From NCBI RefSeq assembly GCF_000143845.1, contig NC_014363.1, positions 853,186 to 917,185 on the forward strand: 64,000 nt of DNA, read 5' to 3'. Position 1 is the stretch's first letter. Every line of letters begins with the position of its first letter. Source of the stretch: Olsenella uli DSM 7084. Lineage in GTDB: Bacteria > Actinomycetota > Coriobacteriia > Coriobacteriales > Atopobiaceae. The position numbers were made by a program, and so were the translations under genes. Below the pieces are notes generated by a model. That model did no database searches and was not told where the DNA came from. It was given only the letters and a program-made list of their open reading frames with translations. Positions 1 through 64,000 of this stretch are shown one piece after another.

Positions 1-624
1 ATCATTCGTGTGATCATGCTCAACATCGACGGCGTCCTGGGCTTCGACCTCACGGGTGGCGCCAAGGGTCTCACGGGCATCCCGTCCTACACCAGCTTCG
101 TCAACACCTTCGTGATCGTCGCCATATCGCTCTTCCTCATCCACACGATGATGAAGTCGCGCCACGGCCGCGCCATCCTGGCCATCCGCGACAACGAGAT
201 CGCGGCCGAGGCATCGGGTGTCCACACCACCTACTACAAGACCCTCGCCTTCGTCGTCTCGGCGTTCTTCGCCGGCATCGCGGGCGGCCTCTATGCCGGT
301 TGCATAGGCGTCATGGCGCCCGCGAAGTTCGGCTTCATGAAGTCCATCGAGGTCCTGGTCATGGTCGTTCTTGGTGGCATGGGTTCCATGCTTGGCTCCG
401 TCGTCTCGGCGACCGTCCTAACCGTCCTGCCGGAGGCCCTGCGCGCCTTCGCGGACTACCGCATGGTCGTCTATGCCGTCGTCCTGATCATCGTCATGAT
501 CTTCCGCCCGCAGGGCTTCATGGGCACCTACGACTTCTCCCTCACCGGCGTCGTGGAGAAGCTCATGAACGGCTCGCTCCCCTGGAAGAGGGAGTCTGCG
601 GAGGAGGTGGACGTCGATGCCTAA
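1..624 (+). CDS. livM: Branched-chain amino-acid ABC transporter permease LivM (C-terminal part)
   Basis: The reading frame is open at base 1, so the gene starts upstream of the window; the GTG at position 10 is internal. The 207 visible residues are the C-terminal half of a LivM-type inner-membrane permease. Hydrophobic segments alternate with a loop (RHGRAILAIRDNEIAAEASG) that fits the ATPase-contacting loop of this family, and VLGGMGSMLGSV is typical of the last helices. LivM pairs with LivH and the two ATPases to import Leu/Ile/Val or similar substrates. The stop overlaps the livG start by 8 nt, so translation is probably coupled. The substrate cannot be deduced from the permease alone. 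Confidence 0.9.
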   Translation: MIRVIMLNIDGVLGFDLTGGAKGLTGIPSYTSFVNTFVIVAISLFLIHTMMKSRHGRAILAIRDNEIAAEASGVHTTYYKTLAFVVSAFFAGIAGGLYAGCIGVMAPAKFGFMKSIEVLVMVVLGGMGSMLGSVVSATVLTVLPEALRAFADYRMVVYAVVLIIVMIFRPQGFMGTYDFSLTGVVEKLMNGSLPWKRESAEEVDVDA

Positions 625-1474
625 CGGCAAGAGCAAGAGGAAGCGCTCCGTCCTCGTCCAGATGGAGACGCCCAACCTCATCCCCGAGCGCGATCTGGGC
701 TCCATCCCCGTCCTGCAGGCCGAGCACCTTGGCATCGACTTCGGCGGCCTGACTGCCGTCGACGACTTCAACATCGCCATGGGCCGCACGGAGATCTCGG
801 GCCTCATCGGGCCCAACGGCGCCGGCAAGACCACCATCTTCAACCTGCTGACCAACGTCTACGCACCCACGCGTGGCACCGTCCTGATCGACGGCTACGA
901 CACGGCGGGCCTCAGCATGGTGCAGGTCAACAAGATGGGCATCGCCCGCACCTTCCAAAACATCCGCCTCTTCAACCAGATGACGGTCGAGGAGAACATA
1001 CTCGTCGGGCTCGGCAACTCCATGTCCACAAGCCTCGTGACCGACCTGCTGCGCCTTCCCAAGCACTGGCGCCAGGAGGCGGAGTTCCACGATCAGGCCA
1101 TGGACCTTCTCGGCATCTTCGACATGCAGAGGTATGCCAAGACCCAGGCCGGCAACCTCCCGTATGGAGCCCAGCGCCGCCTCGAGATCCTGCGCGCCCT
1201 GGGCACGCATCCCAAGGTGTTGCTGCTCGACGAGCCTGCCGCCGGCATGAACCCCGCGGAGACCGAGGAGCTGATGGAGAACATCCAGAGGATCCGCGAC
1301 GAGTTCCAGATCGCCATCCTGCTCATCGAGCACGACATGAGCCTGGTCATGGGCGTCTGCGAGGTCGTCGGCGTCCTCGACTACGGCAGGATCATCGCCA
1401 AGGGCACTCCCGACGAGATCCAGAACGACCCCAGGGTCATCGAGGCCTACCTGGGCAAGCGGGAGGTGGACTAA
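617..1474 (+). CDS. livG: Branched-chain amino-acid ABC transporter ATP-binding protein LivG
   Basis: This 285-residue ABC ATPase energises the Liv permease on the cytoplasmic face. Walker A is GPNGAGKT, the signature region is NLPYGAQRRLEIL (the LivG form of LSxGxQ), Walker B runs LLLDEPAAGMNP, and a switch histidine lies in LLIEHDMSLVM. The insert between Walker A and the signature, with ARTFQNIRLF, is typical of LivG. About 30 charged N-terminal residues precede the ABC fold, slightly more than usual. The ATG lies inside the end of livM. livF begins directly after the stop with no gap. Confidence 0.95.
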   Translation: MPNGKSKRKRSVLVQMETPNLIPERDLGSIPVLQAEHLGIDFGGLTAVDDFNIAMGRTEISGLIGPNGAGKTTIFNLLTNVYAPTRGTVLIDGYDTAGLSMVQVNKMGIARTFQNIRLFNQMTVEENILVGLGNSMSTSLVTDLLRLPKHWRQEAEFHDQAMDLLGIFDMQRYAKTQAGNLPYGAQRRLEILRALGTHPKVLLLDEPAAGMNPAETEELMENIQRIRDEFQIAILLIEHDMSLVMGVCEVVGVLDYGRIIAKGTPDEIQNDPRVIEAYLGKREVD

Positions 1475-2182
1475 ATGGCACTGCTCGCCGTCAAGGACCT
1501 GTACGTCTCCTACGGTGCCATCAAGGCCGTCAAGGGCATCGACTTCGAGATCAACGAGGGCGAGATCGTCACGCTGATCGGCGCCAACGGGGCGGGGAAG
1601 TCATCGACGCTCAACACCATCGCGGGACTCATCAAGCCCGAGCGTGGCGACATCGACTTCAAGGGCGACAGCCTGGTGGGCATCAGGCCCCACCGGATCG
1701 TCGAGAAGGGCTTGGCCCTCTGCCCCGAGGGGCGACGCGTCTTCACGCAGATGAGCGTTGCCGAGAACCTCGACATGGGCGGCTACACCCGCACCGATGC
1801 CGAGAACGCCGAGACGATCAAGGGCATCTACGAGCACTTCCCTCGCCTGAGGGAACGCATCGGCCAGTCTGCCGGCACCATGTCCGGTGGCGAGCAGCAG
1901 ATGCTCGCCATGGGGCGCGCCCTCATGAGCAAGCCAGACCTCCTGATGCTCGACGAGCCCTCGATGGGCCTCGCCCCCATCCTCGTCCAGGAGATCTTCG
2001 ACATCATCAAGGAGCTCAACAAGCAGGGAACCACGATCCTTCTGGTCGAGCAGAACGCCTCCATGGCACTCTCCATCGCGGACCGCGGCTACGTCCTCGA
2101 GGTCGGCCGCATCATCAAGACCGGCACGGGCGCCAGCCTCCTGCACGACGACGACGTGCGCAAGGCGTACCTCGGCGGGTAA
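1475..2182 (+). CDS. livF: Branched-chain amino-acid ABC transporter ATP-binding protein LivF
   Basis: The second ATPase (235 residues, normal LivF length) of the branched-chain amino-acid importer. It has Walker A GANGAGKS, signature MSGGEQQMLAMGRAL, Walker B LLMLDEPSMGLAP and the H-loop replaced by Q in LLVEQNASMAL, as is usual in LivF. The ATG abuts the livG TAA, with a GGGAGGTGG ribosome-binding site inside the livG 3' end. It is the last gene of the operon and is followed by a strong hairpin. Confidence 0.95.
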   Translation: MALLAVKDLYVSYGAIKAVKGIDFEINEGEIVTLIGANGAGKSSTLNTIAGLIKPERGDIDFKGDSLVGIRPHRIVEKGLALCPEGRRVFTQMSVAENLDMGGYTRTDAENAETIKGIYEHFPRLRERIGQSAGTMSGGEQQMLAMGRALMSKPDLLMLDEPSMGLAPILVQEIFDIIKELNKQGTTILLVEQNASMALSIADRGYVLEVGRIIKTGTGASLLHDDDVRKAYLGG

Positions 2183-2244
2183 ACCCAGCCGTCGGCCACG
2201 CAATGGGCGGGTCGTCGCGACTGAGCCACATGCGAGAAGGGCAG

Positions 2245-2270
2245 GGGGTGGGGGAGACCCCACCCCTTTC
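2245..2270 (+). terminator. Intrinsic terminator after livF
   Basis: A perfect 9-bp GC stem (GGGGTGGGG pairing with CCCCACCCC) closes a GAGA loop and is followed by TTTC. It lies 62 nt after the livF stop and between convergent genes, so it may serve both directions, although the T-run is short. Confidence 0.7.
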
Positions 2271-2308
2271 TGGCATCCCCGTCGTCACCATACTTGGGCC
2301 GCGCGCCC

Positions 2309-3355
2309 TCAGGTCCGGGTGCCAACGTGTCTCGATAGCCACGCCTCGCGCGTCATGCTGGAGAAATGCACGGTATGCAGCACACCGGGCATCGCGCAGG
2401 CAACGTCGTGAGCCGTGTGATGGTAGGCGAAGCCGCACTTCTCCTGTACTCGCCTGGACTTCTCGTTCCCGTCGAAGTAGCCGACCCACATCGTGCCCAT
2501 CCCCAGGTCCTCGAATGCATGGCGCTGCAACTCGCGGACCGCCTCGGGGATGAGGCCCTGGCCCCAGAACGGTACGCCGATCCAGTAGCCAAGCTCGCAT
2601 TCGTCTCCCGCGAGCTTGATGCTGGCGCCGTTATCAGTCTTGAGGCCGATGCTGCCGACCGCGTGACCTGCCGACTTCGGTACGACCGCGTAGGACTCGG
2701 GTGCCGAGAGCACGCCTCGGATGGCGCCCAGGCTGTCCTCGATGCACGTATGGGCTGGCCAGCCTGCCATGGGGCCAACCAGCGGGTCGCTCGCGTAGAG
2801 GAAGAGGTCTTTGGCATCCGACTCGAGCCAGGGGCGCAAGAGGAGCCGTTCGGTCTCCAGGCACGCGTGCCGTTTGCTGACGGGGGCAACGGAGGCGCCG
2901 CGCGCGAGTCGCATGAGGAATCTCCTCCGCGGCTGGTCGATGGCCCCGCACACCTTGAACCCAAGCCTCTCGTAGAGGCCCTTCGCCGCGACGTTGTCGG
3001 CAAATACGGAGAGCGAAATGCTGCCGACCCCGGGATTCGCGAATAACATCCTGACGAATTCGGACAGGGCGCACCCACCTATGCCCCGCCTCGTGCGGCT
3101 GGGATCTATAAGGAACCTACCGATATGGACGTCGCCGCCCTCCCCATGCAGCTTCTGGATTATGCCGACGAACTCATCGGCCGAGAAGATCGAATATACG
3201 TTGTCGAAGCGCCGTAGCGTCTCGACCGTCAAGGGGAATGCCACCTCCATGCCAGCCCACTGCGCGAGAAAGCCCGCGCCTCGTCGGTTGCTCCATAGGC
3301 AGACACGCCCTGCGTGCTCCCGACTCAGACCTTCCGCGAGCGCCACGTTACACAT
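2309..3355 (-). CDS. Tandem-domain GNAT N-acetyltransferase
   Basis: The protein has two GNAT folds. Residues about 25-150 form a first domain, with a GNAT motif A-like stretch (IDPSRTRRGIGGCAL) and a YERLGFKV ending. Residues about 165-340 form a RimJ/RimL-like domain beginning LETERLLLRPW, with ELGYWIGVPFWGQGLIPEA and a GFAYH end. It would transfer an acetyl group from acetyl-CoA, but the substrate is unknown. The start at 3355 is preferred because AGGAGG lies 6 nt upstream; an in-frame start 51 nt further out lacks this. The gene stands alone, convergent with livF and downstream of thrB on the same strand. Confidence 0.8.
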   Translation of the reverse strand: MCNVALAEGLSREHAGRVCLWSNRRGAGFLAQWAGMEVAFPLTVETLRRFDNVYSIFSADEFVGIIQKLHGEGGDVHIGRFLIDPSRTRRGIGGCALSEFVRMLFANPGVGSISLSVFADNVAAKGLYERLGFKVCGAIDQPRRRFLMRLARGASVAPVSKRHACLETERLLLRPWLESDAKDLFLYASDPLVGPMAGWPAHTCIEDSLGAIRGVLSAPESYAVVPKSAGHAVGSIGLKTDNGASIKLAGDECELGYWIGVPFWGQGLIPEAVRELQRHAFEDLGMGTMWVGYFDGNEKSRRVQEKCGFAYHHTAHDVACAMPGVLHTVHFSSMTREAWLSRHVGTRT

Positions 3356-3399
3356 GGCAGACCTCCTGCTGACAGACAACCTCGTGGAAAAAGACAAGG

Positions 3400-3415
3400 T
3401 GCGCACGCGTGCGCA
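3400..3415. repeat. 16-bp perfect palindrome upstream of the GNAT gene
   Basis: TGCGCACGCGTGCGCA is a perfect inverted repeat in the 102-bp gap between thrB and the acetyltransferase gene, about 45 nt upstream of the latter's start. It could be an operator. A second small hairpin (3438-3456, arms GTGGGT/ACCCAC) sits right at the thrB stop and lacks a T-tract on the minus strand. Confidence 0.45.
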
Positions 3416-3457
3416 TGTGGATACCGACTATCGGGTGGGTGGGTCCTCGACCCACTA

Positions 3458-4360
3458 CTACCCCAGCTCCACGGTCGTGCCGGTCGTATGGGTCCCCAGA
3501 ATGCGGACCCAGAGTCCCTCCACCCTGTTCTCCACCATGTTGGTGACGGAGCATGCGACGCGCTCGGCGGCCTTGCGGCCGTCGCAGACGGCGAGCATGG
3601 TGGAGCCGGAGCCAGAGATGAGGTAGGCTGCCGCACCAGCTGCCAATGCCGTCCTGCGCAGCGGCTCGTAGTCAGCGATGAGCTGGGAGCGATAGGGCTC
3701 GTGCAGGCGGTCCTGGCAGGAAACGGCGAGCAGGCCTGCGTCCCCAGTCGTGAGGGCATGCACCGCAGCCACGCAGTGACCGATCTGCCAGACGGCCGTC
3801 TCGGTGGGCACGCTCTGGGGCATGACCTTGCGCGCGTCGGCGGTGCGCACTTCGTAGGGAGGCGCGATGGCGACGAAGGCGAGGCACTCTGCGATCTCGA
3901 AGCGCAGGGAGTGCGTGTGACGGCCGTCTGAGAAGGAGCTCACGAGGCCGCCCATGATGGCGGGTGCCACGTTGTCGGGATGCCCTTCCAGCAGGGTGGC
4001 GATCTCGAGCGAGCCTTTGGGGTCAAAGCCGCTAGCGTTGAGCGCCTGGGCTGCGGCGATGCCGGCGACGACGCAGGCGGAACTCGAACCCAGGCCGCCC
4101 GAAAGCGGGATGGGTGAGTGAATCGTGATGTGCAGCCGATGGGGCCGCACGTAGAGACGTCGACAGGCATCGAGGTAGCTCGTCCAGACGAGGTTGTCCT
4201 CCCCGCGGAAGCGCTCCTCGCAGCCGTCTATCGACAGTCTGTCGGCCACCTCGAAGATGAACGTCGCCTCGAGGGAGAGGGCAAGTCCCAGGCAGTCGTA
4301 GCCCACGCCCACGTTGGCGGAGGTCGCCGGCACCCTCACGACGGCGCGACATCCGCTCAT
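3458..4360 (-). CDS. thrB: Homoserine kinase
   Basis: This 300-residue GHMP-family kinase phosphorylates L-homoserine to O-phosphohomoserine with ATP, the penultimate step to threonine. The N-terminal VRVPATSANVGVGYDCLGLAL is the family signature for this enzyme. The ATP-binding loop PIPLSGGLGSSSA lies near residues 84-96, and a C-terminal SGSGSTMLAV glycine-rich segment is present. Its ATG overlaps the thrC stop by 4 nt (ATGA), so ThrB and ThrC are translationally coupled and act consecutively. Confidence 0.95.
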   Translation of the reverse strand: MSGCRAVVRVPATSANVGVGYDCLGLALSLEATFIFEVADRLSIDGCEERFRGEDNLVWTSYLDACRRLYVRPHRLHITIHSPIPLSGGLGSSSACVVAGIAAAQALNASGFDPKGSLEIATLLEGHPDNVAPAIMGGLVSSFSDGRHTHSLRFEIAECLAFVAIAPPYEVRTADARKVMPQSVPTETAVWQIGHCVAAVHALTTGDAGLLAVSCQDRLHEPYRSQLIADYEPLRRTALAAGAAAYLISGSGSTMLAVCDGRKAAERVACSVTNMVENRVEGLWVRILGTHTTGTTVELG

Positions 4361-5841
4361 GCGAAGACCCTCTGGCAGGCGCGCTCCACGAACGAGCCCA
4401 TCTCGTCGCGCCCACAGACGTCCGTGTGGATGACGGGGGCATAGCGCAGGCGTGAGAGCTGGGCGGGCGCCGCAGTGCCGCTCAGGCGCTCGAGCCCGTC
4501 CATGCAGGCAAAGCCATCAAGGCCTGCGGTCTTGCCGCCCAGCGCGGCAAGTACGTCAGCAGAGAACTTGTAGGGGCTTGCCGTGGAGAGACAGACGCGC
4601 TGCCTGCCCTCGTGGGGCGTGCGGTCGAGGATGGTCTTGGCGACTGCGGTATGCGGGTCGAGAAGGACGTGCCCACCCTCCCAACTGGAGCGAATCGTCC
4701 CCTTGGTCTCCTCATCGGTCGCGAAGCCGCAGCCAAAGGTCTCCCGCAGGCGTGCGTGCATGTCTGCGTCGATGGAGTAGACGCCCCTCTCGGCCAGGTC
4801 TGACATGTGGGAGCGGACGCGCTCGCAGTCCCCGTCCGACAGGTAGTAGAGCAGGCGCTCGAGGTTGGACGAGACGAGGATGTCCATGGAGGGGGAGATG
4901 GTCTTCACGAAGTCGCGCCGCCGGTCGTAGGTGCCGGTCTCGATGAAGTCGGTGAGGACCTTGTTGGTGTTGGAGGCGACGACGAGCCGCCCGACGGGCA
5001 GTCCCAGGCGCCTGGCGTAGTAGCCGGCGAGGACGTCGCCAAAGTTGCCGGTGGGGACGTAGAAGTCCACGGCGTCACCCTGGCGGACGGCACCGCGACG
5101 CACGAGCTGCGCGTAGGCGTCGAAGTAGTAGGTGACCTGCGGGACAAGACGACCGACGTTGATGGAGTTGGCGCTGGAGAGGACGGTGCCCCCGGCGGCC
5201 AGGCGCCCTGCGAGGCTCGCATCCGAGAAGATGCGCTTGACCTCGGTCTGACTGTCGTCGAAGTTGCCGCGGATGGCGCAGACGGCGACGTTCCCCCCTT
5301 GCTGGGTGACCATCTGGAGGCGCTGTATGTCCGAGACCTTGCCCTCCGGGTAGAAGACGGTGACGCCCGTGCCCTCGACGCCCGCGAAGCCCGCCAGGGC
5401 GGCCTTGCCGGTGTCTCCCGAGGTGGCCGTGACGATCATGACGTCACGTCCGTCACCCTCACGTGCGACGGACATGAGGCGCGGCAGCATCTGCAGGGCG
5501 ATGTCCTTGAAGGCGCAGGTTGGCCCATGGTGAAGCTCGAGCAGCCAGTCATCGCCGAGGGGGGAGAGCGGCGTCACCGCCGCGCTGTCGAAGTTGTCGG
5601 CGTATGCACCCGCGACGCAGGCCCCCACCTCGCCCTCGCTGAAGTCGCCCAGGAGCGTTCCCAGGACGAGGCGAGCGGTCGCATGATAGTCCTGTCCCAC
5701 GACCAGGGCGAGATCGATCTTCTCGGCCCCCAGCCCGTCGGACACGAAGAGCCCTCCGTCAGGGGCGATGCCCGCCAGGATAGCTTGCTTGCTTGTTACG
5801 GAATCGTCGCCATTGCGCGTGCTGTGATAGAAAGTGTCCAC
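4357..5841 (-). CDS. thrC: Threonine synthase
   Basis: A PLP enzyme of 494 residues that converts O-phosphohomoserine to threonine. The long (class I) form is indicated by the N-terminal YHSTRN start, the PLP-lysine motif HGPTCAFKDIALQ and the phosphate-binding VTATSGDTGKAAL. The reading frame is open upstream to 5916, but GTG at 5841 fits best: AAGGAG lies 8 nt ahead of it and homologues begin at this point. It is the first gene of thrC-thrB, divergent from hom, with a 106-bp shared control region. Confidence 0.93.
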   Translation of the reverse strand: MDTFYHSTRNGDDSVTSKQAILAGIAPDGGLFVSDGLGAEKIDLALVVGQDYHATARLVLGTLLGDFSEGEVGACVAGAYADNFDSAAVTPLSPLGDDWLLELHHGPTCAFKDIALQMLPRLMSVAREGDGRDVMIVTATSGDTGKAALAGFAGVEGTGVTVFYPEGKVSDIQRLQMVTQQGGNVAVCAIRGNFDDSQTEVKRIFSDASLAGRLAAGGTVLSSANSINVGRLVPQVTYYFDAYAQLVRRGAVRQGDAVDFYVPTGNFGDVLAGYYARRLGLPVGRLVVASNTNKVLTDFIETGTYDRRRDFVKTISPSMDILVSSNLERLLYYLSDGDCERVRSHMSDLAERGVYSIDADMHARLRETFGCGFATDEETKGTIRSSWEGGHVLLDPHTAVAKTILDRTPHEGRQRVCLSTASPYKFSADVLAALGGKTAGLDGFACMDGLERLSGTAAPAQLSRLRYAPVIHTDVCGRDEMGSFVERACQRVFA

Positions 5842-5886
5842 GGAATGCACTCCTTGGCCTGGCCCTTGGGTCGCCTGTCTGCCAGT

Positions 5887-5892
5887 ATCATA
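5887..5892 (-). promoter_or_regulatory. Possible -10 element for thrC in the thrC-hom divergent region
   Basis: TATGAT on the minus strand lies 46 nt upstream of the thrC start. The hexamer 17 nt further up (TGCAGG) is a poor -35, so this is only a candidate. No clear promoter was found for hom in the same 106-bp gap, and no leader-peptide attenuator is visible. Confidence 0.3.
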
Positions 5893-5947
5893 ACGTCGGA
5901 GCCTATCGGCCTGCACCTACGACACACAACGGAAAGATTGGAACGCC

Positions 5948-7078
5948 ATGAACATCGCACTGCTTGGCCATGGAACCGTCGGGCGCGGGGTGGACGAGAT
6001 CATCACCGAGCGCGTCGAGGGCGTGGACGTCACCCGCATCCTCGAGCTGCCTGACCGTCTGAGCGATCCTCGCATGACGGCAAGCTACGATGACATCGTC
6101 GGCGATCCCGAGATCGAGCTCGTCGTCGAGTGCATGGGTGGCCTGGAGCCGGCACATACGTTCATCTCGGCCGCACTTGCCGCCGGCAAGAGCGTCGTGA
6201 CCTCCAACAAGGCCGTCGTTGCGGAGCATTTCGGCGAGTTCGCGCGGCAGGCGCGCACCTCGGGTGCTGCCCTCTTCATCGAGGCGACCTGCGCGGGCGG
6301 CATTCCCTGGATCGCGAGCATCCAGAAGGCCCGTCGCATCGATGACGTCACGTCCTTCTCGGGCATCATGAACGGCACGACCAACTTCATCGTCGACGCC
6401 ATGCTGCGCGAGGGGGCGGACTTTGACGTCATCCTCGGACGGGCCCAGGAGCTTGGCTATGCCGAGCGCGACCCCTCCGCCGACATAGACGGCATCGACG
6501 TGCGCAACAAGACGCTCATCGCCGCGTGCGTCGCCTTCGACGTCGACTGTGCCAGGGAGTTCCCCGTCACGGGCATCCGCACGCTCACCAAGGCGGGCCT
6601 CGACCTCCTGTCCCATCATGGGCGTACGGCCAAGCTGCTGGGACGCGGCGCGCAGGCCGATGGGCGCTACGCCGTGGCCGTGGAGCCCGTCGCGCTCCCG
6701 AAGTCTTCCCTCGAGGCCAACGTCCCGGCCAACTTCAACCTGGTCACCCTCGAGGGCACCACCGTGGGGCCACTCAAGTTCTATGGGCAGGGGGCCGGCA
6801 TGCTGCCCACGGGCAACGCCATCGTCCAGGACGTCCTCGACTACATGCAGGGCATACGCCCCAGCTATGACTTCTCGCGGGACCTCGCCTACGACCCCGC
6901 GCTCCTGAGCTCGGACTACCTCTTCATGACCACGGCGAGCGTCGCGGCCTCCGAGCCCTTCGACGAGGGGGCCGTGCTCGTGCGGGACATCTCCGCGCAG
7001 CGTGCGCGCGCGCTCCTCGGAGAGGCCCTCGAGACCGATGCGGCCAGCTTCATGGCTGCGTTTCCCCAGGAGGGCTAG
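5948..7078 (+). CDS. hom: Homoserine dehydrogenase (no ACT domain)
   Basis: Reduces aspartate semialdehyde to homoserine with NAD(P)H. The Rossmann start ALLGHGTVGRG, VVTSNKAVVAEH, FIEATCAGGIPW, SGIMNGTTNFI and a family-like SADIDGIDVRNK are all visible. At 376 residues it ends soon after the catalytic domain, so the C-terminal regulatory ACT domain of the common 430-residue form is missing. Feedback control may therefore rest on the ACT-containing kinase encoded next, which starts only 6 nt after the hom stop. Confidence 0.95.
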   Translation: MNIALLGHGTVGRGVDEIITERVEGVDVTRILELPDRLSDPRMTASYDDIVGDPEIELVVECMGGLEPAHTFISAALAAGKSVVTSNKAVVAEHFGEFARQARTSGAALFIEATCAGGIPWIASIQKARRIDDVTSFSGIMNGTTNFIVDAMLREGADFDVILGRAQELGYAERDPSADIDGIDVRNKTLIAACVAFDVDCAREFPVTGIRTLTKAGLDLLSHHGRTAKLLGRGAQADGRYAVAVEPVALPKSSLEANVPANFNLVTLEGTTVGPLKFYGQGAGMLPTGNAIVQDVLDYMQGIRPSYDFSRDLAYDPALLSSDYLFMTTASVAASEPFDEGAVLVRDISAQRARALLGEALETDAASFMAAFPQEG

Positions 7079-7084
7079 CCCAAG

Positions 7085-8431
7085 ATGATCAAGGTCGCAA
7101 AGTTCGGCGGCTCGTCCGTGGCCGACGCAGGGCAGTTTCGCAAGGTGAGGGACATAGTCAGGTCCGATCCCGAGCGCAGGTTCGTGGTCGTGTCCGCCTC
7201 GGGCAGGCGCTTCCCGACGGACAACAAGCTCACCGACCTGCTGCTGCTGGTGAATGCGCACATCCAGTACCACGTCGACTGCAGCTCCCTGCTCAGGGAC
7301 ATCGAGGGGCGCTTCGTCGCGCTCGCGGGCGAGCTGGGCCTCAAATACCCCATCTCCGAGAAGTTCGAGGAGTTCTCCGCGCTCGTCGCGAGCCTCTCTC
7401 CCGAGTACATCGTCAGTCGTGGCGAGTGGTTCACGGCCCAGCTGATGGCGGAGTACCTGGGCAAGCCCTTCCTCGACGCCGCCGACGTCATCGTCTTCCA
7501 CCATGACGGCACGATTGACATGGAGCGCACGCAGACCGCGCTGCGCGATGCGGCCCAGCGCCTGGGCGGCTTCGTCCTGCCAGGCTTCTACGGGGCGACC
7601 GTCGACGGCACCATCAAGCTCTTCGAACGTGGTGGCGGTGACATCACGGGGGCCATCCTCGCACGTTGCCTCGACGCAAACCTCTACGAGAACTGGACGG
7701 ACGTATCGGGCTTCCTCTCCGCCGACCCCCGCATCGTGGAGGGCCCCCGCACCATCCACCGCATCACCTTCGACGAGATGCGCGAGCTCTCCTACATGGG
7801 CGCGTCCGTCCTGCAGGAGGAGGCCATCTTCCCCGTGCGCGAGGTCGGCATTCCCATCCAGATCAAGAACACCAACCTGCCGGAGAAGCGCGGCACCATC
7901 ATACGCGAGACCGCCGAGGACGGGGTGAGCGAACACCTCATCACCGGCATCGCGGGCAGGAAGGACTTCACGGCCATCCACGTCCAGCGCGCGCACATGT
8001 CCGGCGAGGTCGGCTACATCCGCCGGGCGCTCGGGATCTTCGAGCGCTACGGAGTCTCGGTCGAGCACATCCCCACGGGCGTCGACTCCTTCGGCGTCGT
8101 CGTGAGCGCGTCAGACGTCAAGGACAGCGTCTACTCGATCGTTAACGACATACAGCGCGACCTCAAGCCCGACAGCATCAACGTCGTCGACAAGCTCGCC
8201 CTCATCTCGGTCGTCGGCCGCAACATGAGCCGCCGCGCCGGCACCTCGGGCCGCGTCTTCGGCGCCCTGGGCGAGGAGGGCATCAACATCCGCATGATCA
8301 CGCAGAGCTCCCAGGAGATCTCGATCATCATGGGCGTCGACAACGACGACTTCGAGCGTGCCATCAACGTCATCTACGATCGCTTCGTGGAGAACGAGAT
8401 GGCCATCCTGTCCGAGGCGGACAGGGGCTAG
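7085..8431 (+). CDS. lysC: Aspartate kinase
   Basis: Phosphorylates L-aspartate, the entry step to Lys/Thr/Met synthesis. Its 448 residues show the kinase start KVAKFGGSSVADA, a substrate region RGEWFTAQLMAEYL, GFYGATVDGTIKLFERGGGD and two C-terminal ACT repeats (from about residue 305, including FTAIHVQRAHM and ALISVVGRNMSRRAGTSGR). ACT domains normally give feedback inhibition by lysine or threonine; which one applies here is not visible. The AGGAGG site lies in the 3' end of hom, so the two genes are co-transcribed. Confidence 0.95.
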   Translation: MIKVAKFGGSSVADAGQFRKVRDIVRSDPERRFVVVSASGRRFPTDNKLTDLLLLVNAHIQYHVDCSSLLRDIEGRFVALAGELGLKYPISEKFEEFSALVASLSPEYIVSRGEWFTAQLMAEYLGKPFLDAADVIVFHHDGTIDMERTQTALRDAAQRLGGFVLPGFYGATVDGTIKLFERGGGDITGAILARCLDANLYENWTDVSGFLSADPRIVEGPRTIHRITFDEMRELSYMGASVLQEEAIFPVREVGIPIQIKNTNLPEKRGTIIRETAEDGVSEHLITGIAGRKDFTAIHVQRAHMSGEVGYIRRALGIFERYGVSVEHIPTGVDSFGVVVSASDVKDSVYSIVNDIQRDLKPDSINVVDKLALISVVGRNMSRRAGTSGRVFGALGEEGINIRMITQSSQEISIIMGVDNDDFERAINVIYDRFVENEMAILSEADRG

Positions 8432-8507
8432 GGTTAGGGGCTGGTCACAGGAGCTGACGGTGACGTGCCGCGTGACGGCTCCGTCTCGTGCGACAGAGGG
8501 GAAGAGC

Positions 8508-9521
8508 ATGGCAGACAAGGTTGTGGCGGTTCTCGGTGCGACAGGCGTCGTCGGCACACAGATGCTCCAGTGCCTTGAGGAGCGGTCATTTCCCGTGAAG
8601 CGGCTCGTGCCCCTGGCCAGCGCGCGCTCGCAGGGCAGGAGCGTGGTGTTCGGGGGCGAGGAGCTGCCCGTCCGGGAGGCCCGGCCCGAGACCTTCGACG
8701 GCGTGGACATCGTGCTCGGTGCCGCCGGGGACGCCCAGGCACGGGAGCTGCTGCCCGAGGCCGCGCGCCGAGGTGCGGTCTGCGTCGACAACAGCCACGC
8801 CTTCCGACTGGACGAGGACGTACCCCTGGTCATCCCCGAGATCAACGCGGAGGATATCCAGGACCACCCGAGGGGCCTCATCTCCAACCCCAACTGCGCC
8901 ACGACCATCGGCCTGGTGCCCACCTGGCCGCTGCATCGCGTGGCTGGGCTCAGGCGCATGATCGTCTCCACCTACCAGGCGGCCTCTGGCGCCGGCATGG
9001 GCGGCCTCAAGGAGCTCGAGCGCGAGTCCGCCTGCATTATGCGGGGCGAGGGGATAACGGAGACGGCTCCGTTCGCGTACCAACTGGCCTTCAACCTCAT
9101 TCCGCAGATCGGTGGCTTCGCGGACAACGACTACACGTCCGAGGAACTCAAGATGCAAAACGAAGGCCGCAAGATCATGCACCTCCCCGAGCTGCGCTTC
9201 AACTGTACCTGCGTGCGAGTTCCCATCATGCGCTCGCACTCCGAGTCCATCACTTGCGAGTTCGATCGCCCCATCACGCCTGATGAGGCGCGCGAGATCC
9301 TCTCGGCGGCTCCGGGCGTCAAGCTCGTCGACGACCCGGCGCAGCTGCGCTATCCCATGCCGTTGGACGCCTCGGACCAGGACCTGGTCCTCGTCGGGCG
9401 CATCCGCCGTGACCTCTCTGCACCCGATGGCGCCAACGCGCTCACGTTCTTCTGCTGCGGGGACCAGATTCGCAAGGGCGCCGCCACCAATGCCGTCCAG
9501 ATCGCGGAGCATCTGGTCTAG
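8508..9521 (+). CDS. asd: Aspartate-semialdehyde dehydrogenase
   Basis: Reduces aspartyl phosphate to aspartate semialdehyde. The 337-residue protein has the Rossmann start VVAVLGATGVVGTQML, the catalytic Cys130 in ISNPNCATT and the substrate loop VRVPIMRSHSESITCEF. ATG at 8508 is chosen because GGGGAAGAG precedes it and homologues start MAxK; the frame is open further upstream but that part is not conserved. It is the third gene after hom and lysC (76-bp gap) and ends at a strong terminator. Confidence 0.95.
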   Translation: MADKVVAVLGATGVVGTQMLQCLEERSFPVKRLVPLASARSQGRSVVFGGEELPVREARPETFDGVDIVLGAAGDAQARELLPEAARRGAVCVDNSHAFRLDEDVPLVIPEINAEDIQDHPRGLISNPNCATTIGLVPTWPLHRVAGLRRMIVSTYQAASGAGMGGLKELERESACIMRGEGITETAPFAYQLAFNLIPQIGGFADNDYTSEELKMQNEGRKIMHLPELRFNCTCVRVPIMRSHSESITCEFDRPITPDEAREILSAAPGVKLVDDPAQLRYPMPLDASDQDLVLVGRIRRDLSAPDGANALTFFCCGDQIRKGAATNAVQIAEHLV

Positions 9522-9575
9522 GCGCCCGCTCCCATCACGTGGGCGCATCGCGCCCCTTCGACGCCTCGCCACGCG

Positions 9576-9613
9576 AGGCCCCCGGGGAACTGACGGTCCC
9601 CGGGGGCCTTCTG
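9576..9613 (+). terminator. Intrinsic terminator after asd
   Basis: A 13-bp perfect stem (AGGCCCCCGGGGA with its complement) and an 8-nt loop end in TTCTGCTGT, 55 nt after the asd stop. It closes the hom-lysC-asd unit. Confidence 0.75.
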
Positions 9614-9696
9614 CTGTCAGGTTTTGGGGTGCAGAATCGTGTTGTAGGCAGATGGATCCATCACGGTCGCGACGGGGAGCCAGACAGGAGGGGGAC

Positions 9697-10218
9697 ATGC
9701 CCAAGAAGGAAGTGGATGGACGGGGAGGGGATGGAGGCGACCAGCGCAGGGAGGCGGAGAGGTTCGTGCGCACCTACTCCGACCTCATCCTGCGCCTGAG
9801 CTACACCTACCTGCACTCCACGTACGATGCGCAGGACGTCTGCCAGACGGTGTTCCTAAAGATGCTCACGAGAAGGCCGCAGTTCGAGGGCGAGGGGCAT
9901 GAGCGGGCGTGGGTCATACGCGTCACGGCGAACGCCTGCAAGGACCTGCTGAGGAGAGCGGACAAAAGGGTCCTGTGCCTAGACGACGTCGCCGAGCCGC
10001 CCGCTCCCGATGACGGCGCCCATGAGCGTCAGACGGTGCTCGATGCCGTCATGTCGCTTCCCGAGGCCTATCGGGAGGTCGTGTACCTGCATTACTTCGA
10101 GGGCTACCCCATCAGGGACGTCGCCCGTCTCGTCAACGTTGGCGAGGCCGCGGCAACCAAGCGCCTGAGCAGAGCCCGCGACATGCTCCGCGAGAGGATT
10201 GGAGACAGCGATGACTGA
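9697..10218 (+). CDS. ECF-type RNA polymerase sigma factor
   Basis: A 173-residue sigma-70 family protein with only regions 2 and 4. Region 2 covers about residues 20-85 (DLILRLSYTYLHSTYDAQDVCQTVFLKML). Region 4 covers about 110-165 (SLPEAYREVVYLHYFEGYPIRDVARLVNV, then a helix-turn-helix recognition part ending RLSRARDMLRERI). ATG 9697 has AGGAGGGGGAC in front. It overlaps the next gene by 8 nt; sigma factors of this kind are commonly paired with a membrane-bound partner encoded immediately downstream, as here. The target promoters are unknown. Confidence 0.9.
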   Translation: MPKKEVDGRGGDGGDQRREAERFVRTYSDLILRLSYTYLHSTYDAQDVCQTVFLKMLTRRPQFEGEGHERAWVIRVTANACKDLLRRADKRVLCLDDVAEPPAPDDGAHERQTVLDAVMSLPEAYREVVYLHYFEGYPIRDVARLVNVGEAAATKRLSRARDMLRERIGDSDD

Positions 10219-11320
10219 CATCATGGACGACTACAGGAAGCAGATGCACGACCTGTCGTTCTCCGAAGAGGACAAGGTGAGGATGGTGGAGCGTCTCGCA
10301 AGCGCGACTCGTGACGCCCCCTCCGATCAGGCGCCTTCCGCGGTCCCGCTTCGCCGCGGCCACCGCATGCGCCTCGTTGCCGCAGCCGTTGCGGCCGCGC
10401 TTTGCGTGACCTGTGGGTTTGGCGTCGCGTATGCGAGCGGCGGCCTCGTGGGCGTGAGTGACCTCCTGGACGACGTCTTCGGGGGGGCGCCTGCCCAGAC
10501 CGAGGTCGTGAACAAGGTCGGCAGGCCGCTCAATGCCGTGGCGAGCTCGGATGGCGTGACCATGAGCGCGGACGCGGTCATCTGTGACGGCAACAACTAT
10601 GCCGTGGTCTACAGCATCCGCAGGGATGACGGAGGCTCGTTCGGCGACTTCGAGGCCAACGGCTACGGCTACCTTCCCCTCATGTTCAGGGACGGTGACT
10701 CGCACGTCTCCGGCATCACGGGAGCATACGGGAGCAGCTACTTCTACGACGCCGACCCCTCCGACAACGCGATTCAGTACGTGCAGCAGATGTCGCTGTC
10801 AGGAGGGTCCGACTCTCCTGAGGGCAGGACGCTCCGTGCGGAGTTCTCTGGCCTCTGTGTCTTTGACGGCGAGACGGGAGACCTGACCAGCCTGGCCAGT
10901 GGCAGCTGGAACCTCAAGTTCAAGATGGACTACGAGCCCGTCTCCCAGGCCCTGCCCACAGGCCAGGACTTCGATCTCAATGGGGCGAGGGCGACGGTGC
11001 GCCGGCTCTCCGTCTCACCGATCGCGGTCTCCCTCGACTATGACGTTGCCGAGCCCGCCAGCCTTCCCGACGACGAGCCAGACGGACGAGAGTCCGACGC
11101 GATGGCGCAGCGCGAGTCCCAGCTGCTCGATCTGGGGACCATAGTCCTGACCATGAAGGATGGCACTACCTACCAGGTGAAGGACATGGGAGGCGGCGCT
11201 CTCGACTCCTCTCGTTCTGACTCGGCATCGGTGGAGAAGAACATCTTCCTCACCCAGATCATCGACCCGGCCGATTTGGCCTCGGTCACGGTCGGCGGCA
11301 CGACCATAGCCGTGTCGTAG
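10211..11320 (+). CDS. Membrane-anchored DUF4179-like protein, probable anti-sigma factor
   Basis: 369 residues: a cytoplasmic N-terminus of about 50 residues, one transmembrane helix (about 53-76, LVAAAVAAALCVTCGFGVAYA) and a large extracytoplasmic domain. This architecture and the 8-nt overlap with the sigma gene match DUF4179 proteins, thought to be anti-sigma or sensor partners of ECF sigma factors. The outer part reads DGVTMSADAVICDGNNYAVVYSI, typical of that family. ATG 10211 has GGAG 8 nt upstream; the alternative TTG 12 nt earlier is weaker. The anti-sigma role is inferred from context. Confidence 0.75.
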   Translation: MTDIMDDYRKQMHDLSFSEEDKVRMVERLASATRDAPSDQAPSAVPLRRGHRMRLVAAAVAAALCVTCGFGVAYASGGLVGVSDLLDDVFGGAPAQTEVVNKVGRPLNAVASSDGVTMSADAVICDGNNYAVVYSIRRDDGGSFGDFEANGYGYLPLMFRDGDSHVSGITGAYGSSYFYDADPSDNAIQYVQQMSLSGGSDSPEGRTLRAEFSGLCVFDGETGDLTSLASGSWNLKFKMDYEPVSQALPTGQDFDLNGARATVRRLSVSPIAVSLDYDVAEPASLPDDEPDGRESDAMAQRESQLLDLGTIVLTMKDGTTYQVKDMGGGALDSSRSDSASVEKNIFLTQIIDPADLASVTVGGTTIAVS

Positions 11321-11383
11321 TCGACCTTACTCGACTCGACGTTACCCTGCCGAGCGTTCGGCGCGCTTGTGACGACGGGAGGG

Positions 11384-11440
11384 GCGAAAGGCGTGGTGCC
11401 TGGTGCCCCTTCGTCCGGCGCTCCCGTGCAGGCACCCCAT
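11384..11440 (-). terminator. Probable terminator of the amino-acid ABC operon
   Basis: On the minus strand, just after the ATPase stop at 11445, GGTGCCTG (11429-11436) can pair with CAGGCACC (11395-11402) around a loop that itself pairs in part. ACGCCTTTCG follows, a weak T-tract. No terminator hairpin was seen for the convergent sigma operon in the 11321-11444 gap apart from this one. Confidence 0.4.
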
Positions 11441-11444
11441 GCTG

Positions 11445-12251
11445 CTAGTCCTCCGCATCCGCGAGGAAGCTCCTCGTGCGTTCGTCAGTTGGGCTTCCGA
11501 GGACCTGCGCGGCGTCGCCTTCCTCGACGATCTGGCCGTCAAAGAGGAAGGCGACACGGTCGGACACCTCGCGCGCGAAGCCCATCTCGTGCGTGACGAT
11601 GCCTACGGCCATGCCTTCGGCGGCGAGTTCGCGGATGAGGAGGTGCATGTCGGCCGTCAGCCTGGGGTCGAGGGCGGACGTTGCCTCGTCGAAGTAGATG
11701 ACCTGGGGCCTCATGCAGAGGGCGCGGGCGATGGCGACGCGCTGTTGCTGCCCGCCCGAGAGCTGGCAGGGGACCTTCTCGGCATGCTCGTTGAGCCCTA
11801 GGCGCTCGAGCAGCCGGCGGGCCTGGTCCTCGACCTCGCCACGGTCCCTCCTCTGGACCACGATCGGGGCGTCCATGACGTTTTGTAGGACACTGCGATG
11901 CGGGAAGAGGTTGTAGCTCTGAAAGACGATGCCAAAGCGCATGCGCGCCTCTCGCATCGCCGTGCGGTCGTACTCGGCGCCCGTGCCTTCGGCTGTGGTG
12001 CAGACGCGGACGCTGCCGTAGGCGAGCTCCCCTGCGTCATAGGTGTCGAGGAGCGTCAGGCCGCGCAACAGCGTGGACTTGCCGGCACCGGAGGGGCCGA
12101 TGAGCGCGAGGACCTCACCTTTCCGTATGGTGAGGCTGACGCCCTTCAGCACCTCCCTGCCATCAAAGGACTTGCGTGCGCCACGCAGGTAGACGGCGGG
12201 AAGGCCCATCGCGGACGCAAAGCTCACGTCCGGACGGGGGATGGCTCGCAT
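11445..12251 (-). CDS. Polar amino-acid ABC transporter ATP-binding protein
   Basis: A 268-residue ATPase of the GlnQ/HisP class. It has Walker A LIGPSGAGKSTLLRG, a Q-loop in IVFQSYNLFPH, signature QLSGGQQQRVAIARAL, Walker B VIYFDEATSALDP and the H-loop THEMGFA. Two starts are possible: ATG 12266 overlaps the permease stop, while ATG 12251 has AGGA five bases upstream and is preferred. It is the last gene of a three-gene minus-strand operon (binding protein, permease, ATPase). Confidence 0.9.
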   Translation of the reverse strand: MRAIPRPDVSFASAMGLPAVYLRGARKSFDGREVLKGVSLTIRKGEVLALIGPSGAGKSTLLRGLTLLDTYDAGELAYGSVRVCTTAEGTGAEYDRTAMREARMRFGIVFQSYNLFPHRSVLQNVMDAPIVVQRRDRGEVEDQARRLLERLGLNEHAEKVPCQLSGGQQQRVAIARALCMRPQVIYFDEATSALDPRLTADMHLLIRELAAEGMAVGIVTHEMGFAREVSDRVAFLFDGQIVEEGDAAQVLGSPTDERTRSFLADAED

Positions 12252-12258
12252 CGCGGTC

Positions 12259-12912
12259 CTAGTCATGGTAGTAGTCCAACCCCTTCTCGGCGCGTCTGAG
12301 CGCGAACTCGATGAGCAGGCAGGTGACCCAGTAGATGAGGGCGGCCAGGGCGAAGGGGGCCATGTTGCGCTGGGACGCCACGAGTGCCCTGCTGGTGGTG
12401 AACATCTCGGCGATGCCGATGGAGAAGGCGAGGGACGTGTCCTTGACCAACGTGACGACCTCGTTACCCATGGCTGGCAGTATGCGCTTGAAGACCTGTG
12501 GCAGGATGATCCCGAAGAAGGTCTGGGACCTCGAGTAGCCCAGGACCTGCGCAGCCTCGTACTGTCCCTGCGGCATGCTCTGGATGCCCGAACGATAGAT
12601 CTCGGCAAAGTATGCCGCGTAGTTGACGATGAAGGCGATCATGACGGCCACGAACATGTAGCTGGGGCCCGTTTGCTGCCCAAAGACGTAGTAGGGGATG
12701 AAGAAGACCGCAAACATCTGGAGCATCAGCGGCGTGCCGCGCATGAGAGAGATGTAGAGCCCCGTGAGGAACGAGAGCGGCCTGAACTTCGACAGGCGAC
12801 CTAACGCCACGATGACCCCCAGGGGGACAGCCCCCAGGAGGGTGAGAAGGAATATCTGGAGGGACACGACATAGCCCTGCACGAGCATGCCGAACATGGT
12901 GGACAGTTCCAC
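12259..12912 (-). CDS. Polar amino-acid ABC transporter permease
   Basis: A 217-residue membrane protein with about five hydrophobic segments in the HisM/GlnP arrangement. The EAA loop that contacts the ATPase reads QYEAAQVLGYSRSQTFFGIILPQ, and the preceding ISLMRGTPLMLQMFAVFF is a family hallmark. With a single permease gene, the channel is probably a homodimer. It lies 56 nt downstream of the binding-protein gene. Confidence 0.92.
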   Translation of the reverse strand: MELSTMFGMLVQGYVVSLQIFLLTLLGAVPLGVIVALGRLSKFRPLSFLTGLYISLMRGTPLMLQMFAVFFIPYYVFGQQTGPSYMFVAVMIAFIVNYAAYFAEIYRSGIQSMPQGQYEAAQVLGYSRSQTFFGIILPQVFKRILPAMGNEVVTLVKDTSLAFSIGIAEMFTTSRALVASQRNMAPFALAALIYWVTCLLIEFALRRAEKGLDYYHD

Positions 12913-12968
12913 GTGATACCGCCTTGTTCTCGCCTGACGTATGTCTGGGATGCGTTTCCGTTGTGAGG

Positions 12969-13841
12969 CTACCGCGCTTTGGGAAGCACCCAGAGATCGT
13001 AGGAGACGCCCTGGTCGGCGTACTTCTCGCAGAGCTCTCTGACCCTGCCCTCAGAGTCAAGCGCCTGGAGGTCGCCCTCTACCTTCTTGGCAAGTTCCCT
13101 GCCAAGGTCGGTGTCGGCAAATCCCACGCCAAAGTGCTCCGAGCTGAGCGCCTCGTCGAGGATCGCAAAGGTCGCGGTCTTGTCACCTATGTTGTACACC
13201 GCGACGGGATAGTCGACGGCCACGGCATCCACCGATCCGCTCTCGAGCATCATGAAGGCGGTGTTGTACTCGCCGATGGTCTGAAGCTGGGAGAACGAGG
13301 CGCCAAGCTCGGCCTGCGTCCCGTCGGTGCTCAGGAGGTCGTAGGCTGCGGAGTCCGCCTGCACGACCACGTTCTTGCCCGCGAGGCCGGCGAAGCCCGA
13401 GATGCCGGAGTCGGAGCGCACGACCACGACCTGGCGGTTCTCCATGTAGGGGCTGGTGAACGCGTAGTCGCCCTCGCGACCCTCGATGGTGAAGCCGTTC
13501 CAGATGCAGGTGATCTGCCCGCTGTTCAGCAGACCGTCCTTTGCGTCCCAAGATATGGGGCTGGGAGTGTACGTCCAGCCCTCCTTCTCGCAGACCGCCT
13601 GAGCGAGCTCGAGGTCGAAGCCGGTGTAGCGTCCGTCGTCACCGACATATCCATAGGGTGGGAAGTCCTGGTCAAAACCGACGACGAAGTTGCCGTCGAA
13701 GGATGAGGGGCCGCCTTCCTTCGTGCCGACGGGTGCGGGGGCCGCGCCGCAGCCTGCCGTTGCAAGCAGAATGGGTGTCGAGAGGATGGCAGCGGATGCC
13801 TCGATGAACTGCCTGCGGCCCAGCGTACGTGCTTCGATCAT
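12969..13841 (-). CDS. Amino-acid ABC transporter substrate-binding lipoprotein
   Basis: A 290-residue SBP family 3 protein with a lipoprotein signal. The lipobox LLATAGC places the acylated cysteine at residue 31, and an RRQF pair precedes the hydrophobic core. The mature part has the expected DQDFPPYGYVGDDGRYTGFDLELAQAV start and AFTSPYMENRQVVVV. It would capture the amino acid outside the membrane and deliver it to the permease. AAGGAGG sits 7 nt before the ATG. The ligand (Gln, Cys or another polar residue) cannot be fixed by eye. Confidence 0.92.
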   Translation of the reverse strand: MIEARTLGRRQFIEASAAILSTPILLATAGCGAAPAPVGTKEGGPSSFDGNFVVGFDQDFPPYGYVGDDGRYTGFDLELAQAVCEKEGWTYTPSPISWDAKDGLLNSGQITCIWNGFTIEGREGDYAFTSPYMENRQVVVVRSDSGISGFAGLAGKNVVVQADSAAYDLLSTDGTQAELGASFSQLQTIGEYNTAFMMLESGSVDAVAVDYPVAVYNIGDKTATFAILDEALSSEHFGVGFADTDLGRELAKKVEGDLQALDSEGRVRELCEKYADQGVSYDLWVLPKAR

Positions 13842-13887
13842 GATGCCCCTCCTTAGAGCGATGCATGCACTTTAGCGTGATGGAGTA

Positions 13888-13916
13888 AGCATAGACCGCG
13901 CCCACGAGGCGTTCAA
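13888..13916 (-). promoter_or_regulatory. Sigma-70-type promoter of the amino-acid ABC operon
   Basis: TTGAAC (13911-13916) and TATGCT (13888-13893) are separated by exactly 17 nt on the minus strand, 47 nt before the start of the binding-protein gene. The -35 lies only 12 nt beyond the 3' end of the sortase gene, so the ABC operon has its own promoter. Confidence 0.7.
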
Positions 13917-13927
13917 GCGCCGTGCAG

Positions 13928-14698
13928 TTACGACTCTGTTTCTCCTGTCCAGCAGCAGACGAAGATAGTCCTTTCGCGCTGTCCGGGTACGTCAGAGCTG
14001 CAGGTGACGAGCGATACGGCACATCGCGTGCGCCCGATGAGCTCCTCCCAGTCCGCCCGACGGGCTCCCGCGTCACGGGCAAGTCGGATGAGCCATGCCT
14101 GAAGCTCCCCCGTGTCCTTTGGCGGGGAGCAGCCGACAACCTTGCCGTTACCTTCGCCGTCTACCGTGAGGGCACAGAGGGGCACGAGCAGCTTGCCCCT
14201 CGAGCCCCGGGTCTTCCAACGGAGGCGCTCGTCACACAGGCCGGCGAATGCTCGCTCCTCCCCGGCGTGGGCAATGGGGGAGAACATGAGCGTCGTTCCC
14301 GAGCAGTGATGCCCAAAGACGAGGATGCCCGCGTCTTCGGTCGATCTGTCGAACTCCATATAGGGGCAGCCAATCCCGCTCTCCTCACCCCACAGGTCAT
14401 GAGTGAGGAAGTAGCCCGGATCGTCAGCGGGCTCCCGTGCGACGGGGTAGTCGATTGGGGTTCCGCTGAGGCTTAGCCAGGCGACGGCGTTTCCGGGCAG
14501 CTCGTCCCTATCGCCCCCACCGTCCGCACCTGGGTCGCCCCGGGCGCCCGAGACGCGGTCGGCGAGCGTTTCATAGCGTCTCTGGTGCCCGAGGTCATCG
14601 ATGGCTCGGACGAGTTGGGGCAAGGAGATTGCCAGGCCCGCTCCGACGAGGATGGACGCAAGGAGTCTGCGTGAACTCACGCGCCTGTCCGACCACAT
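13928..14698 (-). CDS. Class B sortase
   Basis: A membrane-anchored cysteine transpeptidase of 256 residues that cleaves a sorting motif and links the protein to the cell wall or to a pilus. It has an N-terminal signal-anchor (about 11-30), an extracellular domain with the catalytic His about residue 130 (GILVFGHHCSGTTLMF), Cys233 in SLVTCSSD, and an Arg in RERTIFVC. The layout NAVAWLSLSGTPIDYPV is that of class B. The gene follows the adhesin gene by 8 nt on the same strand, so the adhesin is the obvious substrate. Confidence 0.88.
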   Translation of the reverse strand: MWSDRRVSSRRLLASILVGAGLAISLPQLVRAIDDLGHQRRYETLADRVSGARGDPGADGGGDRDELPGNAVAWLSLSGTPIDYPVAREPADDPGYFLTHDLWGEESGIGCPYMEFDRSTEDAGILVFGHHCSGTTLMFSPIAHAGEERAFAGLCDERLRWKTRGSRGKLLVPLCALTVDGEGNGKVVGCSPPKDTGELQAWLIRLARDAGARRADWEELIGRTRCAVSLVTCSSDVPGQRERTIFVCCWTGETES

Positions 14699-14706
14699 GC
14701 CCTTCC

Positions 14707-17700
14707 CTACCTTCTGCCCCGATGCCAGAGGGCGACTCCACCTAGGATCGCAGCGGCGCAGAGGGCCAGGCGCATCCAGTCGATAGACATCGTGCCCGTC
14801 TGCGGCATGCGACGCGCTCCGCTGGGCCCGTCGCCCACGAAGACCGCCTGATCGTCGTCTTCCAGGTCCTCGTGCGCGGCGACGGGGCCGAACTCGTCAA
14901 AGAGGCGCTCGAAGGCGACGACCGCGCGGCCTTCGAGCCCCTCCGCATCAAGGGGCAGCTCAACGATCACCTCACCCGAACCCTCCTCGGGCACGAAGGA
15001 GACGCCTCTGGCATCTCCCAGGGCCTTGCCGTCCCCTCGGTCGACGAGGTGACCTTCCAGACGGTATTCCCTTCCCGGGACGAGGTTGTGATAACTGACG
15101 TGATCGACCACCATCTCGTCCCTGGTGGCCCTGACGCTATGCTCGCCCGTCGTTCTGTCCGTGGCGATCGTGTGGATGGAGGAGACGAACACGCTCTGGT
15201 CCGCGTCGCCAAGGTCCTCATGGGCCGCCACCACGCGTCCCTCCCGCGCGAGCCTCTCGAAGGCGACTACCGTCTTTCCCGCCAGAGCCGTGGCGTCGAC
15301 GTCCATCCTCACCTCGACGCTCCCGGACGGTTCCGCGGGGACGAACGTGACGCTTGCCCCGAACGGGGTGCCGTCGCCGCCGACGAGCTCCGCGCCCGAG
15401 TCCCGGTCGCGTAGCGTGCCGGAGGCGACGTACTCGGCGCCTGGCTCGAGCCCCTCGTAGCTCATGAGGTCGCAGACGGTCTGGACGTCACACGAGCTTA
15501 TCAGGTGGTCTCCGTCGAGCGCATCCGTAGCCATGGTCTCTATCTTGGGGAATGACACGAACTGGCCCTCGTCCTCGAGGGACTCATGCGTAGCCACGAG
15601 TTCGTCACTCTGATAGAGCCTCTCGAACACGACAAGCCTCCTTCCTGCGACCACCTCCGCCGACACGTCGAAGCACAGCTCCTGTGTGCCTACGGCTGCC
15701 TGGGGGGTGAACTTGACCTCGGCCTGGGCGCCGTCAGCCTTGAGGGGGCTTCCGTCTGCGCGGTCGACGAGAACCCCCACCAGTCGATACTCGCGCCTAG
15801 CCTGGAGACCCTCGAACGACACCCTGTCCGTGACGGTCTCGCTTGCGTCTGCCTGACGCTCACGCCCTCCCCCCTTGAGGGCTGCCTCGGTGTGGATGCT
15901 GGGGCGTACCAGGGTCTGGCTCGGGTCACCGACGTCGCAGTGGTTAGCCACGGGCCGTCCGTTGCGCATGAGCCGCTCGAACACCACGACCGAGGACCCC
16001 CCGACATGGGCCGGCAGGCGAAACTCGAGCACATGGCTCTCCGTGGACGAGCGTGCGGTAAAGGTCATGCTCTGAGACAGGCTCTGCCCACCCTCGTCCT
16101 TGAGCTCCTCACCTGACACGCCGTCAACGAGGGTTCCCACCAGCGAGTAGCTGGCGCCCACATAGAGGCCTTCCATATGCACGCTGTCGGTGATGGCCGA
16201 CTCCGAGCAGGAGGGGATCTCGTGGTCGGCGTCTGTCGCGTCAGTCGCCTCCGTTTGGATGGAGGGACGGACATGGAACGTCTGGGCCTTGTCGTTCGGG
16301 TCATCATGACGTGCGACTTCGACGTCTCCCTTGAGAAGCCGCTCGAACACCACGACGTCGCGATCGCCACACAGGGTTGAGTCGAACGTGAACTCAACGG
16401 ATTCCGTCCCATACTCCGACTTGGACACGAAATCCTTTCGCGAGCTCACGGGCTTTCCATCGCTGTCAAGCACAGCTTGGCCGGTCGTCCTGTCTACGAG
16501 TGTTCCCACCAGGCTGTAAGAGGTGAGCGGCGTGACGTAGGCGAAGTCGATGACGTCCGTGACGTGCGTCTCGCCCGCCGCGCAGACGCCACCGTCGGTG
16601 GAGAGGGTCGTGACGGAGGTCCGAATGGAGGGAAGGTTCTTGTCATCGACGGTACCCATGTCTATCGCATAGCTGTCCCTCGAGACGGTGACGGCGAGGG
16701 TGACGAGCTCCCTGCCCTCGTTCGTTTTGCAGCGCAGCTCCTCGAGGCGGTACGTGTCGTAGGGGAGTGCTCCAAGGTCGTCGCGCACCGCCGACCCGTC
16801 ATGTGCGGCACCCGAAAACCACGTGCCGCAGACCCGGTAGTCGTCGCCCTTCGCCCCATCGTTCGCGTTGGTCATCTCGCTGTGCGCGATGCGGCTCGTC
16901 CTCGTGTCGAGGACGCCGTTCTCGTCCGTGACCACGATGTGGCTCTCCCCTGTGGTGGTCGAGGTGATGCGGAAGGGAACTCCCGCAAGTGCGTCTGCGC
17001 CGTCGGAGACCTTCTTCCTCAGATGGAGGTCGCCACGCTTGACCATGTCGGAGAATGGGACCTTGACCAGGACGCCCTCCTCGTGCACGTGGATCGTCTG
17101 CGTAAAGCCCTCGGGCAGCAGGTATCCTTCCGGTGCCGAGAGCTCGGTGACGCGATAGCTGCCATAGGGAAGATCGTCCGCTGCGGTCTCGGCATGCCCG
17201 TTCTCGTCCGTGACCAGCTCCAGGCAGTCTATGGTCGCGTCTGGTGGGTAGGGAGTGCCCCGTACGACGACGGGGCCGTCCGAGGCGTTCTCCAGCTTGA
17301 ACCGCGCGCCAGCAAGTGACGCTGCGCCCAGGGGCCGCGATGCCTTCGTCTCCGCGTCGAGCTTCTCTATGGCAAGCCCACCGCGCCTCACCGTGTCAAG
17401 GAACGCCAGTGCCCCCTCATCCACACCCGTCCTTGTGGCCCAACCGTCGGCCTTCTCGAGGGACGTGGTCGTTCCGTCCGTCGTGACCCAGGCAAGGCAG
17501 GTTGCGGATGAGGGGGAGTATCCCTGTGGCGCCTTGGACTCCCTGATCGCGTACGTTCCGAGGGGAAATACCACGCCCCCCGTCACGGGGTCGCGGAAGT
17601 AGTCGGCTCCGGACACCTTGCAGCCCTCGTCTCCCAGCACGGCGGCGACACGCCCGTCGTCCAGGCGTCTCGTACGTATGGTCCATGTCCTGGTCGCGAC

Positions 17701-18759
17701 ATAGGGAAGCCCCGCGACGTCATCGTATCTGCCGGCGAAGTACCTGACCTCGAACTCGGCATCCTCCAGAAGTGCGTCGCCCTCGGCGGTCCTGGGGTTG
17801 ATGGCGATGTCCCCATCATGCTTCTCGATCTCGAACGGATGAGTCAGCCGTCCGGGCTCCTCACACAGCTCCACCCGTCTGGTCTCCATCCGCTCGACGG
17901 AGGCTGCATGTACCGTGACGTCCAGCAGATAGCCATGCGGTGCGTGACTCTCGCGCAGGTAGTAGCGACCTACGGGGAGCTCGACCTCCTCGGAGGACCC
18001 ATCGGTCCCCGTCCACAGCTCGCATGCGAGATCCGTGCAGGCCTCATCACGGAACACCTGATAGCATGCCTTGTCGAGGGCGTAACACGGATTACCGTCG
18101 CTCAGCTCCCTGTCGGCGGAGGACTTGACGACCTTGAGCCACCCCATGTTGGCCTCCGTGGTCAGGAGCACGTCCTGGTACCTTCCGTCCTCAGGGGTCC
18201 ATATGGTGCCGCAGGAGAAGGGCGGCCCCTGGTAGGCCTGGGCCTCTTCCAGGAACTGGAGGGCCGTGGTCCTGCAGCCGTCTATGTCGGCACATTCCGA
18301 AACGACGTCACCGCCACAGCACTGCCATATCGCCATCTGGGTCACGGCCCGCGCCTCCCCCGGTGAGAAGGCCCTGCCGCATATCGTCGTCGCATTGGGA
18401 TAGCCATGGGCCATCAGGTAGCTCAGGACCTGGTCAGGTTTGCCGTACGCCGCGTAGCCTACGGATGCCAGGGGTCCGTCCTTGTGCTGGTCTATGCAGT
18501 ACGCCACGCCCCATTTTCCGGAATCGTCCACATTCTGGTAGACGCCGAAGGTGCGAGCGTCGTACTTTCCGACGGCCCCCTGCTCGCGCGTGTTGCGAAA
18601 TGCCATGCCCTGTGCCTCTCGAGCCAAGAGGGGAGAGGCGAGGAGGACCATGGACGCAACGAAGAGCCCAAGCGCCATGGCGACGAGTCGTTGCATGTCT
18701 GGGCGACGTCTGGGGGCCGTGCCGATCTGTCTGTTCGTCTCTGGGTCGGGTGCTGACAT
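14707..18759 (-). CDS. Giant cell-wall adhesin: thioester domain, Cna-B-like domains, five VaFE repeats, MPQTG anchor
   Basis: A secreted surface protein of 1350 residues. Residues 1-50 form a signal peptide. Residues about 54-200 form a thioester domain: Cys88 in VAYCID and Gln141 in AVTQMAIW are the expected cross-linking pair. About four SpaA/Cna-B-like domains follow, with YYLRESHAPHGY, YAIRESKAPQGY and YRVTELSAPEGY ends. Then come five repeats of about 110 residues, each with SYSLVGTLVD and VVFERL type motifs, matching VaFE repeats. The C-terminus is MPQTG (1318-1322), a hydrophobic helix and RGRR, i.e. a sortase anchor in which L is replaced by M. Start 18759 has GGAAAGG upstream; the frame is open to 18972. 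Confidence 0.88.
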   Translation of the reverse strand: MSAPDPETNRQIGTAPRRRPDMQRLVAMALGLFVASMVLLASPLLAREAQGMAFRNTREQGAVGKYDARTFGVYQNVDDSGKWGVAYCIDQHKDGPLASVGYAAYGKPDQVLSYLMAHGYPNATTICGRAFSPGEARAVTQMAIWQCCGGDVVSECADIDGCRTTALQFLEEAQAYQGPPFSCGTIWTPEDGRYQDVLLTTEANMGWLKVVKSSADRELSDGNPCYALDKACYQVFRDEACTDLACELWTGTDGSSEEVELPVGRYYLRESHAPHGYLLDVTVHAASVERMETRRVELCEEPGRLTHPFEIEKHDGDIAINPRTAEGDALLEDAEFEVRYFAGRYDDVAGLPYVATRTWTIRTRRLDDGRVAAVLGDEGCKVSGADYFRDPVTGGVVFPLGTYAIRESKAPQGYSPSSATCLAWVTTDGTTTSLEKADGWATRTGVDEGALAFLDTVRRGGLAIEKLDAETKASRPLGAASLAGARFKLENASDGPVVVRGTPYPPDATIDCLELVTDENGHAETAADDLPYGSYRVTELSAPEGYLLPEGFTQTIHVHEEGVLVKVPFSDMVKRGDLHLRKKVSDGADALAGVPFRITSTTTGESHIVVTDENGVLDTRTSRIAHSEMTNANDGAKGDDYRVCGTWFSGAAHDGSAVRDDLGALPYDTYRLEELRCKTNEGRELVTLAVTVSRDSYAIDMGTVDDKNLPSIRTSVTTLSTDGGVCAAGETHVTDVIDFAYVTPLTSYSLVGTLVDRTTGQAVLDSDGKPVSSRKDFVSKSEYGTESVEFTFDSTLCGDRDVVVFERLLKGDVEVARHDDPNDKAQTFHVRPSIQTEATDATDADHEIPSCSESAITDSVHMEGLYVGASYSLVGTLVDGVSGEELKDEGGQSLSQSMTFTARSSTESHVLEFRLPAHVGGSSVVVFERLMRNGRPVANHCDVGDPSQTLVRPSIHTEAALKGGGRERQADASETVTDRVSFEGLQARREYRLVGVLVDRADGSPLKADGAQAEVKFTPQAAVGTQELCFDVSAEVVAGRRLVVFERLYQSDELVATHESLEDEGQFVSFPKIETMATDALDGDHLISSCDVQTVCDLMSYEGLEPGAEYVASGTLRDRDSGAELVGGDGTPFGASVTFVPAEPSGSVEVRMDVDATALAGKTVVAFERLAREGRVVAAHEDLGDADQSVFVSSIHTIATDRTTGEHSVRATRDEMVVDHVSYHNLVPGREYRLEGHLVDRGDGKALGDARGVSFVPEEGSGEVIVELPLDAEGLEGRAVVAFERLFDEFGPVAAHEDLEDDDQAVFVGDGPSGARRMPQTGTMSIDWMRLALCAAAILGGVALWHRGRR

Positions 18760-19067
18760 GCTGACCGCCTTTCCTGCAAATGTCCGCGTGATGGGGGATC
18801 GCACAGGCATTGTCGGCTTGCCTTGGGGTGCCTTGAGGTGAAAATCACCTGGAAAGGGAGGCCGTGCGACCAAAGTGACGGTGCTTGTCAAATGCTTGCC
18901 CACGCCTGGCGTGAGCGCCGCCTTGGTTTGCATAAAGCACACCGACGACCGTCGTTCCCGCGCCCTCCCCATCCCTTCGGATCATGCAAGTTTTTTCAAA
19001 TTGACCCTTGCATCCCTGGGGTAGTTTGGGCATGATAGTCAAGCGCGTTACGCAGTGGGGCCCGTAT
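18760..19067. other. Intergenic region between adhesin and tRNA-His
   Basis: This 308-bp stretch holds no gene. On the minus strand a perfect TTGACA (18886-18891) lies 127 nt before the adhesin start but has no matching -10. On the plus strand there is a possible tRNA promoter near its end. Confidence 0.6.
19008..19036 (+). promoter_or_regulatory. Possible promoter of the tRNA-His/Lys cluster
   Basis: TTGCAT and CATGAT are spaced by 17 nt and end 31 nt before the tRNA-His gene. A better -35 (TTGACC at 19001) has no suitably placed -10. Moderate to low support. Confidence 0.4.
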
Positions 19068-19144
19068 GGTGGGTGTAGCTCAGTTGGCAGAGCGACGGAC
19101 CGTGGCTCCGTAGGTCGAGGGTTCGAGCCCCTCTACCCACCCCA
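19068..19144 (+). tRNA. tRNA-His (GTG)
   Basis: A full cloverleaf with acceptor GTGGGTG/TACCCAC, the extra 5' G of histidine tRNAs (19068) opposite C73, anticodon loop CCGTGGC with anticodon GTG, T-loop TTCGAGC and an encoded CCA end. Confidence 0.95.
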
Positions 19145-19165
19145 TTTCGTGGCGCCTGGTCAGAC

Positions 19166-19241
19166 GGGTCGTTAGCTCAGTTGGTAGAGCAGGGGACTCT
19201 TAATCCCAAGGTCGAGGGTTCGACCCCCTCACGACCCACCA
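19166..19241 (+). tRNA. tRNA-Lys (CTT), copy 1
   Basis: A 76-nt cloverleaf with acceptor GGGTCGT/ACGACCC, D-arm TAGCTCAGTTGGTAGAGCA, anticodon loop CTCTTAA giving CTT, T-loop TTCGACC and encoded CCA. The sequence is identical to the copy 119 nt downstream. Confidence 0.95.
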
Positions 19242-19284
19242 TCTGATTCTCTTGGCCGCAGCGTCCCTGCGGCTTTGCCTTGAC

Positions 19285-19360
19285 GGGTCGTTAGCTCAGT
19301 TGGTAGAGCAGGGGACTCTTAATCCCAAGGTCGAGGGTTCGACCCCCTCACGACCCACCA
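19285..19360 (+). tRNA. tRNA-Lys (CTT), copy 2
   Basis: Identical over all 76 nt to the preceding tRNA-Lys gene. The 43-nt spacer between them differs from the sequence that precedes copy 1, so only the gene itself plus one or two flanking bases is duplicated. Confidence 0.95.
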
Positions 19361-19512
19361 CGAAGATAAGCCCTCGCCTGCGGAAATGCGGGCGGGGGGC
19401 TTTGCGTGGGGACACGTGTCACTCGGTGCTGCTCGGCACCTCGCCCAGAGTCGCCAATTCTCTCGTCGGAATCGTGCTGCCCCATCCCCGCGGCCCCGTG
19501 TCCCACGGGCTC

Positions 19513-19577
19513 GGAAGTGCGCACCTTTGGAAGTGAGTACTCTTCCGAGAAGTGAGTACTTTTTCGACTTCCCAGGG
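19513..19577. repeat. Three tandem GGAAGTG repeats
   Basis: GAAGTG occurs at 19514, 19530 and 19549. The second and third copies extend to GAAGTGAGTACT. GGAAG/CTTCC (19529-19546) forms a small hairpin. The same GAAGTGAG arm returns in the palindrome at 19646. Confidence 0.7.
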
Positions 19578-19617
19578 GTGTGTGGCGCCTGGTAAAACTG
19601 CGTTTCTTGACATAACC

Positions 19618-19669
19618 GCAGGTACTGGACCTATCGAAATTATCGGAAGTGAGCACTGGCACTCACTTC
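19618..19669 (+). repeat. Core element (GCAGGTA..ACCTAT..AATTATCG) followed by GAAGTGAG palindrome
   Basis: The segment 19618-19652 contains GCAGGTA, ACCTAT and AAATTATCG in order. It runs directly into an inverted repeat with arms GAAGTGAG (19646-19653) and CTCACTTC (19662-19669). A TTGACA (19608-19613) lies just upstream, giving a promoter-like look. Nearly the same core stands at 53442-53473, before a different palindrome. Confidence 0.7.
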
Positions 19670-19739
19670 TAGCCACTTCTAGCAATTCCGGCACAGTTCT
19701 GACACGAAAACCGTGATCTCGGTGATCTTACGCCGTGGC

Positions 19740-19830
19740 GCGTGCACGCATTTTGAAATCGCGTGCACGCAAGTAATGGAACCCCAGTTCAGAAAGGGCA
19801 CCATGCACACGTTTCGAAATCGCGTGCACG
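19740..19830. repeat. Pair of GCGTGCACGC palindrome elements, 61 bp apart
   Basis: Element 1 has the perfect 10-bp palindrome GCGTGCACGC twice (19740-19749 and 19761-19770) around ATTTTGAAATC. Element 2 (19803-19830) repeats the layout with ATGCACAC on the left and CGCGTGCACG on the right. TT(T/C)GAAATCGCGTGCACG is shared with one mismatch at a 61-bp interval. Confidence 0.7.
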
Positions 19831-19975
19831 GACGCTCGGCCAGGGAGTGCCGGAGCCTCGACGTCGCGGCCCCGGCACGATGTCGGCATGCTGTTTTTGG
19901 ATGCTGTTCCGGTAGCGAGATCCGGGTTTTACGGCCTGCGAGGACGGTGCCGACCCACCCAAGCGCTCGCTTGGC

Positions 19976-21475
19976 TCAGCGCCGCCTCGTGCCGCCTCGA
20001 TCGCCGGGATGACGTCGTCCGGAGCGGCCTGCCGGCTTCCTGGGCTTGTTGGGTGCGCCATAGCTGCCGCTCGCTCTGCGAATGGGGCTCGTCTTGGCAT
20101 CCTTGCCGCCGTGCGCGATGCCTTCGGAGCCCCCCATCCCGTCGACATCAGGAGCGCGTCGTGCCGTGCGCCGCTCGGCCATCCTCCTGCGCGCCCTCTT
20201 TCCCGGCAGCTTCTCCCGGGGGTCGCGCATGGGGTCTATCAGCTGCGGATGCTCTCCCAAGTCGATGCCGTGCGCTCGGGGATACGTCGGCACCACGCGT
20301 CCCATGAGCTTCTCGACGTCGCGCAGGTCGAGGTAGTCATCCTCCGTCACGAAGGTAAGCGCCCAGCCGCTCTCGCCCGCACGTCCGGTGCGCCCGATGC
20401 GGTGGATGTAGTCCTCGGCGTCGCCAGGCACGTCGAAGTTGACGACGTAGGCGACGTCGGGGATGTCGATGCCCCGTGCCAGCACGTCGGTTGCCACCAG
20501 GACGCCGACCGATCCCTCGCGAAAGCCCCTGAGGGCGCGCTCGCGCTGGTTCTGACTGCGGTTCCCGTGAATGGGGGCGGCGGAGAAGCCCTTTCTCCTG
20601 AGCCTTCGACAGATTCCGTCCGCGCGGTGCTTCCCGCGACAGAAGACGATGACGCGCTCGGCCCCCTCGTTCTCGAGCACATGGGTGAGCGCCGCGTGCT
20701 TCGCCTCGGGCGAGACTCCCAAGACGAACTGCTCGATCGTCTCGGCTGCGGTGCCCTTGTGGGCTATCTCGACGCGTACGGGGTCCTTGACCAGCGACTC
20801 GGTGTTGGATGTCACGTGTCCGTCGAGCGTTGCCGAGAAGAGCAGCGTCTGGCGCCCCTCAGGCGTCCTTCCCACGATCTTGCGCATGGCAGGAAGGAAG
20901 CCCATGTCAAGCATGCGGTCCGCCTCGTCGAGCACCAGCACCTGGACCTCCCCGAGGTGGGCATCCCCCTGGTCCATGAGGTCGATCAGGCGACCGGGCG
21001 TCGCTACGAGCAGGTCGCAGCCCCGACGCAGGGCCCTGCGCTGCGGCTCGTAGCCCACACCGCCCACGACAGTCGCCGCCGTGTGTCCGGTGCGCGCGCA
21101 GATGGCCCGTGCCACCTCGTCGATCTGCTGGGCAAGCTCTCGCGTGGGCGTCACGACGAGCATGAGCGGCCCTTGCCCGGCCTGGGCGTGGGGCAGCCCG
21201 TCAAGTGAGGGGAGGAGGAACGCGGCTGTCTTCCCCGTGCCGGTCTGGGCGGCGGCGATGACGTCCCTGCCTCGGAGCGCCGGGGGGATGGAGCGTGCCT
21301 GCACGGGCGTCGGCACCTCGTAGCCCATGTCCCTCACGGCCGCAAGCGTGAGGGCGCCCAGGCCAAGGGATGCGAAGTCATCGAATTCGGTCTCGTCGGC
21401 CGATTCGGTCTCGTCGGTCGCCTGCGCCGGCATGTCGTGCTTGCGGCCGCGAGGACCGCGCTGGTGGTTTGCCAT
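19976..21475 (-). CDS. DEAD-box ATP-dependent RNA helicase
   Basis: A cytoplasmic RNA helicase of the RhlE/DeaD kind, 499 residues. Motifs in order: Q-motif (YEVPTPVQARSIP), I (AAQTGTGKT), Ia (PTRELAQQ), Ib (TPGRLIDL), II (VLDEADRMLDMGF), III (SAT), IV (VIVFCRGK), V (VATDVLARGIDIPDV) and VI (HRIGRTGRAG). A basic, low-complexity tail of about 100 residues (rich in R, K, G) probably binds RNA. ATG 21475 is favoured over one 33 nt upstream because GAAAGAG precedes it, though both are weak. It probably acts in ribosome assembly or RNA turnover; the specific role is unknown. Confidence 0.92.
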   Translation of the reverse strand: MANHQRGPRGRKHDMPAQATDETESADETEFDDFASLGLGALTLAAVRDMGYEVPTPVQARSIPPALRGRDVIAAAQTGTGKTAAFLLPSLDGLPHAQAGQGPLMLVVTPTRELAQQIDEVARAICARTGHTAATVVGGVGYEPQRRALRRGCDLLVATPGRLIDLMDQGDAHLGEVQVLVLDEADRMLDMGFLPAMRKIVGRTPEGRQTLLFSATLDGHVTSNTESLVKDPVRVEIAHKGTAAETIEQFVLGVSPEAKHAALTHVLENEGAERVIVFCRGKHRADGICRRLRRKGFSAAPIHGNRSQNQRERALRGFREGSVGVLVATDVLARGIDIPDVAYVVNFDVPGDAEDYIHRIGRTGRAGESGWALTFVTEDDYLDLRDVEKLMGRVVPTYPRAHGIDLGEHPQLIDPMRDPREKLPGKRARRRMAERRTARRAPDVDGMGGSEGIAHGGKDAKTSPIRRASGSYGAPNKPRKPAGRSGRRHPGDRGGTRRR

Positions 21476-21744
21476 AGGTCTCTTTCTTGGAGTGGCTTTG
21501 CCGTGCATCCCTCGGGAACCTGTGTCCCGGATGGCAGCCTGCCAACCGACGGGCTCGTCGCACGGCGCTTCTCTACCCCACCCATGCTAGGCGTTTCGCC
21601 GTGCCAGCCGACCCCGTCTTCGCCTCCCCGCCAAAAGAGCGCAAGTCATCATGGGCCGTTGCGAGCCGTCGCACCTGCAGGGCACGTCCGCCCCCATCGT
21701 GCTAGCCTTGCCCTGTCACGCGCCCGGACTCGTGGGGAGGAACT

Positions 21745-22329
21745 ATGACCGGACTGCATGTGAGCAGGAGGATCGAGGCGCTGCTGAGGCCCGACGCACG
21801 CTTCGTCGAACGGGTGGAGGGGCGTCGCCGCACGTGGGAGGGCACGATCTTCTCGGCCGACGTCCTTACGGTCGGACTTCCTGATGGGACGCGGGGCCGT
21901 CGCGAGGTTGCCGTCCACCATGGGGGGGCCGGCGCCTGCGTGGTGGCCGACGGCCAGATGTGCCTCGTCCGCCAGTATCGCGTCGCGGTAGGGCGCATGA
22001 CACTCGAGATCCCTGCCGGGAAGCTGGACGCGGGGGAGTCCCCTGCGCTCTGTGCGGCCCGTGAGCTTCGAGAGGAGACGGGCCTGGTTGCGCGGGAGCT
22101 TGAGCCCATCGCGGTGTCGGCGGGCTCCATCGGGTTCACGAACGAGACGACCCACATCTTCTTGGCCCACGGCGTCACGCGTGGTGAGTCCTCTCCTGAC
22201 GAGGGCGAGCTGTTGGGCGTCGTGTGGCTTCCCGTGCGCGAGGTCGTGGATGCGGTACGCGCCGGCGCCATCCAGGATGCCAAGACCATCGTCTCCGCCC
22301 TGACGGTGCTCGAGAGGGGCCTTGCGTAG
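21745..22329 (+). CDS. Nudix hydrolase (ADP-ribose pyrophosphatase-like)
   Basis: 194 residues with a complete Nudix box: G of GKLDAGES, then AARELREETGLV, matching GX5EX7REUXEEXGU. The sequence before it (MCLVRQYRVAVGRMTLEIPAGKL) is characteristic of the ADP-ribose pyrophosphatase subgroup, which hydrolyses ADP-ribose to AMP and ribose 5-phosphate. GGGGAGGAACT lies just before the ATG. It lies 84 nt upstream of manA on the same strand. Confidence 0.9.
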   Translation: MTGLHVSRRIEALLRPDARFVERVEGRRRTWEGTIFSADVLTVGLPDGTRGRREVAVHHGGAGACVVADGQMCLVRQYRVAVGRMTLEIPAGKLDAGESPALCAARELREETGLVARELEPIAVSAGSIGFTNETTHIFLAHGVTRGESSPDEGELLGVVWLPVREVVDAVRAGAIQDAKTIVSALTVLERGLA

Positions 22330-22413
22330 GCTAGAATGGGTCGGGAGGACTTCCTGCGCGGCGGTGGGATGCCCCCTTCCGTCGCGCCATACGGTGTCGA
22401 AAGGGGTGTGGGC

Positions 22414-23430
22414 ATGGGCGAGACACGCGATGACACGGTTGACGCCAAGCGTGGCCTCATCTTCATGGAACCGCTGTTCCACGAGAAGATCTGGGGCGGC
22501 AGGCGCCTCGAGAGCGAGTATGGCTATCGGCTGCCAGATGGTGCCATAGGGGAGTGCTGGGCGATATCGGCCCATGCGGCGGGCGACTGTCCCATCGTTG
22601 GCGGTCCCTTCGAGGGGACGACCCTCTCGGGACTCTGGCGCGATCACCGCGAGCTGTTCGGAGGCCTTCCCGGCGATCAGTTCCCCCTGCTCATCAAGAT
22701 ACTCGATGCGGATTCCGACCTCTCCATACAGGTCCATCCAGACGATGCCTACGCCGCCGTGCATGAGGGGGGCTCCCTCGGCAAATGCGAGTGCTGGTAC
22801 GTGCTCCACGCCGACCCTGGGGCAACGATTGTCGTGGGCCAGCGCGCCCATGACAGGGAGGAGTTCTCCTCCCTGGTCGGGCAGGGTGCGTGGGACAGGC
22901 TCCTGAACGTCGTGCCCGTGCATGCCGGTGACTTCTTCCAGATCGATCCCGGTACCGTCCACGCCATCAAGGCGGGGACCATGGTCCTTGAGACCCAGCA
23001 GTCATCCGACGTCACCTACCGCGTCTACGACTACGACCGCCTGCAGCCCGACGGCACCAAGCGCGAGCTCCATATCGCCCAGAGCCTGGACGTGATCGAC
23101 TACGACGCGGAGCCCCTCACCTCGGGAAGAATCGTCGCACCCGAGGTGGATGGGGTGACGACGCTCGTGGAGTGCTCACGCTACACGGTCCTGCGCGTCA
23201 GGGTCCAGGGCGAGAGGGACCTGGACCTAGACTGCCCGTTCCTCTGCGTCAGCGTCATCGACGGCACCGGCGAGGCGGCGGGCCATCCCGTTCGCAAGGG
23301 CTCGCACTTCGTGGTCCCCTCCGGCTTCGGCAAGCTTACCCTCAAGGGCGGCATGGAGCTCATCGTGTCCTACGTCCATCGAGTAGCTCCGCCCGTCGTG
23401 CTACCATGGTGCGGCATGAGGCTCCCTTAG
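22414..23430 (+). CDS. manA: Mannose-6-phosphate isomerase, class I
   Basis: Interconverts mannose 6-phosphate and fructose 6-phosphate with a zinc cofactor. Its 338 residues show the metal-site motif LSIQVHPDDAYA, KCECWYVL and VHAIKAGTMVLETQQSSDVTYRVYDYDR. ATG 22414 follows AAAGGGG by 7 nt; a start at 22336 is possible but non-conserved. The last ten bases of the gene, including the TAG stop, are also the first ten bases of tRNA-Arg, so manA transcripts must run into the tRNA. Confidence 0.93.
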   Translation: MGETRDDTVDAKRGLIFMEPLFHEKIWGGRRLESEYGYRLPDGAIGECWAISAHAAGDCPIVGGPFEGTTLSGLWRDHRELFGGLPGDQFPLLIKILDADSDLSIQVHPDDAYAAVHEGGSLGKCECWYVLHADPGATIVVGQRAHDREEFSSLVGQGAWDRLLNVVPVHAGDFFQIDPGTVHAIKAGTMVLETQQSSDVTYRVYDYDRLQPDGTKRELHIAQSLDVIDYDAEPLTSGRIVAPEVDGVTTLVECSRYTVLRVRVQGERDLDLDCPFLCVSVIDGTGEAAGHPVRKGSHFVVPSGFGKLTLKGGMELIVSYVHRVAPPVVLPWCGMRLP

Positions 23431-23497
23431 CTCAGATGGATAGAGCATCGGTCTTCTAAACCGCAGGTCAGGCGTTCGAATCGCCTAGGGAGCACCA
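23421..23497 (+). tRNA. tRNA-Arg (TCT)
   Basis: A 77-nt cloverleaf with acceptor GCTCCCT/AGGGAGC, D-arm TAGCTCAGATGGATAGAGC, anticodon loop CTTCTAA giving TCT, T-loop TTCGAAT and encoded CCA. Its first ten bases overlap the manA 3' end. Confidence 0.95.
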
Positions 23498-23584
23498 GAA
23501 GGTGAGGGCCGGCCGGACGCCACTGCGTCTGGCCGGCCTCCTGCGTGCGCCGGTGGGCCGGTGGCCACGCGCGTCCCGCTGGGG

Positions 23585-24028
23585 TCAGTCGCCCCTTCCG
23601 CCCTCGAGTCCGGCGATGACCTTGCGAAGCAGCCGACGGAGCTCGGCGGCCTCCTCGGGAGATAGATTGATGCGGCAGGCCATCTGCCCGGGCACGCTGG
23701 CGAGCTCGTCCTCGAGGCTGAGCCCTGCGTCCGTGGGGGCGACGAGCACGCGCCTCTCGTCATCGGGATCACGGCGGCGTGTCACGAGCCTACGGGCTTC
23801 GAGCTTCTTGAGCAGGGGGGTGAGCGTACCCGAGTCGAGCATGAGCTTCTCGCCCAGCTCGCCTACGCCCATCTCGCCGTACTCCCAGAGGGCCATCATG
23901 GTGACGTACTGCGTGTAGGTGAGGCCTGCGCGTTCCAGTAGCGACTTGTACGACCGCGTGACCTCGCGTGAGCAGGCGTACAGGGGAAAGCACAGCTGCC
24001 TCTCGAGGCTGAGCTCCTCGTGTCTCAT
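23585..24028 (-). CDS. ohrR: MarR-family organic-peroxide sensor OhrR
   Basis: A 147-residue winged-helix repressor. The N-terminus QLCFPLYACSREVTRSYKSL matches OhrR closely, with the peroxide-sensing Cys at residue 13. GLTYTQYVTMMALWEYGE and LDSGTLTPLLKKLE are also family-typical, and DPDDERR is the wing. Oxidation of the Cys would release it from DNA. It starts 11 nt after the end of the gpx remnant, with a weak ribosome-binding site, so it probably depends on coupling. An OhrR-like box overlaps the promoter of this unit, implying autoregulation. Confidence 0.88.
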   Translation of the reverse strand: MRHEELSLERQLCFPLYACSREVTRSYKSLLERAGLTYTQYVTMMALWEYGEMGVGELGEKLMLDSGTLTPLLKKLEARRLVTRRRDPDDERRVLVAPTDAGLSLEDELASVPGQMACRINLSPEEAAELRRLLRKVIAGLEGGRGD

Positions 24029-24038
24029 GACGTGCCCG

Positions 24039-24290
24039 CTAGAGGGGGGCGGCCACCGAGGCGTCGATGTCCTCGGGGGTCTTGGTGGGGGCGAAGCGCT
24101 CAACCACGCGTCCGTCGCAATCGACCAGGAACCTGGTGAAGTTCCACTTGATCTTGGAACCCATGACCCCGCCCCTCTGCCCCTTGAGCCAGGCGTAGAG
24201 CGGGGACTCGTTGCCACCGTTGACGTCTGCCAGGGGCTCCTCGCTGCCGTCCTGCGCCATTACGGTGAAATCGTAGATGGAGCCCGCCAT
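24039..24290 (-). pseudogene. Glutathione peroxidase remnant, internally deleted (in frame)
   Basis: The 83-residue frame begins like a glutathione peroxidase (SIYDFTVMAQDGSEEPLAD) and ends like one (NESPLYAWLKGQ, KIKWNFTRFLVDCDGRVVERFAP, TPEDIDA). About 70-75 residues between them are missing, including the active-site Cys/Sec segment and the catalytic Gln region. The junction falls at PLAD-VNG. The reading frame, start codon and AAGGAGG site are intact, so it may still be translated, but it cannot be an active peroxidase. Whether it is a decaying gene or a retained short protein is open. Confidence 0.8.
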
Positions 24291-24324
24291 GCGTCCTCCT
24301 TCCCGTCGGTTGATCGCAGGCATT

Positions 24325-24353
24325 AATATATTACAAAATAATATTGTATACAA
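24325..24353 (-). promoter_or_regulatory. Promoter of the gpx-ohrR unit
   Basis: TTGTAT (24348-24353) and TATATT (24325-24330) have a 17-nt spacer on the minus strand, placing transcription start about 28 nt before the gpx-remnant ATG. The AT-rich block stands out sharply from the GC-rich surroundings. Confidence 0.7.
24332..24348. promoter_or_regulatory. OhrR-like operator
   Basis: TACAAAATAATATTGTA is a 17-bp inverted repeat with 7 of 8 base pairs matching. It resembles the OhrR box TACAATT-AATTGTA known from Bacillus. It fills the spacer between the -35 and -10 of the gpx-ohrR promoter, the right place for repression by the adjacent OhrR. Confidence 0.7.
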
Positions 24354-24541
24354 CTGAAAGGCGAGCGAACACCGCGCCTCCACGCACCGCCGAAGGCTCA
24401 CGCGCGGAGGGTATGTGGGAGGCGGTGCGTGACAGGGGGCCCGAATATCCCTCCAATGATTTTTTTGCGTGGGTTTTATCATCAAACTGAATGCAGGATG
24501 CGGCATAATGTCACCTAGGGCGTCTTGGGAAGGAGCTTGCG

Positions 24542-25468
24542 TTGATATATACCGTCACGTTGAACCCCGCCATCGATTACGTCATGCATCCGCTCACGCT
24601 CGACATGGGCTTCACCAACAGGTCCTCGAGCGAAGAGCTGTACTGCGGCGGCAACGGCATTAACGTCTCCACGCTGCTGAACGAGCTCAAGGTGGTGAAC
24701 GTGGCCTTTGGCATTGTCGCAGGCTTCACGGGCGACTATCTCGTCAAGACGCTCCAGAAGGGCGGCATCTCGTCCAACTTCGTTCGCCTGGACCATGGCT
24801 TCACGCGCATCAACGTGAAGCTCAACGGCATCGTCATGACCATGGTCAACGGCATGGGCCCCCGCATCAGCGAGAAGAAGGTCGACGAGCTCCTCGAGCG
24901 CATCGACTACATCGGCGAGGGCGACACGCTCGTCCTGACGGGATCCATCCCCAAGTCGCTGCCTGAGGACATGTACGACATCATCATCAGGCGCCTCAGG
25001 GGCCGCGGCATCCGCTTCGTCGTCGACGCGCCCGGTTCGCTCCTGCTCAAGGCGCTCGACGCCAGGCCCTTCCTCATCAAGCCCAACAACCACGAGGTCG
25101 GCCGCATCTTCGATGCGCGTCCCGAGACCCCCGAGGAGTGCCTGCCCTTTGCCAAGGAGCTGCACGAGCGCGGGGCCCAGAACGTCATCGTCTCCTGTGG
25201 CGGGCACGGCTCCTTGCTCTATGACGAGAACGACGAGATCCACATGGTCCCGACGGCAAAGATCCGCCTGGTCAACGCCACGGGAGCCGGCGACTCCATG
25301 GTCGCGGGCTTCGTGGCCAAGGTCCAGGAGGGCGCCGACTACGAGACCGCCCTGCGCTTCGCGTCCGCCTGTGGTACCGCGACGGCGGCAAGCAAGGGCA
25401 TCGCCAGGCGTTCGACCATCGATCGCGTCTACAACGAGCTCAACAAGATCATTCTCAAGCAGGGGTAG
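24542..25468 (+). CDS. fruK: 1-phosphofructokinase (PfkB family)
   Basis: Phosphorylates fructose 1-phosphate to fructose 1,6-bisphosphate. 308 residues with IYTVTLNPAIDYVM at the start, GGNGINVSTLLNEL and the PfkB catalytic signature LVNATGAGDSMVAGFVA with the base Asp. The tagatose-6-phosphate kinase sister group looks alike, but the next gene is a PTS enzyme I, which fits fructose-1-phosphate delivery by a PTS. The start is a TTG at 24542 with GGAAGGAG 6 nt upstream. No fruA or ptsH is nearby. Confidence 0.88.
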   Translation: MIYTVTLNPAIDYVMHPLTLDMGFTNRSSSEELYCGGNGINVSTLLNELKVVNVAFGIVAGFTGDYLVKTLQKGGISSNFVRLDHGFTRINVKLNGIVMTMVNGMGPRISEKKVDELLERIDYIGEGDTLVLTGSIPKSLPEDMYDIIIRRLRGRGIRFVVDAPGSLLLKALDARPFLIKPNNHEVGRIFDARPETPEECLPFAKELHERGAQNVIVSCGGHGSLLYDENDEIHMVPTAKIRLVNATGAGDSMVAGFVAKVQEGADYETALRFASACGTATAASKGIARRSTIDRVYNELNKIILKQG

Positions 25469-25559
25469 GTTTTCCACCCGCCTGAACCGCAGGCGCTGCC
25501 CACCTACGGTCGGTCTTGGCATTGCAGGTGCCCTGAGCACTCATTGACAGGAGGCTTAC

Positions 25560-27263
25560 ATGTTTCAAGGTGTTAACGCTTCTGATGGCTACGGCATAGG
25601 CGTCGCGCAGGTTGCCGTCGCCCCCGACCTCTCGTTCACGCCGACGGCCCCCGACGATCCCGTCGCCGAGAAGGCGCGCTACGCCGCCGCGCTCAAGAAG
25701 TTCGTGGCCCAGACGAACGCCCAGATCGAGCGCATGAAGAAGACCGTCGGCGAGGAGGCCGCCCTCATCATGGGCGCCCACATCGAGTTTGCCGAGGACG
25801 AGGGCATCAAGGACATGGTCAACGGGTCCATCGACTCGGGCATGTGCGCGGAGCAGGCCGTGAGCGAGGCCTACGACATGTACTACAACATGTTCAGCAA
25901 CATGGATGACGAGCTCTTCCGCGAGCGCGCCACCGACGTCGCCGACGTCAAGACCGGCCTTCTGGCAGACCTGCTCGGCAAGGAGGTCGTCGACCTCTCG
26001 ACCCTGCCCGAGAACTCCGTCGTGGTCGTCGAGGAGCTCACGCCGTCCATGACCGCCGACATCGACAAGGAGAACGTCGCCGGCATCGTCACGGAGACGG
26101 GCGGGCGCACCTCCCATTCCGCGATCATCGCACGCGCCCTCGAGATCCCGGCCGTCCTCTCCGTAGAGGACGCGACCAAGAGCATCAAGACCGGTGACAT
26201 GGTCATCGTGGACGGCGGCGCCGGCAAGGTGCTCGTCCAGCCGTCCGACAAGGACCTTGCCCACTATCGCGCCAAGGCCAAGACCTTCGCTGACGAGAAG
26301 GCCGCCCTCGAGGCCTACCGCGGCAAGGAGACCGTCACAGGTGACGGCGAGAAGGTCCTGCTCGTCGCCAACATCGGCAACCCCGAGGACGCCAACGTCG
26401 CCGCCGAGCACGATGCCGAGGGCGTTGGCCTGTTCCGCTCCGAGTTCCTCTTCATGGACGCCACCGAGCTCCCCTCCGAGGACGAGCAGTTCGCGGCATA
26501 CCAGAAGGTCGCGCTGCGCCTGAAGGGCCAGCCGGTCATCATCCGCACGCTCGACGTGGGTGGCGACAAGGAGATCCCCTACCTCAACCTGCAGCACGAG
26601 GAGAACCCGTTCATGGGCTTCCGCGCCGTGCGCTACTGCCTCAACAACCCGGAGCAGTACAAGGTCCAGCTGACCGCCCTCTTGCGTGCCTCCGCCTTCG
26701 GTGACATCAAGATCATGCTGCCACTGGTCACCAGCCTGGACGAGGTGCGCCAGGCCAAGGCGCTCATCGAGGAGTGCAAGGCCTCACTGGACGAGCGTGG
26801 CGTCTCGTACAACAAGGACATCGAGGTCGGCACCATGATCGAGACCCCTGCCGCCTCGCTCATCGCCGACGACCTGGCAACCGAGTGCGACTTCTTCTCC
26901 ATCGGCACCAACGACCTCATCGGCTATACCATGTGTGCCGACCGCGGCAACGACCGCGTATCCTATCTCTACGAGGTCTACCAGCCGGCCGTCCTGCGCT
27001 CCCTCAAGCGCATCATCTCCGAGGGCAACAAGGCGGGGATCATGGTCGGCATGTGCGGCGAGGCGGCGGCCGATCCGCTGCTGATTCCGGTCCTGCTCTC
27101 CTTCGGCCTGAACGAGTTCTCCGTCTCGGCTCCGTCGATCCTGCGCACCCGCCACATCATCTCCGAGTGGACCAAGGCGGAAGCGGACGCCCTGGCCGAG
27201 AAGGTCCTCAAGCTCAAGACGGCCGCCGAGGTCAAGGCGGCCCTGCAGGCGGCTGCAAAGTAG
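25560..27263 (+). CDS. ptsI: PTS enzyme I (phosphoenolpyruvate-protein phosphotransferase)
   Basis: The first phosphotransfer protein of the sugar PTS: it takes phosphate from PEP onto His186 (TGGRTSHSAIIAR) and passes it to HPr. 567 residues. The C-terminal PEP-binding barrel shows VGLFRSEFLFM, RTLDVGGDKEIPYL, FMGFRAVRYCL and DFFSIGTNDLIGYTMCADR, and the active-site Cys in MCGEAAAD. GGAGG precedes the ATG. It lies 91 nt after fruK and is likely co-transcribed. The HPr gene is elsewhere. Confidence 0.95.
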   Translation: MFQGVNASDGYGIGVAQVAVAPDLSFTPTAPDDPVAEKARYAAALKKFVAQTNAQIERMKKTVGEEAALIMGAHIEFAEDEGIKDMVNGSIDSGMCAEQAVSEAYDMYYNMFSNMDDELFRERATDVADVKTGLLADLLGKEVVDLSTLPENSVVVVEELTPSMTADIDKENVAGIVTETGGRTSHSAIIARALEIPAVLSVEDATKSIKTGDMVIVDGGAGKVLVQPSDKDLAHYRAKAKTFADEKAALEAYRGKETVTGDGEKVLLVANIGNPEDANVAAEHDAEGVGLFRSEFLFMDATELPSEDEQFAAYQKVALRLKGQPVIIRTLDVGGDKEIPYLNLQHEENPFMGFRAVRYCLNNPEQYKVQLTALLRASAFGDIKIMLPLVTSLDEVRQAKALIEECKASLDERGVSYNKDIEVGTMIETPAASLIADDLATECDFFSIGTNDLIGYTMCADRGNDRVSYLYEVYQPAVLRSLKRIISEGNKAGIMVGMCGEAAADPLLIPVLLSFGLNEFSVSAPSILRTRHIISEWTKAEADALAEKVLKLKTAAEVKAALQAAAK

Positions 27264-27324
27264 ACTGACCGGAGGGGGCGCCTGCAGCAGGTTCCGCAGA
27301 CGGGCTTCTCACGTATGTCCCCAG

Positions 27325-27358
27325 AGGGGTGCCTGGCTCGGCCAGGCACCCCTCAGCC
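27325..27358 (+). terminator. Hairpin terminator after ptsI
   Basis: A perfect 13-bp stem AGGGGTGCCTGGC / GCCAGGCACCCCT with a TCG loop lies between the convergent ptsI and lipid kinase genes. There is no real T-tract on either side, so termination may be helped by another factor. Confidence 0.55.
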
Positions 27359-27431
27359 TTGGCGGACAATCTCCCCTGGGGCACATGGCGCCCGCAATCG
27401 CCTTTTATCCATCTAGCCCGTGCTGTGCCCG

Positions 27432-28388
27432 TTAGGGGCAGGTGGCGGGAACGATGATGTCGAGGGCGTGGGGAACGACATGTATGTCGAAGCTGGTGCC
27501 ACGCAGCGGCTCCCCATCAACCTGGCAGGGTGGCTCCTCGTCAGGGAACTCCACATGAACGCGCTCGACGCTCCCGAGCCTCACCGCACGCGAGTGCGTG
27601 TGCCATCCCAGGCGTGCGAGGGCGAGGAGTCCGAGGAGGCGGGGCGTGGACGGAATGCTGACGTTGAAACAGATGTCAAGGAGACCGTCGGCGGGGGAGG
27701 CGTCGGGGCAGATGCGGAAGCCTCCCCCGTAGCTCGGTCCGTTTTGGACCGCCATCACGATGCTCTGCAGCTCAAGGGGGGCGTCGTTATCGAGGGTGAG
27801 CCGTGAGCGATACCCCTTTGAGCTCGAGGACAGGATCCGTATCCCCGAAGTGGCGAAGAGGGCCGAGCCCCTCTGGCTCGTGTTGCGCGCGCGACGCCTG
27901 GTGGTGTCCAGGGCAATGGCGGCGTCAAGGCCGAACGACAGGGTCTGCACCACGTAGGCAGACGCGCCCGTGTCGCTCGTGACCGCCTCGAGGTCGATGC
28001 GACGTCTCCTGCCTGAGATGATCTGGTCGAGCGCCCGCTCGGGGTCATTGATGCTCGCATGGATCGTGCGGGCAAAGTCGTTTCCCGATCCCATGGGGAT
28101 GACGGCGAGGTCAGGCCTGCTGTGGTGAGGCAATCTCATGAGGCCGTTGACCGCCTCGTGTATGATGCCGTCCCCACCCAGCACGATGAGGGTGTCCACC
28201 TCGTCCATGGTCGAGGCCAGCTCGCCTGCATGCCCGGCCCTCTTCGTCAGCGAGAGCGAGAACGAGGTCGTGGCGGAGGGGTGGGCGTCGAAGAAGCGCT
28301 GGACGCGCTCGGCGGCCGCAGCGCCTCTGCCGCTACGTGCGACAGGATTGGCGAGTACCCGGGTTCTTCCCAGTCTGAGTTGGGCCAT
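27432..28388 (-). CDS. Diacylglycerol/lipid kinase family protein
   Basis: 318 residues of the DAGK catalytic family (YegS/DgkB type), which phosphorylates diacylglycerol or another lipid at the membrane. The nucleotide-binding motif VLGGDGIIHEAVNGL, the phosphate loop IPMGSGNDFAR and the C-terminal CQVDGEPL segment are all present. ATG 28388 follows AGGAGA by 6 nt; the longer upstream frame is not conserved. It stands alone downstream of two tRNA genes, from which a strong terminator separates it. Confidence 0.87.
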   Translation of the reverse strand: MAQLRLGRTRVLANPVARSGRGAAAAERVQRFFDAHPSATTSFSLSLTKRAGHAGELASTMDEVDTLIVLGGDGIIHEAVNGLMRLPHHSRPDLAVIPMGSGNDFARTIHASINDPERALDQIISGRRRRIDLEAVTSDTGASAYVVQTLSFGLDAAIALDTTRRRARNTSQRGSALFATSGIRILSSSSKGYRSRLTLDNDAPLELQSIVMAVQNGPSYGGGFRICPDASPADGLLDICFNVSIPSTPRLLGLLALARLGWHTHSRAVRLGSVERVHVEFPDEEPPCQVDGEPLRGTSFDIHVVPHALDIIVPATCP

Positions 28389-28573
28389 GTCGTCTCCTGC
28401 TGGCAGAGGGGTGATACGGGCATGCCTTCGCAGGCCATTGTAGAGGGAGAGTCCAAGGGTCTGCAGCCCGCGACGCGCAACGCGTGGTCTTGCTAGGCAG
28501 GCGGCCCCCGCAGGGGCGCATGACATGGGGGCTGGGGCGCCCATGGCCGTTCGGCGGACCCAGCTCTCTTGCG

Positions 28574-28605
28574 ATATAAAAAGTCAGAGGCCCTCAGCCT
28601 CTGAC
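28574..28605 (-). terminator. Intrinsic terminator after tRNA-Gly
   Basis: On the minus strand, GTCAGAGGC pairs with GCCTCTGAC (9 bp, 5-nt loop) and is followed by TTTTTATAT, a textbook terminator 12 nt after the tRNA-Gly CCA. Confidence 0.9.
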
Positions 28606-28616
28606 CCTTAGTCCTA

Positions 28617-28692
28617 TGGAGCGGCGGACGGGACTCGAACCCGCAACAGGCAGCTTGGAAGGCTGCTGCTCTACCAATTGAACTACCGCCGC
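28617..28692 (-). tRNA. tRNA-Gly (TCC)
   Basis: A 76-nt cloverleaf with acceptor GCGGCGG/CCGCCGC, anticodon loop CTTCCAA giving TCC, T-loop TTCGAGT and encoded CCA. Only 3 nt separate it from tRNA-Pro, so both come from one transcript. Confidence 0.95.
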
Positions 28693-28695
28693 GCG

Positions 28696-30324
<1,629 letters not shown>

Positions 30325-30374
30325 GAAGGCGGCTTCCGGGGAGCTTCCGTCCCCATCCATGCCCGCACGAGCGA

Positions 30375-30410
30375 AAGGGCCCCGAGACGCGGTCTCGGGG
30401 CCCTTCTTCC
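30375..30410 (+). terminator. Intrinsic terminator after gdhA
   Basis: A 14-bp perfect stem AAGGGCCCCGAGAC / GTCTCGGGGCCCTT with a GCG loop and a CTTCC tail, 50 nt after the gdhA stop. Confidence 0.85.
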
Positions 30411-30488
30411 GTGTGCAGTATGTCCATTCGATAACGCATGTCCAGTAATTCACATAATTGAATCTGAAGAGATTAGAATTCATCCAGA

Positions 30489-30520
30489 CCTTTAACAACG
30501 GTACGGAGATACCGGCAAGG
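30489..30520 (+). promoter_or_regulatory. Putative PyrR-binding loop in the carAB leader
   Basis: CCTT (30489-30492) can pair with AAGG (30517-30520). Inside, TAACAA forms a 5' bulge and CGGTA/TACCG forms a 5-bp upper stem closing the hexaloop CGGAGA (30504-30509). This matches the known PyrR-binding loop plan: lower stem, TTTAA-type purine-rich bulge, upper stem and a CNGNGA hexaloop. It lies 91 nt before the carA start. PyrR itself is not in the window. Confidence 0.6.
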
Positions 30521-30578
30521 CGCCCAAATGAAGACAATCGTCATCGTGTTGGCGTCCGTCCCTGGCGGGCGCCTTTTC
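30517..30578 (+). terminator. Attenuator-like hairpin in the carAB leader
   Basis: AAGGCGCCC (30517-30525) is perfectly complementary to GGGCGCCTT (30567-30575), which runs into TTC, 34 nt before the carA start. The loop is long (41 nt). Its 5' arm shares AAGG with the lower stem of the PyrR-like loop, so the two structures compete or switch. Confidence 0.5.
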
Positions 30579-30611
30579 ACGCGAGGGGTCATATGGGAGG
30601 GGAGGACGTGC

Positions 30612-31864
30612 GTGAACCCATTAGTTGACGGCATGCGCCAGCAGCGGGCGCTGCTGGCGCTCGAGGACGGGACGGTGCTCGAGGGGAGGTCGTGCGGCGC
30701 TCGTGGCGAGGCCTTCGGCGAGATCGTCTTCAACACCTCCATGACGGGCTATCAGGAGATCGTGAGTGACCCCAGCTATGCCGGGCAGATCGTCACGCTG
30801 ACCTATCCCCAGGTCGGAAACTATGGCGTCAACGAGGGGTGCATGCAGTCGGGTTCGCCCCGGCTGCGTGCGCTGGTCGTCCGGGACATGTGCCATGCCC
30901 CCAGCAACTGGTCCAGCCAGACGAGCCTGCCCGACTTCCTGTGCGGGCACGGCGTCGTCGCCATGGAGGGTGTCGACACGCGCGCGCTGACGCTGCGAAT
31001 ACGCTCTGCGGGTGCCATGCGCGCGTGCGTCTCGACCATGGACCTTGACGGAGAGCGGCTCGTCTCCCGGGTCGTGGCGTCACCGTCCATCTCGGTCCAT
31101 AACTTCGTGCCGGACGTCTCGACGCCCACGCCCTACGTCGTGGATGCGGCGGGTCCCCTCCGCTTCAGGGTCGTGGCGCTTGACTGCGGGGAGAAGCGCG
31201 GCATAACGGATGGCCTGGCTGCCCAGGGCTGTGAGGTCATCGTCATGCCGTGGGACGCGTCTTGCGAGCGCGTGCTGGCCGAGCGCCCGGACGGCGTGTT
31301 CGTCTCGAACGGGCCGGGGGACCCCACCCGGGTGGCGGTCACGAGGCACACGGTGTCCCAGCTCCTGGGCAGGCTGCCCGTCTTCGGCATCTGCCTGGGA
31401 CACCAGCTTATGTCGCTTGCCGCGGGAGGCCAGATCGAGAAGCTGCCCTTCGGCCATCACGGTGGCAACGAGCCGGTCATGAACCTCCTGACCGGCAAGG
31501 TAGAGGTCACGGCGCAGAACCATGGCTTCGGGCTCGTGTTCCCCAGCCTGGGCGCCCTCGTCGGCGAGCTTTCGGGCGGGGAGACGGACCATCCCCGCGA
31601 CCTGCGCCATTGGTGCGAGCGACGGCTGGCGCCCGTCGTCCTGACCTCCCGCCTCGGCCGCGTGCGCCTCACGCACGTGAACCTCAACGACGGCACGCCC
31701 GAGGGCATGCAGTTTCTGGACGTTCCCGCCTTCAGTGTCCAGTATCACCCGGAGGCCAGTCCCGGCCCGCATGATGCGGCCTACCTCTTCAGGGCGTTCG
31801 CACGCCTCATGGAGGGGCGCGACGACTATCTTGCCATCGACGTGCACGAGGGGAGGCGCTTCTG

Positions 31865-31865
<1 letters not shown>
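30612..31865 (+). CDS. carA: Carbamoyl-phosphate synthase, small (glutaminase) subunit
   Basis: Releases ammonia from glutamine for carbamoyl-phosphate synthesis (pyrimidines and arginine). 417 residues: the N-terminal CarA-specific domain ([34 protein letters not shown]) and a class I glutamine amidotransferase with nucleophile GICLGHQLM and the His/Glu pair in [14 protein letters not shown] 30612 is chosen because GGAGG lies 6 nt upstream; ATG 30633 is an alternative. It overlaps carB by one base (TGATG). Confidence 0.93.
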
Positions 31866-35089
<3,224 letters not shown>

Positions 35090-35182
35090 CATGGACGCCC
35101 CTGGGCCCCTCCGCGTGGAAAGATTGAGCACGGTGGGGAAATGCTGTGCGGCTTTGCTATCATGCAAAGGCTGTGTGATAAC

Positions 35183-35269
35183 GCGGGCGTGGCGGAACTG
35201 GTAGACGCGCTGGATTTAGGTTCCAGTGGGAGAAATTCCGTGAAGGTTCGAGTCCTTTCGCCCGCACCA
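35183..35269 (+). tRNA. tRNA-Leu (TAG)
   Basis: An 87-nt class II tRNA with acceptor GCGGGCG/CGCCCGC, anticodon loop TTTAGGT giving TAG, a long variable arm (TGGGAGAAATTCCGT), T-loop TTCGAGT and encoded CCA. Confidence 0.95.
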
Positions 35270-35339
35270 TCACCCGAGGCTTAGGTACTGCGCGAGGCAG
35301 GCGCACGAGCGTGCCGAGCACGAGAACACTGGAGGAACG

Positions 35340-36659
35340 TTGGACATCACCGTCACCGCCGAAAGGCCCGACAACGACAAGGTCGTCGCCACCATCACCG
35401 TCTGCGCCGCAGACGTCGACAAGGCCATTGCCGCCGCCTACAAGGACATCGCCAGGAAGTACAACTTCCAGGGCTTCCGCAAGGGCCGTGCCCCGCGTCC
35501 GGTCATCGACAGCCTGGTCGGCCGCGCCAACGTCCTGGCCCAGGCCACCGAGGACGTCATGAATGACGCCCAGCCCATGATGCTCGAGCAGCTCGACATC
35601 GTCCCCGTCGACCGCCCCGACTACGGCGAGCATCCCGTGGCGGTCGTCGAGCACGAGGACTTCACCACCACGGCCACCGTCCTTGTCCCACCCGCGTGCG
35701 AGCTCGACTCCTACGACGCCCCTGCGATCAACATGCCGCCTGCCGAGGCCACCGAGGCCGAGGTCGACCAGCAGCTCGAGCAGCTCCAGAGCTACCGTGC
35801 CACCTACGAGGACGAGGACGAGGACCGTCCCGTCGCCGCCGATGACGTCATCGTCTGCGACATCGAGAACAAGCAGGGCGTCCCCGAGCTTGCCGGCGAG
35901 GGCCGTCAGCTCGCCCTCAACGGCTCCTACCTGCCCAGCGACTTCGTCGCGGGTGTCATCGGCATGAAGAGGGACGAGACCAAGGAGATCTCCTGGACCA
36001 AGGCCGTCGACGGCGAGAGCGACCACGACTTTGCCGTCTCGGTCACCCTCAGGGGCATCAAGAGGTCCGTCCTCCCCGCAATCGACGAGGAGTTTGCAAA
36101 GGGCACCGGCTTCGACTCCGTCGAGGCGCTGCGCGACGCCGTGAGGGAGGAGATCGAGGAGGACAAGAAGCGGAGCCTGCCTTCGCTCAAGGAGGACCGC
36201 CTCGTCGAGGAGATCGGCAGGCACCTCACCCTGGAGAAGGTCCCCGAGGCCTACCAGAACCAGGTCTTCTCTGAGCTGGCCCAGGAGTTCCTCGGCCAGC
36301 TTCAGCGTCAGGGCATGTCGCTCGACATGTACCTTGCCGCCCGCCAGATCAAGTCCGAGGACTTCCTTGCCGACCTGCGCGAGCAGGCAGGCGAGCGAGC
36401 GCGCCAGTCGCTGGCCCTTGATGCGCTGGCCACCAAGCTCGCCCTCGAGGCCACCGAGGAGGACGTGAGGGCCGAGTTCGAGCGTGCCGGGGTCGATGAT
36501 GTGGACAAGTCCATCGCCGAGTTCACCCAGTCTGGCCAGATGCCTGCGGTCCGCGAGTCCATCCGTCGCACCAAGGCCGTCAACTGGCTCGTCGAGAACG
36601 CCACGGTCACCGAGGTCGACGAGGTCGCCGAGAAGCGTGCCCAGAAGGACGCCGAGTAG
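35340..36659 (+). CDS. tig: Trigger factor (ribosome-associated chaperone and prolyl isomerase)
   Basis: Binds nascent chains at the ribosome exit tunnel. 439 residues. The ribosome-docking signature GFRKGRAPR lies at about residues 45-53 of the N-domain. An FKBP-like isomerase domain sits near 150-240, and a long helical C-domain follows. The start is a TTG right after GGAGGAACG. It lies upstream of clpP and clpX, a common order, but a terminator hairpin separates it from clpP. Confidence 0.95.
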   Translation: MDITVTAERPDNDKVVATITVCAADVDKAIAAAYKDIARKYNFQGFRKGRAPRPVIDSLVGRANVLAQATEDVMNDAQPMMLEQLDIVPVDRPDYGEHPVAVVEHEDFTTTATVLVPPACELDSYDAPAINMPPAEATEAEVDQQLEQLQSYRATYEDEDEDRPVAADDVIVCDIENKQGVPELAGEGRQLALNGSYLPSDFVAGVIGMKRDETKEISWTKAVDGESDHDFAVSVTLRGIKRSVLPAIDEEFAKGTGFDSVEALRDAVREEIEEDKKRSLPSLKEDRLVEEIGRHLTLEKVPEAYQNQVFSELAQEFLGQLQRQGMSLDMYLAARQIKSEDFLADLREQAGERARQSLALDALATKLALEATEEDVRAEFERAGVDDVDKSIAEFTQSGQMPAVRESIRRTKAVNWLVENATVTEVDEVAEKRAQKDAE

Positions 36660-36695
36660 GCGTCACCTCGCGCCCCCGCGCCCATAGGACTACGG

Positions 36696-36734
36696 ATGCG
36701 CTCCGAGGGGTACCTTACCCCGGAGCGCATTTTC
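36696..36734 (+). terminator. Intrinsic terminator between tig and clpP
   Basis: ATGCGCTCC and GGGGTA pair with TACCCC and GGAGCGCAT (15 bp with a GA bulge, CCT loop), followed by TTTTC. clpP therefore needs read-through or its own promoter, though only 22 nt remain before its start. Confidence 0.75.
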
Positions 36735-36755
36735 GACAGCAGAGGAGACCCACCC

Positions 36756-37370
36756 ATGCACAACCCCATGGCAACCCCGCTCATCCCGTACGTCATCGAG
36801 CAGACGCCGCGTGGCGAGCGCAGCTACGACATCTACTCGCGACTCCTGAACGACCGCATCGTCTTTCTCGGCGAGGAGATCACCCGCGACTCGGCGAACC
36901 TCGTGATCGCGCAGCTGCTCCATCTCGAGAGCCAGGACCCCGACAAGGACATCTCCCTCTACATCGACTCACCTGGTGGGGAGGTCTACGCGGGCCTGGG
37001 CATCCTCGACACGATGAACTTCATCAAGCCCGACGTCTCGACCATCTGCGTGGGCATGGCCGCCTCGATGGCGTCCGTCCTTCTCGCCGCAGGGACGCCA
37101 GGCAAGCGCCTTGCACTGCCAAACTCCATGATCATGATCCATCAGCCCAGCTCTGGCGCCCAGGGCCAGCAGACGGACATCCAGATCGTCGCCGACGAGA
37201 CCAAGTGGATCCGCAACCACATGAACGAGCTGCTGGCGCAGTATACTGGGCAGTCCGTGGAGAAGATCAACGCCGACACCGAGCGCGACAACTACCTGCG
37301 CGCAAGCGAGGCCGCTGCTTACGGCCTGGTCGACAAGGTCATCTCCTCCCGTACCGAGCAGGTTGACTAG
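36756..37370 (+). CDS. clpP: ATP-dependent Clp protease proteolytic subunit
   Basis: A serine peptidase forming the tetradecameric Clp chamber. 204 residues with the triad Ser104 (GMAASMAS), His129 (MIMIHQPS) and Asp178 (ERDNYLRA), plus the early [10 protein letters not shown] and [15 protein letters not shown] 36756 follows AGAGGAGA by 8 nt and fits the family length; an in-frame ATG at 36696 falls inside the terminator. clpX follows 37 nt later, so protease and unfoldase are made together. Confidence 0.95.
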
Positions 37371-37407
37371 TACGAGGACGCGCGTGCGCCCCGCAAGGAG
37401 AAGCTAG

Positions 37408-38703
<1,296 letters not shown>

Positions 38704-38850
38704 ACCCACAGAGCGGTCGTCGGCCCCATCGTCGTCATCATGATTCAGGTCGCAGGCCCTCAGATAAGGGAGCTCATGGATCGCCATAGGGGGTCTGGTC
38801 CCAAGTAAGCGGGCGGCTCGGATGGCTGCCGGGCCTCCCCCGGTGACCTG

Positions 38851-39624
38851 TCACGCGGACAGCAGGCCCCGTGCGTTGAGTGCGATGCGCTCTGTCAGTG
38901 CGTCGGACTCCATGTGGCGTGACTGTGCGACCATGGCGATGCTCCTCCCAAGCGCGGCCTCAATCATCTGGGCCTTGAAGGGCCGGCCCACATGTGGCGG
39001 CAGGTCCGTCTCGGTGAGCAGACGGTCGAGGGGCAGCTGACGGGCATACTCGCGACCGCGCCTGGTGGCGAGCATCATCTGGTTGACGCTGAACCAGCAG
39101 CCGGACTTGACGGCGCGGTGCAGCTCGTCCGAGCTGCCGCTGAACCAGTGGAACACGCAGCGGCAACGCTCGAGGCAGCCGGTCTCGGCGAGGATGTCGA
39201 GGCAGGCGCCCGCCGCGTGCACGGCGTGGATCGAGATGACCGTGGGGGTGGTTGGGGTCGCGTGTGCCACTGCGGCTGCGCACACACGCCTGAAGGCCTC
39301 CACTTGACATGCGTGGGAGTCGGATGGCGTGTGTGCGTCCGAGAAGTCGAGGCCAACCTCGCCCAGCCAGCGCGTGTGCGCGGCAAGCTCCTCAAAGCGT
39401 CGAATGTCCTCTTCTTCACATCGCCCGTCCGCGACCCACCAGGGATGCAGGCCCAAGGCCAGATGCACGTTGGGAAGGTGGCCCAGACGGGGGAGGGCAG
39501 CCTCGTACCCCTTGGGCGTGACGGTCGTCGCGAAGAGCGCCAGTCCGTCCCGCTTGGCCTGATCCGCCACTTCGACGGCGTTTGGCATGAAGTCCAGGTG
39601 GACGTGGGCGTCAAAGAGCCTCAT
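38851..39624 (-). CDS. TatD-family metal-dependent hydrolase
   Basis: 257 residues of the amidohydrolase fold. Metal ligands appear in order: MRLFDAHVHLDF, EVGLDFSD, SIHAVH and the late TETDLPP. TatD proteins are putative DNases (3'-5' exonuclease or AP activity), but substrates vary and several relatives are uncharacterised. The ATG overlaps the tcdA stop by 4 nt (ATGA), so the two are co-expressed. The gene converges on clpX with a 147-bp gap in which no strong terminator is seen. Confidence 0.85.
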   Translation of the reverse strand: MRLFDAHVHLDFMPNAVEVADQAKRDGLALFATTVTPKGYEAALPRLGHLPNVHLALGLHPWWVADGRCEEEDIRRFEELAAHTRWLGEVGLDFSDAHTPSDSHACQVEAFRRVCAAAVAHATPTTPTVISIHAVHAAGACLDILAETGCLERCRCVFHWFSGSSDELHRAVKSGCWFSVNQMMLATRRGREYARQLPLDRLLTETDLPPHVGRPFKAQMIEAALGRSIAMVAQSRHMESDALTERIALNARGLLSA

Positions 39625-40442
39625 CTTCTGGCCTCGAGTCCCGCGAGCCCGCAGATGACGCGCCCGGCGATCATCTGGCCCATGATAGGTGGCATGTAGC
39701 TCATGGTGCCCAGGATGGAGGCACCCTCCCGCACGAAGCCGCCGTCGCCCAAGGCGGCTGCCTTGCCCTCGGGCTCGCACGGCGACTCGTCGGAGCAGAG
39801 GACCTCCAACCCATGGATGCCACGCTTGCGACACTCCTTGCGGATGATGCGCGCCAGCGGGTCGTTGGTGGTTTTCTCGATACGCGAGAAGCGCAGGCGG
39901 GTGGGGTCGAGCTTGTTGGCTCCTCCCATGCTGGCTACCTCGCGGATCCCCTCGTCCTGACACCACTGCGCAATGATGAGCTTCTGGCTCACGGTGTCGA
40001 TGGCATCCACCACGTAGTCCGGGCGGGGGAGGGCCGAGAGGGTCTCGGCCAGGTTCTCCTTCGAGAGGAACCGTTGGTGGAGGGTGAGGTGGCAGGAGGG
40101 GTTGATGTCGCTTACGATGCGGGCCATGACCTCGGTCTTCGGCTGGCCGATCGTGGAGTTGTAGGCAACGGCCTGCCGGTTGATGTTGCTTGGGGCTACC
40201 ACGTCGCGGTCCACGAGGACGAGCTCCCCCACGCCACCGCGCGCGAGGGCCTCGGCGCAGCTTGAGCCGACGCCGCCCAGGCCCAGCACCATGACGCGGG
40301 CCGCCTGCACGCGTGCCAGCGCCTCTGTGCCCATCACCAGGCGCAGGCGGTCGAGGGCGGTCTCTTCGGTGTCCCCCTGAGCGTGGTTTTGCGTGCCGTC
40401 GCTCCATATGCCGTCGCATGCGCCCTCGGCCTTGTAGTCCAT
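39621..40442 (-). CDS. tcdA: tRNA threonylcarbamoyladenosine dehydratase (ThiF/MoeB/E1-like)
   Basis: 273 residues of the E1-like adenylating family. The nucleotide fold is RVMVLGLGGVGSSCAEALARGGVGELVLVDRDVVAPSNINRQ (read in segments), followed by YVVDAIDTVSQK and LCSDESPCEP, as in TcdA/CsdL, which cyclises t6A37 in tRNAs. ATG 40442 is chosen because GGAGGAG lies 6 nt upstream. Residues about 1-25 are variable. The wider ThiF family also contains thiamine and molybdopterin enzymes, but the length and C-terminal motif favour TcdA. Confidence 0.82.
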   Translation of the reverse strand: MDYKAEGACDGIWSDGTQNHAQGDTEETALDRLRLVMGTEALARVQAARVMVLGLGGVGSSCAEALARGGVGELVLVDRDVVAPSNINRQAVAYNSTIGQPKTEVMARIVSDINPSCHLTLHQRFLSKENLAETLSALPRPDYVVDAIDTVSQKLIIAQWCQDEGIREVASMGGANKLDPTRLRFSRIEKTTNDPLARIIRKECRKRGIHGLEVLCSDESPCEPEGKAAALGDGGFVREGASILGTMSYMPPIMGQMIAGRVICGLAGLEARR

Positions 40443-40901
40443 GTGGTGCTCCTCCATGTGACGCGGTGCAAGCTGATGTGGTGCGAATGCGGTATCGGCA
40501 TTGTACGGCAGGGCAGGACGTGCCAATCCGAGCGATTTCGGGGACCTGCTTGGGCTTGGGAATCGGCGTCAGCCCGTGGGAAATCGACCGGCTTCTCGGG
40601 CATGTGCCCGAAAGAAGATCGGATGAAGGCCGTCGAGGCCTGCATCGCGCATGTGCGCACAAGGCTCCTGTCAGCAACCTAGAGACATGCCGTACCCCTA
40701 GTTGGTCGGTGTTCATTCACCGTTCGGGCGGCCCCTTCCCGTGCTAAGCTAATGAGTTATCTGCTCGCACACCAGGCGAGCCGTCCGTCTGCACCACCCG
40801 TGCGGGCGTTGTGCAACCCGTCCCTCCGGTCGTGCGCGCTCAAGACACGAGTGCCAACGCGTGCCGCAGGGCCCAACAGAAAGCGAACCACAGTGGAAGA
40901 G
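40443..40901. other. 459-bp divergent intergenic region between tcdA and valS
   Basis: No gene is supported here. It contains a candidate minus-strand promoter (40500-40526, listed separately). On the plus strand TGCTAAGCT (40742-40750) resembles an extended -10 with a poor -35. No T-box hallmark was recognised upstream of valS. Confidence 0.5.
40500..40526 (-). promoter_or_regulatory. Candidate tcdA promoter
   Basis: TTGGCA (40521-40526) and TACAAT (40500-40505) on the minus strand, with a short 15-nt spacer, 58 nt before the tcdA start. Confidence 0.4.
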
Positions 40902-43604
<2,703 letters not shown>

Positions 43605-43629
43605 GGAACCCGGTACGGTGGAGCCCGAC

Positions 43630-44301
43630 GTGCATGACATGGGGCCGTCGGCAAAGGACCGTAAGGCCACGTTGCGAGTGTGTCTGACGTCCCGTCGGGC
43701 TGCCGCCTCCGCTGAGAGACGCGCTGCGGCAGATGCGGCCATCGTGCAACGGGTAGTGCGTCTGCCCGAGTACGCGCGCTCATCTCTCCTGCTCACTTAT
43801 CTTGCCATGGGCGAGGAGGTGGAGACCCGCGGCCTGATTGGGCGCGCCTGGGCGGACGGTAAGGCCGTGGCGCTCCCGCGCTGCCTGCCGGGCAGACGTC
43901 TGGCATGGCAGCGCATCGAATCGCTTGATGGTCTCGTGCGAAGCCCCTTTGGTGTCGAGGAGCCGCCCGACGATCCGGGAGCCCTGGTCGACCTCGGGGC
44001 AGCCATGCCGGATGCATGGCCGCCAGACGCGCGGTCGTCAGGTGTGTGGCCGTCAGATGCGTCCGTGTCAGACGTATTGGCCATCGTACCGGGGCTTGCG
44101 TTTGACCGGCAGGGCTACAGGGTCGGCTACGGCGGAGGCTTCTATGACACGTTTCTCGCAGGCTTTGGTGGCAGCACGATTGGCCTGTGCCGTTCCGGCC
44201 TTCTGAGTGATGATCTGGGGTTGTTGGGCGCCCTTGAGCCCCACGACCTGCCGGTGCAGGTCGTGGTGACGGACACCGAGGCACTCAGGATGGATGCGTG
44301 A
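43630..44301 (+). CDS. 5-formyltetrahydrofolate cyclo-ligase
   Basis: Converts 5-formyl-THF to 5,10-methenyl-THF with ATP, returning stored folate to the one-carbon pool. About 223 residues. The N-terminal R/A-rich helix with KATLRVCLTSRR, the central TYLAMGEEVETRGLI and the C-terminal VPGLAFDRQGYRVGYGGGFYD are the family signatures. GTG 43630 has GGTGGAG 6 nt upstream; GTG 43618 is a second candidate. It begins 25 nt after valS. A proline/serine-rich insert (WPPDARSSGVWPSDAS) near residue 135 is unusual. Confidence 0.88.
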   Translation: MHDMGPSAKDRKATLRVCLTSRRAAASAERRAAADAAIVQRVVRLPEYARSSLLLTYLAMGEEVETRGLIGRAWADGKAVALPRCLPGRRLAWQRIESLDGLVRSPFGVEEPPDDPGALVDLGAAMPDAWPPDARSSGVWPSDASVSDVLAIVPGLAFDRQGYRVGYGGGFYDTFLAGFGGSTIGLCRSGLLSDDLGLLGALEPHDLPVQVVVTDTEALRMDA

Positions 44302-44343
44302 ATGGGAACCCGACGTCATGAGCAAGGATGATACGCGACGGGA

Positions 44344-44429
44344 TGTGCCACGGACGCGTGGACGGGAGTAGATTAACGGTGACCTCAACCTTAGCAACAT
44401 GAGGTGTGCCACGGACGCGTGGACGGGAG
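44344..44429. repeat. 25-nt direct repeat pair, 61 bp apart
   Basis: The 25 bases at 44344-44368 recur exactly at 44405-44429. Each copy contains CCACG-GACG-CGTGG, a 5-bp hairpin. Between them CCTCA/TGAGG could form another small stem. Confidence 0.85.
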
Positions 44430-44431
44430 GG

Positions 44432-44712
44432 GAATTTTTGTGAGCCGTTCCAGAGAGGCCACTCACAGAAGTTCACCACGTGTCCGGAATTTAGGCCTTG
44501 TTGGATGGCTGAGGAGGAATTGTGAGCGGTGCCAGCGCAACCACTCACAAAGATTCCCCTGGCATCCTCTGAATGCAAAAAAATGGATGGGAGAAGAACC
44601 TTTGTGAGTTGCGTTCACGACTCCGCTCACAGTAGCTCATCTCCCATCCCGAGAAGATAAAAAAGCGGACGTCACACGAACTTTTGTGAGTTGGCTGTCA
44701 CAGGCCATCGCC
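44432..44712. repeat. Array of GTGAG-N17-CTCAC hairpins with exact 82-bp period
   Basis: GTGAG begins at 44440, 44522, 44604 and 44686, each exactly 82 bp after the last. The first three are followed after exactly 17 nt by CTCAC; the fourth lacks its right arm. Arms extend: unit 1 pairs 13 bp (44432-44444 with 44462-44474, two G-U pairs), and unit 3 pairs about 18 of 23 bases (44586-44608 with 44626-44648). Loops and the 55-nt spacers differ between units. Confidence 0.8.
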
Positions 44713-44812
44713 ATCACAGGCCGCCGCCACGACTTGCCATCACGGGCTGTCATATGAAGGTCACCACGCCAGAAGCTGCCGTTCGCGGTGCTGCCGTTCG
44801 TGGGGGCGAGGC

Positions 44813-45733
44813 CTACTGCCCGAAGGACTGCTGCTCGGCCTGGACCAGGCGAGTGAGCACCAGGTTCACGGGCGTGGGGATGCCATGGCGCTTGCCACCC
44901 TCCACGATGGCGCCGTTGATTGCCTTGACCTCGGTCCGACCGCGATGCTCGATGTCCTGGAGCATGGAGCACTTGGTGACTGCAGCCGAGACGGTGACGT
45001 CAACCACATGCCGGTAGATGCCGTCGTAGTCAATGTCGATGCCCTCTGCGCGGGCGACGGCGGAGAACTCCTCCACGGCCAGGCGCTGAATCTCTCCCGC
45101 AGGCTCTATGGAGTGGGTCTCCCCATTCTTGAGGCGGGCAAGGGCTCCGATGGCATTGATGCCCACGTTGACGGCGAGCTTGGTCCACACCAGGGAGTTC
45201 ACGTCTTCGACGCAGTTGACGATGAAGCCGCCTGTGCGCAGGAGATCGGCCAGGCGATTGATGCGCTCCGTAATGCCGCCTGCGTACTCGCCGATGGAAA
45301 TTTCGCCCGTGGCCGTGCCACGCGTCTTGCCCGGCTCGTACATGGTGGCGCCGAAGGTGGTGGTGCCCACGCAGGTGCGCTCCTCGCCCACGACGGAGGA
45401 GATGGTCTCGTAGTTGCCCACTCCATTCTGCAAGGTGAGGACCGTCGTGTTGTCCCCGATGATCTTGAGGCAATCGCGTGCGGCGGTGACGTTGTCGTAG
45501 GACTTGACGGTGAACATGATGAGGTCGGGGTCGGGCACGTCCTCGATGCGGCTCGTGATGGGGACGTCCAGGACCTCTGTTTCGTCTCCGCGGGTCACGG
45601 AGAGGCCCCTCTCTTGGATGGCGCTTACCACCTCGGGACGGATCTCCACCAAGGTGACGTCCTGTCCACTCTTGTAGAGGATGGAGCTAAAGAGGGTGCC
45701 GATGGAACCGGCACCGACAACGGCGATCTTCAC
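44813..45733 (-). CDS. panE: 2-dehydropantoate 2-reductase
   Basis: Reduces ketopantoate to pantoate (pantothenate/CoA synthesis) with NADPH. 306 residues: the N-terminal Rossmann motif KIAVVGAGSIGTLFSSIL, FTVKSYD, LQNGVGN, TTTFGATMYEPG, and the C-terminal KLAVNVGINAIGAL with the catalytic Lys. GTG 45733 is taken as the start since the Rossmann strand begins there and AAAGG lies about 10 nt upstream. The family includes other ketoacid reductases, so the exact substrate is likely but unproven. Confidence 0.85.
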   Translation of the reverse strand: MKIAVVGAGSIGTLFSSILYKSGQDVTLVEIRPEVVSAIQERGLSVTRGDETEVLDVPITSRIEDVPDPDLIMFTVKSYDNVTAARDCLKIIGDNTTVLTLQNGVGNYETISSVVGEERTCVGTTTFGATMYEPGKTRGTATGEISIGEYAGGITERINRLADLLRTGGFIVNCVEDVNSLVWTKLAVNVGINAIGALARLKNGETHSIEPAGEIQRLAVEEFSAVARAEGIDIDYDGIYRHVVDVTVSAAVTKCSMLQDIEHRGRTEVKAINGAIVEGGKRHGIPTPVNLVLTRLVQAEQQSFGQ

Positions 45734-46070
45734 GGTACGCTGCCTTTCTGTCGAGGGAGACGGTCGAGGGCGATGGTAGCAAAGCACTCACCCGCCTCCT
45801 CCGGTCGCAGGCGGCTTTCTAACACGCCAGACATGTTGCATGCCTTTGGGGCGGTGAGGGATACGGGGCATGCGGAGCTGCGAGATGCCTCGCGTGCGCG
45901 CCTTCGCGCATGTCCCTGCGTGTCACCCGTTTGTTGCCGCCTTCGTACGCTTTATGGAATCGGGAGTACCCTGTGCGTCTTTGTGTGCACAATGGTCCGT
46001 GGTCAGTCGTCCCGTGAAATTCGGTAACCATTGGTGCCGCCAGGTGCCATAAAGCGAGGGAGAGCCCGCC
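45734..46070. other. 337-bp divergent intergenic region between panE and fhs
   Basis: No gene is supported. TTGTGTGCACAA (45982-45993 region) is a small inverted repeat with TTGTG/CACAA arms about 80 nt before fhs. No riboswitch was recognised. Confidence 0.45.
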
Positions 46071-47747
46071 ATGAACACCATGCATACGTCAGACATCGAG
46101 ATCGCCCAGGGAGCAACGATGCTTCCCATAGGCGAGGTCGCACGACGGGCGGGGCTCCCTGAGGGCATGCTCGAGCCGTATGGTCGCACCAAGGCGAAGG
46201 TTGACGTCCATTCGCTCGGAGACCTCCCCCAACGAGGCAAGCTGGTCCTGGTGACAGCCATCAACCCCACGCCCGCAGGCGAGGGCAAGACCACCACTTC
46301 GATTGGGCTGGCGGATGCCATGAATCGCCTGGGTCACCAAACCATGCTGGCCCTGCGCGAGCCGTCGCTGGGTCCCGTCTTCGGTGTCAAGGGTGGTGCT
46401 GCCGGTGGCGGCTACGCCCAGGTCGTTCCCATGGAGGACATCAACCTGCATTTCACGGGCGACTTCCACGCTATCGGGGCGGCGAACAACCTCTGTGCCG
46501 CCATGCTCGACAACCACATCAAGCAGGGCAACGCCTTGGGGATCGATCCTCGTCGCGTGACCTGGAGGCGCTGCGTGGACATGAACGACCGCCAGCTCAG
46601 GAACATCGTCGACGGACTGGGCGGTGCAGCCAACGGCATGCCTCGCGAGGATGGTTTCGACATCACCGTCGCCTCCGAGGTCATGGCCGTCTTCTGCTTG
46701 GCTACCGACCTCGCAGACCTCAAGGCCCGCCTGGGCCGCATGGTCGTGGCCTACACCTTCGATCGCAGGCCCGTCACCGTCCACGACATCCGCGCCGAGG
46801 GAGCCATGTGCGTACTTCTCAAGGACGCCATCAAGCCCAACCTGGTCCAGACGCTCGAGGGTAATCCCGCCTTTGTCCACGGTGGCCCGTTTGCGAACAT
46901 CGCCCACGGGTGCAACTCCGTTGAGGCGACTACTACAGCCCTCAAGCTTGCTGACTACGTCGTGACCGAGGCCGGCTTCGGTGCGGACCTCGGTGCCGAG
47001 AAGTTCCTGGACATCAAGTGTCGCGCTGCGGACCTCAGGCCCAGCGCCGTCGTCGTCGTCGCGACCGTCCGCGCCCTCAAGTTCAACGGCGACGTTCCCA
47101 AGGCACGACTGGGCGAGGAGAACCTCGGCGCCCTCGAGGCGGGCCTTCCCAACCTACTGCGTCACGTGGGCAACATCCGTGACGTCTGGGGGCTGCCCGT
47201 CGTCGTGGCCATCAACGCCTTCCCCACGGACACGGCAGCGGAGCTTGCCCTCGTGGAGCGCAGGTGCAGCGAGCTGGGTGTGAGCGTCGCCCTCTCCGAG
47301 GTCTGGGCCAAGGGAGGTGCCGGTGGCGAGGCTCTGGCCGAGGAGGTTGTGCGCCTGTGTGATGCGCCCAATGACTTCCGCTTCGCCTACGACGTGGACG
47401 ACACGATTGAGGCCAAGCTCGATGCCATCGCAACGAAGGTCTACCATGCCGACGGCGTCGATCTCACGCCAGCCGCACGCAGGCAGCTTGACCAACTCGA
47501 GGGACAGGGCTTTGGCAACCTGCCCATCTGCGTCGCCAAGACCCAGTACTCTTTCACGGACGACCAGTCTAAGCTCGGCGCACCCGAGGGTTTCCGCATC
47601 ACGGTCCGTAACCTCAAGGTGTCAGCGGGTGCCGGCTTCGTCGTCGCGCTCACGGGCGACATCATGACCATGCCAGGACTGCCGAAGGTCCCTGCGGCGG
47701 AAGAAATCGACGTCATGGAGGACGGCAGGATCGTCGGGCTGTTCTAG
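46071..47747 (+). CDS. fhs: Formate-tetrahydrofolate ligase
   Basis: ATP-dependent formation of 10-formyl-THF from formate and THF. 558 residues, the usual length. The P-loop-like [46 protein letters not shown] and [11 protein letters not shown] are diagnostic. GGGAGAG precedes the ATG. First gene of fhs-fchA-folD-folC, which together interconvert formate and methylene-THF. In a fermenter this may run in either direction, to supply purine and thymidylate carbon or to recover ATP. Confidence 0.96.
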
Positions 47748-47778
47748 CCCGCGCATTCCAGCCTGCAGGAGGTATTGC

Positions 47779-48417
47779 ATGGTCAACGACTATGAGCTCG
47801 TCGACTTCCTCGACGCGCTCGCATCCCGGAACTCGACTCCCAGCGGGGGTGGCGCCACGGCCGTCGTGGGCTCCATGGCCGTGTCCTTAGGCGAGATGGT
47901 GGCAAACCTGACCGTCGGCAAGGCCTGCTATGCGGACGTCCAAGGGCGCATAGCGACCATCGTCGTGCGCGCCGAACAGGTGCGTTCCCGCCTCATACAG
48001 CTGATGGACGAGGACGAGTGTGCCCTCGCGCCTCTGCTTGCCGCTTATGCGCTCCCGCATGGCACTGCATCCGAGGCTGACGAGCGCACCCTTCGCATGG
48101 AGGAGGCCCTGCGCGGGGCCTGTGGTCCTCCGATTGGGGTCATCGAGGCGATCCATGAGGCCCTTTCGCTCTTCGATGAGCTTGCATGCATAGGCTCCCG
48201 CATCGCGCTCTCTGACGTCGGGGTCGCTGCATCCTTCGCCACTGCCGCACTCAGGGGTGCGAGCCTGAACGTCCTCGTCAACACGAGCATGATGGCGGAC
48301 CGCACTTACGCTGAGCGCCTCAACGCTCGCACGAGGGAGCTGGTTTCTGATGGCTGCGAGCGTGCGGAACGCATCTTTCTCGACGTGGAGGGGGAGATGA
48401 CATGTCCCAGGAGCTGA
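47779..48417 (+). CDS. fchA: Methenyltetrahydrofolate cyclohydrolase FchA (formiminotransferase-cyclodeaminase-like)
   Basis: 212 residues of the cyclodeaminase/cyclohydrolase fold. The start LVDFLDALASRNSTPSGGGATAVVGSMAVSLGEMVANLT (read in segments) is the family signature, and SDVGVAASFATAALRGASLNVLVN comes near the end. It hydrolyses 5,10-methenyl-THF to 10-formyl-THF. The position between fhs and folD argues for the cyclohydrolase role over histidine degradation. GGAGG precedes the ATG. It overlaps folD by 16 nt. Confidence 0.9.
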   Translation: MVNDYELVDFLDALASRNSTPSGGGATAVVGSMAVSLGEMVANLTVGKACYADVQGRIATIVVRAEQVRSRLIQLMDEDECALAPLLAAYALPHGTASEADERTLRMEEALRGACGPPIGVIEAIHEALSLFDELACIGSRIALSDVGVAASFATAALRGASLNVLVNTSMMADRTYAERLNARTRELVSDGCERAERIFLDVEGEMTCPRS

Positions 48418-49256
48418 CGGGGGCGCCCGTGGCTCAGGCCGTCATGGAAGGCCTCCGGCCTCGCATCGCGGCACTTGCCCGGGATGGCGTGTCTCCCAAG
48501 CTCGCGATTGTGCGGGTGGGCGAGCGCTCCGGCGACCTCTCCTACGAGCGTGGCGCCTGCAAGCGCTGCTCCTCCCTGGGCATTGAGGTCGAGAAGATCG
48601 TCCTGCCAGGCGACACACCGCAGATCCAGTTGGAGCATGCTATCGAGTGCGTGAGCGGGGACGGGTCCGTCCACGGCTGCCTCCTCCTTCGCCCGCTTCC
48701 CCGGACGCTGGATGAGCGGCGGGTCGCCTTCTTGCTTTCCGTCGAGAAGGACGTGGACTGCCTGACGGACGGCTCTCTCGCCGGCGTGTTCGCTGGGCGC
48801 CCCACGGGCTTTCCCCCCTGCACCGCCGAGGCCGTCGTGCTCATGCTTGAGCATTATGGCTGTGGGCTGCGCGGTGCGGACGTCGTGGTCGTAGGGCGTT
48901 CCCTGGTGATCGGCAGACCAGTCGCCATGATGCTGCAGGCCAGGAACGCCACCGTGACCATGTGCCACACCAAGACACACGGCCTTGCCGAGAAGTGCCG
49001 CGCGGCGGACGTCCTTGTCGTCGCGGCGGGTCACGCCCGTGTCGTGGGGGCTGACTTCGTCCGCGACGGCCAGACGGTCATTGACGTCGGCATCAACCGG
49101 GATGAGGTGACAGGTAAGCTATGTGGCGATGTGGACTACGACACCGTGGCACCGATCGTCTCGGCCATTTCGCCCGTCCCGCGCGGAGTGGGCTCCGTCA
49201 CCACGGCCGTCCTTGCCAAGCACGTCATCGAGGCGGCCGAACGCTCCTGCACATGA
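48402..49256 (+). CDS. folD: Methylenetetrahydrofolate dehydrogenase (FolD family)
   Basis: Oxidises 5,10-methylene-THF with NAD(P), and in bifunctional forms also hydrolyses the methenyl product. 284 residues: the catalytic Lys region SYERGACKRCSSLGI, a KDVDCLTDGSLAGVFAG segment, the Rossmann part VVVVGRSLVIGRPVAMML, and PVPRGVGSVTTAVLAKH. Because fchA supplies the cyclohydrolase step, this protein may be used mainly as the dehydrogenase; this is inferred from context. It starts inside the 3' end of fchA with GGGGGAG upstream. Confidence 0.92.
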   Translation: MSQELTGAPVAQAVMEGLRPRIAALARDGVSPKLAIVRVGERSGDLSYERGACKRCSSLGIEVEKIVLPGDTPQIQLEHAIECVSGDGSVHGCLLLRPLPRTLDERRVAFLLSVEKDVDCLTDGSLAGVFAGRPTGFPPCTAEAVVLMLEHYGCGLRGADVVVVGRSLVIGRPVAMMLQARNATVTMCHTKTHGLAEKCRAADVLVVAAGHARVVGADFVRDGQTVIDVGINRDEVTGKLCGDVDYDTVAPIVSAISPVPRGVGSVTTAVLAKHVIEAAERSCT

Positions 49257-49364
49257 GGGGGCATGTCGCCTTGGGGACTGCGCGTCACGCACCGGCGCCA
49301 GACCGTGCCGTCACCTACTGCGTTGTCAAATGCTGCCAAAGCGTGTAAGGGGTTCCACTCAGCC

Positions 49365-50780
49365 ATGTATACCGTACCGTTTGACGTGCCTACGCTCGAC
49401 TACGCGGGCGCCTTGGACAAGCTCAGGTCCACGCTCAGGTTCGGCATCCAGCCCATGCTCGAGAGCGTCGAGGACATGCTCTCTGAGCTGGGCGATCCTG
49501 ACCTCGCGTTCGAGAGCGTCCAGATCGCCGGCACCAACGGCAAAACCTCGACCTCCCGCTATGCCCAGGCCATCCTCATGGGCGAGGGAAGGCGTACGGG
49601 GCTCTACACCTCGCCCGAGCTGGTGAGCTACACCGAGCGCATGGAGATCATGGGACGGCCCGTGGACGAGGGGGCCTTCGCCCACGGCATCTCCGCGGCC
49701 GTCGAGGCGGGCCGCCGCATGAACCAGAGGCGCACGTCAGCGGGGGAGCGTCCCTACGACATCACGGAGTTCGACCTGCTGACGGTGGCTGCCTGCGTGG
49801 TCTTTGCCGAGGCCTCTCTCGACGTCGTCGTGCTGGAGTGCGGCATGGGCGGGCGCTGGGATGCCACGAGTGCCGTCAAGTCCGTCCGTGCCGTGGCCGT
49901 CACGGGTGTGGGCCTTGATCACACGCGCATCCTGGGCGACACCCTCGAGAAGATCGCCGTCGAGAAGGCGGCCATCATCAGGCGGGGACGTGGTTGCGTG
50001 CTGGGCGTCGGCACGGCGACACCCGACAGCGTCGAGGATGTGTTCCTGACCCGCTGCGCCGAGGAGGGCGTCGAACCCGTGCTTGTGAGGCCCGTTGACC
50101 CAAAGGATGCCGAGGGCGAGATGCATCCCGGCGTGCCGCGCGACCACGCGGGGCTCCCGCATGCCTTCTACCGGATCATCCGCCGTCCCAAGCGCCTGGG
50201 CTTTCCCATGGAACTCTCCGTTGCCTACGAGGGCGAGCGCTACCTTGAGCTCGCGGCCCTGAAGCCAACCTACCAGGCCGCAAACGTCGCCTGCGCCATC
50301 GCCCTGGTCCGCAGCTACCTGGGGAACTCGGTGGGGGTGCTTGGCCGAGAGGCCCTGTACGACGCTGTCGTCACTTGCCCTACGCCCGGTCGCTTCCAAC
50401 TGCTGCGGGCGGACCCGCCCCTGCTCATCGACGCCTGCCACAACCCCCAGTCGGTCCAGGCCTTCCTCGCGGCGGTGCGGCAGATAGAGCCCGACGTGCC
50501 CGCCCGTCCGACGCTGCTCTGCGCCGTGCTGGCCGACAAGGACGTGGAAGGCATCGTGGGGTTGCTCGCCTCCGAGTTCCCCCGCGTCGCGCTCACGCAG
50601 ACCTCCTCGCCGCGCGCTCTCCCGCACGATGAGCTGGCCCGTCGCTTCTCGGATGCGGGGGCCGCGGTCTGTGGAGGCTATCCCACGGTGGCCGAGGCGC
50701 TTGCCGCCCTTTGTGGAGATTCGCTCGTCGCCTGTGGGTCCATCACGCTGGCGGGTGAGGTTGCGGCCCTCGTGCGCTAG
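49365..50780 (+). CDS. folC: Folylpolyglutamate synthase / dihydrofolate synthase
   Basis: A Mur-ligase-fold enzyme that adds glutamates to folates (and may join glutamate to dihydropteroate). 471 residues with the P-loop IAGTNGKTSTSRYAQAIL, the ELVSYTERMEI folate segment, VLECGMGGRWDATSAV and DACHNPQSVQAFL. ATG 49365 is chosen because homologues start here; AAGGGG lies about 12 nt upstream. The frame is open to 49263, near the folD end. It retains the cluster's cofactors in the cell. Confidence 0.92.
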   Translation: MYTVPFDVPTLDYAGALDKLRSTLRFGIQPMLESVEDMLSELGDPDLAFESVQIAGTNGKTSTSRYAQAILMGEGRRTGLYTSPELVSYTERMEIMGRPVDEGAFAHGISAAVEAGRRMNQRRTSAGERPYDITEFDLLTVAACVVFAEASLDVVVLECGMGGRWDATSAVKSVRAVAVTGVGLDHTRILGDTLEKIAVEKAAIIRRGRGCVLGVGTATPDSVEDVFLTRCAEEGVEPVLVRPVDPKDAEGEMHPGVPRDHAGLPHAFYRIIRRPKRLGFPMELSVAYEGERYLELAALKPTYQAANVACAIALVRSYLGNSVGVLGREALYDAVVTCPTPGRFQLLRADPPLLIDACHNPQSVQAFLAAVRQIEPDVPARPTLLCAVLADKDVEGIVGLLASEFPRVALTQTSSPRALPHDELARRFSDAGAAVCGGYPTVAEALAALCGDSLVACGSITLAGEVAALVR

Positions 50781-50784
50781 GTTC

Positions 50785-50793
50785 TGGTACAAT
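50785..50793 (+). promoter_or_regulatory. Extended -10 promoter candidate for the zinc-ribbon gene
   Basis: TGGTACAAT matches an extended -10 (TGN plus TACAAT), 84 nt before the next gene. No good -35 is present. Confidence 0.4.
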
Positions 50794-50876
50794 CGCCAGA
50801 GCGTTGACTAGGATTGGAGAGGGTGCGGCATGCACGGGGCCGTACCGCTCAATGACTGCAAAGGAGCGAAAGCTCG

Positions 50877-51308
50877 ATGTCTGACCTTCTTGACCAGCTC
50901 ATCACGCCCGAGGTCCGTATGGTGCTCTACCTGATGGTCGCCTGCGTCGTGATGCTCTACATCCTGTCGATCGTCTACGTCATCCGTGATGCCCAGCGCC
51001 GTGGCGCAGAGCCCTGGTGGCTCTGGGCGGTCATCTCGGTCATCCCCATCGTGGGCCTGCTCGCCTACGTCATCCTGCGTCCCAGCTCCTACCTGGTGGA
51101 CCGCGAGGAGCAGGACCTCGACATCGCCCTGCGCGAGCATCAGCTCTCGCACTATGGCATCTGCCCCAAGTGCGGTGCCCCCATCGACCGCGACTTCGTG
51201 GTGTGCCCCATCTGCAACACGCAGGTCAGGAACGTCTGCCCCACCTGCCATCGTCCGCTCAACGCGGACTGGAAGGTCTGCCCCTATTGTCGTACGCGCA
51301 TCCAGTAG
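50877..51308 (+). CDS. Small membrane protein with double zinc ribbon (PLDc_N-like)
   Basis: 143 residues. Two hydrophobic segments (about 14-37 and 48-66) are linked by VIRDAQRRGAEPWWLWAVI, which resembles the PLDc_N two-helix module. The C-terminal half carries three CxxC-type pairs (CPKCGAP, CPICNTQ, CPTCHRP) plus CPYC, i.e. a double zinc ribbon on the cytoplasmic side. The function is unknown. A small GAGC-GAAA-GCTC hairpin sits between the AAAGGAG site and the ATG and may affect initiation. A terminator follows the gene. Confidence 0.75.
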   Translation: MSDLLDQLITPEVRMVLYLMVACVVMLYILSIVYVIRDAQRRGAEPWWLWAVISVIPIVGLLAYVILRPSSYLVDREEQDLDIALREHQLSHYGICPKCGAPIDRDFVVCPICNTQVRNVCPTCHRPLNADWKVCPYCRTRIQ

Positions 51309-51349
51309 TGACGATCACGGCAGTAGCCCCGTTCGTCTCCTGAGCCCGT

Positions 51350-51374
51350 CGGCCCGCTGCCGGCGGGCCTTTTC
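51350..51374 (+). terminator. Intrinsic terminator after the zinc-ribbon gene
   Basis: GGCCCGC / GCGGGCC (7 bp, 5-nt loop) followed by TTTTC, 42 nt after the stop and 19 nt before the next gene. Confidence 0.75.
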
Positions 51375-51392
51375 ATATGAGAGGAGCGACAC

Positions 51393-52163
51393 GTGAACGC
51401 AGATGCGGAACGGCTGAAGGCGGCCTGGGAGGGTGAGGAGCGCATCGCCCACGTCCATGGGTGGGACTTCTCCCACATCCGCGGCAGGTACGTGGAAGAG
51501 GACGACCTGCCGTGGGACTTCGCAGAGGTCATCCAGGGGTATCGCAACGACGGCATGCGGTTGCTGGACATGGAGACCGGGGGCGGCGAGTTCCTGCTCT
51601 CGCTCGGCCACCCCAGCGGCAACACGGCGGCGACCGAGGGCTATGGGCCCAACGTGGAGTTGTGCAGGGAGGTCCTGCTGCCGCTGGGGATTGACTTCAG
51701 GGAGGCAGACGGGAGCGACAGGATCCCCTTTCCCGACGAGAGCTTCGACATCGTCACGAACCGGCATGGCGACTATGACGTCGCGGAGCTGTGGCGCGTG
51801 CTGAGGCCGGGCGGGTTGTTCCTCACCCAGCAGGTAGGGGCCGAGAACGACAGGGAGCTGGTACGGCTCCTCCTCCCGCACGCCACGGAGCTGCCCTATC
51901 CCGAGCAATACCTTGACGCGCGGCGGTCGGAGCTCCTCGGGAGGGGCTTCGAGGTGCTGGAGGGGGGCGAGGCCCATCGACCTATCCGGTTCTTCGACGT
52001 AGGGGCCCTCGTCTGGTTCGCACGGGTTGTCGAGTGGGAGTTCCCGGGCTTCTCCGTCGAGAGCTGCTTCGAGCGGCTGTGCGTAGCGCAGGAGACGCTC
52101 GAGAGAACGGGTGCGATCGAAGGCAGCATCCACAGGTTCTATGTCGTGGCGAGAAGAAAGTGA
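51393..52163 (+). CDS. SAM-dependent methyltransferase (class I)
   Basis: 256 residues of a Rossmann-fold methyltransferase. SAM motif I is degenerate: RLLDMETGGGEFLLSL. The acidic motif PNVELCREVLLPLGIDFREADG, FPDESFDIVTNRHG and LRPGGLFLTQQVG follow in normal order. The substrate is unknown; relatives include small-molecule and rRNA-related enzymes. The start is GTG 51393 with GAGGAG upstream. It begins just after a terminator, so it probably has its own promoter or depends on read-through. Confidence 0.85.
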   Translation: MNADAERLKAAWEGEERIAHVHGWDFSHIRGRYVEEDDLPWDFAEVIQGYRNDGMRLLDMETGGGEFLLSLGHPSGNTAATEGYGPNVELCREVLLPLGIDFREADGSDRIPFPDESFDIVTNRHGDYDVAELWRVLRPGGLFLTQQVGAENDRELVRLLLPHATELPYPEQYLDARRSELLGRGFEVLEGGEAHRPIRFFDVGALVWFARVVEWEFPGFSVESCFERLCVAQETLERTGAIEGSIHRFYVVARRK

Positions 52164-52338
52164 CGGGTGAACCCCGCTCCTTGCCTCATCCGCACCCCCT
52201 CTCTTGGGACATTTTTTAAAAAGCGCTGCTGCCGCCTGTTTCCTGCCAGCTCGAGAAGGCCATCCGGCAAGTCTCGCGCAAGGGATCTCGAGTGGGAGAA
52301 GAAACGGTATCCGAGCCACCGATAATTCGCCACTCCCT

Positions 52339-53367
52339 ATGGCACGCGCAATGCATCTGGGCTACACCTTTCTCATGGATACCTTGGCAATCGTTGGCAT
52401 GTCGGCCCTGCAAATCATTCGTGGCATGCGAGAGAGTGAAGCGCGGATAGAGCGGACGACCCTGTCCTCGCCAGAAGGTCTTGTCTCCGGCGTGAGGCAG
52501 GCAGAGCACCTTGGCGTGGGGATGGATGCCGCTGGCGAACACCCGCTCTGTCTGCTTGTGCCGCGCGGGGCCGTGAGGTCGCGCAGCCCCCGCGCCAAGC
52601 TCATGACATGGACGGGAGAGATTCCTCCCGACTCATTCATGCGCATGGACGGTCTGGCGCGGAAGGCGAAGCCCGGGCAGATCCTCGTAGCCTCCCCAGA
52701 ACTCTGCGCGCTTACGATGGCCCGCGAGCTTGACCTGCCCCAACTAGTGCTTCTCGTTAGCGAGCTCTGTGGGGACTTCTCAGTTTGCAGCGATGGAGAT
52801 GCGTTCGTCCCTCGCCCACCCGTCTCGACCATCGAGCGCATCGAGGGCTATGTTCGCGCATCTGCCGGGGCCTATGCCGTCGATCACCTGCGGCGTGCGT
52901 TAGCGTGGTCGGCTGGGGGCGCATTCTCGCCCATGGAGGCGATAGTGCGGGTATGGCTTTGTCTCGACGTGCGACTGGGTGGCTTTGGATGCGGGCGACC
53001 GGAGACCAACATGAACGTGTCCGTGGGCGAGGGCTATGGAGCGGGCACTGTCGATAACGTGGTCCGGTACCTGGATCTTGGCTGGCGCGATCGGTTCTTC
53101 GGCGTGGAGTGCGATGGCGGGCAGCACGACGCCAGCTCCGCCGCCTTCAGGGACATACAGCTAGGGCGTGTGGGCTTTCGCGAACGGCGTATCACATGGC
53201 GACAGATGAGCAGCTACAATACCGCCTGCGCGTTTGGGGGCCTGGTCAGGCAGGAGCTGGGTCTCTCCTCTCGCCCCACTGATACGCCAGCGTATGCAGG
53301 GAAGCGTCTGCGCCTTTGGAAGTCCCTCGTTTCGTCCCCTTGGGCGGCTCTACAGATGCGCGACTAG
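52339..53367 (+). CDS. Putative PD-(D/E)XK nuclease-like protein with AbiEi-like N-terminal region
   Basis: About 342 residues. The middle contains ILVASPELCALTMARELDL and LVLLVSELCGDFSVC, a pattern I recall from AbiEi/DUF559-like proteins common in Coriobacteriia. The C-terminal part has a PD-(D/E)XK-like order: Glu200 in FSPMEAIVRVWLCL, Asp246 in VRYLDLGWRD, then Glu257 and Asp259 in FFGVECDGGQHD. The usual Lys is absent. Such proteins could be nucleases or DNA-binding regulators; no activity is established. The start is uncertain: the frame is open from 52204, ATG 52339 has no ribosome-binding site, and GATAAT lies 13 nt upstream, which could mean a near-leaderless mRNA. Palindromes lie just downstream. 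Confidence 0.6.
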   Translation: MARAMHLGYTFLMDTLAIVGMSALQIIRGMRESEARIERTTLSSPEGLVSGVRQAEHLGVGMDAAGEHPLCLLVPRGAVRSRSPRAKLMTWTGEIPPDSFMRMDGLARKAKPGQILVASPELCALTMARELDLPQLVLLVSELCGDFSVCSDGDAFVPRPPVSTIERIEGYVRASAGAYAVDHLRRALAWSAGGAFSPMEAIVRVWLCLDVRLGGFGCGRPETNMNVSVGEGYGAGTVDNVVRYLDLGWRDRFFGVECDGGQHDASSAAFRDIQLGRVGFRERRITWRQMSSYNTACAFGGLVRQELGLSSRPTDTPAYAGKRLRLWKSLVSSPWAALQMRD

Positions 53368-53683
53368 GTGACAAGGTAGTCTACGAGGATGTTAAAGTAA
53401 CAAAAATGACTGAGGGGATTTTGGTACTTTTATACGTTCGTGCAGGTAGATACCTATAAATTATCGAAAGTAACAAAAGTCCCTGAGAGACTTTTGTTAC
53501 TTCACTGCCGCCCCGCCGCTGGTGGCACTCCGATCACACCGCGCCTCGCTGCCCGGCTTGGCTTGTTGTGGAGGATCTTGGTGCCCGCATACGCCAGGCT
53601 CCGACCGGGAACACGGGAAGGGATGGTGTTCCGCCCGGAGGAGCGATGTTTCCATCCACCGTCCGCCACGAGAAAGGCATCGC
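53368..53683. other. 316-bp AT-rich intergenic region between the nuclease-like gene and dxs
   Basis: It contains the palindromic element described at 53395-53502, then about 180 nt of ordinary GC-rich sequence with the dxs ribosome-binding site. No gene is supported. Confidence 0.6.
53395..53502 (+). repeat. AAGTAACAAAA inverted repeats around the shared core element
   Basis: The left element at 53395-53430 has AAGTAACAAAAAT facing ATTTTGGTACTT, an imperfect stem. The right element is perfect: AAGTAACAAAAGTC (53468-53481), loop CCTGAGA, GACTTTTGTTACTT (53489-53502). Between them, 53442-53473 carries GCAGGTA, ACCTAT and AAATTATCG, matching the core at 19618-19652. TATAAA inside the core gives it a promoter-like appearance. 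Confidence 0.8.
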
Positions 53684-55438
53684 ATGTACCTAGAGCAGAT
53701 TGACGGGCCGGCCGACCTCAAGGGCCTTGGCGCCGAGGGAAGACGCGTCCTCGCTCAGGAGGTCCGCGATGCGCTGTTGGCCAAGGCAAGCGCCCATGGA
53801 GGGCACTTCGGTCCCAACTTCGGCTTTGTCGAGACGACGATAGCCCTCCACACGGTCTTCGACTCCCCGCGAGACCGCCTCGTCTTCGACGTGTCCCACC
53901 AGACCTACACCCACAAGATGCTGACGGGCCGCAAGGAGGCGTTCCTCTCGTCCGAGCACTACGACGACGTCTCGGCCTACAGCAATCCTGACGAGACGGA
54001 CCACGACCTCTTCAAGGTGGGGCACACCTCGACCTCGGTGAGCTTGGCTCTGGGCCTGGCCAAGGCCCGTGACGTCCTGGGTGGCTCGGAGAACGTCGTT
54101 GCCATCATCGGCGACGGCTCGCTCTCGGGCGGGGAGGCCCTCGAGGGACTCAACGCTGCGGCCGAGCTGGGCAGCAACTTCATCGTGGTGGTCAACGACA
54201 ACCAGATGTCCATCGCCGAGAACCACGGCGGCCTCTACAGGGGGCTTGCCGAGCTGCGCCGCACCAGGGGCGAGGCTCGGGACAACCTCTTCCGCGCCAT
54301 GGGCTTCGACTACCGCTACGTGGCCGATGGCAACGACTGCGAGGCGCTCATCCCCGTCCTCGAGGAGGTCCACGGCATCCGGCATCCGGTGGTCGTCCAT
54401 GTCAACACCTTCAAGGGCAAGGGCTATGCGCCCGCCGAGGCCGACAAGGAGGCCTGGCACTGGCACATGCCCTTCGACATCGAGACGGGCGAGAGCCACC
54501 CCTCCTCCCGCGAGAGCTATGCCGCCCTGGCGGGAGAGTACCTCCTCGAGCGGTCCCAAAGTGACGAGTCCCTGCTCGTCGTCGCCTCGGGCGTTACCAG
54601 TGCCTTGGACATGAACCCCCGCCGCCGCCGCGCGCTGGGCGCCCATTACGTCGACGTGGGCATCGCCGAGGAGGCGGCCGTCGCGCTTGCGTCGGGTGCC
54701 GCCAAACGTGGTGCCAACGTGGTCTGGGGCACTGCGGCCACCTTCATCCAGCGCAGCTACGACCAGCTCTCCCAGGACCTCGCCATCAACGGCAACCCGG
54801 CGACCATCGTCGGTGCAAACGGGTCCGTCTGGGGCATGAGCGACGTCACGCATGCCGCGTTCTACAGCATCCCGCTGATAGCCAACATCCCCGACATCGT
54901 CTACCTCGCACCGACCAACGCCGAGGAGTACCTCTCCATGCTCGCCTGGTCCCTTGACCAAAGGGAGCATCCGGTCTACATCGCCGTCCCTGGCGGTCCC
55001 GTCACGCATGCCAGTCGCCCCGTGCGCAGCGACTTCTCCCAGACCGACCGCTACGAGGTCGTCCGCAGGGGCTCGCGCGTCGCCGTGCTCGCGCTCGGCG
55101 ACTTCTTCGCTTTGGGCGAGGAACTCGCGGATGGGCTCGCCGAGGAGCTGGGCATCCGGGCAACCCTCGTGAACCCCCAGTTTGCCTCGGGCCTGGACAG
55201 GGCCTTGCTCGACGAGCTTGCCAAGGACCACGAGCTCGTCGTCACCCTTGAGGACGGCTCGCTCGACGGCGGCTTTGGCGGGCGCATCGCCCGACACCTC
55301 GGCGCCACGCGCACGCGCGTCGCATGCTTCGGCTTCGAGCGCGCGTTCTATGACCGCTACGACGCGGCGGAGCTCATGCGCGAGGCTCACCTCACGCCTG
55401 ACCAGCTGTGCCGAGATGTGCGGGAGCTGCTGGCGTAG
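53684..55438 (+). CDS. dxs: 1-deoxy-D-xylulose-5-phosphate synthase (short form)
   Basis: A thiamine-diphosphate enzyme joining pyruvate and glyceraldehyde 3-phosphate, first step of the MEP isoprenoid route. 584 residues, shorter than the usual 620-640. The start MYLEQIDGPADLKGL, HGGHFGPNFGFVETTIALH, the ThDP motif IGDGSLSGGEALEGLNAA ending in VVNDNQMS, and the transketolase pyrimidine domain with DVGIAEEAAVALASG are all seen. Short-form proteins of this type also occur in lactobacilli, where the role is less certain. AAAGG lies 7 nt before the ATG. No other MEP genes are nearby. Confidence 0.82.
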   Translation: MYLEQIDGPADLKGLGAEGRRVLAQEVRDALLAKASAHGGHFGPNFGFVETTIALHTVFDSPRDRLVFDVSHQTYTHKMLTGRKEAFLSSEHYDDVSAYSNPDETDHDLFKVGHTSTSVSLALGLAKARDVLGGSENVVAIIGDGSLSGGEALEGLNAAAELGSNFIVVVNDNQMSIAENHGGLYRGLAELRRTRGEARDNLFRAMGFDYRYVADGNDCEALIPVLEEVHGIRHPVVVHVNTFKGKGYAPAEADKEAWHWHMPFDIETGESHPSSRESYAALAGEYLLERSQSDESLLVVASGVTSALDMNPRRRRALGAHYVDVGIAEEAAVALASGAAKRGANVVWGTAATFIQRSYDQLSQDLAINGNPATIVGANGSVWGMSDVTHAAFYSIPLIANIPDIVYLAPTNAEEYLSMLAWSLDQREHPVYIAVPGGPVTHASRPVRSDFSQTDRYEVVRRGSRVAVLALGDFFALGEELADGLAEELGIRATLVNPQFASGLDRALLDELAKDHELVVTLEDGSLDGGFGGRIARHLGATRTRVACFGFERAFYDRYDAAELMREAHLTPDQLCRDVRELLA

Positions 55439-55761
55439 CTGGGGAGAATGCAAGTTCTTCTCGGCAGGCAGTCGAGAGTGTTGTATGGTGGTCCCGTCGG
55501 AAGTGCCGGGCACGGTCGTGCCCGAGGTGACGGAGGGTCTCTTTACATGTCCAAGCACGCAGCGGAACGCCTGCAGGGCGGTACGGTCTCCCACATGGCT
55601 GACCAGCGCGGTACCCTCCCGGCCCGAACTCAGACTATCTAGGCGCGTGTCCTTTTCACCTGGTCTAGCGGCCATGCGGCATGCGCCACAGATGCTCGCC
55701 GCCACGCTCGTGGCGCGCGGGCCTTTCTTTTCCCGTTGACGCCACAAGAGAGGTTTGTCAC
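55439..55761 (+). promoter_or_regulatory. Long structured leader of thrS
   Basis: The leader holds a perfect hairpin CGGGCAC/GTGCCCG with a GGTC loop (55507-55524), a 31-codon ORF (55547-55642) and, before the start, a switchable element: GTGGCG (55710-55715) can pair with CGCCAC at 55700-55705 or with CGCCAC at 55740-55745, around GGGCCTTTCTTTTCCC. GTGGCGCGCGGG resembles, but does not match, a T-box antiterminator. Regulation by tRNA or a leader peptide is likely but unproven. Confidence 0.5.
55547..55642 (+). CDS. Possible thrS leader peptide (31 codons)
   Basis: ATG 55547 has GGAGGG 9 nt upstream, and the frame ends at TAG 55640-55642, 119 nt before thrS. The peptide starts MSKHAAERLQGGTV and ends GTLPARTQTI, with four threonine codons (two in the last four residues), which is suggestive for a threonyl-tRNA synthetase leader. 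The Thr density is modest and no homologue is known to me. Confidence 0.3.
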   Translation: MSKHAAERLQGGTVSHMADQRGTLPARTQTI

Positions 55762-57528
55762 ATGAAGGCTCTGTTCAACGACGGCCACGTCGGCGAGGTC
55801 CCCGAGAACGAGGAGCTCCACGTCATCCGTCACTCGGCTGCGCACATCATGGCGCAGGCCATCAAGCGCCTCTACCCCGAGGCGGACTTCGCCTTTGGCC
55901 CCGCTACCGACAATGGCTTCTACTACGACATCGACCTGCCCGAGGGCACGAAGATCTCCGACGATGACCTCCCGGCGATCGAGGCCGAGATGCGCAAGAT
56001 CACGAAGGAGAACCTCAGGTTCGAGACCTACGAGCTCCCCCGGGAGGATGCCATCCGCCACATGGAGGAGCGGGGCGAGAAGTACAAGGTCGAGCACATC
56101 GGCGATCTTCCCGATGACGCTCGCATCACCTTCTACAGGCAGGGCGAGTACGTCGACATGTGCGTGGGACCGCATCTCACCTACACCAAGGCGCTCAAGG
56201 CATTCAAGCTCACGGGCGTCAGCGGTGCCTACTGGAGAGGTGACAGCGCCAACAAGATGCTGACGCGCGTGAACGGCGTCGCCTTCCGCAGCAGGGAGGA
56301 GCTTCTCGAGCACGAGCGTCTGCTCGCCGAGGCCGAGAAGCGCGACCACCGCAAGATCGGCAAGGAGATGGGCCTCTTCATGATGTCCGAGGCAGGCCCC
56401 GGCTTTCCGTTCTGGCTCCCCAATGGCATGCGCGTGCGCAACGCCCTCATGGACTATTGGCAGGAGATGCAGGACAGGTTTGGCTACGAGCAGGTCCAGA
56501 CCCCCATCATCCTGTCCCGCACCTTGTGGGAGACCTCGGGCCACTGGGACCACTACAAGGACAACATGTACACCACGCAGATCGATGACGAGGACTTCGC
56601 CATCAAGCCGATGAACTGCCCCGGAGCCTGCCTGGTGTACAAGAGCAAGCCGCGCTCCTATCGCGACCTGCCCCTCAAGCTCGCCGAGGCCGGTCTCGAC
56701 CACCGCCACGAGCTCAAGGGCGCGCTGCACGGCCTCTTCCGCGTCCGCGAGTTCACGCAGGACGACGCCCACCTCTTCATCCGCCCGGACCAGATCACCG
56801 AGCAGGTCACGGACACCGCGCACCTGATCACCACCTACTACGCCCAGTTTGGCTTCCCCTACCACGTCGAGCTCTCCACCCGCCCCGAGGACTCCATGGG
56901 TTCCGACGAGGACTGGGAGCGTGCCGAGCAGGGCCTGCGCGACGCCCTCGACTCCATGGGGGTCGACTACATCGTCAACGAGGGCGACGGCGCCTTCTAC
57001 GGCCCCAAGATCGACTTCCACCTGCAGGACTGCCTGGGCCGCACCTGGCAGTGCGGCACCATCCAGCTGGACTTCCAGCTGCCGCACAACTTCCAGCTCG
57101 AGTACACGGCCCCCGACGGCTCAAAGCAGCAGCCCATCATGATCCACCGCGCGGGCTTCGGCTCCTTCGAGCGCTTCATCGGCATGCTCATCGAACAGTA
57201 CGAGGGCAAGTTCCCCACCTGGCTCTCTCCCTGCCAGGTCAAGGTCCTTCCCGTATCCGAGAAGACCCGCGACTACGCGCTCGAGGTCGCACGCACGCTG
57301 CGCGCTGCGGGCGTGCGCGTCAAGGTGGACGTGCGCGACGAGAAGATCGGCTACAAGATCCGCGAGGCCCGCTCCGCAGATCGCGTGCCCTACATGCTTA
57401 TCCTCGGCGAGAAGGAGGCCGAGGCGAACAACATCTCGGTGCGCGACCGCTCGAACGAGACGCACCAGGCCACGCTCGAGGACTTCGTCACCGAGATCAC
57501 GGCGGAGATCCGCGATCGCCGCGGCTAG
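55762..57528 (+). CDS. thrS: Threonine-tRNA ligase lacking the TGS domain
   Basis: A class II synthetase of 588 residues that charges tRNA-Thr. The editing domain begins almost at once (HVIRHSAAHIMAQAIKRLYP, with the HxxxH motif), so the usual 60-residue N-terminal TGS domain is absent. The catalytic core has MNCPGACLVYKSKPRSYRDLPL, FRVREFTQDDAHLF and MIHRAGFGSFERFIGMLIE, and the C-terminal anticodon-binding domain is complete. GAGAGG lies 8 nt before ATG 55762. No TGS-like sequence is found upstream in frame. Confidence 0.94.
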   Translation: MKALFNDGHVGEVPENEELHVIRHSAAHIMAQAIKRLYPEADFAFGPATDNGFYYDIDLPEGTKISDDDLPAIEAEMRKITKENLRFETYELPREDAIRHMEERGEKYKVEHIGDLPDDARITFYRQGEYVDMCVGPHLTYTKALKAFKLTGVSGAYWRGDSANKMLTRVNGVAFRSREELLEHERLLAEAEKRDHRKIGKEMGLFMMSEAGPGFPFWLPNGMRVRNALMDYWQEMQDRFGYEQVQTPIILSRTLWETSGHWDHYKDNMYTTQIDDEDFAIKPMNCPGACLVYKSKPRSYRDLPLKLAEAGLDHRHELKGALHGLFRVREFTQDDAHLFIRPDQITEQVTDTAHLITTYYAQFGFPYHVELSTRPEDSMGSDEDWERAEQGLRDALDSMGVDYIVNEGDGAFYGPKIDFHLQDCLGRTWQCGTIQLDFQLPHNFQLEYTAPDGSKQQPIMIHRAGFGSFERFIGMLIEQYEGKFPTWLSPCQVKVLPVSEKTRDYALEVARTLRAAGVRVKVDVRDEKIGYKIREARSADRVPYMLILGEKEAEANNISVRDRSNETHQATLEDFVTEITAEIRDRRG

Positions 57529-57551
57529 CGGTCCGGCGAACCCCCGCGCCC

Positions 57552-58364
57552 ATGGAACGCGTGAATCCCAGACACCGGCAAGCCGAACCCGGACGTGCCA
57601 TCTGTGCGCGCCTGGGCGACCCTGGCGGCCTCACGCGGCTCGTGAGCGCCACGACGTCCCAGCTCCTTGATTCGCTGGCTTACTCAGGCGTGCCCTATCG
57701 GGTAGCCGCCCCCTTGGGCGGCGTTCCCGTGCACGCCTGGGACCTGCGCGCCCTCGCGGCCGATGCAGCCCGGGACGGATCGCTTCTCGTCGTCGACAAC
57801 AGCCTGACCACCTCCTTCGGCTGTGCCGCCCTCGGGCGCGGTGCGGACGTGGCCTTCGAGGGAGCCTGCGCCTTGCAGGCACGCGACGGTGACTCCCCGA
57901 CCGATGGCGGGGGAGGGGGGAGCCCGCTCCTTTTCGTGAGCGGCGCACGGGGGAGGGGCCGCCTGGCGGTCGAGGCCCTTCCCCTCGACGATGCGCCGCC
58001 GGTGGTATGGGAGGCGCTCCTCGCGACCGAGGGGGAGCGCGAGCGTAGGCGTCGCAGTGCGAACGATGCGGCGCAGGTCGTCGCAAGCTACCTCAGGTGC
58101 CATCCGGCCGTCGCCCACGTCTGGTATCCCGGTCTCAGGGATGATCCCTCGCATGCGGCGGCGGCCTCGATTTTGAGCAATGGCTTTGGGCCGCTCGTCG
58201 ACTTCGCCCTGCGGGATGGCTGGCGACTCGTGACCGACGCCCCCCTCGTCCAGGGACTTCTGGATCGGCTCCCCACCCATGCACAGTTCCGCCTGCGCTG
58301 TCCGGCGGGCGCCGCGCGCCCCCTGGTCATGGGACTCGAGTGCGCCCTCGTGCGCCAGGGCTGA
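57552..58364 (+). pseudogene. Degenerate Cys/Met-metabolism PLP enzyme-like protein without lysine
   Basis: 270 residues resembling part of the cystathionine gamma-synthase family: SLLVVDNSLTTSFGCAALGRGADVAFEGACAL corresponds (in segments) to the VVDNTFATPYL..GADIVVHSATKYL region, and HPAVAHVWYPGL..ILSNGFGPLVDFAL to the later HPAVxxVxYPGL..GFGG. The PLP-binding Lys is gone, and the protein contains no lysine at all. It is about 110 residues shorter than active members. The frame is open and lies 24 nt after thrS, so it may be a non-catalytic retained protein rather than dead sequence. No clear ribosome-binding site is seen before ATG 57552. Confidence 0.6.
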
Positions 58365-58547
58365 CCGCCTGGTGCCACTCGCTTGCGCATCAAGTTGACC
58401 ACTGGTGGATGCTCAACTCACACTCGCAGCTGTATTTCAAGCTCATTTAGGCGAACGGTCCTCCATAACCTCGTCACATCTGCGACAATGTCAGACGTCC
58501 CTCGGGACGGCATCATCCACGTTGCTATCCACAGGTATGGAGGAAGC

Positions 58548-61169
58548 ATGGCAAAGGCCGAGAAAGTCATTGACAGCGTCGACGCCCTCACGGAGCGAAT
58601 CACCGCGATGCGCGCCGCGCAGGCTGAGTTCGCCACGTTCAGCCAGGAGCAGGTTGACAGGATCTTCTACGCCGCGGCCATGGCCGCAGACAAGGCTCGC
58701 ATCCCCCTCGCGAAGCTTGCCGTCGAGGAGACCCAGATGGGCCTCGTCGAGGACAAGGTCATCAAGAACCACTACGCCTCCGAGTACATCTACAACAAGT
58801 ACAAGAGCATGAGGACCTGTGGCGTCATCGAGGAGGACAAGGCCTTCGGCTTCAAGAAGATAGCCGAGCCCATCGGCATCGTCGCGGCCGTCATCCCCAC
58901 CACCAACCCCACCTCGACGGCCATCTTCAAGTCGCTCATCTGCCTGAAGACGCGCAACGCCATCATCATCAGCCCACACCCGCGTGCCAAGCAGTGCACC
59001 ATCGAGGCCGCGCGCGTCGTGCGCGACGCCGCCGAGGCGGCCGGCCTGCCCAAGAACATCATCAGCTGGATCGACGTGCCCTCGCTCGCCCTCACCAATG
59101 AGCTCATGCACTCCTGCGACACCATCCTCGCCACCGGCGGCCCCGGCATGGTGACTGCCGCCTACAGCTCCGGTAAGCCCGCATTGGGCGTCGGACCGGG
59201 CAACAATCCCGCCATCATCGACGATTCTGCGGACGTCGAGCTCTCCGTCAACTCGATCATCCACTCCAAGACCTTCGACTACGGCATGATCTGCGCCACC
59301 GAGCAGAACGTCATCGTCCTGGACAAGGTCTATGACGCCGTCAAGGCCGAGTTCCAGAAGCGCGGCTGCTACTTCCTGAAGAAGGACGAGGCCGAGAAGG
59401 TCGTCAACCTGGTCATCCAGGAGTCAGGCGCCGTCAACGCCGCCATGGTCGGAAAGAGCGCCTCCTGGATCGCCGAGCAGGCCGGTGTCAGCGTGCCCAG
59501 GTCCACGAAGGTCCTCATCGGCGAGACCTCGTCCGTCGACCCCTCCAACCGTTGGGCTCACGAGAAGCTGACCACCATCCTGGGCATGTACCGTGCCAAG
59601 GACTTCGATGACGCCATTGCCAAGGCAAGCAAGCTCATCGCCGATGGCGGCTACGGCCACACCAGCTCCCTCTTCTGCGACGTCAACGAGACCGAGAAGC
59701 TCGCGCGCCACGCCCAGGCCATGAAGACCTGCCGCATCCTGGTCAACACCCCGGCTGCGCAGGGCGGCATCGGCGACATCTACAACTTCATGATGACCCC
59801 GTCGCTCACCTTGGGTTGTGGCTCCTGGGGCGGTAACTCCGTCTGCGGCAACGTGGGTGCCGCCAACCTCATCAACATCAAGAGCGTGGCTGAGAGGCGT
59901 GAGAACATGCTGTGGCTCCGTACCCCTGAGAAGGTCTACTTCAAGAAGGGCTGCATGCCCGTCGCCCTGCGCGAGCTCTCCGAGGTCTACGGCAAGAAGC
60001 GCTGCTTCGTCGTCACCGACCAGTTCCTCTACAAGAACGGTTTTACCAAGAAGGTCGAGGAGTCCCTGGACGAGCAGGGGATCTTCCACTCCAGCTTCTG
60101 GAACGTCGAGCCCGACCCCTCCCTGCAGTCCGCCCTCGAGGGCCTCGAGCAGATGAGGGCCTTCGAGCCCGACTGCATCATCGCCATGGGTGGTGGCTCC
60201 GCCATGGACTGCGGCAAGATCATGTGGTCCCTCTATGAGAACCCCGACGAGAAGTTCGAGGACATGTCCGCCGACTTCATGGACATCCGCAAGCGCGTCT
60301 ACACCTTCCCCAAGATGGGCAAGAAGGCCTTCTTCGTCGCCATCCCGACCTCCTCGGGCACTGGCTCCGAGGTCACGCCGTTCGCCATCATCACGGACAA
60401 GACCACGGGGGTGAAGTGGCCCATCACGGACTACGAGCTCATGCCCAACATGGCCATCGTCGACACCGACAACATGATGACCCAGCCCAAGGGCCTGACC
60501 TCCGCCTCCGGCGTTGACGTCCTGACGCACTGCCTCGAGGCCTATGTCTCGGTCATGGCCTCGGACTACACCGATCCCATGGCACTGCAGGGCATGCAGC
60601 TCGTCTTCGACTACCTGCCCCGCGCCTACGACAATCCCAACGACATCGAGGCCCGCGACCACATGGCCAACGCCTCCTGCCTTGGCGGCCTTGCCTTCGC
60701 CAACGCCTTCCTGGGCATGAACCACTCCATGGCCCACAAGCTCGGCGCCTTCCATCACATCCCCCATGGCTGGGCCAATGCCGTCATCCTCACGCGCGTC
60801 ATGCGCTACAACTCTGCGGAGCGGCCGACCCGCATGGGCACCTTCCCGCAGTACGACCACCCCAAGACGCTGCAGCGCTATGCGCAGGCCGCCCGCTTCT
60901 GCGGTGTCACCGGCAAGGACGATGCCGAGGTGTTCGAGAAGTTCGTCGCCAAGATCGGCGAACTCTTTGACTACGTGGGCGTCAAGCACACGATCGCCGA
61001 GTACGGGGTCGACGAGAAGTACTTCCTCGACAGCCTCGATGCGATGACCGAGCAGGCATTCAACGACCAATGCACCGGCGCCAACCCGCGCTACCCCCTC
61101 ATGAGCGAGATGAAGGAGCTCTACCTCGATGCCTACTATGGCCGCGAGGCAAGTACCTACGAGGACTAG
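58548..61169 (+). CDS. adhE: Bifunctional acetaldehyde-CoA/alcohol dehydrogenase
   Basis: Reduces acetyl-CoA to ethanol in two NADH-dependent steps, regenerating NAD during fermentation. 873 residues: the N-terminal aldehyde dehydrogenase half has catalytic Cys249 (YGMICATEQN) and GVGPGNNPAIID. The C-terminal iron alcohol dehydrogenase half has MGGGSAMDCGK, TSSGTGSEVTPFA and the metal ligands in FLGMNHSMAHKLGAFHHIPHG. AdhE usually forms helical spirosomes. GGAGGAAGC precedes ATG 58548. The 183-bp upstream region shows no obvious Rex site. Confidence 0.96.
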   Translation: MAKAEKVIDSVDALTERITAMRAAQAEFATFSQEQVDRIFYAAAMAADKARIPLAKLAVEETQMGLVEDKVIKNHYASEYIYNKYKSMRTCGVIEEDKAFGFKKIAEPIGIVAAVIPTTNPTSTAIFKSLICLKTRNAIIISPHPRAKQCTIEAARVVRDAAEAAGLPKNIISWIDVPSLALTNELMHSCDTILATGGPGMVTAAYSSGKPALGVGPGNNPAIIDDSADVELSVNSIIHSKTFDYGMICATEQNVIVLDKVYDAVKAEFQKRGCYFLKKDEAEKVVNLVIQESGAVNAAMVGKSASWIAEQAGVSVPRSTKVLIGETSSVDPSNRWAHEKLTTILGMYRAKDFDDAIAKASKLIADGGYGHTSSLFCDVNETEKLARHAQAMKTCRILVNTPAAQGGIGDIYNFMMTPSLTLGCGSWGGNSVCGNVGAANLINIKSVAERRENMLWLRTPEKVYFKKGCMPVALRELSEVYGKKRCFVVTDQFLYKNGFTKKVEESLDEQGIFHSSFWNVEPDPSLQSALEGLEQMRAFEPDCIIAMGGGSAMDCGKIMWSLYENPDEKFEDMSADFMDIRKRVYTFPKMGKKAFFVAIPTSSGTGSEVTPFAIITDKTTGVKWPITDYELMPNMAIVDTDNMMTQPKGLTSASGVDVLTHCLEAYVSVMASDYTDPMALQGMQLVFDYLPRAYDNPNDIEARDHMANASCLGGLAFANAFLGMNHSMAHKLGAFHHIPHGWANAVILTRVMRYNSAERPTRMGTFPQYDHPKTLQRYAQAARFCGVTGKDDAEVFEKFVAKIGELFDYVGVKHTIAEYGVDEKYFLDSLDAMTEQAFNDQCTGANPRYPLMSEMKELYLDAYYGREASTYED

Positions 61170-61205
61170 TCACATACGCTGATGCCCTGAAAGGTGAGGC
61201 CCATC

Positions 61206-61982
61206 ATGAAGCTTTCTGACAGCAAGGTCGAGATCGTCAAGCGTGGCAACAAGGTCGTCTACCATGACGACGAGCGCCTGGTGAAGGTGTTCAACAGCGA
61301 GAAGCCTGCCGCAGACGTGTTCAACGAGGCCCTCAACAACGCGCGCGTCGAGGGGACGGGCGTTCGCGCCGCCGAGATCCTTGAGGTCTCGCGCGTCGAG
61401 GAGGGCGAGCACAAGGGTTCCTGGGCGCTCGCCACTCGCTTCATTCCCGGCAAGACCCTCCATGAGCTTGCCGCTGCGGACGCATCCAACGCCGATCGCT
61501 ACCTCACCCAGCTCGTCGACCTCCAGGCGGAGATCCACTCGTTCGAGGCGCCCCTGCTGAACCGGCAGAAGGACAAGCTCGCACGCATGATTTCAAAGTG
61601 CAAGGCCATTGATCCCACGACCCGCTACGACCTCGAGATGCGCGTCGATGGCATGCATTCGGGCACCAGGGTCTGCCATGGCGACTTCATCCCATCAAAC
61701 GTCATACTCAGCGAGGATGACGGGCAGCTCTACCTCTGTGACTGGGCGCATGTCACCGCGGGCCTGCCAGAGGTCGACGCGGCGATGACCTTCCTGCTCT
61801 TCAACGTTGAGTATCCCGAGAGCGCCCAGCGCTACCTCGACATCTACTCCGAGCGCACCGATACCCCGAAGCAGGTCATCTACTACTGGCTCCCGGTTGT
61901 CGCGGCAGCCGAGCTCTCGCGTGAGCGCAAGGTGAACGAGGACCTCCTCAAGCACTGGGTCCAGGTCGGCGACTACGAGTAG
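61206..61982 (+). CDS. Aminoglycoside-phosphotransferase/choline-kinase-like kinase
   Basis: A 258-residue small-molecule kinase of the APH fold. The catalytic loop VCHGDFIPSNVIL has the HGDxxxxN motif and the metal-binding Asp lies in LYLCDWAHVT. The N-lobe has RLVKVFNSEK as the ATP-lysine strand. The substrate is unknown: a choline/ethanolamine-type or other metabolite kinase is more likely than drug resistance, given the housekeeping setting. It starts 36 nt after adhE with GTGAGG upstream, so it is probably in the same transcript. Confidence 0.78.
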   Translation: MKLSDSKVEIVKRGNKVVYHDDERLVKVFNSEKPAADVFNEALNNARVEGTGVRAAEILEVSRVEEGEHKGSWALATRFIPGKTLHELAAADASNADRYLTQLVDLQAEIHSFEAPLLNRQKDKLARMISKCKAIDPTTRYDLEMRVDGMHSGTRVCHGDFIPSNVILSEDDGQLYLCDWAHVTAGLPEVDAAMTFLLFNVEYPESAQRYLDIYSERTDTPKQVIYYWLPVVAAAELSRERKVNEDLLKHWVQVGDYE

Positions 61983-62057
61983 GGGCGTGTGCCGCGCAGC
62001 GTGTGCCGTCCACCGCGCTGACAGGCCTGATTGCTAGGCGCGGCATCGAGTCATCAT

Positions 62058-62093
62058 AAGCGGGGGTCCGGAACGCCGGACCCCCGCTTTTCG
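62058..62093 (+). terminator. Intrinsic terminator after the adhE-kinase unit
   Basis: A 14-bp perfect stem AAGCGGGGGTCCGG / CCGGACCCCCGCTT with AACG loop and TTC tail, 75 nt after the kinase stop. It lies between convergent genes and could also serve folA. Confidence 0.88.
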
Positions 62094-62189
62094 GCTCGCT
62101 CGCCGTGTCCGATGGCCTTCGTCGACCCATCGTGCCTGCCGCTATCGCCGGGCATGCAGTACTTGCTGGTCCGCCGCAGCTGCCGCGCG

Positions 62190-62735
62190 CTACGACCGCC
62201 GCTCGTAGGTGACGAACGAGAAGGACACCCCTTCGGGGGTCACTCCGCCAGGCTGGGAGTCAGCAATCTGCCAGGCTGGGTTCTCGTCGAGGTTGGGGAA
62301 GTACGCATCTGCCTCCACGACGGTATCGTTCTTGGTGACGTACGCCCTGGAGCAGCGGGGGAGAAGGGCACGGTAGACGCTTTCGCCGCCAATGAGCCAG
62401 ACCTTCCCGTCGCCCTCGCCCACGACGGCTCGAAGCGCATCCTCCGGCGTGGTGTACACCTCGTAGCCCGTGCCTCCCCCTCCGCCAGCGTCTCGTCCCG
62501 CGCCGTCCGAGCGAGGGTAGCCTGCGCGCTCATAGTGGGCATCATGCGTGATGACCACGTTCCGGCGTCCGACAAGCGGTCCCTTGGGGAAGCTCTCGAA
62601 GGTGGTTCGCCCCATGAGGACGGTGCCACCGCGTGTGAGTTCGACGAAGCGGTGCATGTCGGCACGGTTGCGCACGAGCAGGCGCCCGTTGTTGCCGATA
62701 CCCCAGTCGCTCGTGACGGAGACGATGGCGTTCAT
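62190..62735 (-). CDS. folA: Dihydrofolate reductase
   Basis: Reduces dihydrofolate to THF with NADPH, completing the cycle opened by thymidylate synthase. 181 residues: NAIVSVTSDWGIGNNGRLLV at the start, LMGRTTFESFPKGPLVGRRNVVIT and VWLIGGESVYRALLP are the classic DHFR blocks. A glycine/arginine-rich insert (RSDGAGRDAGGGGGTG) near residue 90 is unusual. AAGGAG lies before ATG 62735. It follows thyA on the same strand with a 130-bp gap. Confidence 0.95.
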   Translation of the reverse strand: MNAIVSVTSDWGIGNNGRLLVRNRADMHRFVELTRGGTVLMGRTTFESFPKGPLVGRRNVVITHDAHYERAGYPRSDGAGRDAGGGGGTGYEVYTTPEDALRAVVGEGDGKVWLIGGESVYRALLPRCSRAYVTKNDTVVEADAYFPNLDENPAWQIADSQPGGVTPEGVSFSFVTYERRS

Positions 62736-62865
62736 GCTGCTCCTTGTCTGTTTTCGGACGGTGCTTCGACCAGCACTCTTGGCAGTGATGGCGCTTGGGC
62801 GATGCCTCCGGCCAGCGATGGGCAACCCGGGTGGCACCCCCTTGGCCAGTGGCGGGGATGGGGGG

Positions 62866-63714
62866 CTACACGGCAATGGGGATGTCCTTGACCTGCGGAC
62901 CGTGGTTGTAGTCGCAGACGATGAGGTCGTCGGTCGTGAAGTCGTAGAAATCGTGCACGTCAGGCCTGAGGCTCACCTTGGGTGCGGGGTAGGTCGGCCG
63001 CGCGATGAGCTCGCGCACGATGTCCACGTGACGGTCATAGATGTGCGCGTCAGAGATCATGTGGACCAGCTCGCCGGCGACCATGTCATTTGTCTGCGCG
63101 ACCATCATGAGGAGGATGGCGTACTGGCAGACGTTCCAGTTGTTTGCGGCTAGGATGTCCTGGCTACGCTGAACGAGCAGCATGTTCAGGGACGGGCGCT
63201 CCTCTCCGGGCGTCTGCGTCACGTTGTAGATGACGTTGAAGGCACAGGGGTAGAGGTTCATCTCGGAAAGGTCCGCGAAGGTGTACGTGGAGGTCATGAT
63301 GCGCCTGCTGTATGGATTGCTCCTGAGGTCGAAGAGGACGCGGTCCATCTGGTCCATGTCGCCCTCGGGATAGTGCGATTTCTGGGCGATCTGGTAGCCG
63401 TAGGCCTTGCCGATGGAACCCGACTCGTCGGCCCACTCGTCCCAGATGTGTGAGCTGAGGTCATGGATGTTGTTGGACTTCTTCTGGTAGATCCAGAGCA
63501 CCTCGTCCATGGCACTCCTGAGGGCCGTGCGGCGCAACGTGAGAGCGGGAAACTCCTCGCGCAGGTCATAGCGGTTGCATACGCCAAACTGCTTGATGGT
63601 GTAGGCGGGCGTGCCGTCCTCCCAGTGCGGGCGGACCCTCTGACCCTCGGTCGTCGTGCCGCGCTCGATGATGTCCGTGCACATCCGGACAAAGATGTCA
63701 TCGGCTCTGCTCAT
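62866..63714 (-). CDS. thyA: Thymidylate synthase (ThyA type)
   Basis: Methylates dUMP to dTMP with methylene-THF. 282 residues. Catalytic Cys157 lies in MNLYPCAFNVIYNV, preceded by the phosphate-binding NPYSRRIMTSTY. QRSQDILAANNWNVCQYAILLMMVAQ and ISDAHIYDRHVDIVRELI are also family blocks. The PCAF sequence after the Cys, in place of the more usual PCH, marks a divergent subgroup. GGAGG sits 7 nt before ATG 63714. Confidence 0.95.
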   Translation of the reverse strand: MSRADDIFVRMCTDIIERGTTTEGQRVRPHWEDGTPAYTIKQFGVCNRYDLREEFPALTLRRTALRSAMDEVLWIYQKKSNNIHDLSSHIWDEWADESGSIGKAYGYQIAQKSHYPEGDMDQMDRVLFDLRSNPYSRRIMTSTYTFADLSEMNLYPCAFNVIYNVTQTPGEERPSLNMLLVQRSQDILAANNWNVCQYAILLMMVAQTNDMVAGELVHMISDAHIYDRHVDIVRELIARPTYPAPKVSLRPDVHDFYDFTTDDLIVCDYNHGPQVKDIPIAV

Positions 63715-63842
63715 GCTGTCGCCTCCGTGCGTCGCGTGGTCGAAGGGGCCTGTGGAAGGATCCGTGGAGGGGGCTCGCACGGAAAGGCCGGGATATGAAG
63801 AGATCGAGATATGGGGGTTTCCTCGGTGTGGCGCAAAGGGCC

Positions 63843-64000
63843 CTAGGACAGGCTGCTGGTCGAGAGGGTCCCCGAGCCATATCCCGAACCAAGCCTGCCG
63901 TCCTCCCGCACGAGCTCCTCGAGCCTCTCGTACACGTCCCCGTCGTCGTAGTCGTCGTAGCGGCGGCGACCATAGTCGTAATCGTCGTACAGGCCGTTGT
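63843..64000 (-). CDS. C-terminal end of an unrecognised acidic protein (partial)
   Basis: The minus-strand frame is open to the window edge and ends with TAG at 63843-63845. The 51 visible residues have a Tyr/Asp/Arg-rich stretch (NGLYDDYDYGRRRYDDYDD) followed by a short helix (DVYERLEELVRE) and a Gly/Ser tail. No family was recognised. Codon phase and lack of stops support a real gene, but the fragment is short. It lies 128 nt upstream of thyA on the same strand. Confidence 0.5.
   Translation of the reverse strand, partial: NGLYDDYDYGRRRYDDYDDGDVYERLEELVREDGRLGSGYGSGTLSTSSLS

Follow-up and report, generated by a model that had tools for sequence, protein, structure and literature searches.

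In the genome of the oral bacterium Olsenella uli DSM 7084, the word GTGAG recurs at a fixed interval between two convergent genes. What kind of element keeps such a spacing? The window analyzed here is a 64,000-nt stretch of this genome (contig NC_014363.1, positions 853,186 to 917,185). A sequence-only reading of the window had placed GTGAG at 44440, 44522, 44604, and 44686, with CTCAC 17 nt after the first three, and these coordinates were exact. It described hairpins with an 82-bp period and offered three explanations: a repeated protein-binding site, a structured RNA, or a decayed tandem array. Judged by the sequence patterns described below, the protein-binding site appears to be the best supported of the three.

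Structure of the array in the window

The array lies between the genes of 5-formyl-THF cyclo-ligase (43618-44301, +) and ketopantoate reductase (44813-45787, -), both supported by Pfam, confirming the convergent location. A repeat finder gave arms of more than five bases, with one and the same arm recurring in alternating orientation. Half-sites were called with a weight matrix built from all array copies in the genome. The window array consisted of seven 24-bp half-sites (44421-44690) in alternating orientation, and every step was exactly 41 bp. The 82-bp spacing is therefore exact, but the true step is 41 bp, so 82 is 2 × 41. The 55-nt stretches regarded earlier as unconserved spacers are each made up of 17 variable bases and the greater part of two half-sites.

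Half-site 1 (44421-44444, +, GGACGGGAGGGGAATTTTTGTGAG) and half-site 2 (44462-44485, -, GGACACGTGGTGAACTTCTGTGAG) had weight-matrix scores of 35.5 and 26.5, respectively. Their TGTGA ends face each other across a variable 17-bp spacer (44445-44461) that does not visibly resemble its counterparts at other loci. The next 17-bp spacer (44486-44502) belongs to the first unit and has facing GGA ends; its T-tract is weak (ggAATTTagg). Half-site 3 (44503-44526, +, GGATGGCTGAGGAGGAATTGTGAG; score 31.9) and half-site 4 (44544-44567, -, GGATGCCAGGGGAATCTTTGTGAG; score 30.6) again turn their TGTGA ends to a variable 17-bp spacer (44527-44543). The GGA-facing spacer that follows (44568-44584, 17 bp) contains the A-tract tctgaatgcaaaaaaat. 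Half-site 5 (44585-44608, +, GGATGGGAGAAGAACCTTTGTGAG) scored 31.8 and half-site 6 (44626-44649, -, GGATGGGAGATGAGCTACTGTGAG) scored 31.9, with a variable, TGTGA-facing spacer of 17 bp between them (44609-44625). In the last 17-bp spacer (44650-44666), the A-tract cgagaagataaaaaagc adjoins the last half-site, as it does in the final unit of most arrays. Half-site 7 (44667-44690, +, GGACGTCACACGAACTTTTGTGAG; score 30.1) is the right end of the array and has no partner to its right.

To the left, the repeat finder also detected a possible degraded partial half-site (44360-44383, +), which fell below the weight-matrix threshold. An exact 25-bp direct repeat (TGTGCCACGGACGCGTGGACGGGAG) occurs there at 44344-44368 and 44405-44429, 61 bp apart; its first copy runs into the possibly degraded half-site and its second into half-site 1. 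On the other side, at 44694-44747, the last half-site is immediately followed by three short direct repeats of roughly GCCATCACAGGC, possibly a product of local slippage. A covariance-model search of the window with Rfam gave only tRNAs above the gathering score, and the array matched no family. Elsewhere in the window, a 119-bp unit made of a tRNA-Lys(CTT) gene and its downstream spacer is tandemly duplicated (19163-19391).

Copies in the genome and their geometry

The genome of the O. uli type strain (2,051,896 bp) contained 26 intergenic arrays with 164 half-sites. Seven half-sites were present at 15 loci, six at five, eight at two, and two to four at the remaining four. An array usually comprises six to eight 24-bp half-sites and spans roughly 230-310 bp. 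The half-site consensus is GGAYGGC[A/T]GGNGAACTATTGTGAR, carrying about 28 bits. Conserved bases are GGAY at one end, TGTGAR at the other, and G9, G10, A13, and T16 between. The full 24-bp consensus (GGAYGGCAGGNGAACTATTGTGAR) lacks an internal dyad and carries neither a GTAG nor a CGTC tag.

A genome scan, named as a check in the sequence-only reading, was performed with TGTGAG-N17-CTCACA. It gave 26 matches in 2.05 Mb, compared with 0 for the reversed control and about 0.1 expected for 12 fixed bases. The GGA-facing form gave 56 matches genome-wide with up to two mismatches, and its reversed control gave 0. All 143 whole-genome matches to a degenerate half-site pattern were inside arrays (reversed control, 0), and this pattern found no solitary half-site. 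A chance origin was ruled out, as the reversed control patterns gave 0 or nearly 0 matches.

Orientation alternated strictly across the 164 half-sites at all 26 loci. GGA-facing steps measured 41 (56 cases), 42 (12), or 52 bp (3); TGTGA-facing steps measured 40 (30), 41 (32), 51 (3), 30 (1), or 34 bp (1). With all arrays turned in the same direction, the spacing series 40-41-41-42-40-41 or a variant of it was common to 15. A second class, in which all steps are 41 bp, comprised the window array and loci L006, L010, L017, and L019. Seven of the eight exceptional steps were 30, 51, or 52 bp, differing from 41 by 10-11 bp, or one DNA turn; the 34-bp step in the degenerate array L040 did not fit helical phasing. 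At L008, steps of 30 and 52 bp total 82, which looks like a shift of one site by one helical turn with its neighbors in place. Steps of three, four, or five turns support helical phasing but do not prove it, because the exceptions probably stem from only three or four independent events. Such steps are required for protein contacts on the same face and are not needed by an RNA hairpin.

The half-sites facing each other did not covary. Their identity at variable positions was 0.50 and 0.53, versus 0.51 between unrelated arrays (permutation p, 0.68 and 0.20), and a GU-aware test was also negative. Facing half-sites are thus no more alike than half-sites across arrays, indicating that stem pairing is not what is conserved and that no recent local duplication occurred. 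The stems had been taken as the conserved part; the 24-bp word is conserved instead. The absence of covariation, together with spacing that changes in steps of one DNA turn, argues against a structured RNA. A decayed tandem array is also disfavored, since adjacent half-sites of one array resemble each other no more than half-sites of different arrays do, and the same spacing series is kept at 15 loci.

The loops had been described as different in sequence, which agrees with our data: TGTGA-facing spacers are unrelated and near random, and at 41-bp steps they are mostly bounded by TGTGAGY...RCTCACA. The GGA-facing spacers of the outer units showed R-TTTT...GGGCC at one array edge and its mirror image at the other. 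The first unit had on average 3.9 T of 6 versus 0.5 A, and the last unit 4.0 A of 6 versus 0.6 T. Among the 22 arrays with three or more units, 15 had at least four A of 6 in the last-unit A-tract. Such tracts would fit DNA that is bent, or easily bent, where a complex ends.

Distribution and origin of the arrays

Among the genomes searched, the element was restricted to O. uli. It had no match in a first set of 59 genomes of relatives, and 139 other genomes of the family gave single chance matches only. The element may be genus-wide, because the genomes searched belonged to other genera. In a collection of 84,980 species, a first search gave 0 matches and a later one 8 single matches in unrelated phyla; these, and 1 match in viral contigs, were taken as chance. 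A sequence-independent search for alternating arrays in 400 kb of four other genera found none above noise (best, 0.57). Clear O. uli arrays reached 0.68-0.71 at the same settings and 0.67-0.77 at slightly different settings, and the statistic misses arrays with steps of 51/52 bp, such as L013 and L042. In the search for an orthologous locus, the nearest cyclo-ligase was only 60% identical, so there was no close relative for locus comparison. No report was found in the literature on Olsenella repeats; the statistics table of the O. uli genome paper lists 'CRISPR repeats 1' (PMC3035265). The array family is real, and apparently unreported and lineage-specific.

The arrays aligned with each other at 65-70% over their full length, with sharp ends at the outermost half-sites, indicating that they are diverged copies of one ancestral element. 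The best pair was about 70-72% identical, and no near-identical pair was present. Spacers at the same position were slightly more alike across arrays than expected by chance. Array ends had no target-site duplications, and the match length of their flanks equaled that of shuffled flanks. In this the arrays differ from a DDE-type insertion element or MITE. The Y1_Tnp (RAYT-type) transposase domain, PF01797, had no match in the O. uli genome and was matched in the control genomes. Because half-sites were kept in almost every copy and spacers were nearly randomized, continued selection on the half-sites would be the simplest reading of this comparison within one genome.

Pfam-supported neighbors of the arrays included pyruvate kinase, HisS, MnmA, a histidine-biosynthesis protein, MetG, a C4-dicarboxylate carrier, glycerate kinase, and an EF-G-like protein. 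These are unrelated housekeeping genes that have no function in common. Convergent Pfam-supported genes flank the window array, L018, L039, and L042. L019 lies between divergent genes, metG and tyrosine phosphatase, and the other arrays are between same-direction genes or have one neighbor unassigned. On the chromosome, 23 of the 26 arrays are 320-900 kb from base 1, on both arms; dnaA is about 5 kb from base 1. A 258-kb stretch (897-1155 kb), centered opposite the dnaA region, is free of arrays, which are mostly mid-arm. Evidence for two clusters is modest (p = 0.012, rising to 0.09 when neighboring arrays are merged).

Possible roles of the arrays

The nearest known kind of element is the BIME (bacterial interspersed mosaic element). 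BIMEs are regularly spaced REPs in alternating orientation, and in E. coli they bind DNA gyrase (BIME-2) or IHF (BIME-1) (PMC2817692). Pairs of convergent or same-direction genes are the preferred setting of REPs (PMC3733652), whose units are short palindromes (stem-loop), usually tagged with GTAG/CGTC (PMC3733652, PMC2817692). The O. uli arrays are likewise dispersed, intergenic, regularly spaced, and alternating, and both mostly adjoin the 3' ends of genes. By analogy, they may function as BIMEs do, offering a place for proteins to dock at the ends of genes. However, the 24-bp unit of O. uli is non-palindromic and untagged, its spacers are nearly random, and its steps are whole DNA turns; REPs also occur singly and are tied to RAYT, whereas O. 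uli has neither solitary units nor a Y1 transposase. We did not class the arrays as BIMEs, because the palindromic tagged unit, RAYT, and solitary units are all missing. REPINs similarly combine two inverted repeats with a spacer in many copies per genome, but they are short doublets, whereas the O. uli arrays are fixed lattices, mostly of six to eight half-sites, whose copies align at 65-70%.

CRISPR arrays also have repeats of about 24 bp and unique spacers of constant length. The O. uli repeats differ in that they alternate and are degenerate (about 50% identical at variable positions), with spacers of 16-18 bp and about seven units per array at 26 loci. We thus agree with the sequence-only reading that the array is neither a simple tandem duplication nor a CRISPR. 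Iteron clusters and plasmid partition centromeres resemble the arrays as clusters of roughly 20-bp binding sites phased with the helix. Those sites are usually repeated in the same direction at a single origin or centromere, whereas the O. uli sites alternate and are scattered over the chromosome.

Three other explanations were weighed against protein docking. A BIME/REPIN-like mobile repeat, whose half-sites would be recognition sites of a transposase and which would copy itself without benefit to the host, is consistent with copies from one ancestor and their sharp borders. It also fits the alternating, intergenic position, mostly at convergent or same-direction genes, as described for REP/BIME (PMC2817692, PMC3733652). 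The missing RAYT-type transposase, target-site duplications, near-identical copies, and solitary half-sites all speak against it, and the retention of nearly all half-sites per copy beside almost randomized spacers points to continued selection. We regard this explanation as rather unlikely. Arrays that control adjoining genes as operators of a regulator are a far weaker candidate. Transcription regulators typically have long specific half-sites arranged as inverted pairs, but the neighbors have no common function, several arrays sit where convergent genes meet at their 3' ends, and a single operator was found nowhere in the genome, making control of this kind very improbable.

The arms could also act as RNA, forming a hairpin from either side so that transcription stops at the following T-tract, as in a bidirectional terminator. 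Folding of the inverted arms is stable (z, -5.1 and -4.5), a T-tract comes immediately after the second half-site, with its mirror image at the other end, and the window array is flanked by convergent genes. However, the arms showed no covariation, plain or GU-aware. The T-tract was as common at ends without the outer arm of the hairpin (16 of 25) as at ends with it (12 of 19; Fisher p = 1), and this independence from the outer half-site argues against a terminator. In addition, the facing loops are long (16-17 nt), about 28 bits are conserved where a hairpin needs complementarity alone, and no Rfam family matched. One terminator scan found none, and the pattern scans as a whole gave almost nothing, although one of them misses longer loops. 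An RNA or terminator role is therefore improbable.

With some reserve, we favor a reading in which an old dispersed element survives as 26 diverged copies, the window array among them, each retained as a helically phased lattice for the docking of a putative DNA-binding protein. In such a lattice, a sequence-specific protein would dock with one subunit per asymmetric 24-bp half-site. Steps of about four DNA turns would place all subunits on almost one face of the helix, and those facing each other would touch both ways, GGA to GGA and TGTGA to TGTGA. These contacts could build a cooperative nucleoprotein complex of about 230-310 bp, and the mirrored A/T-tracts in the outer units are where it may wrap or bend. 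Chromosome organization would be the most probable role, with a structural or boundary complex in gene-free DNA. A more tentative extension is that the putative protein, on 26 phased lattices, might form wrapped or bridged complexes that organize both arms of the O. uli chromosome and leave the terminus region free, as a lineage-specific structuring system.

Dispersed bacterial repeats are usually near-identical mobile copies or hairpins. Here, nearly everything was erased except the putative protein-contact pattern and the spacing, at 26 places in one genome. The binding geometry can thus be read, provisionally, from the DNA, and the 270-bp array offers a defined bait for the protein. Should such a protein organize the chromosome, the known ParB, MatP, SlmA/Noc, and gyrase-BIME systems would be joined by a separate solution specific to this lineage.

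The ends of the half-sites varied with the type of joint. Of the 32 joints of 41 bp, 27 had G as the last base of both half-sites; joints of 40 bp had a mixture of A and G, and unpaired TGTGA ends at the edge of an array mostly had A. Many arrays had one A+T-rich joint of about TGTGAA-AARTTTTTGNAACYATT-TTCACA (L009, L011, L018, L022, L039, L042, L043, and L044) or an A+T-rich end, often beginning TGTGAATCA (L006, L007, L010, L012, L013, L016, and L017). This joint or end is possibly a third conserved part of the arrays.
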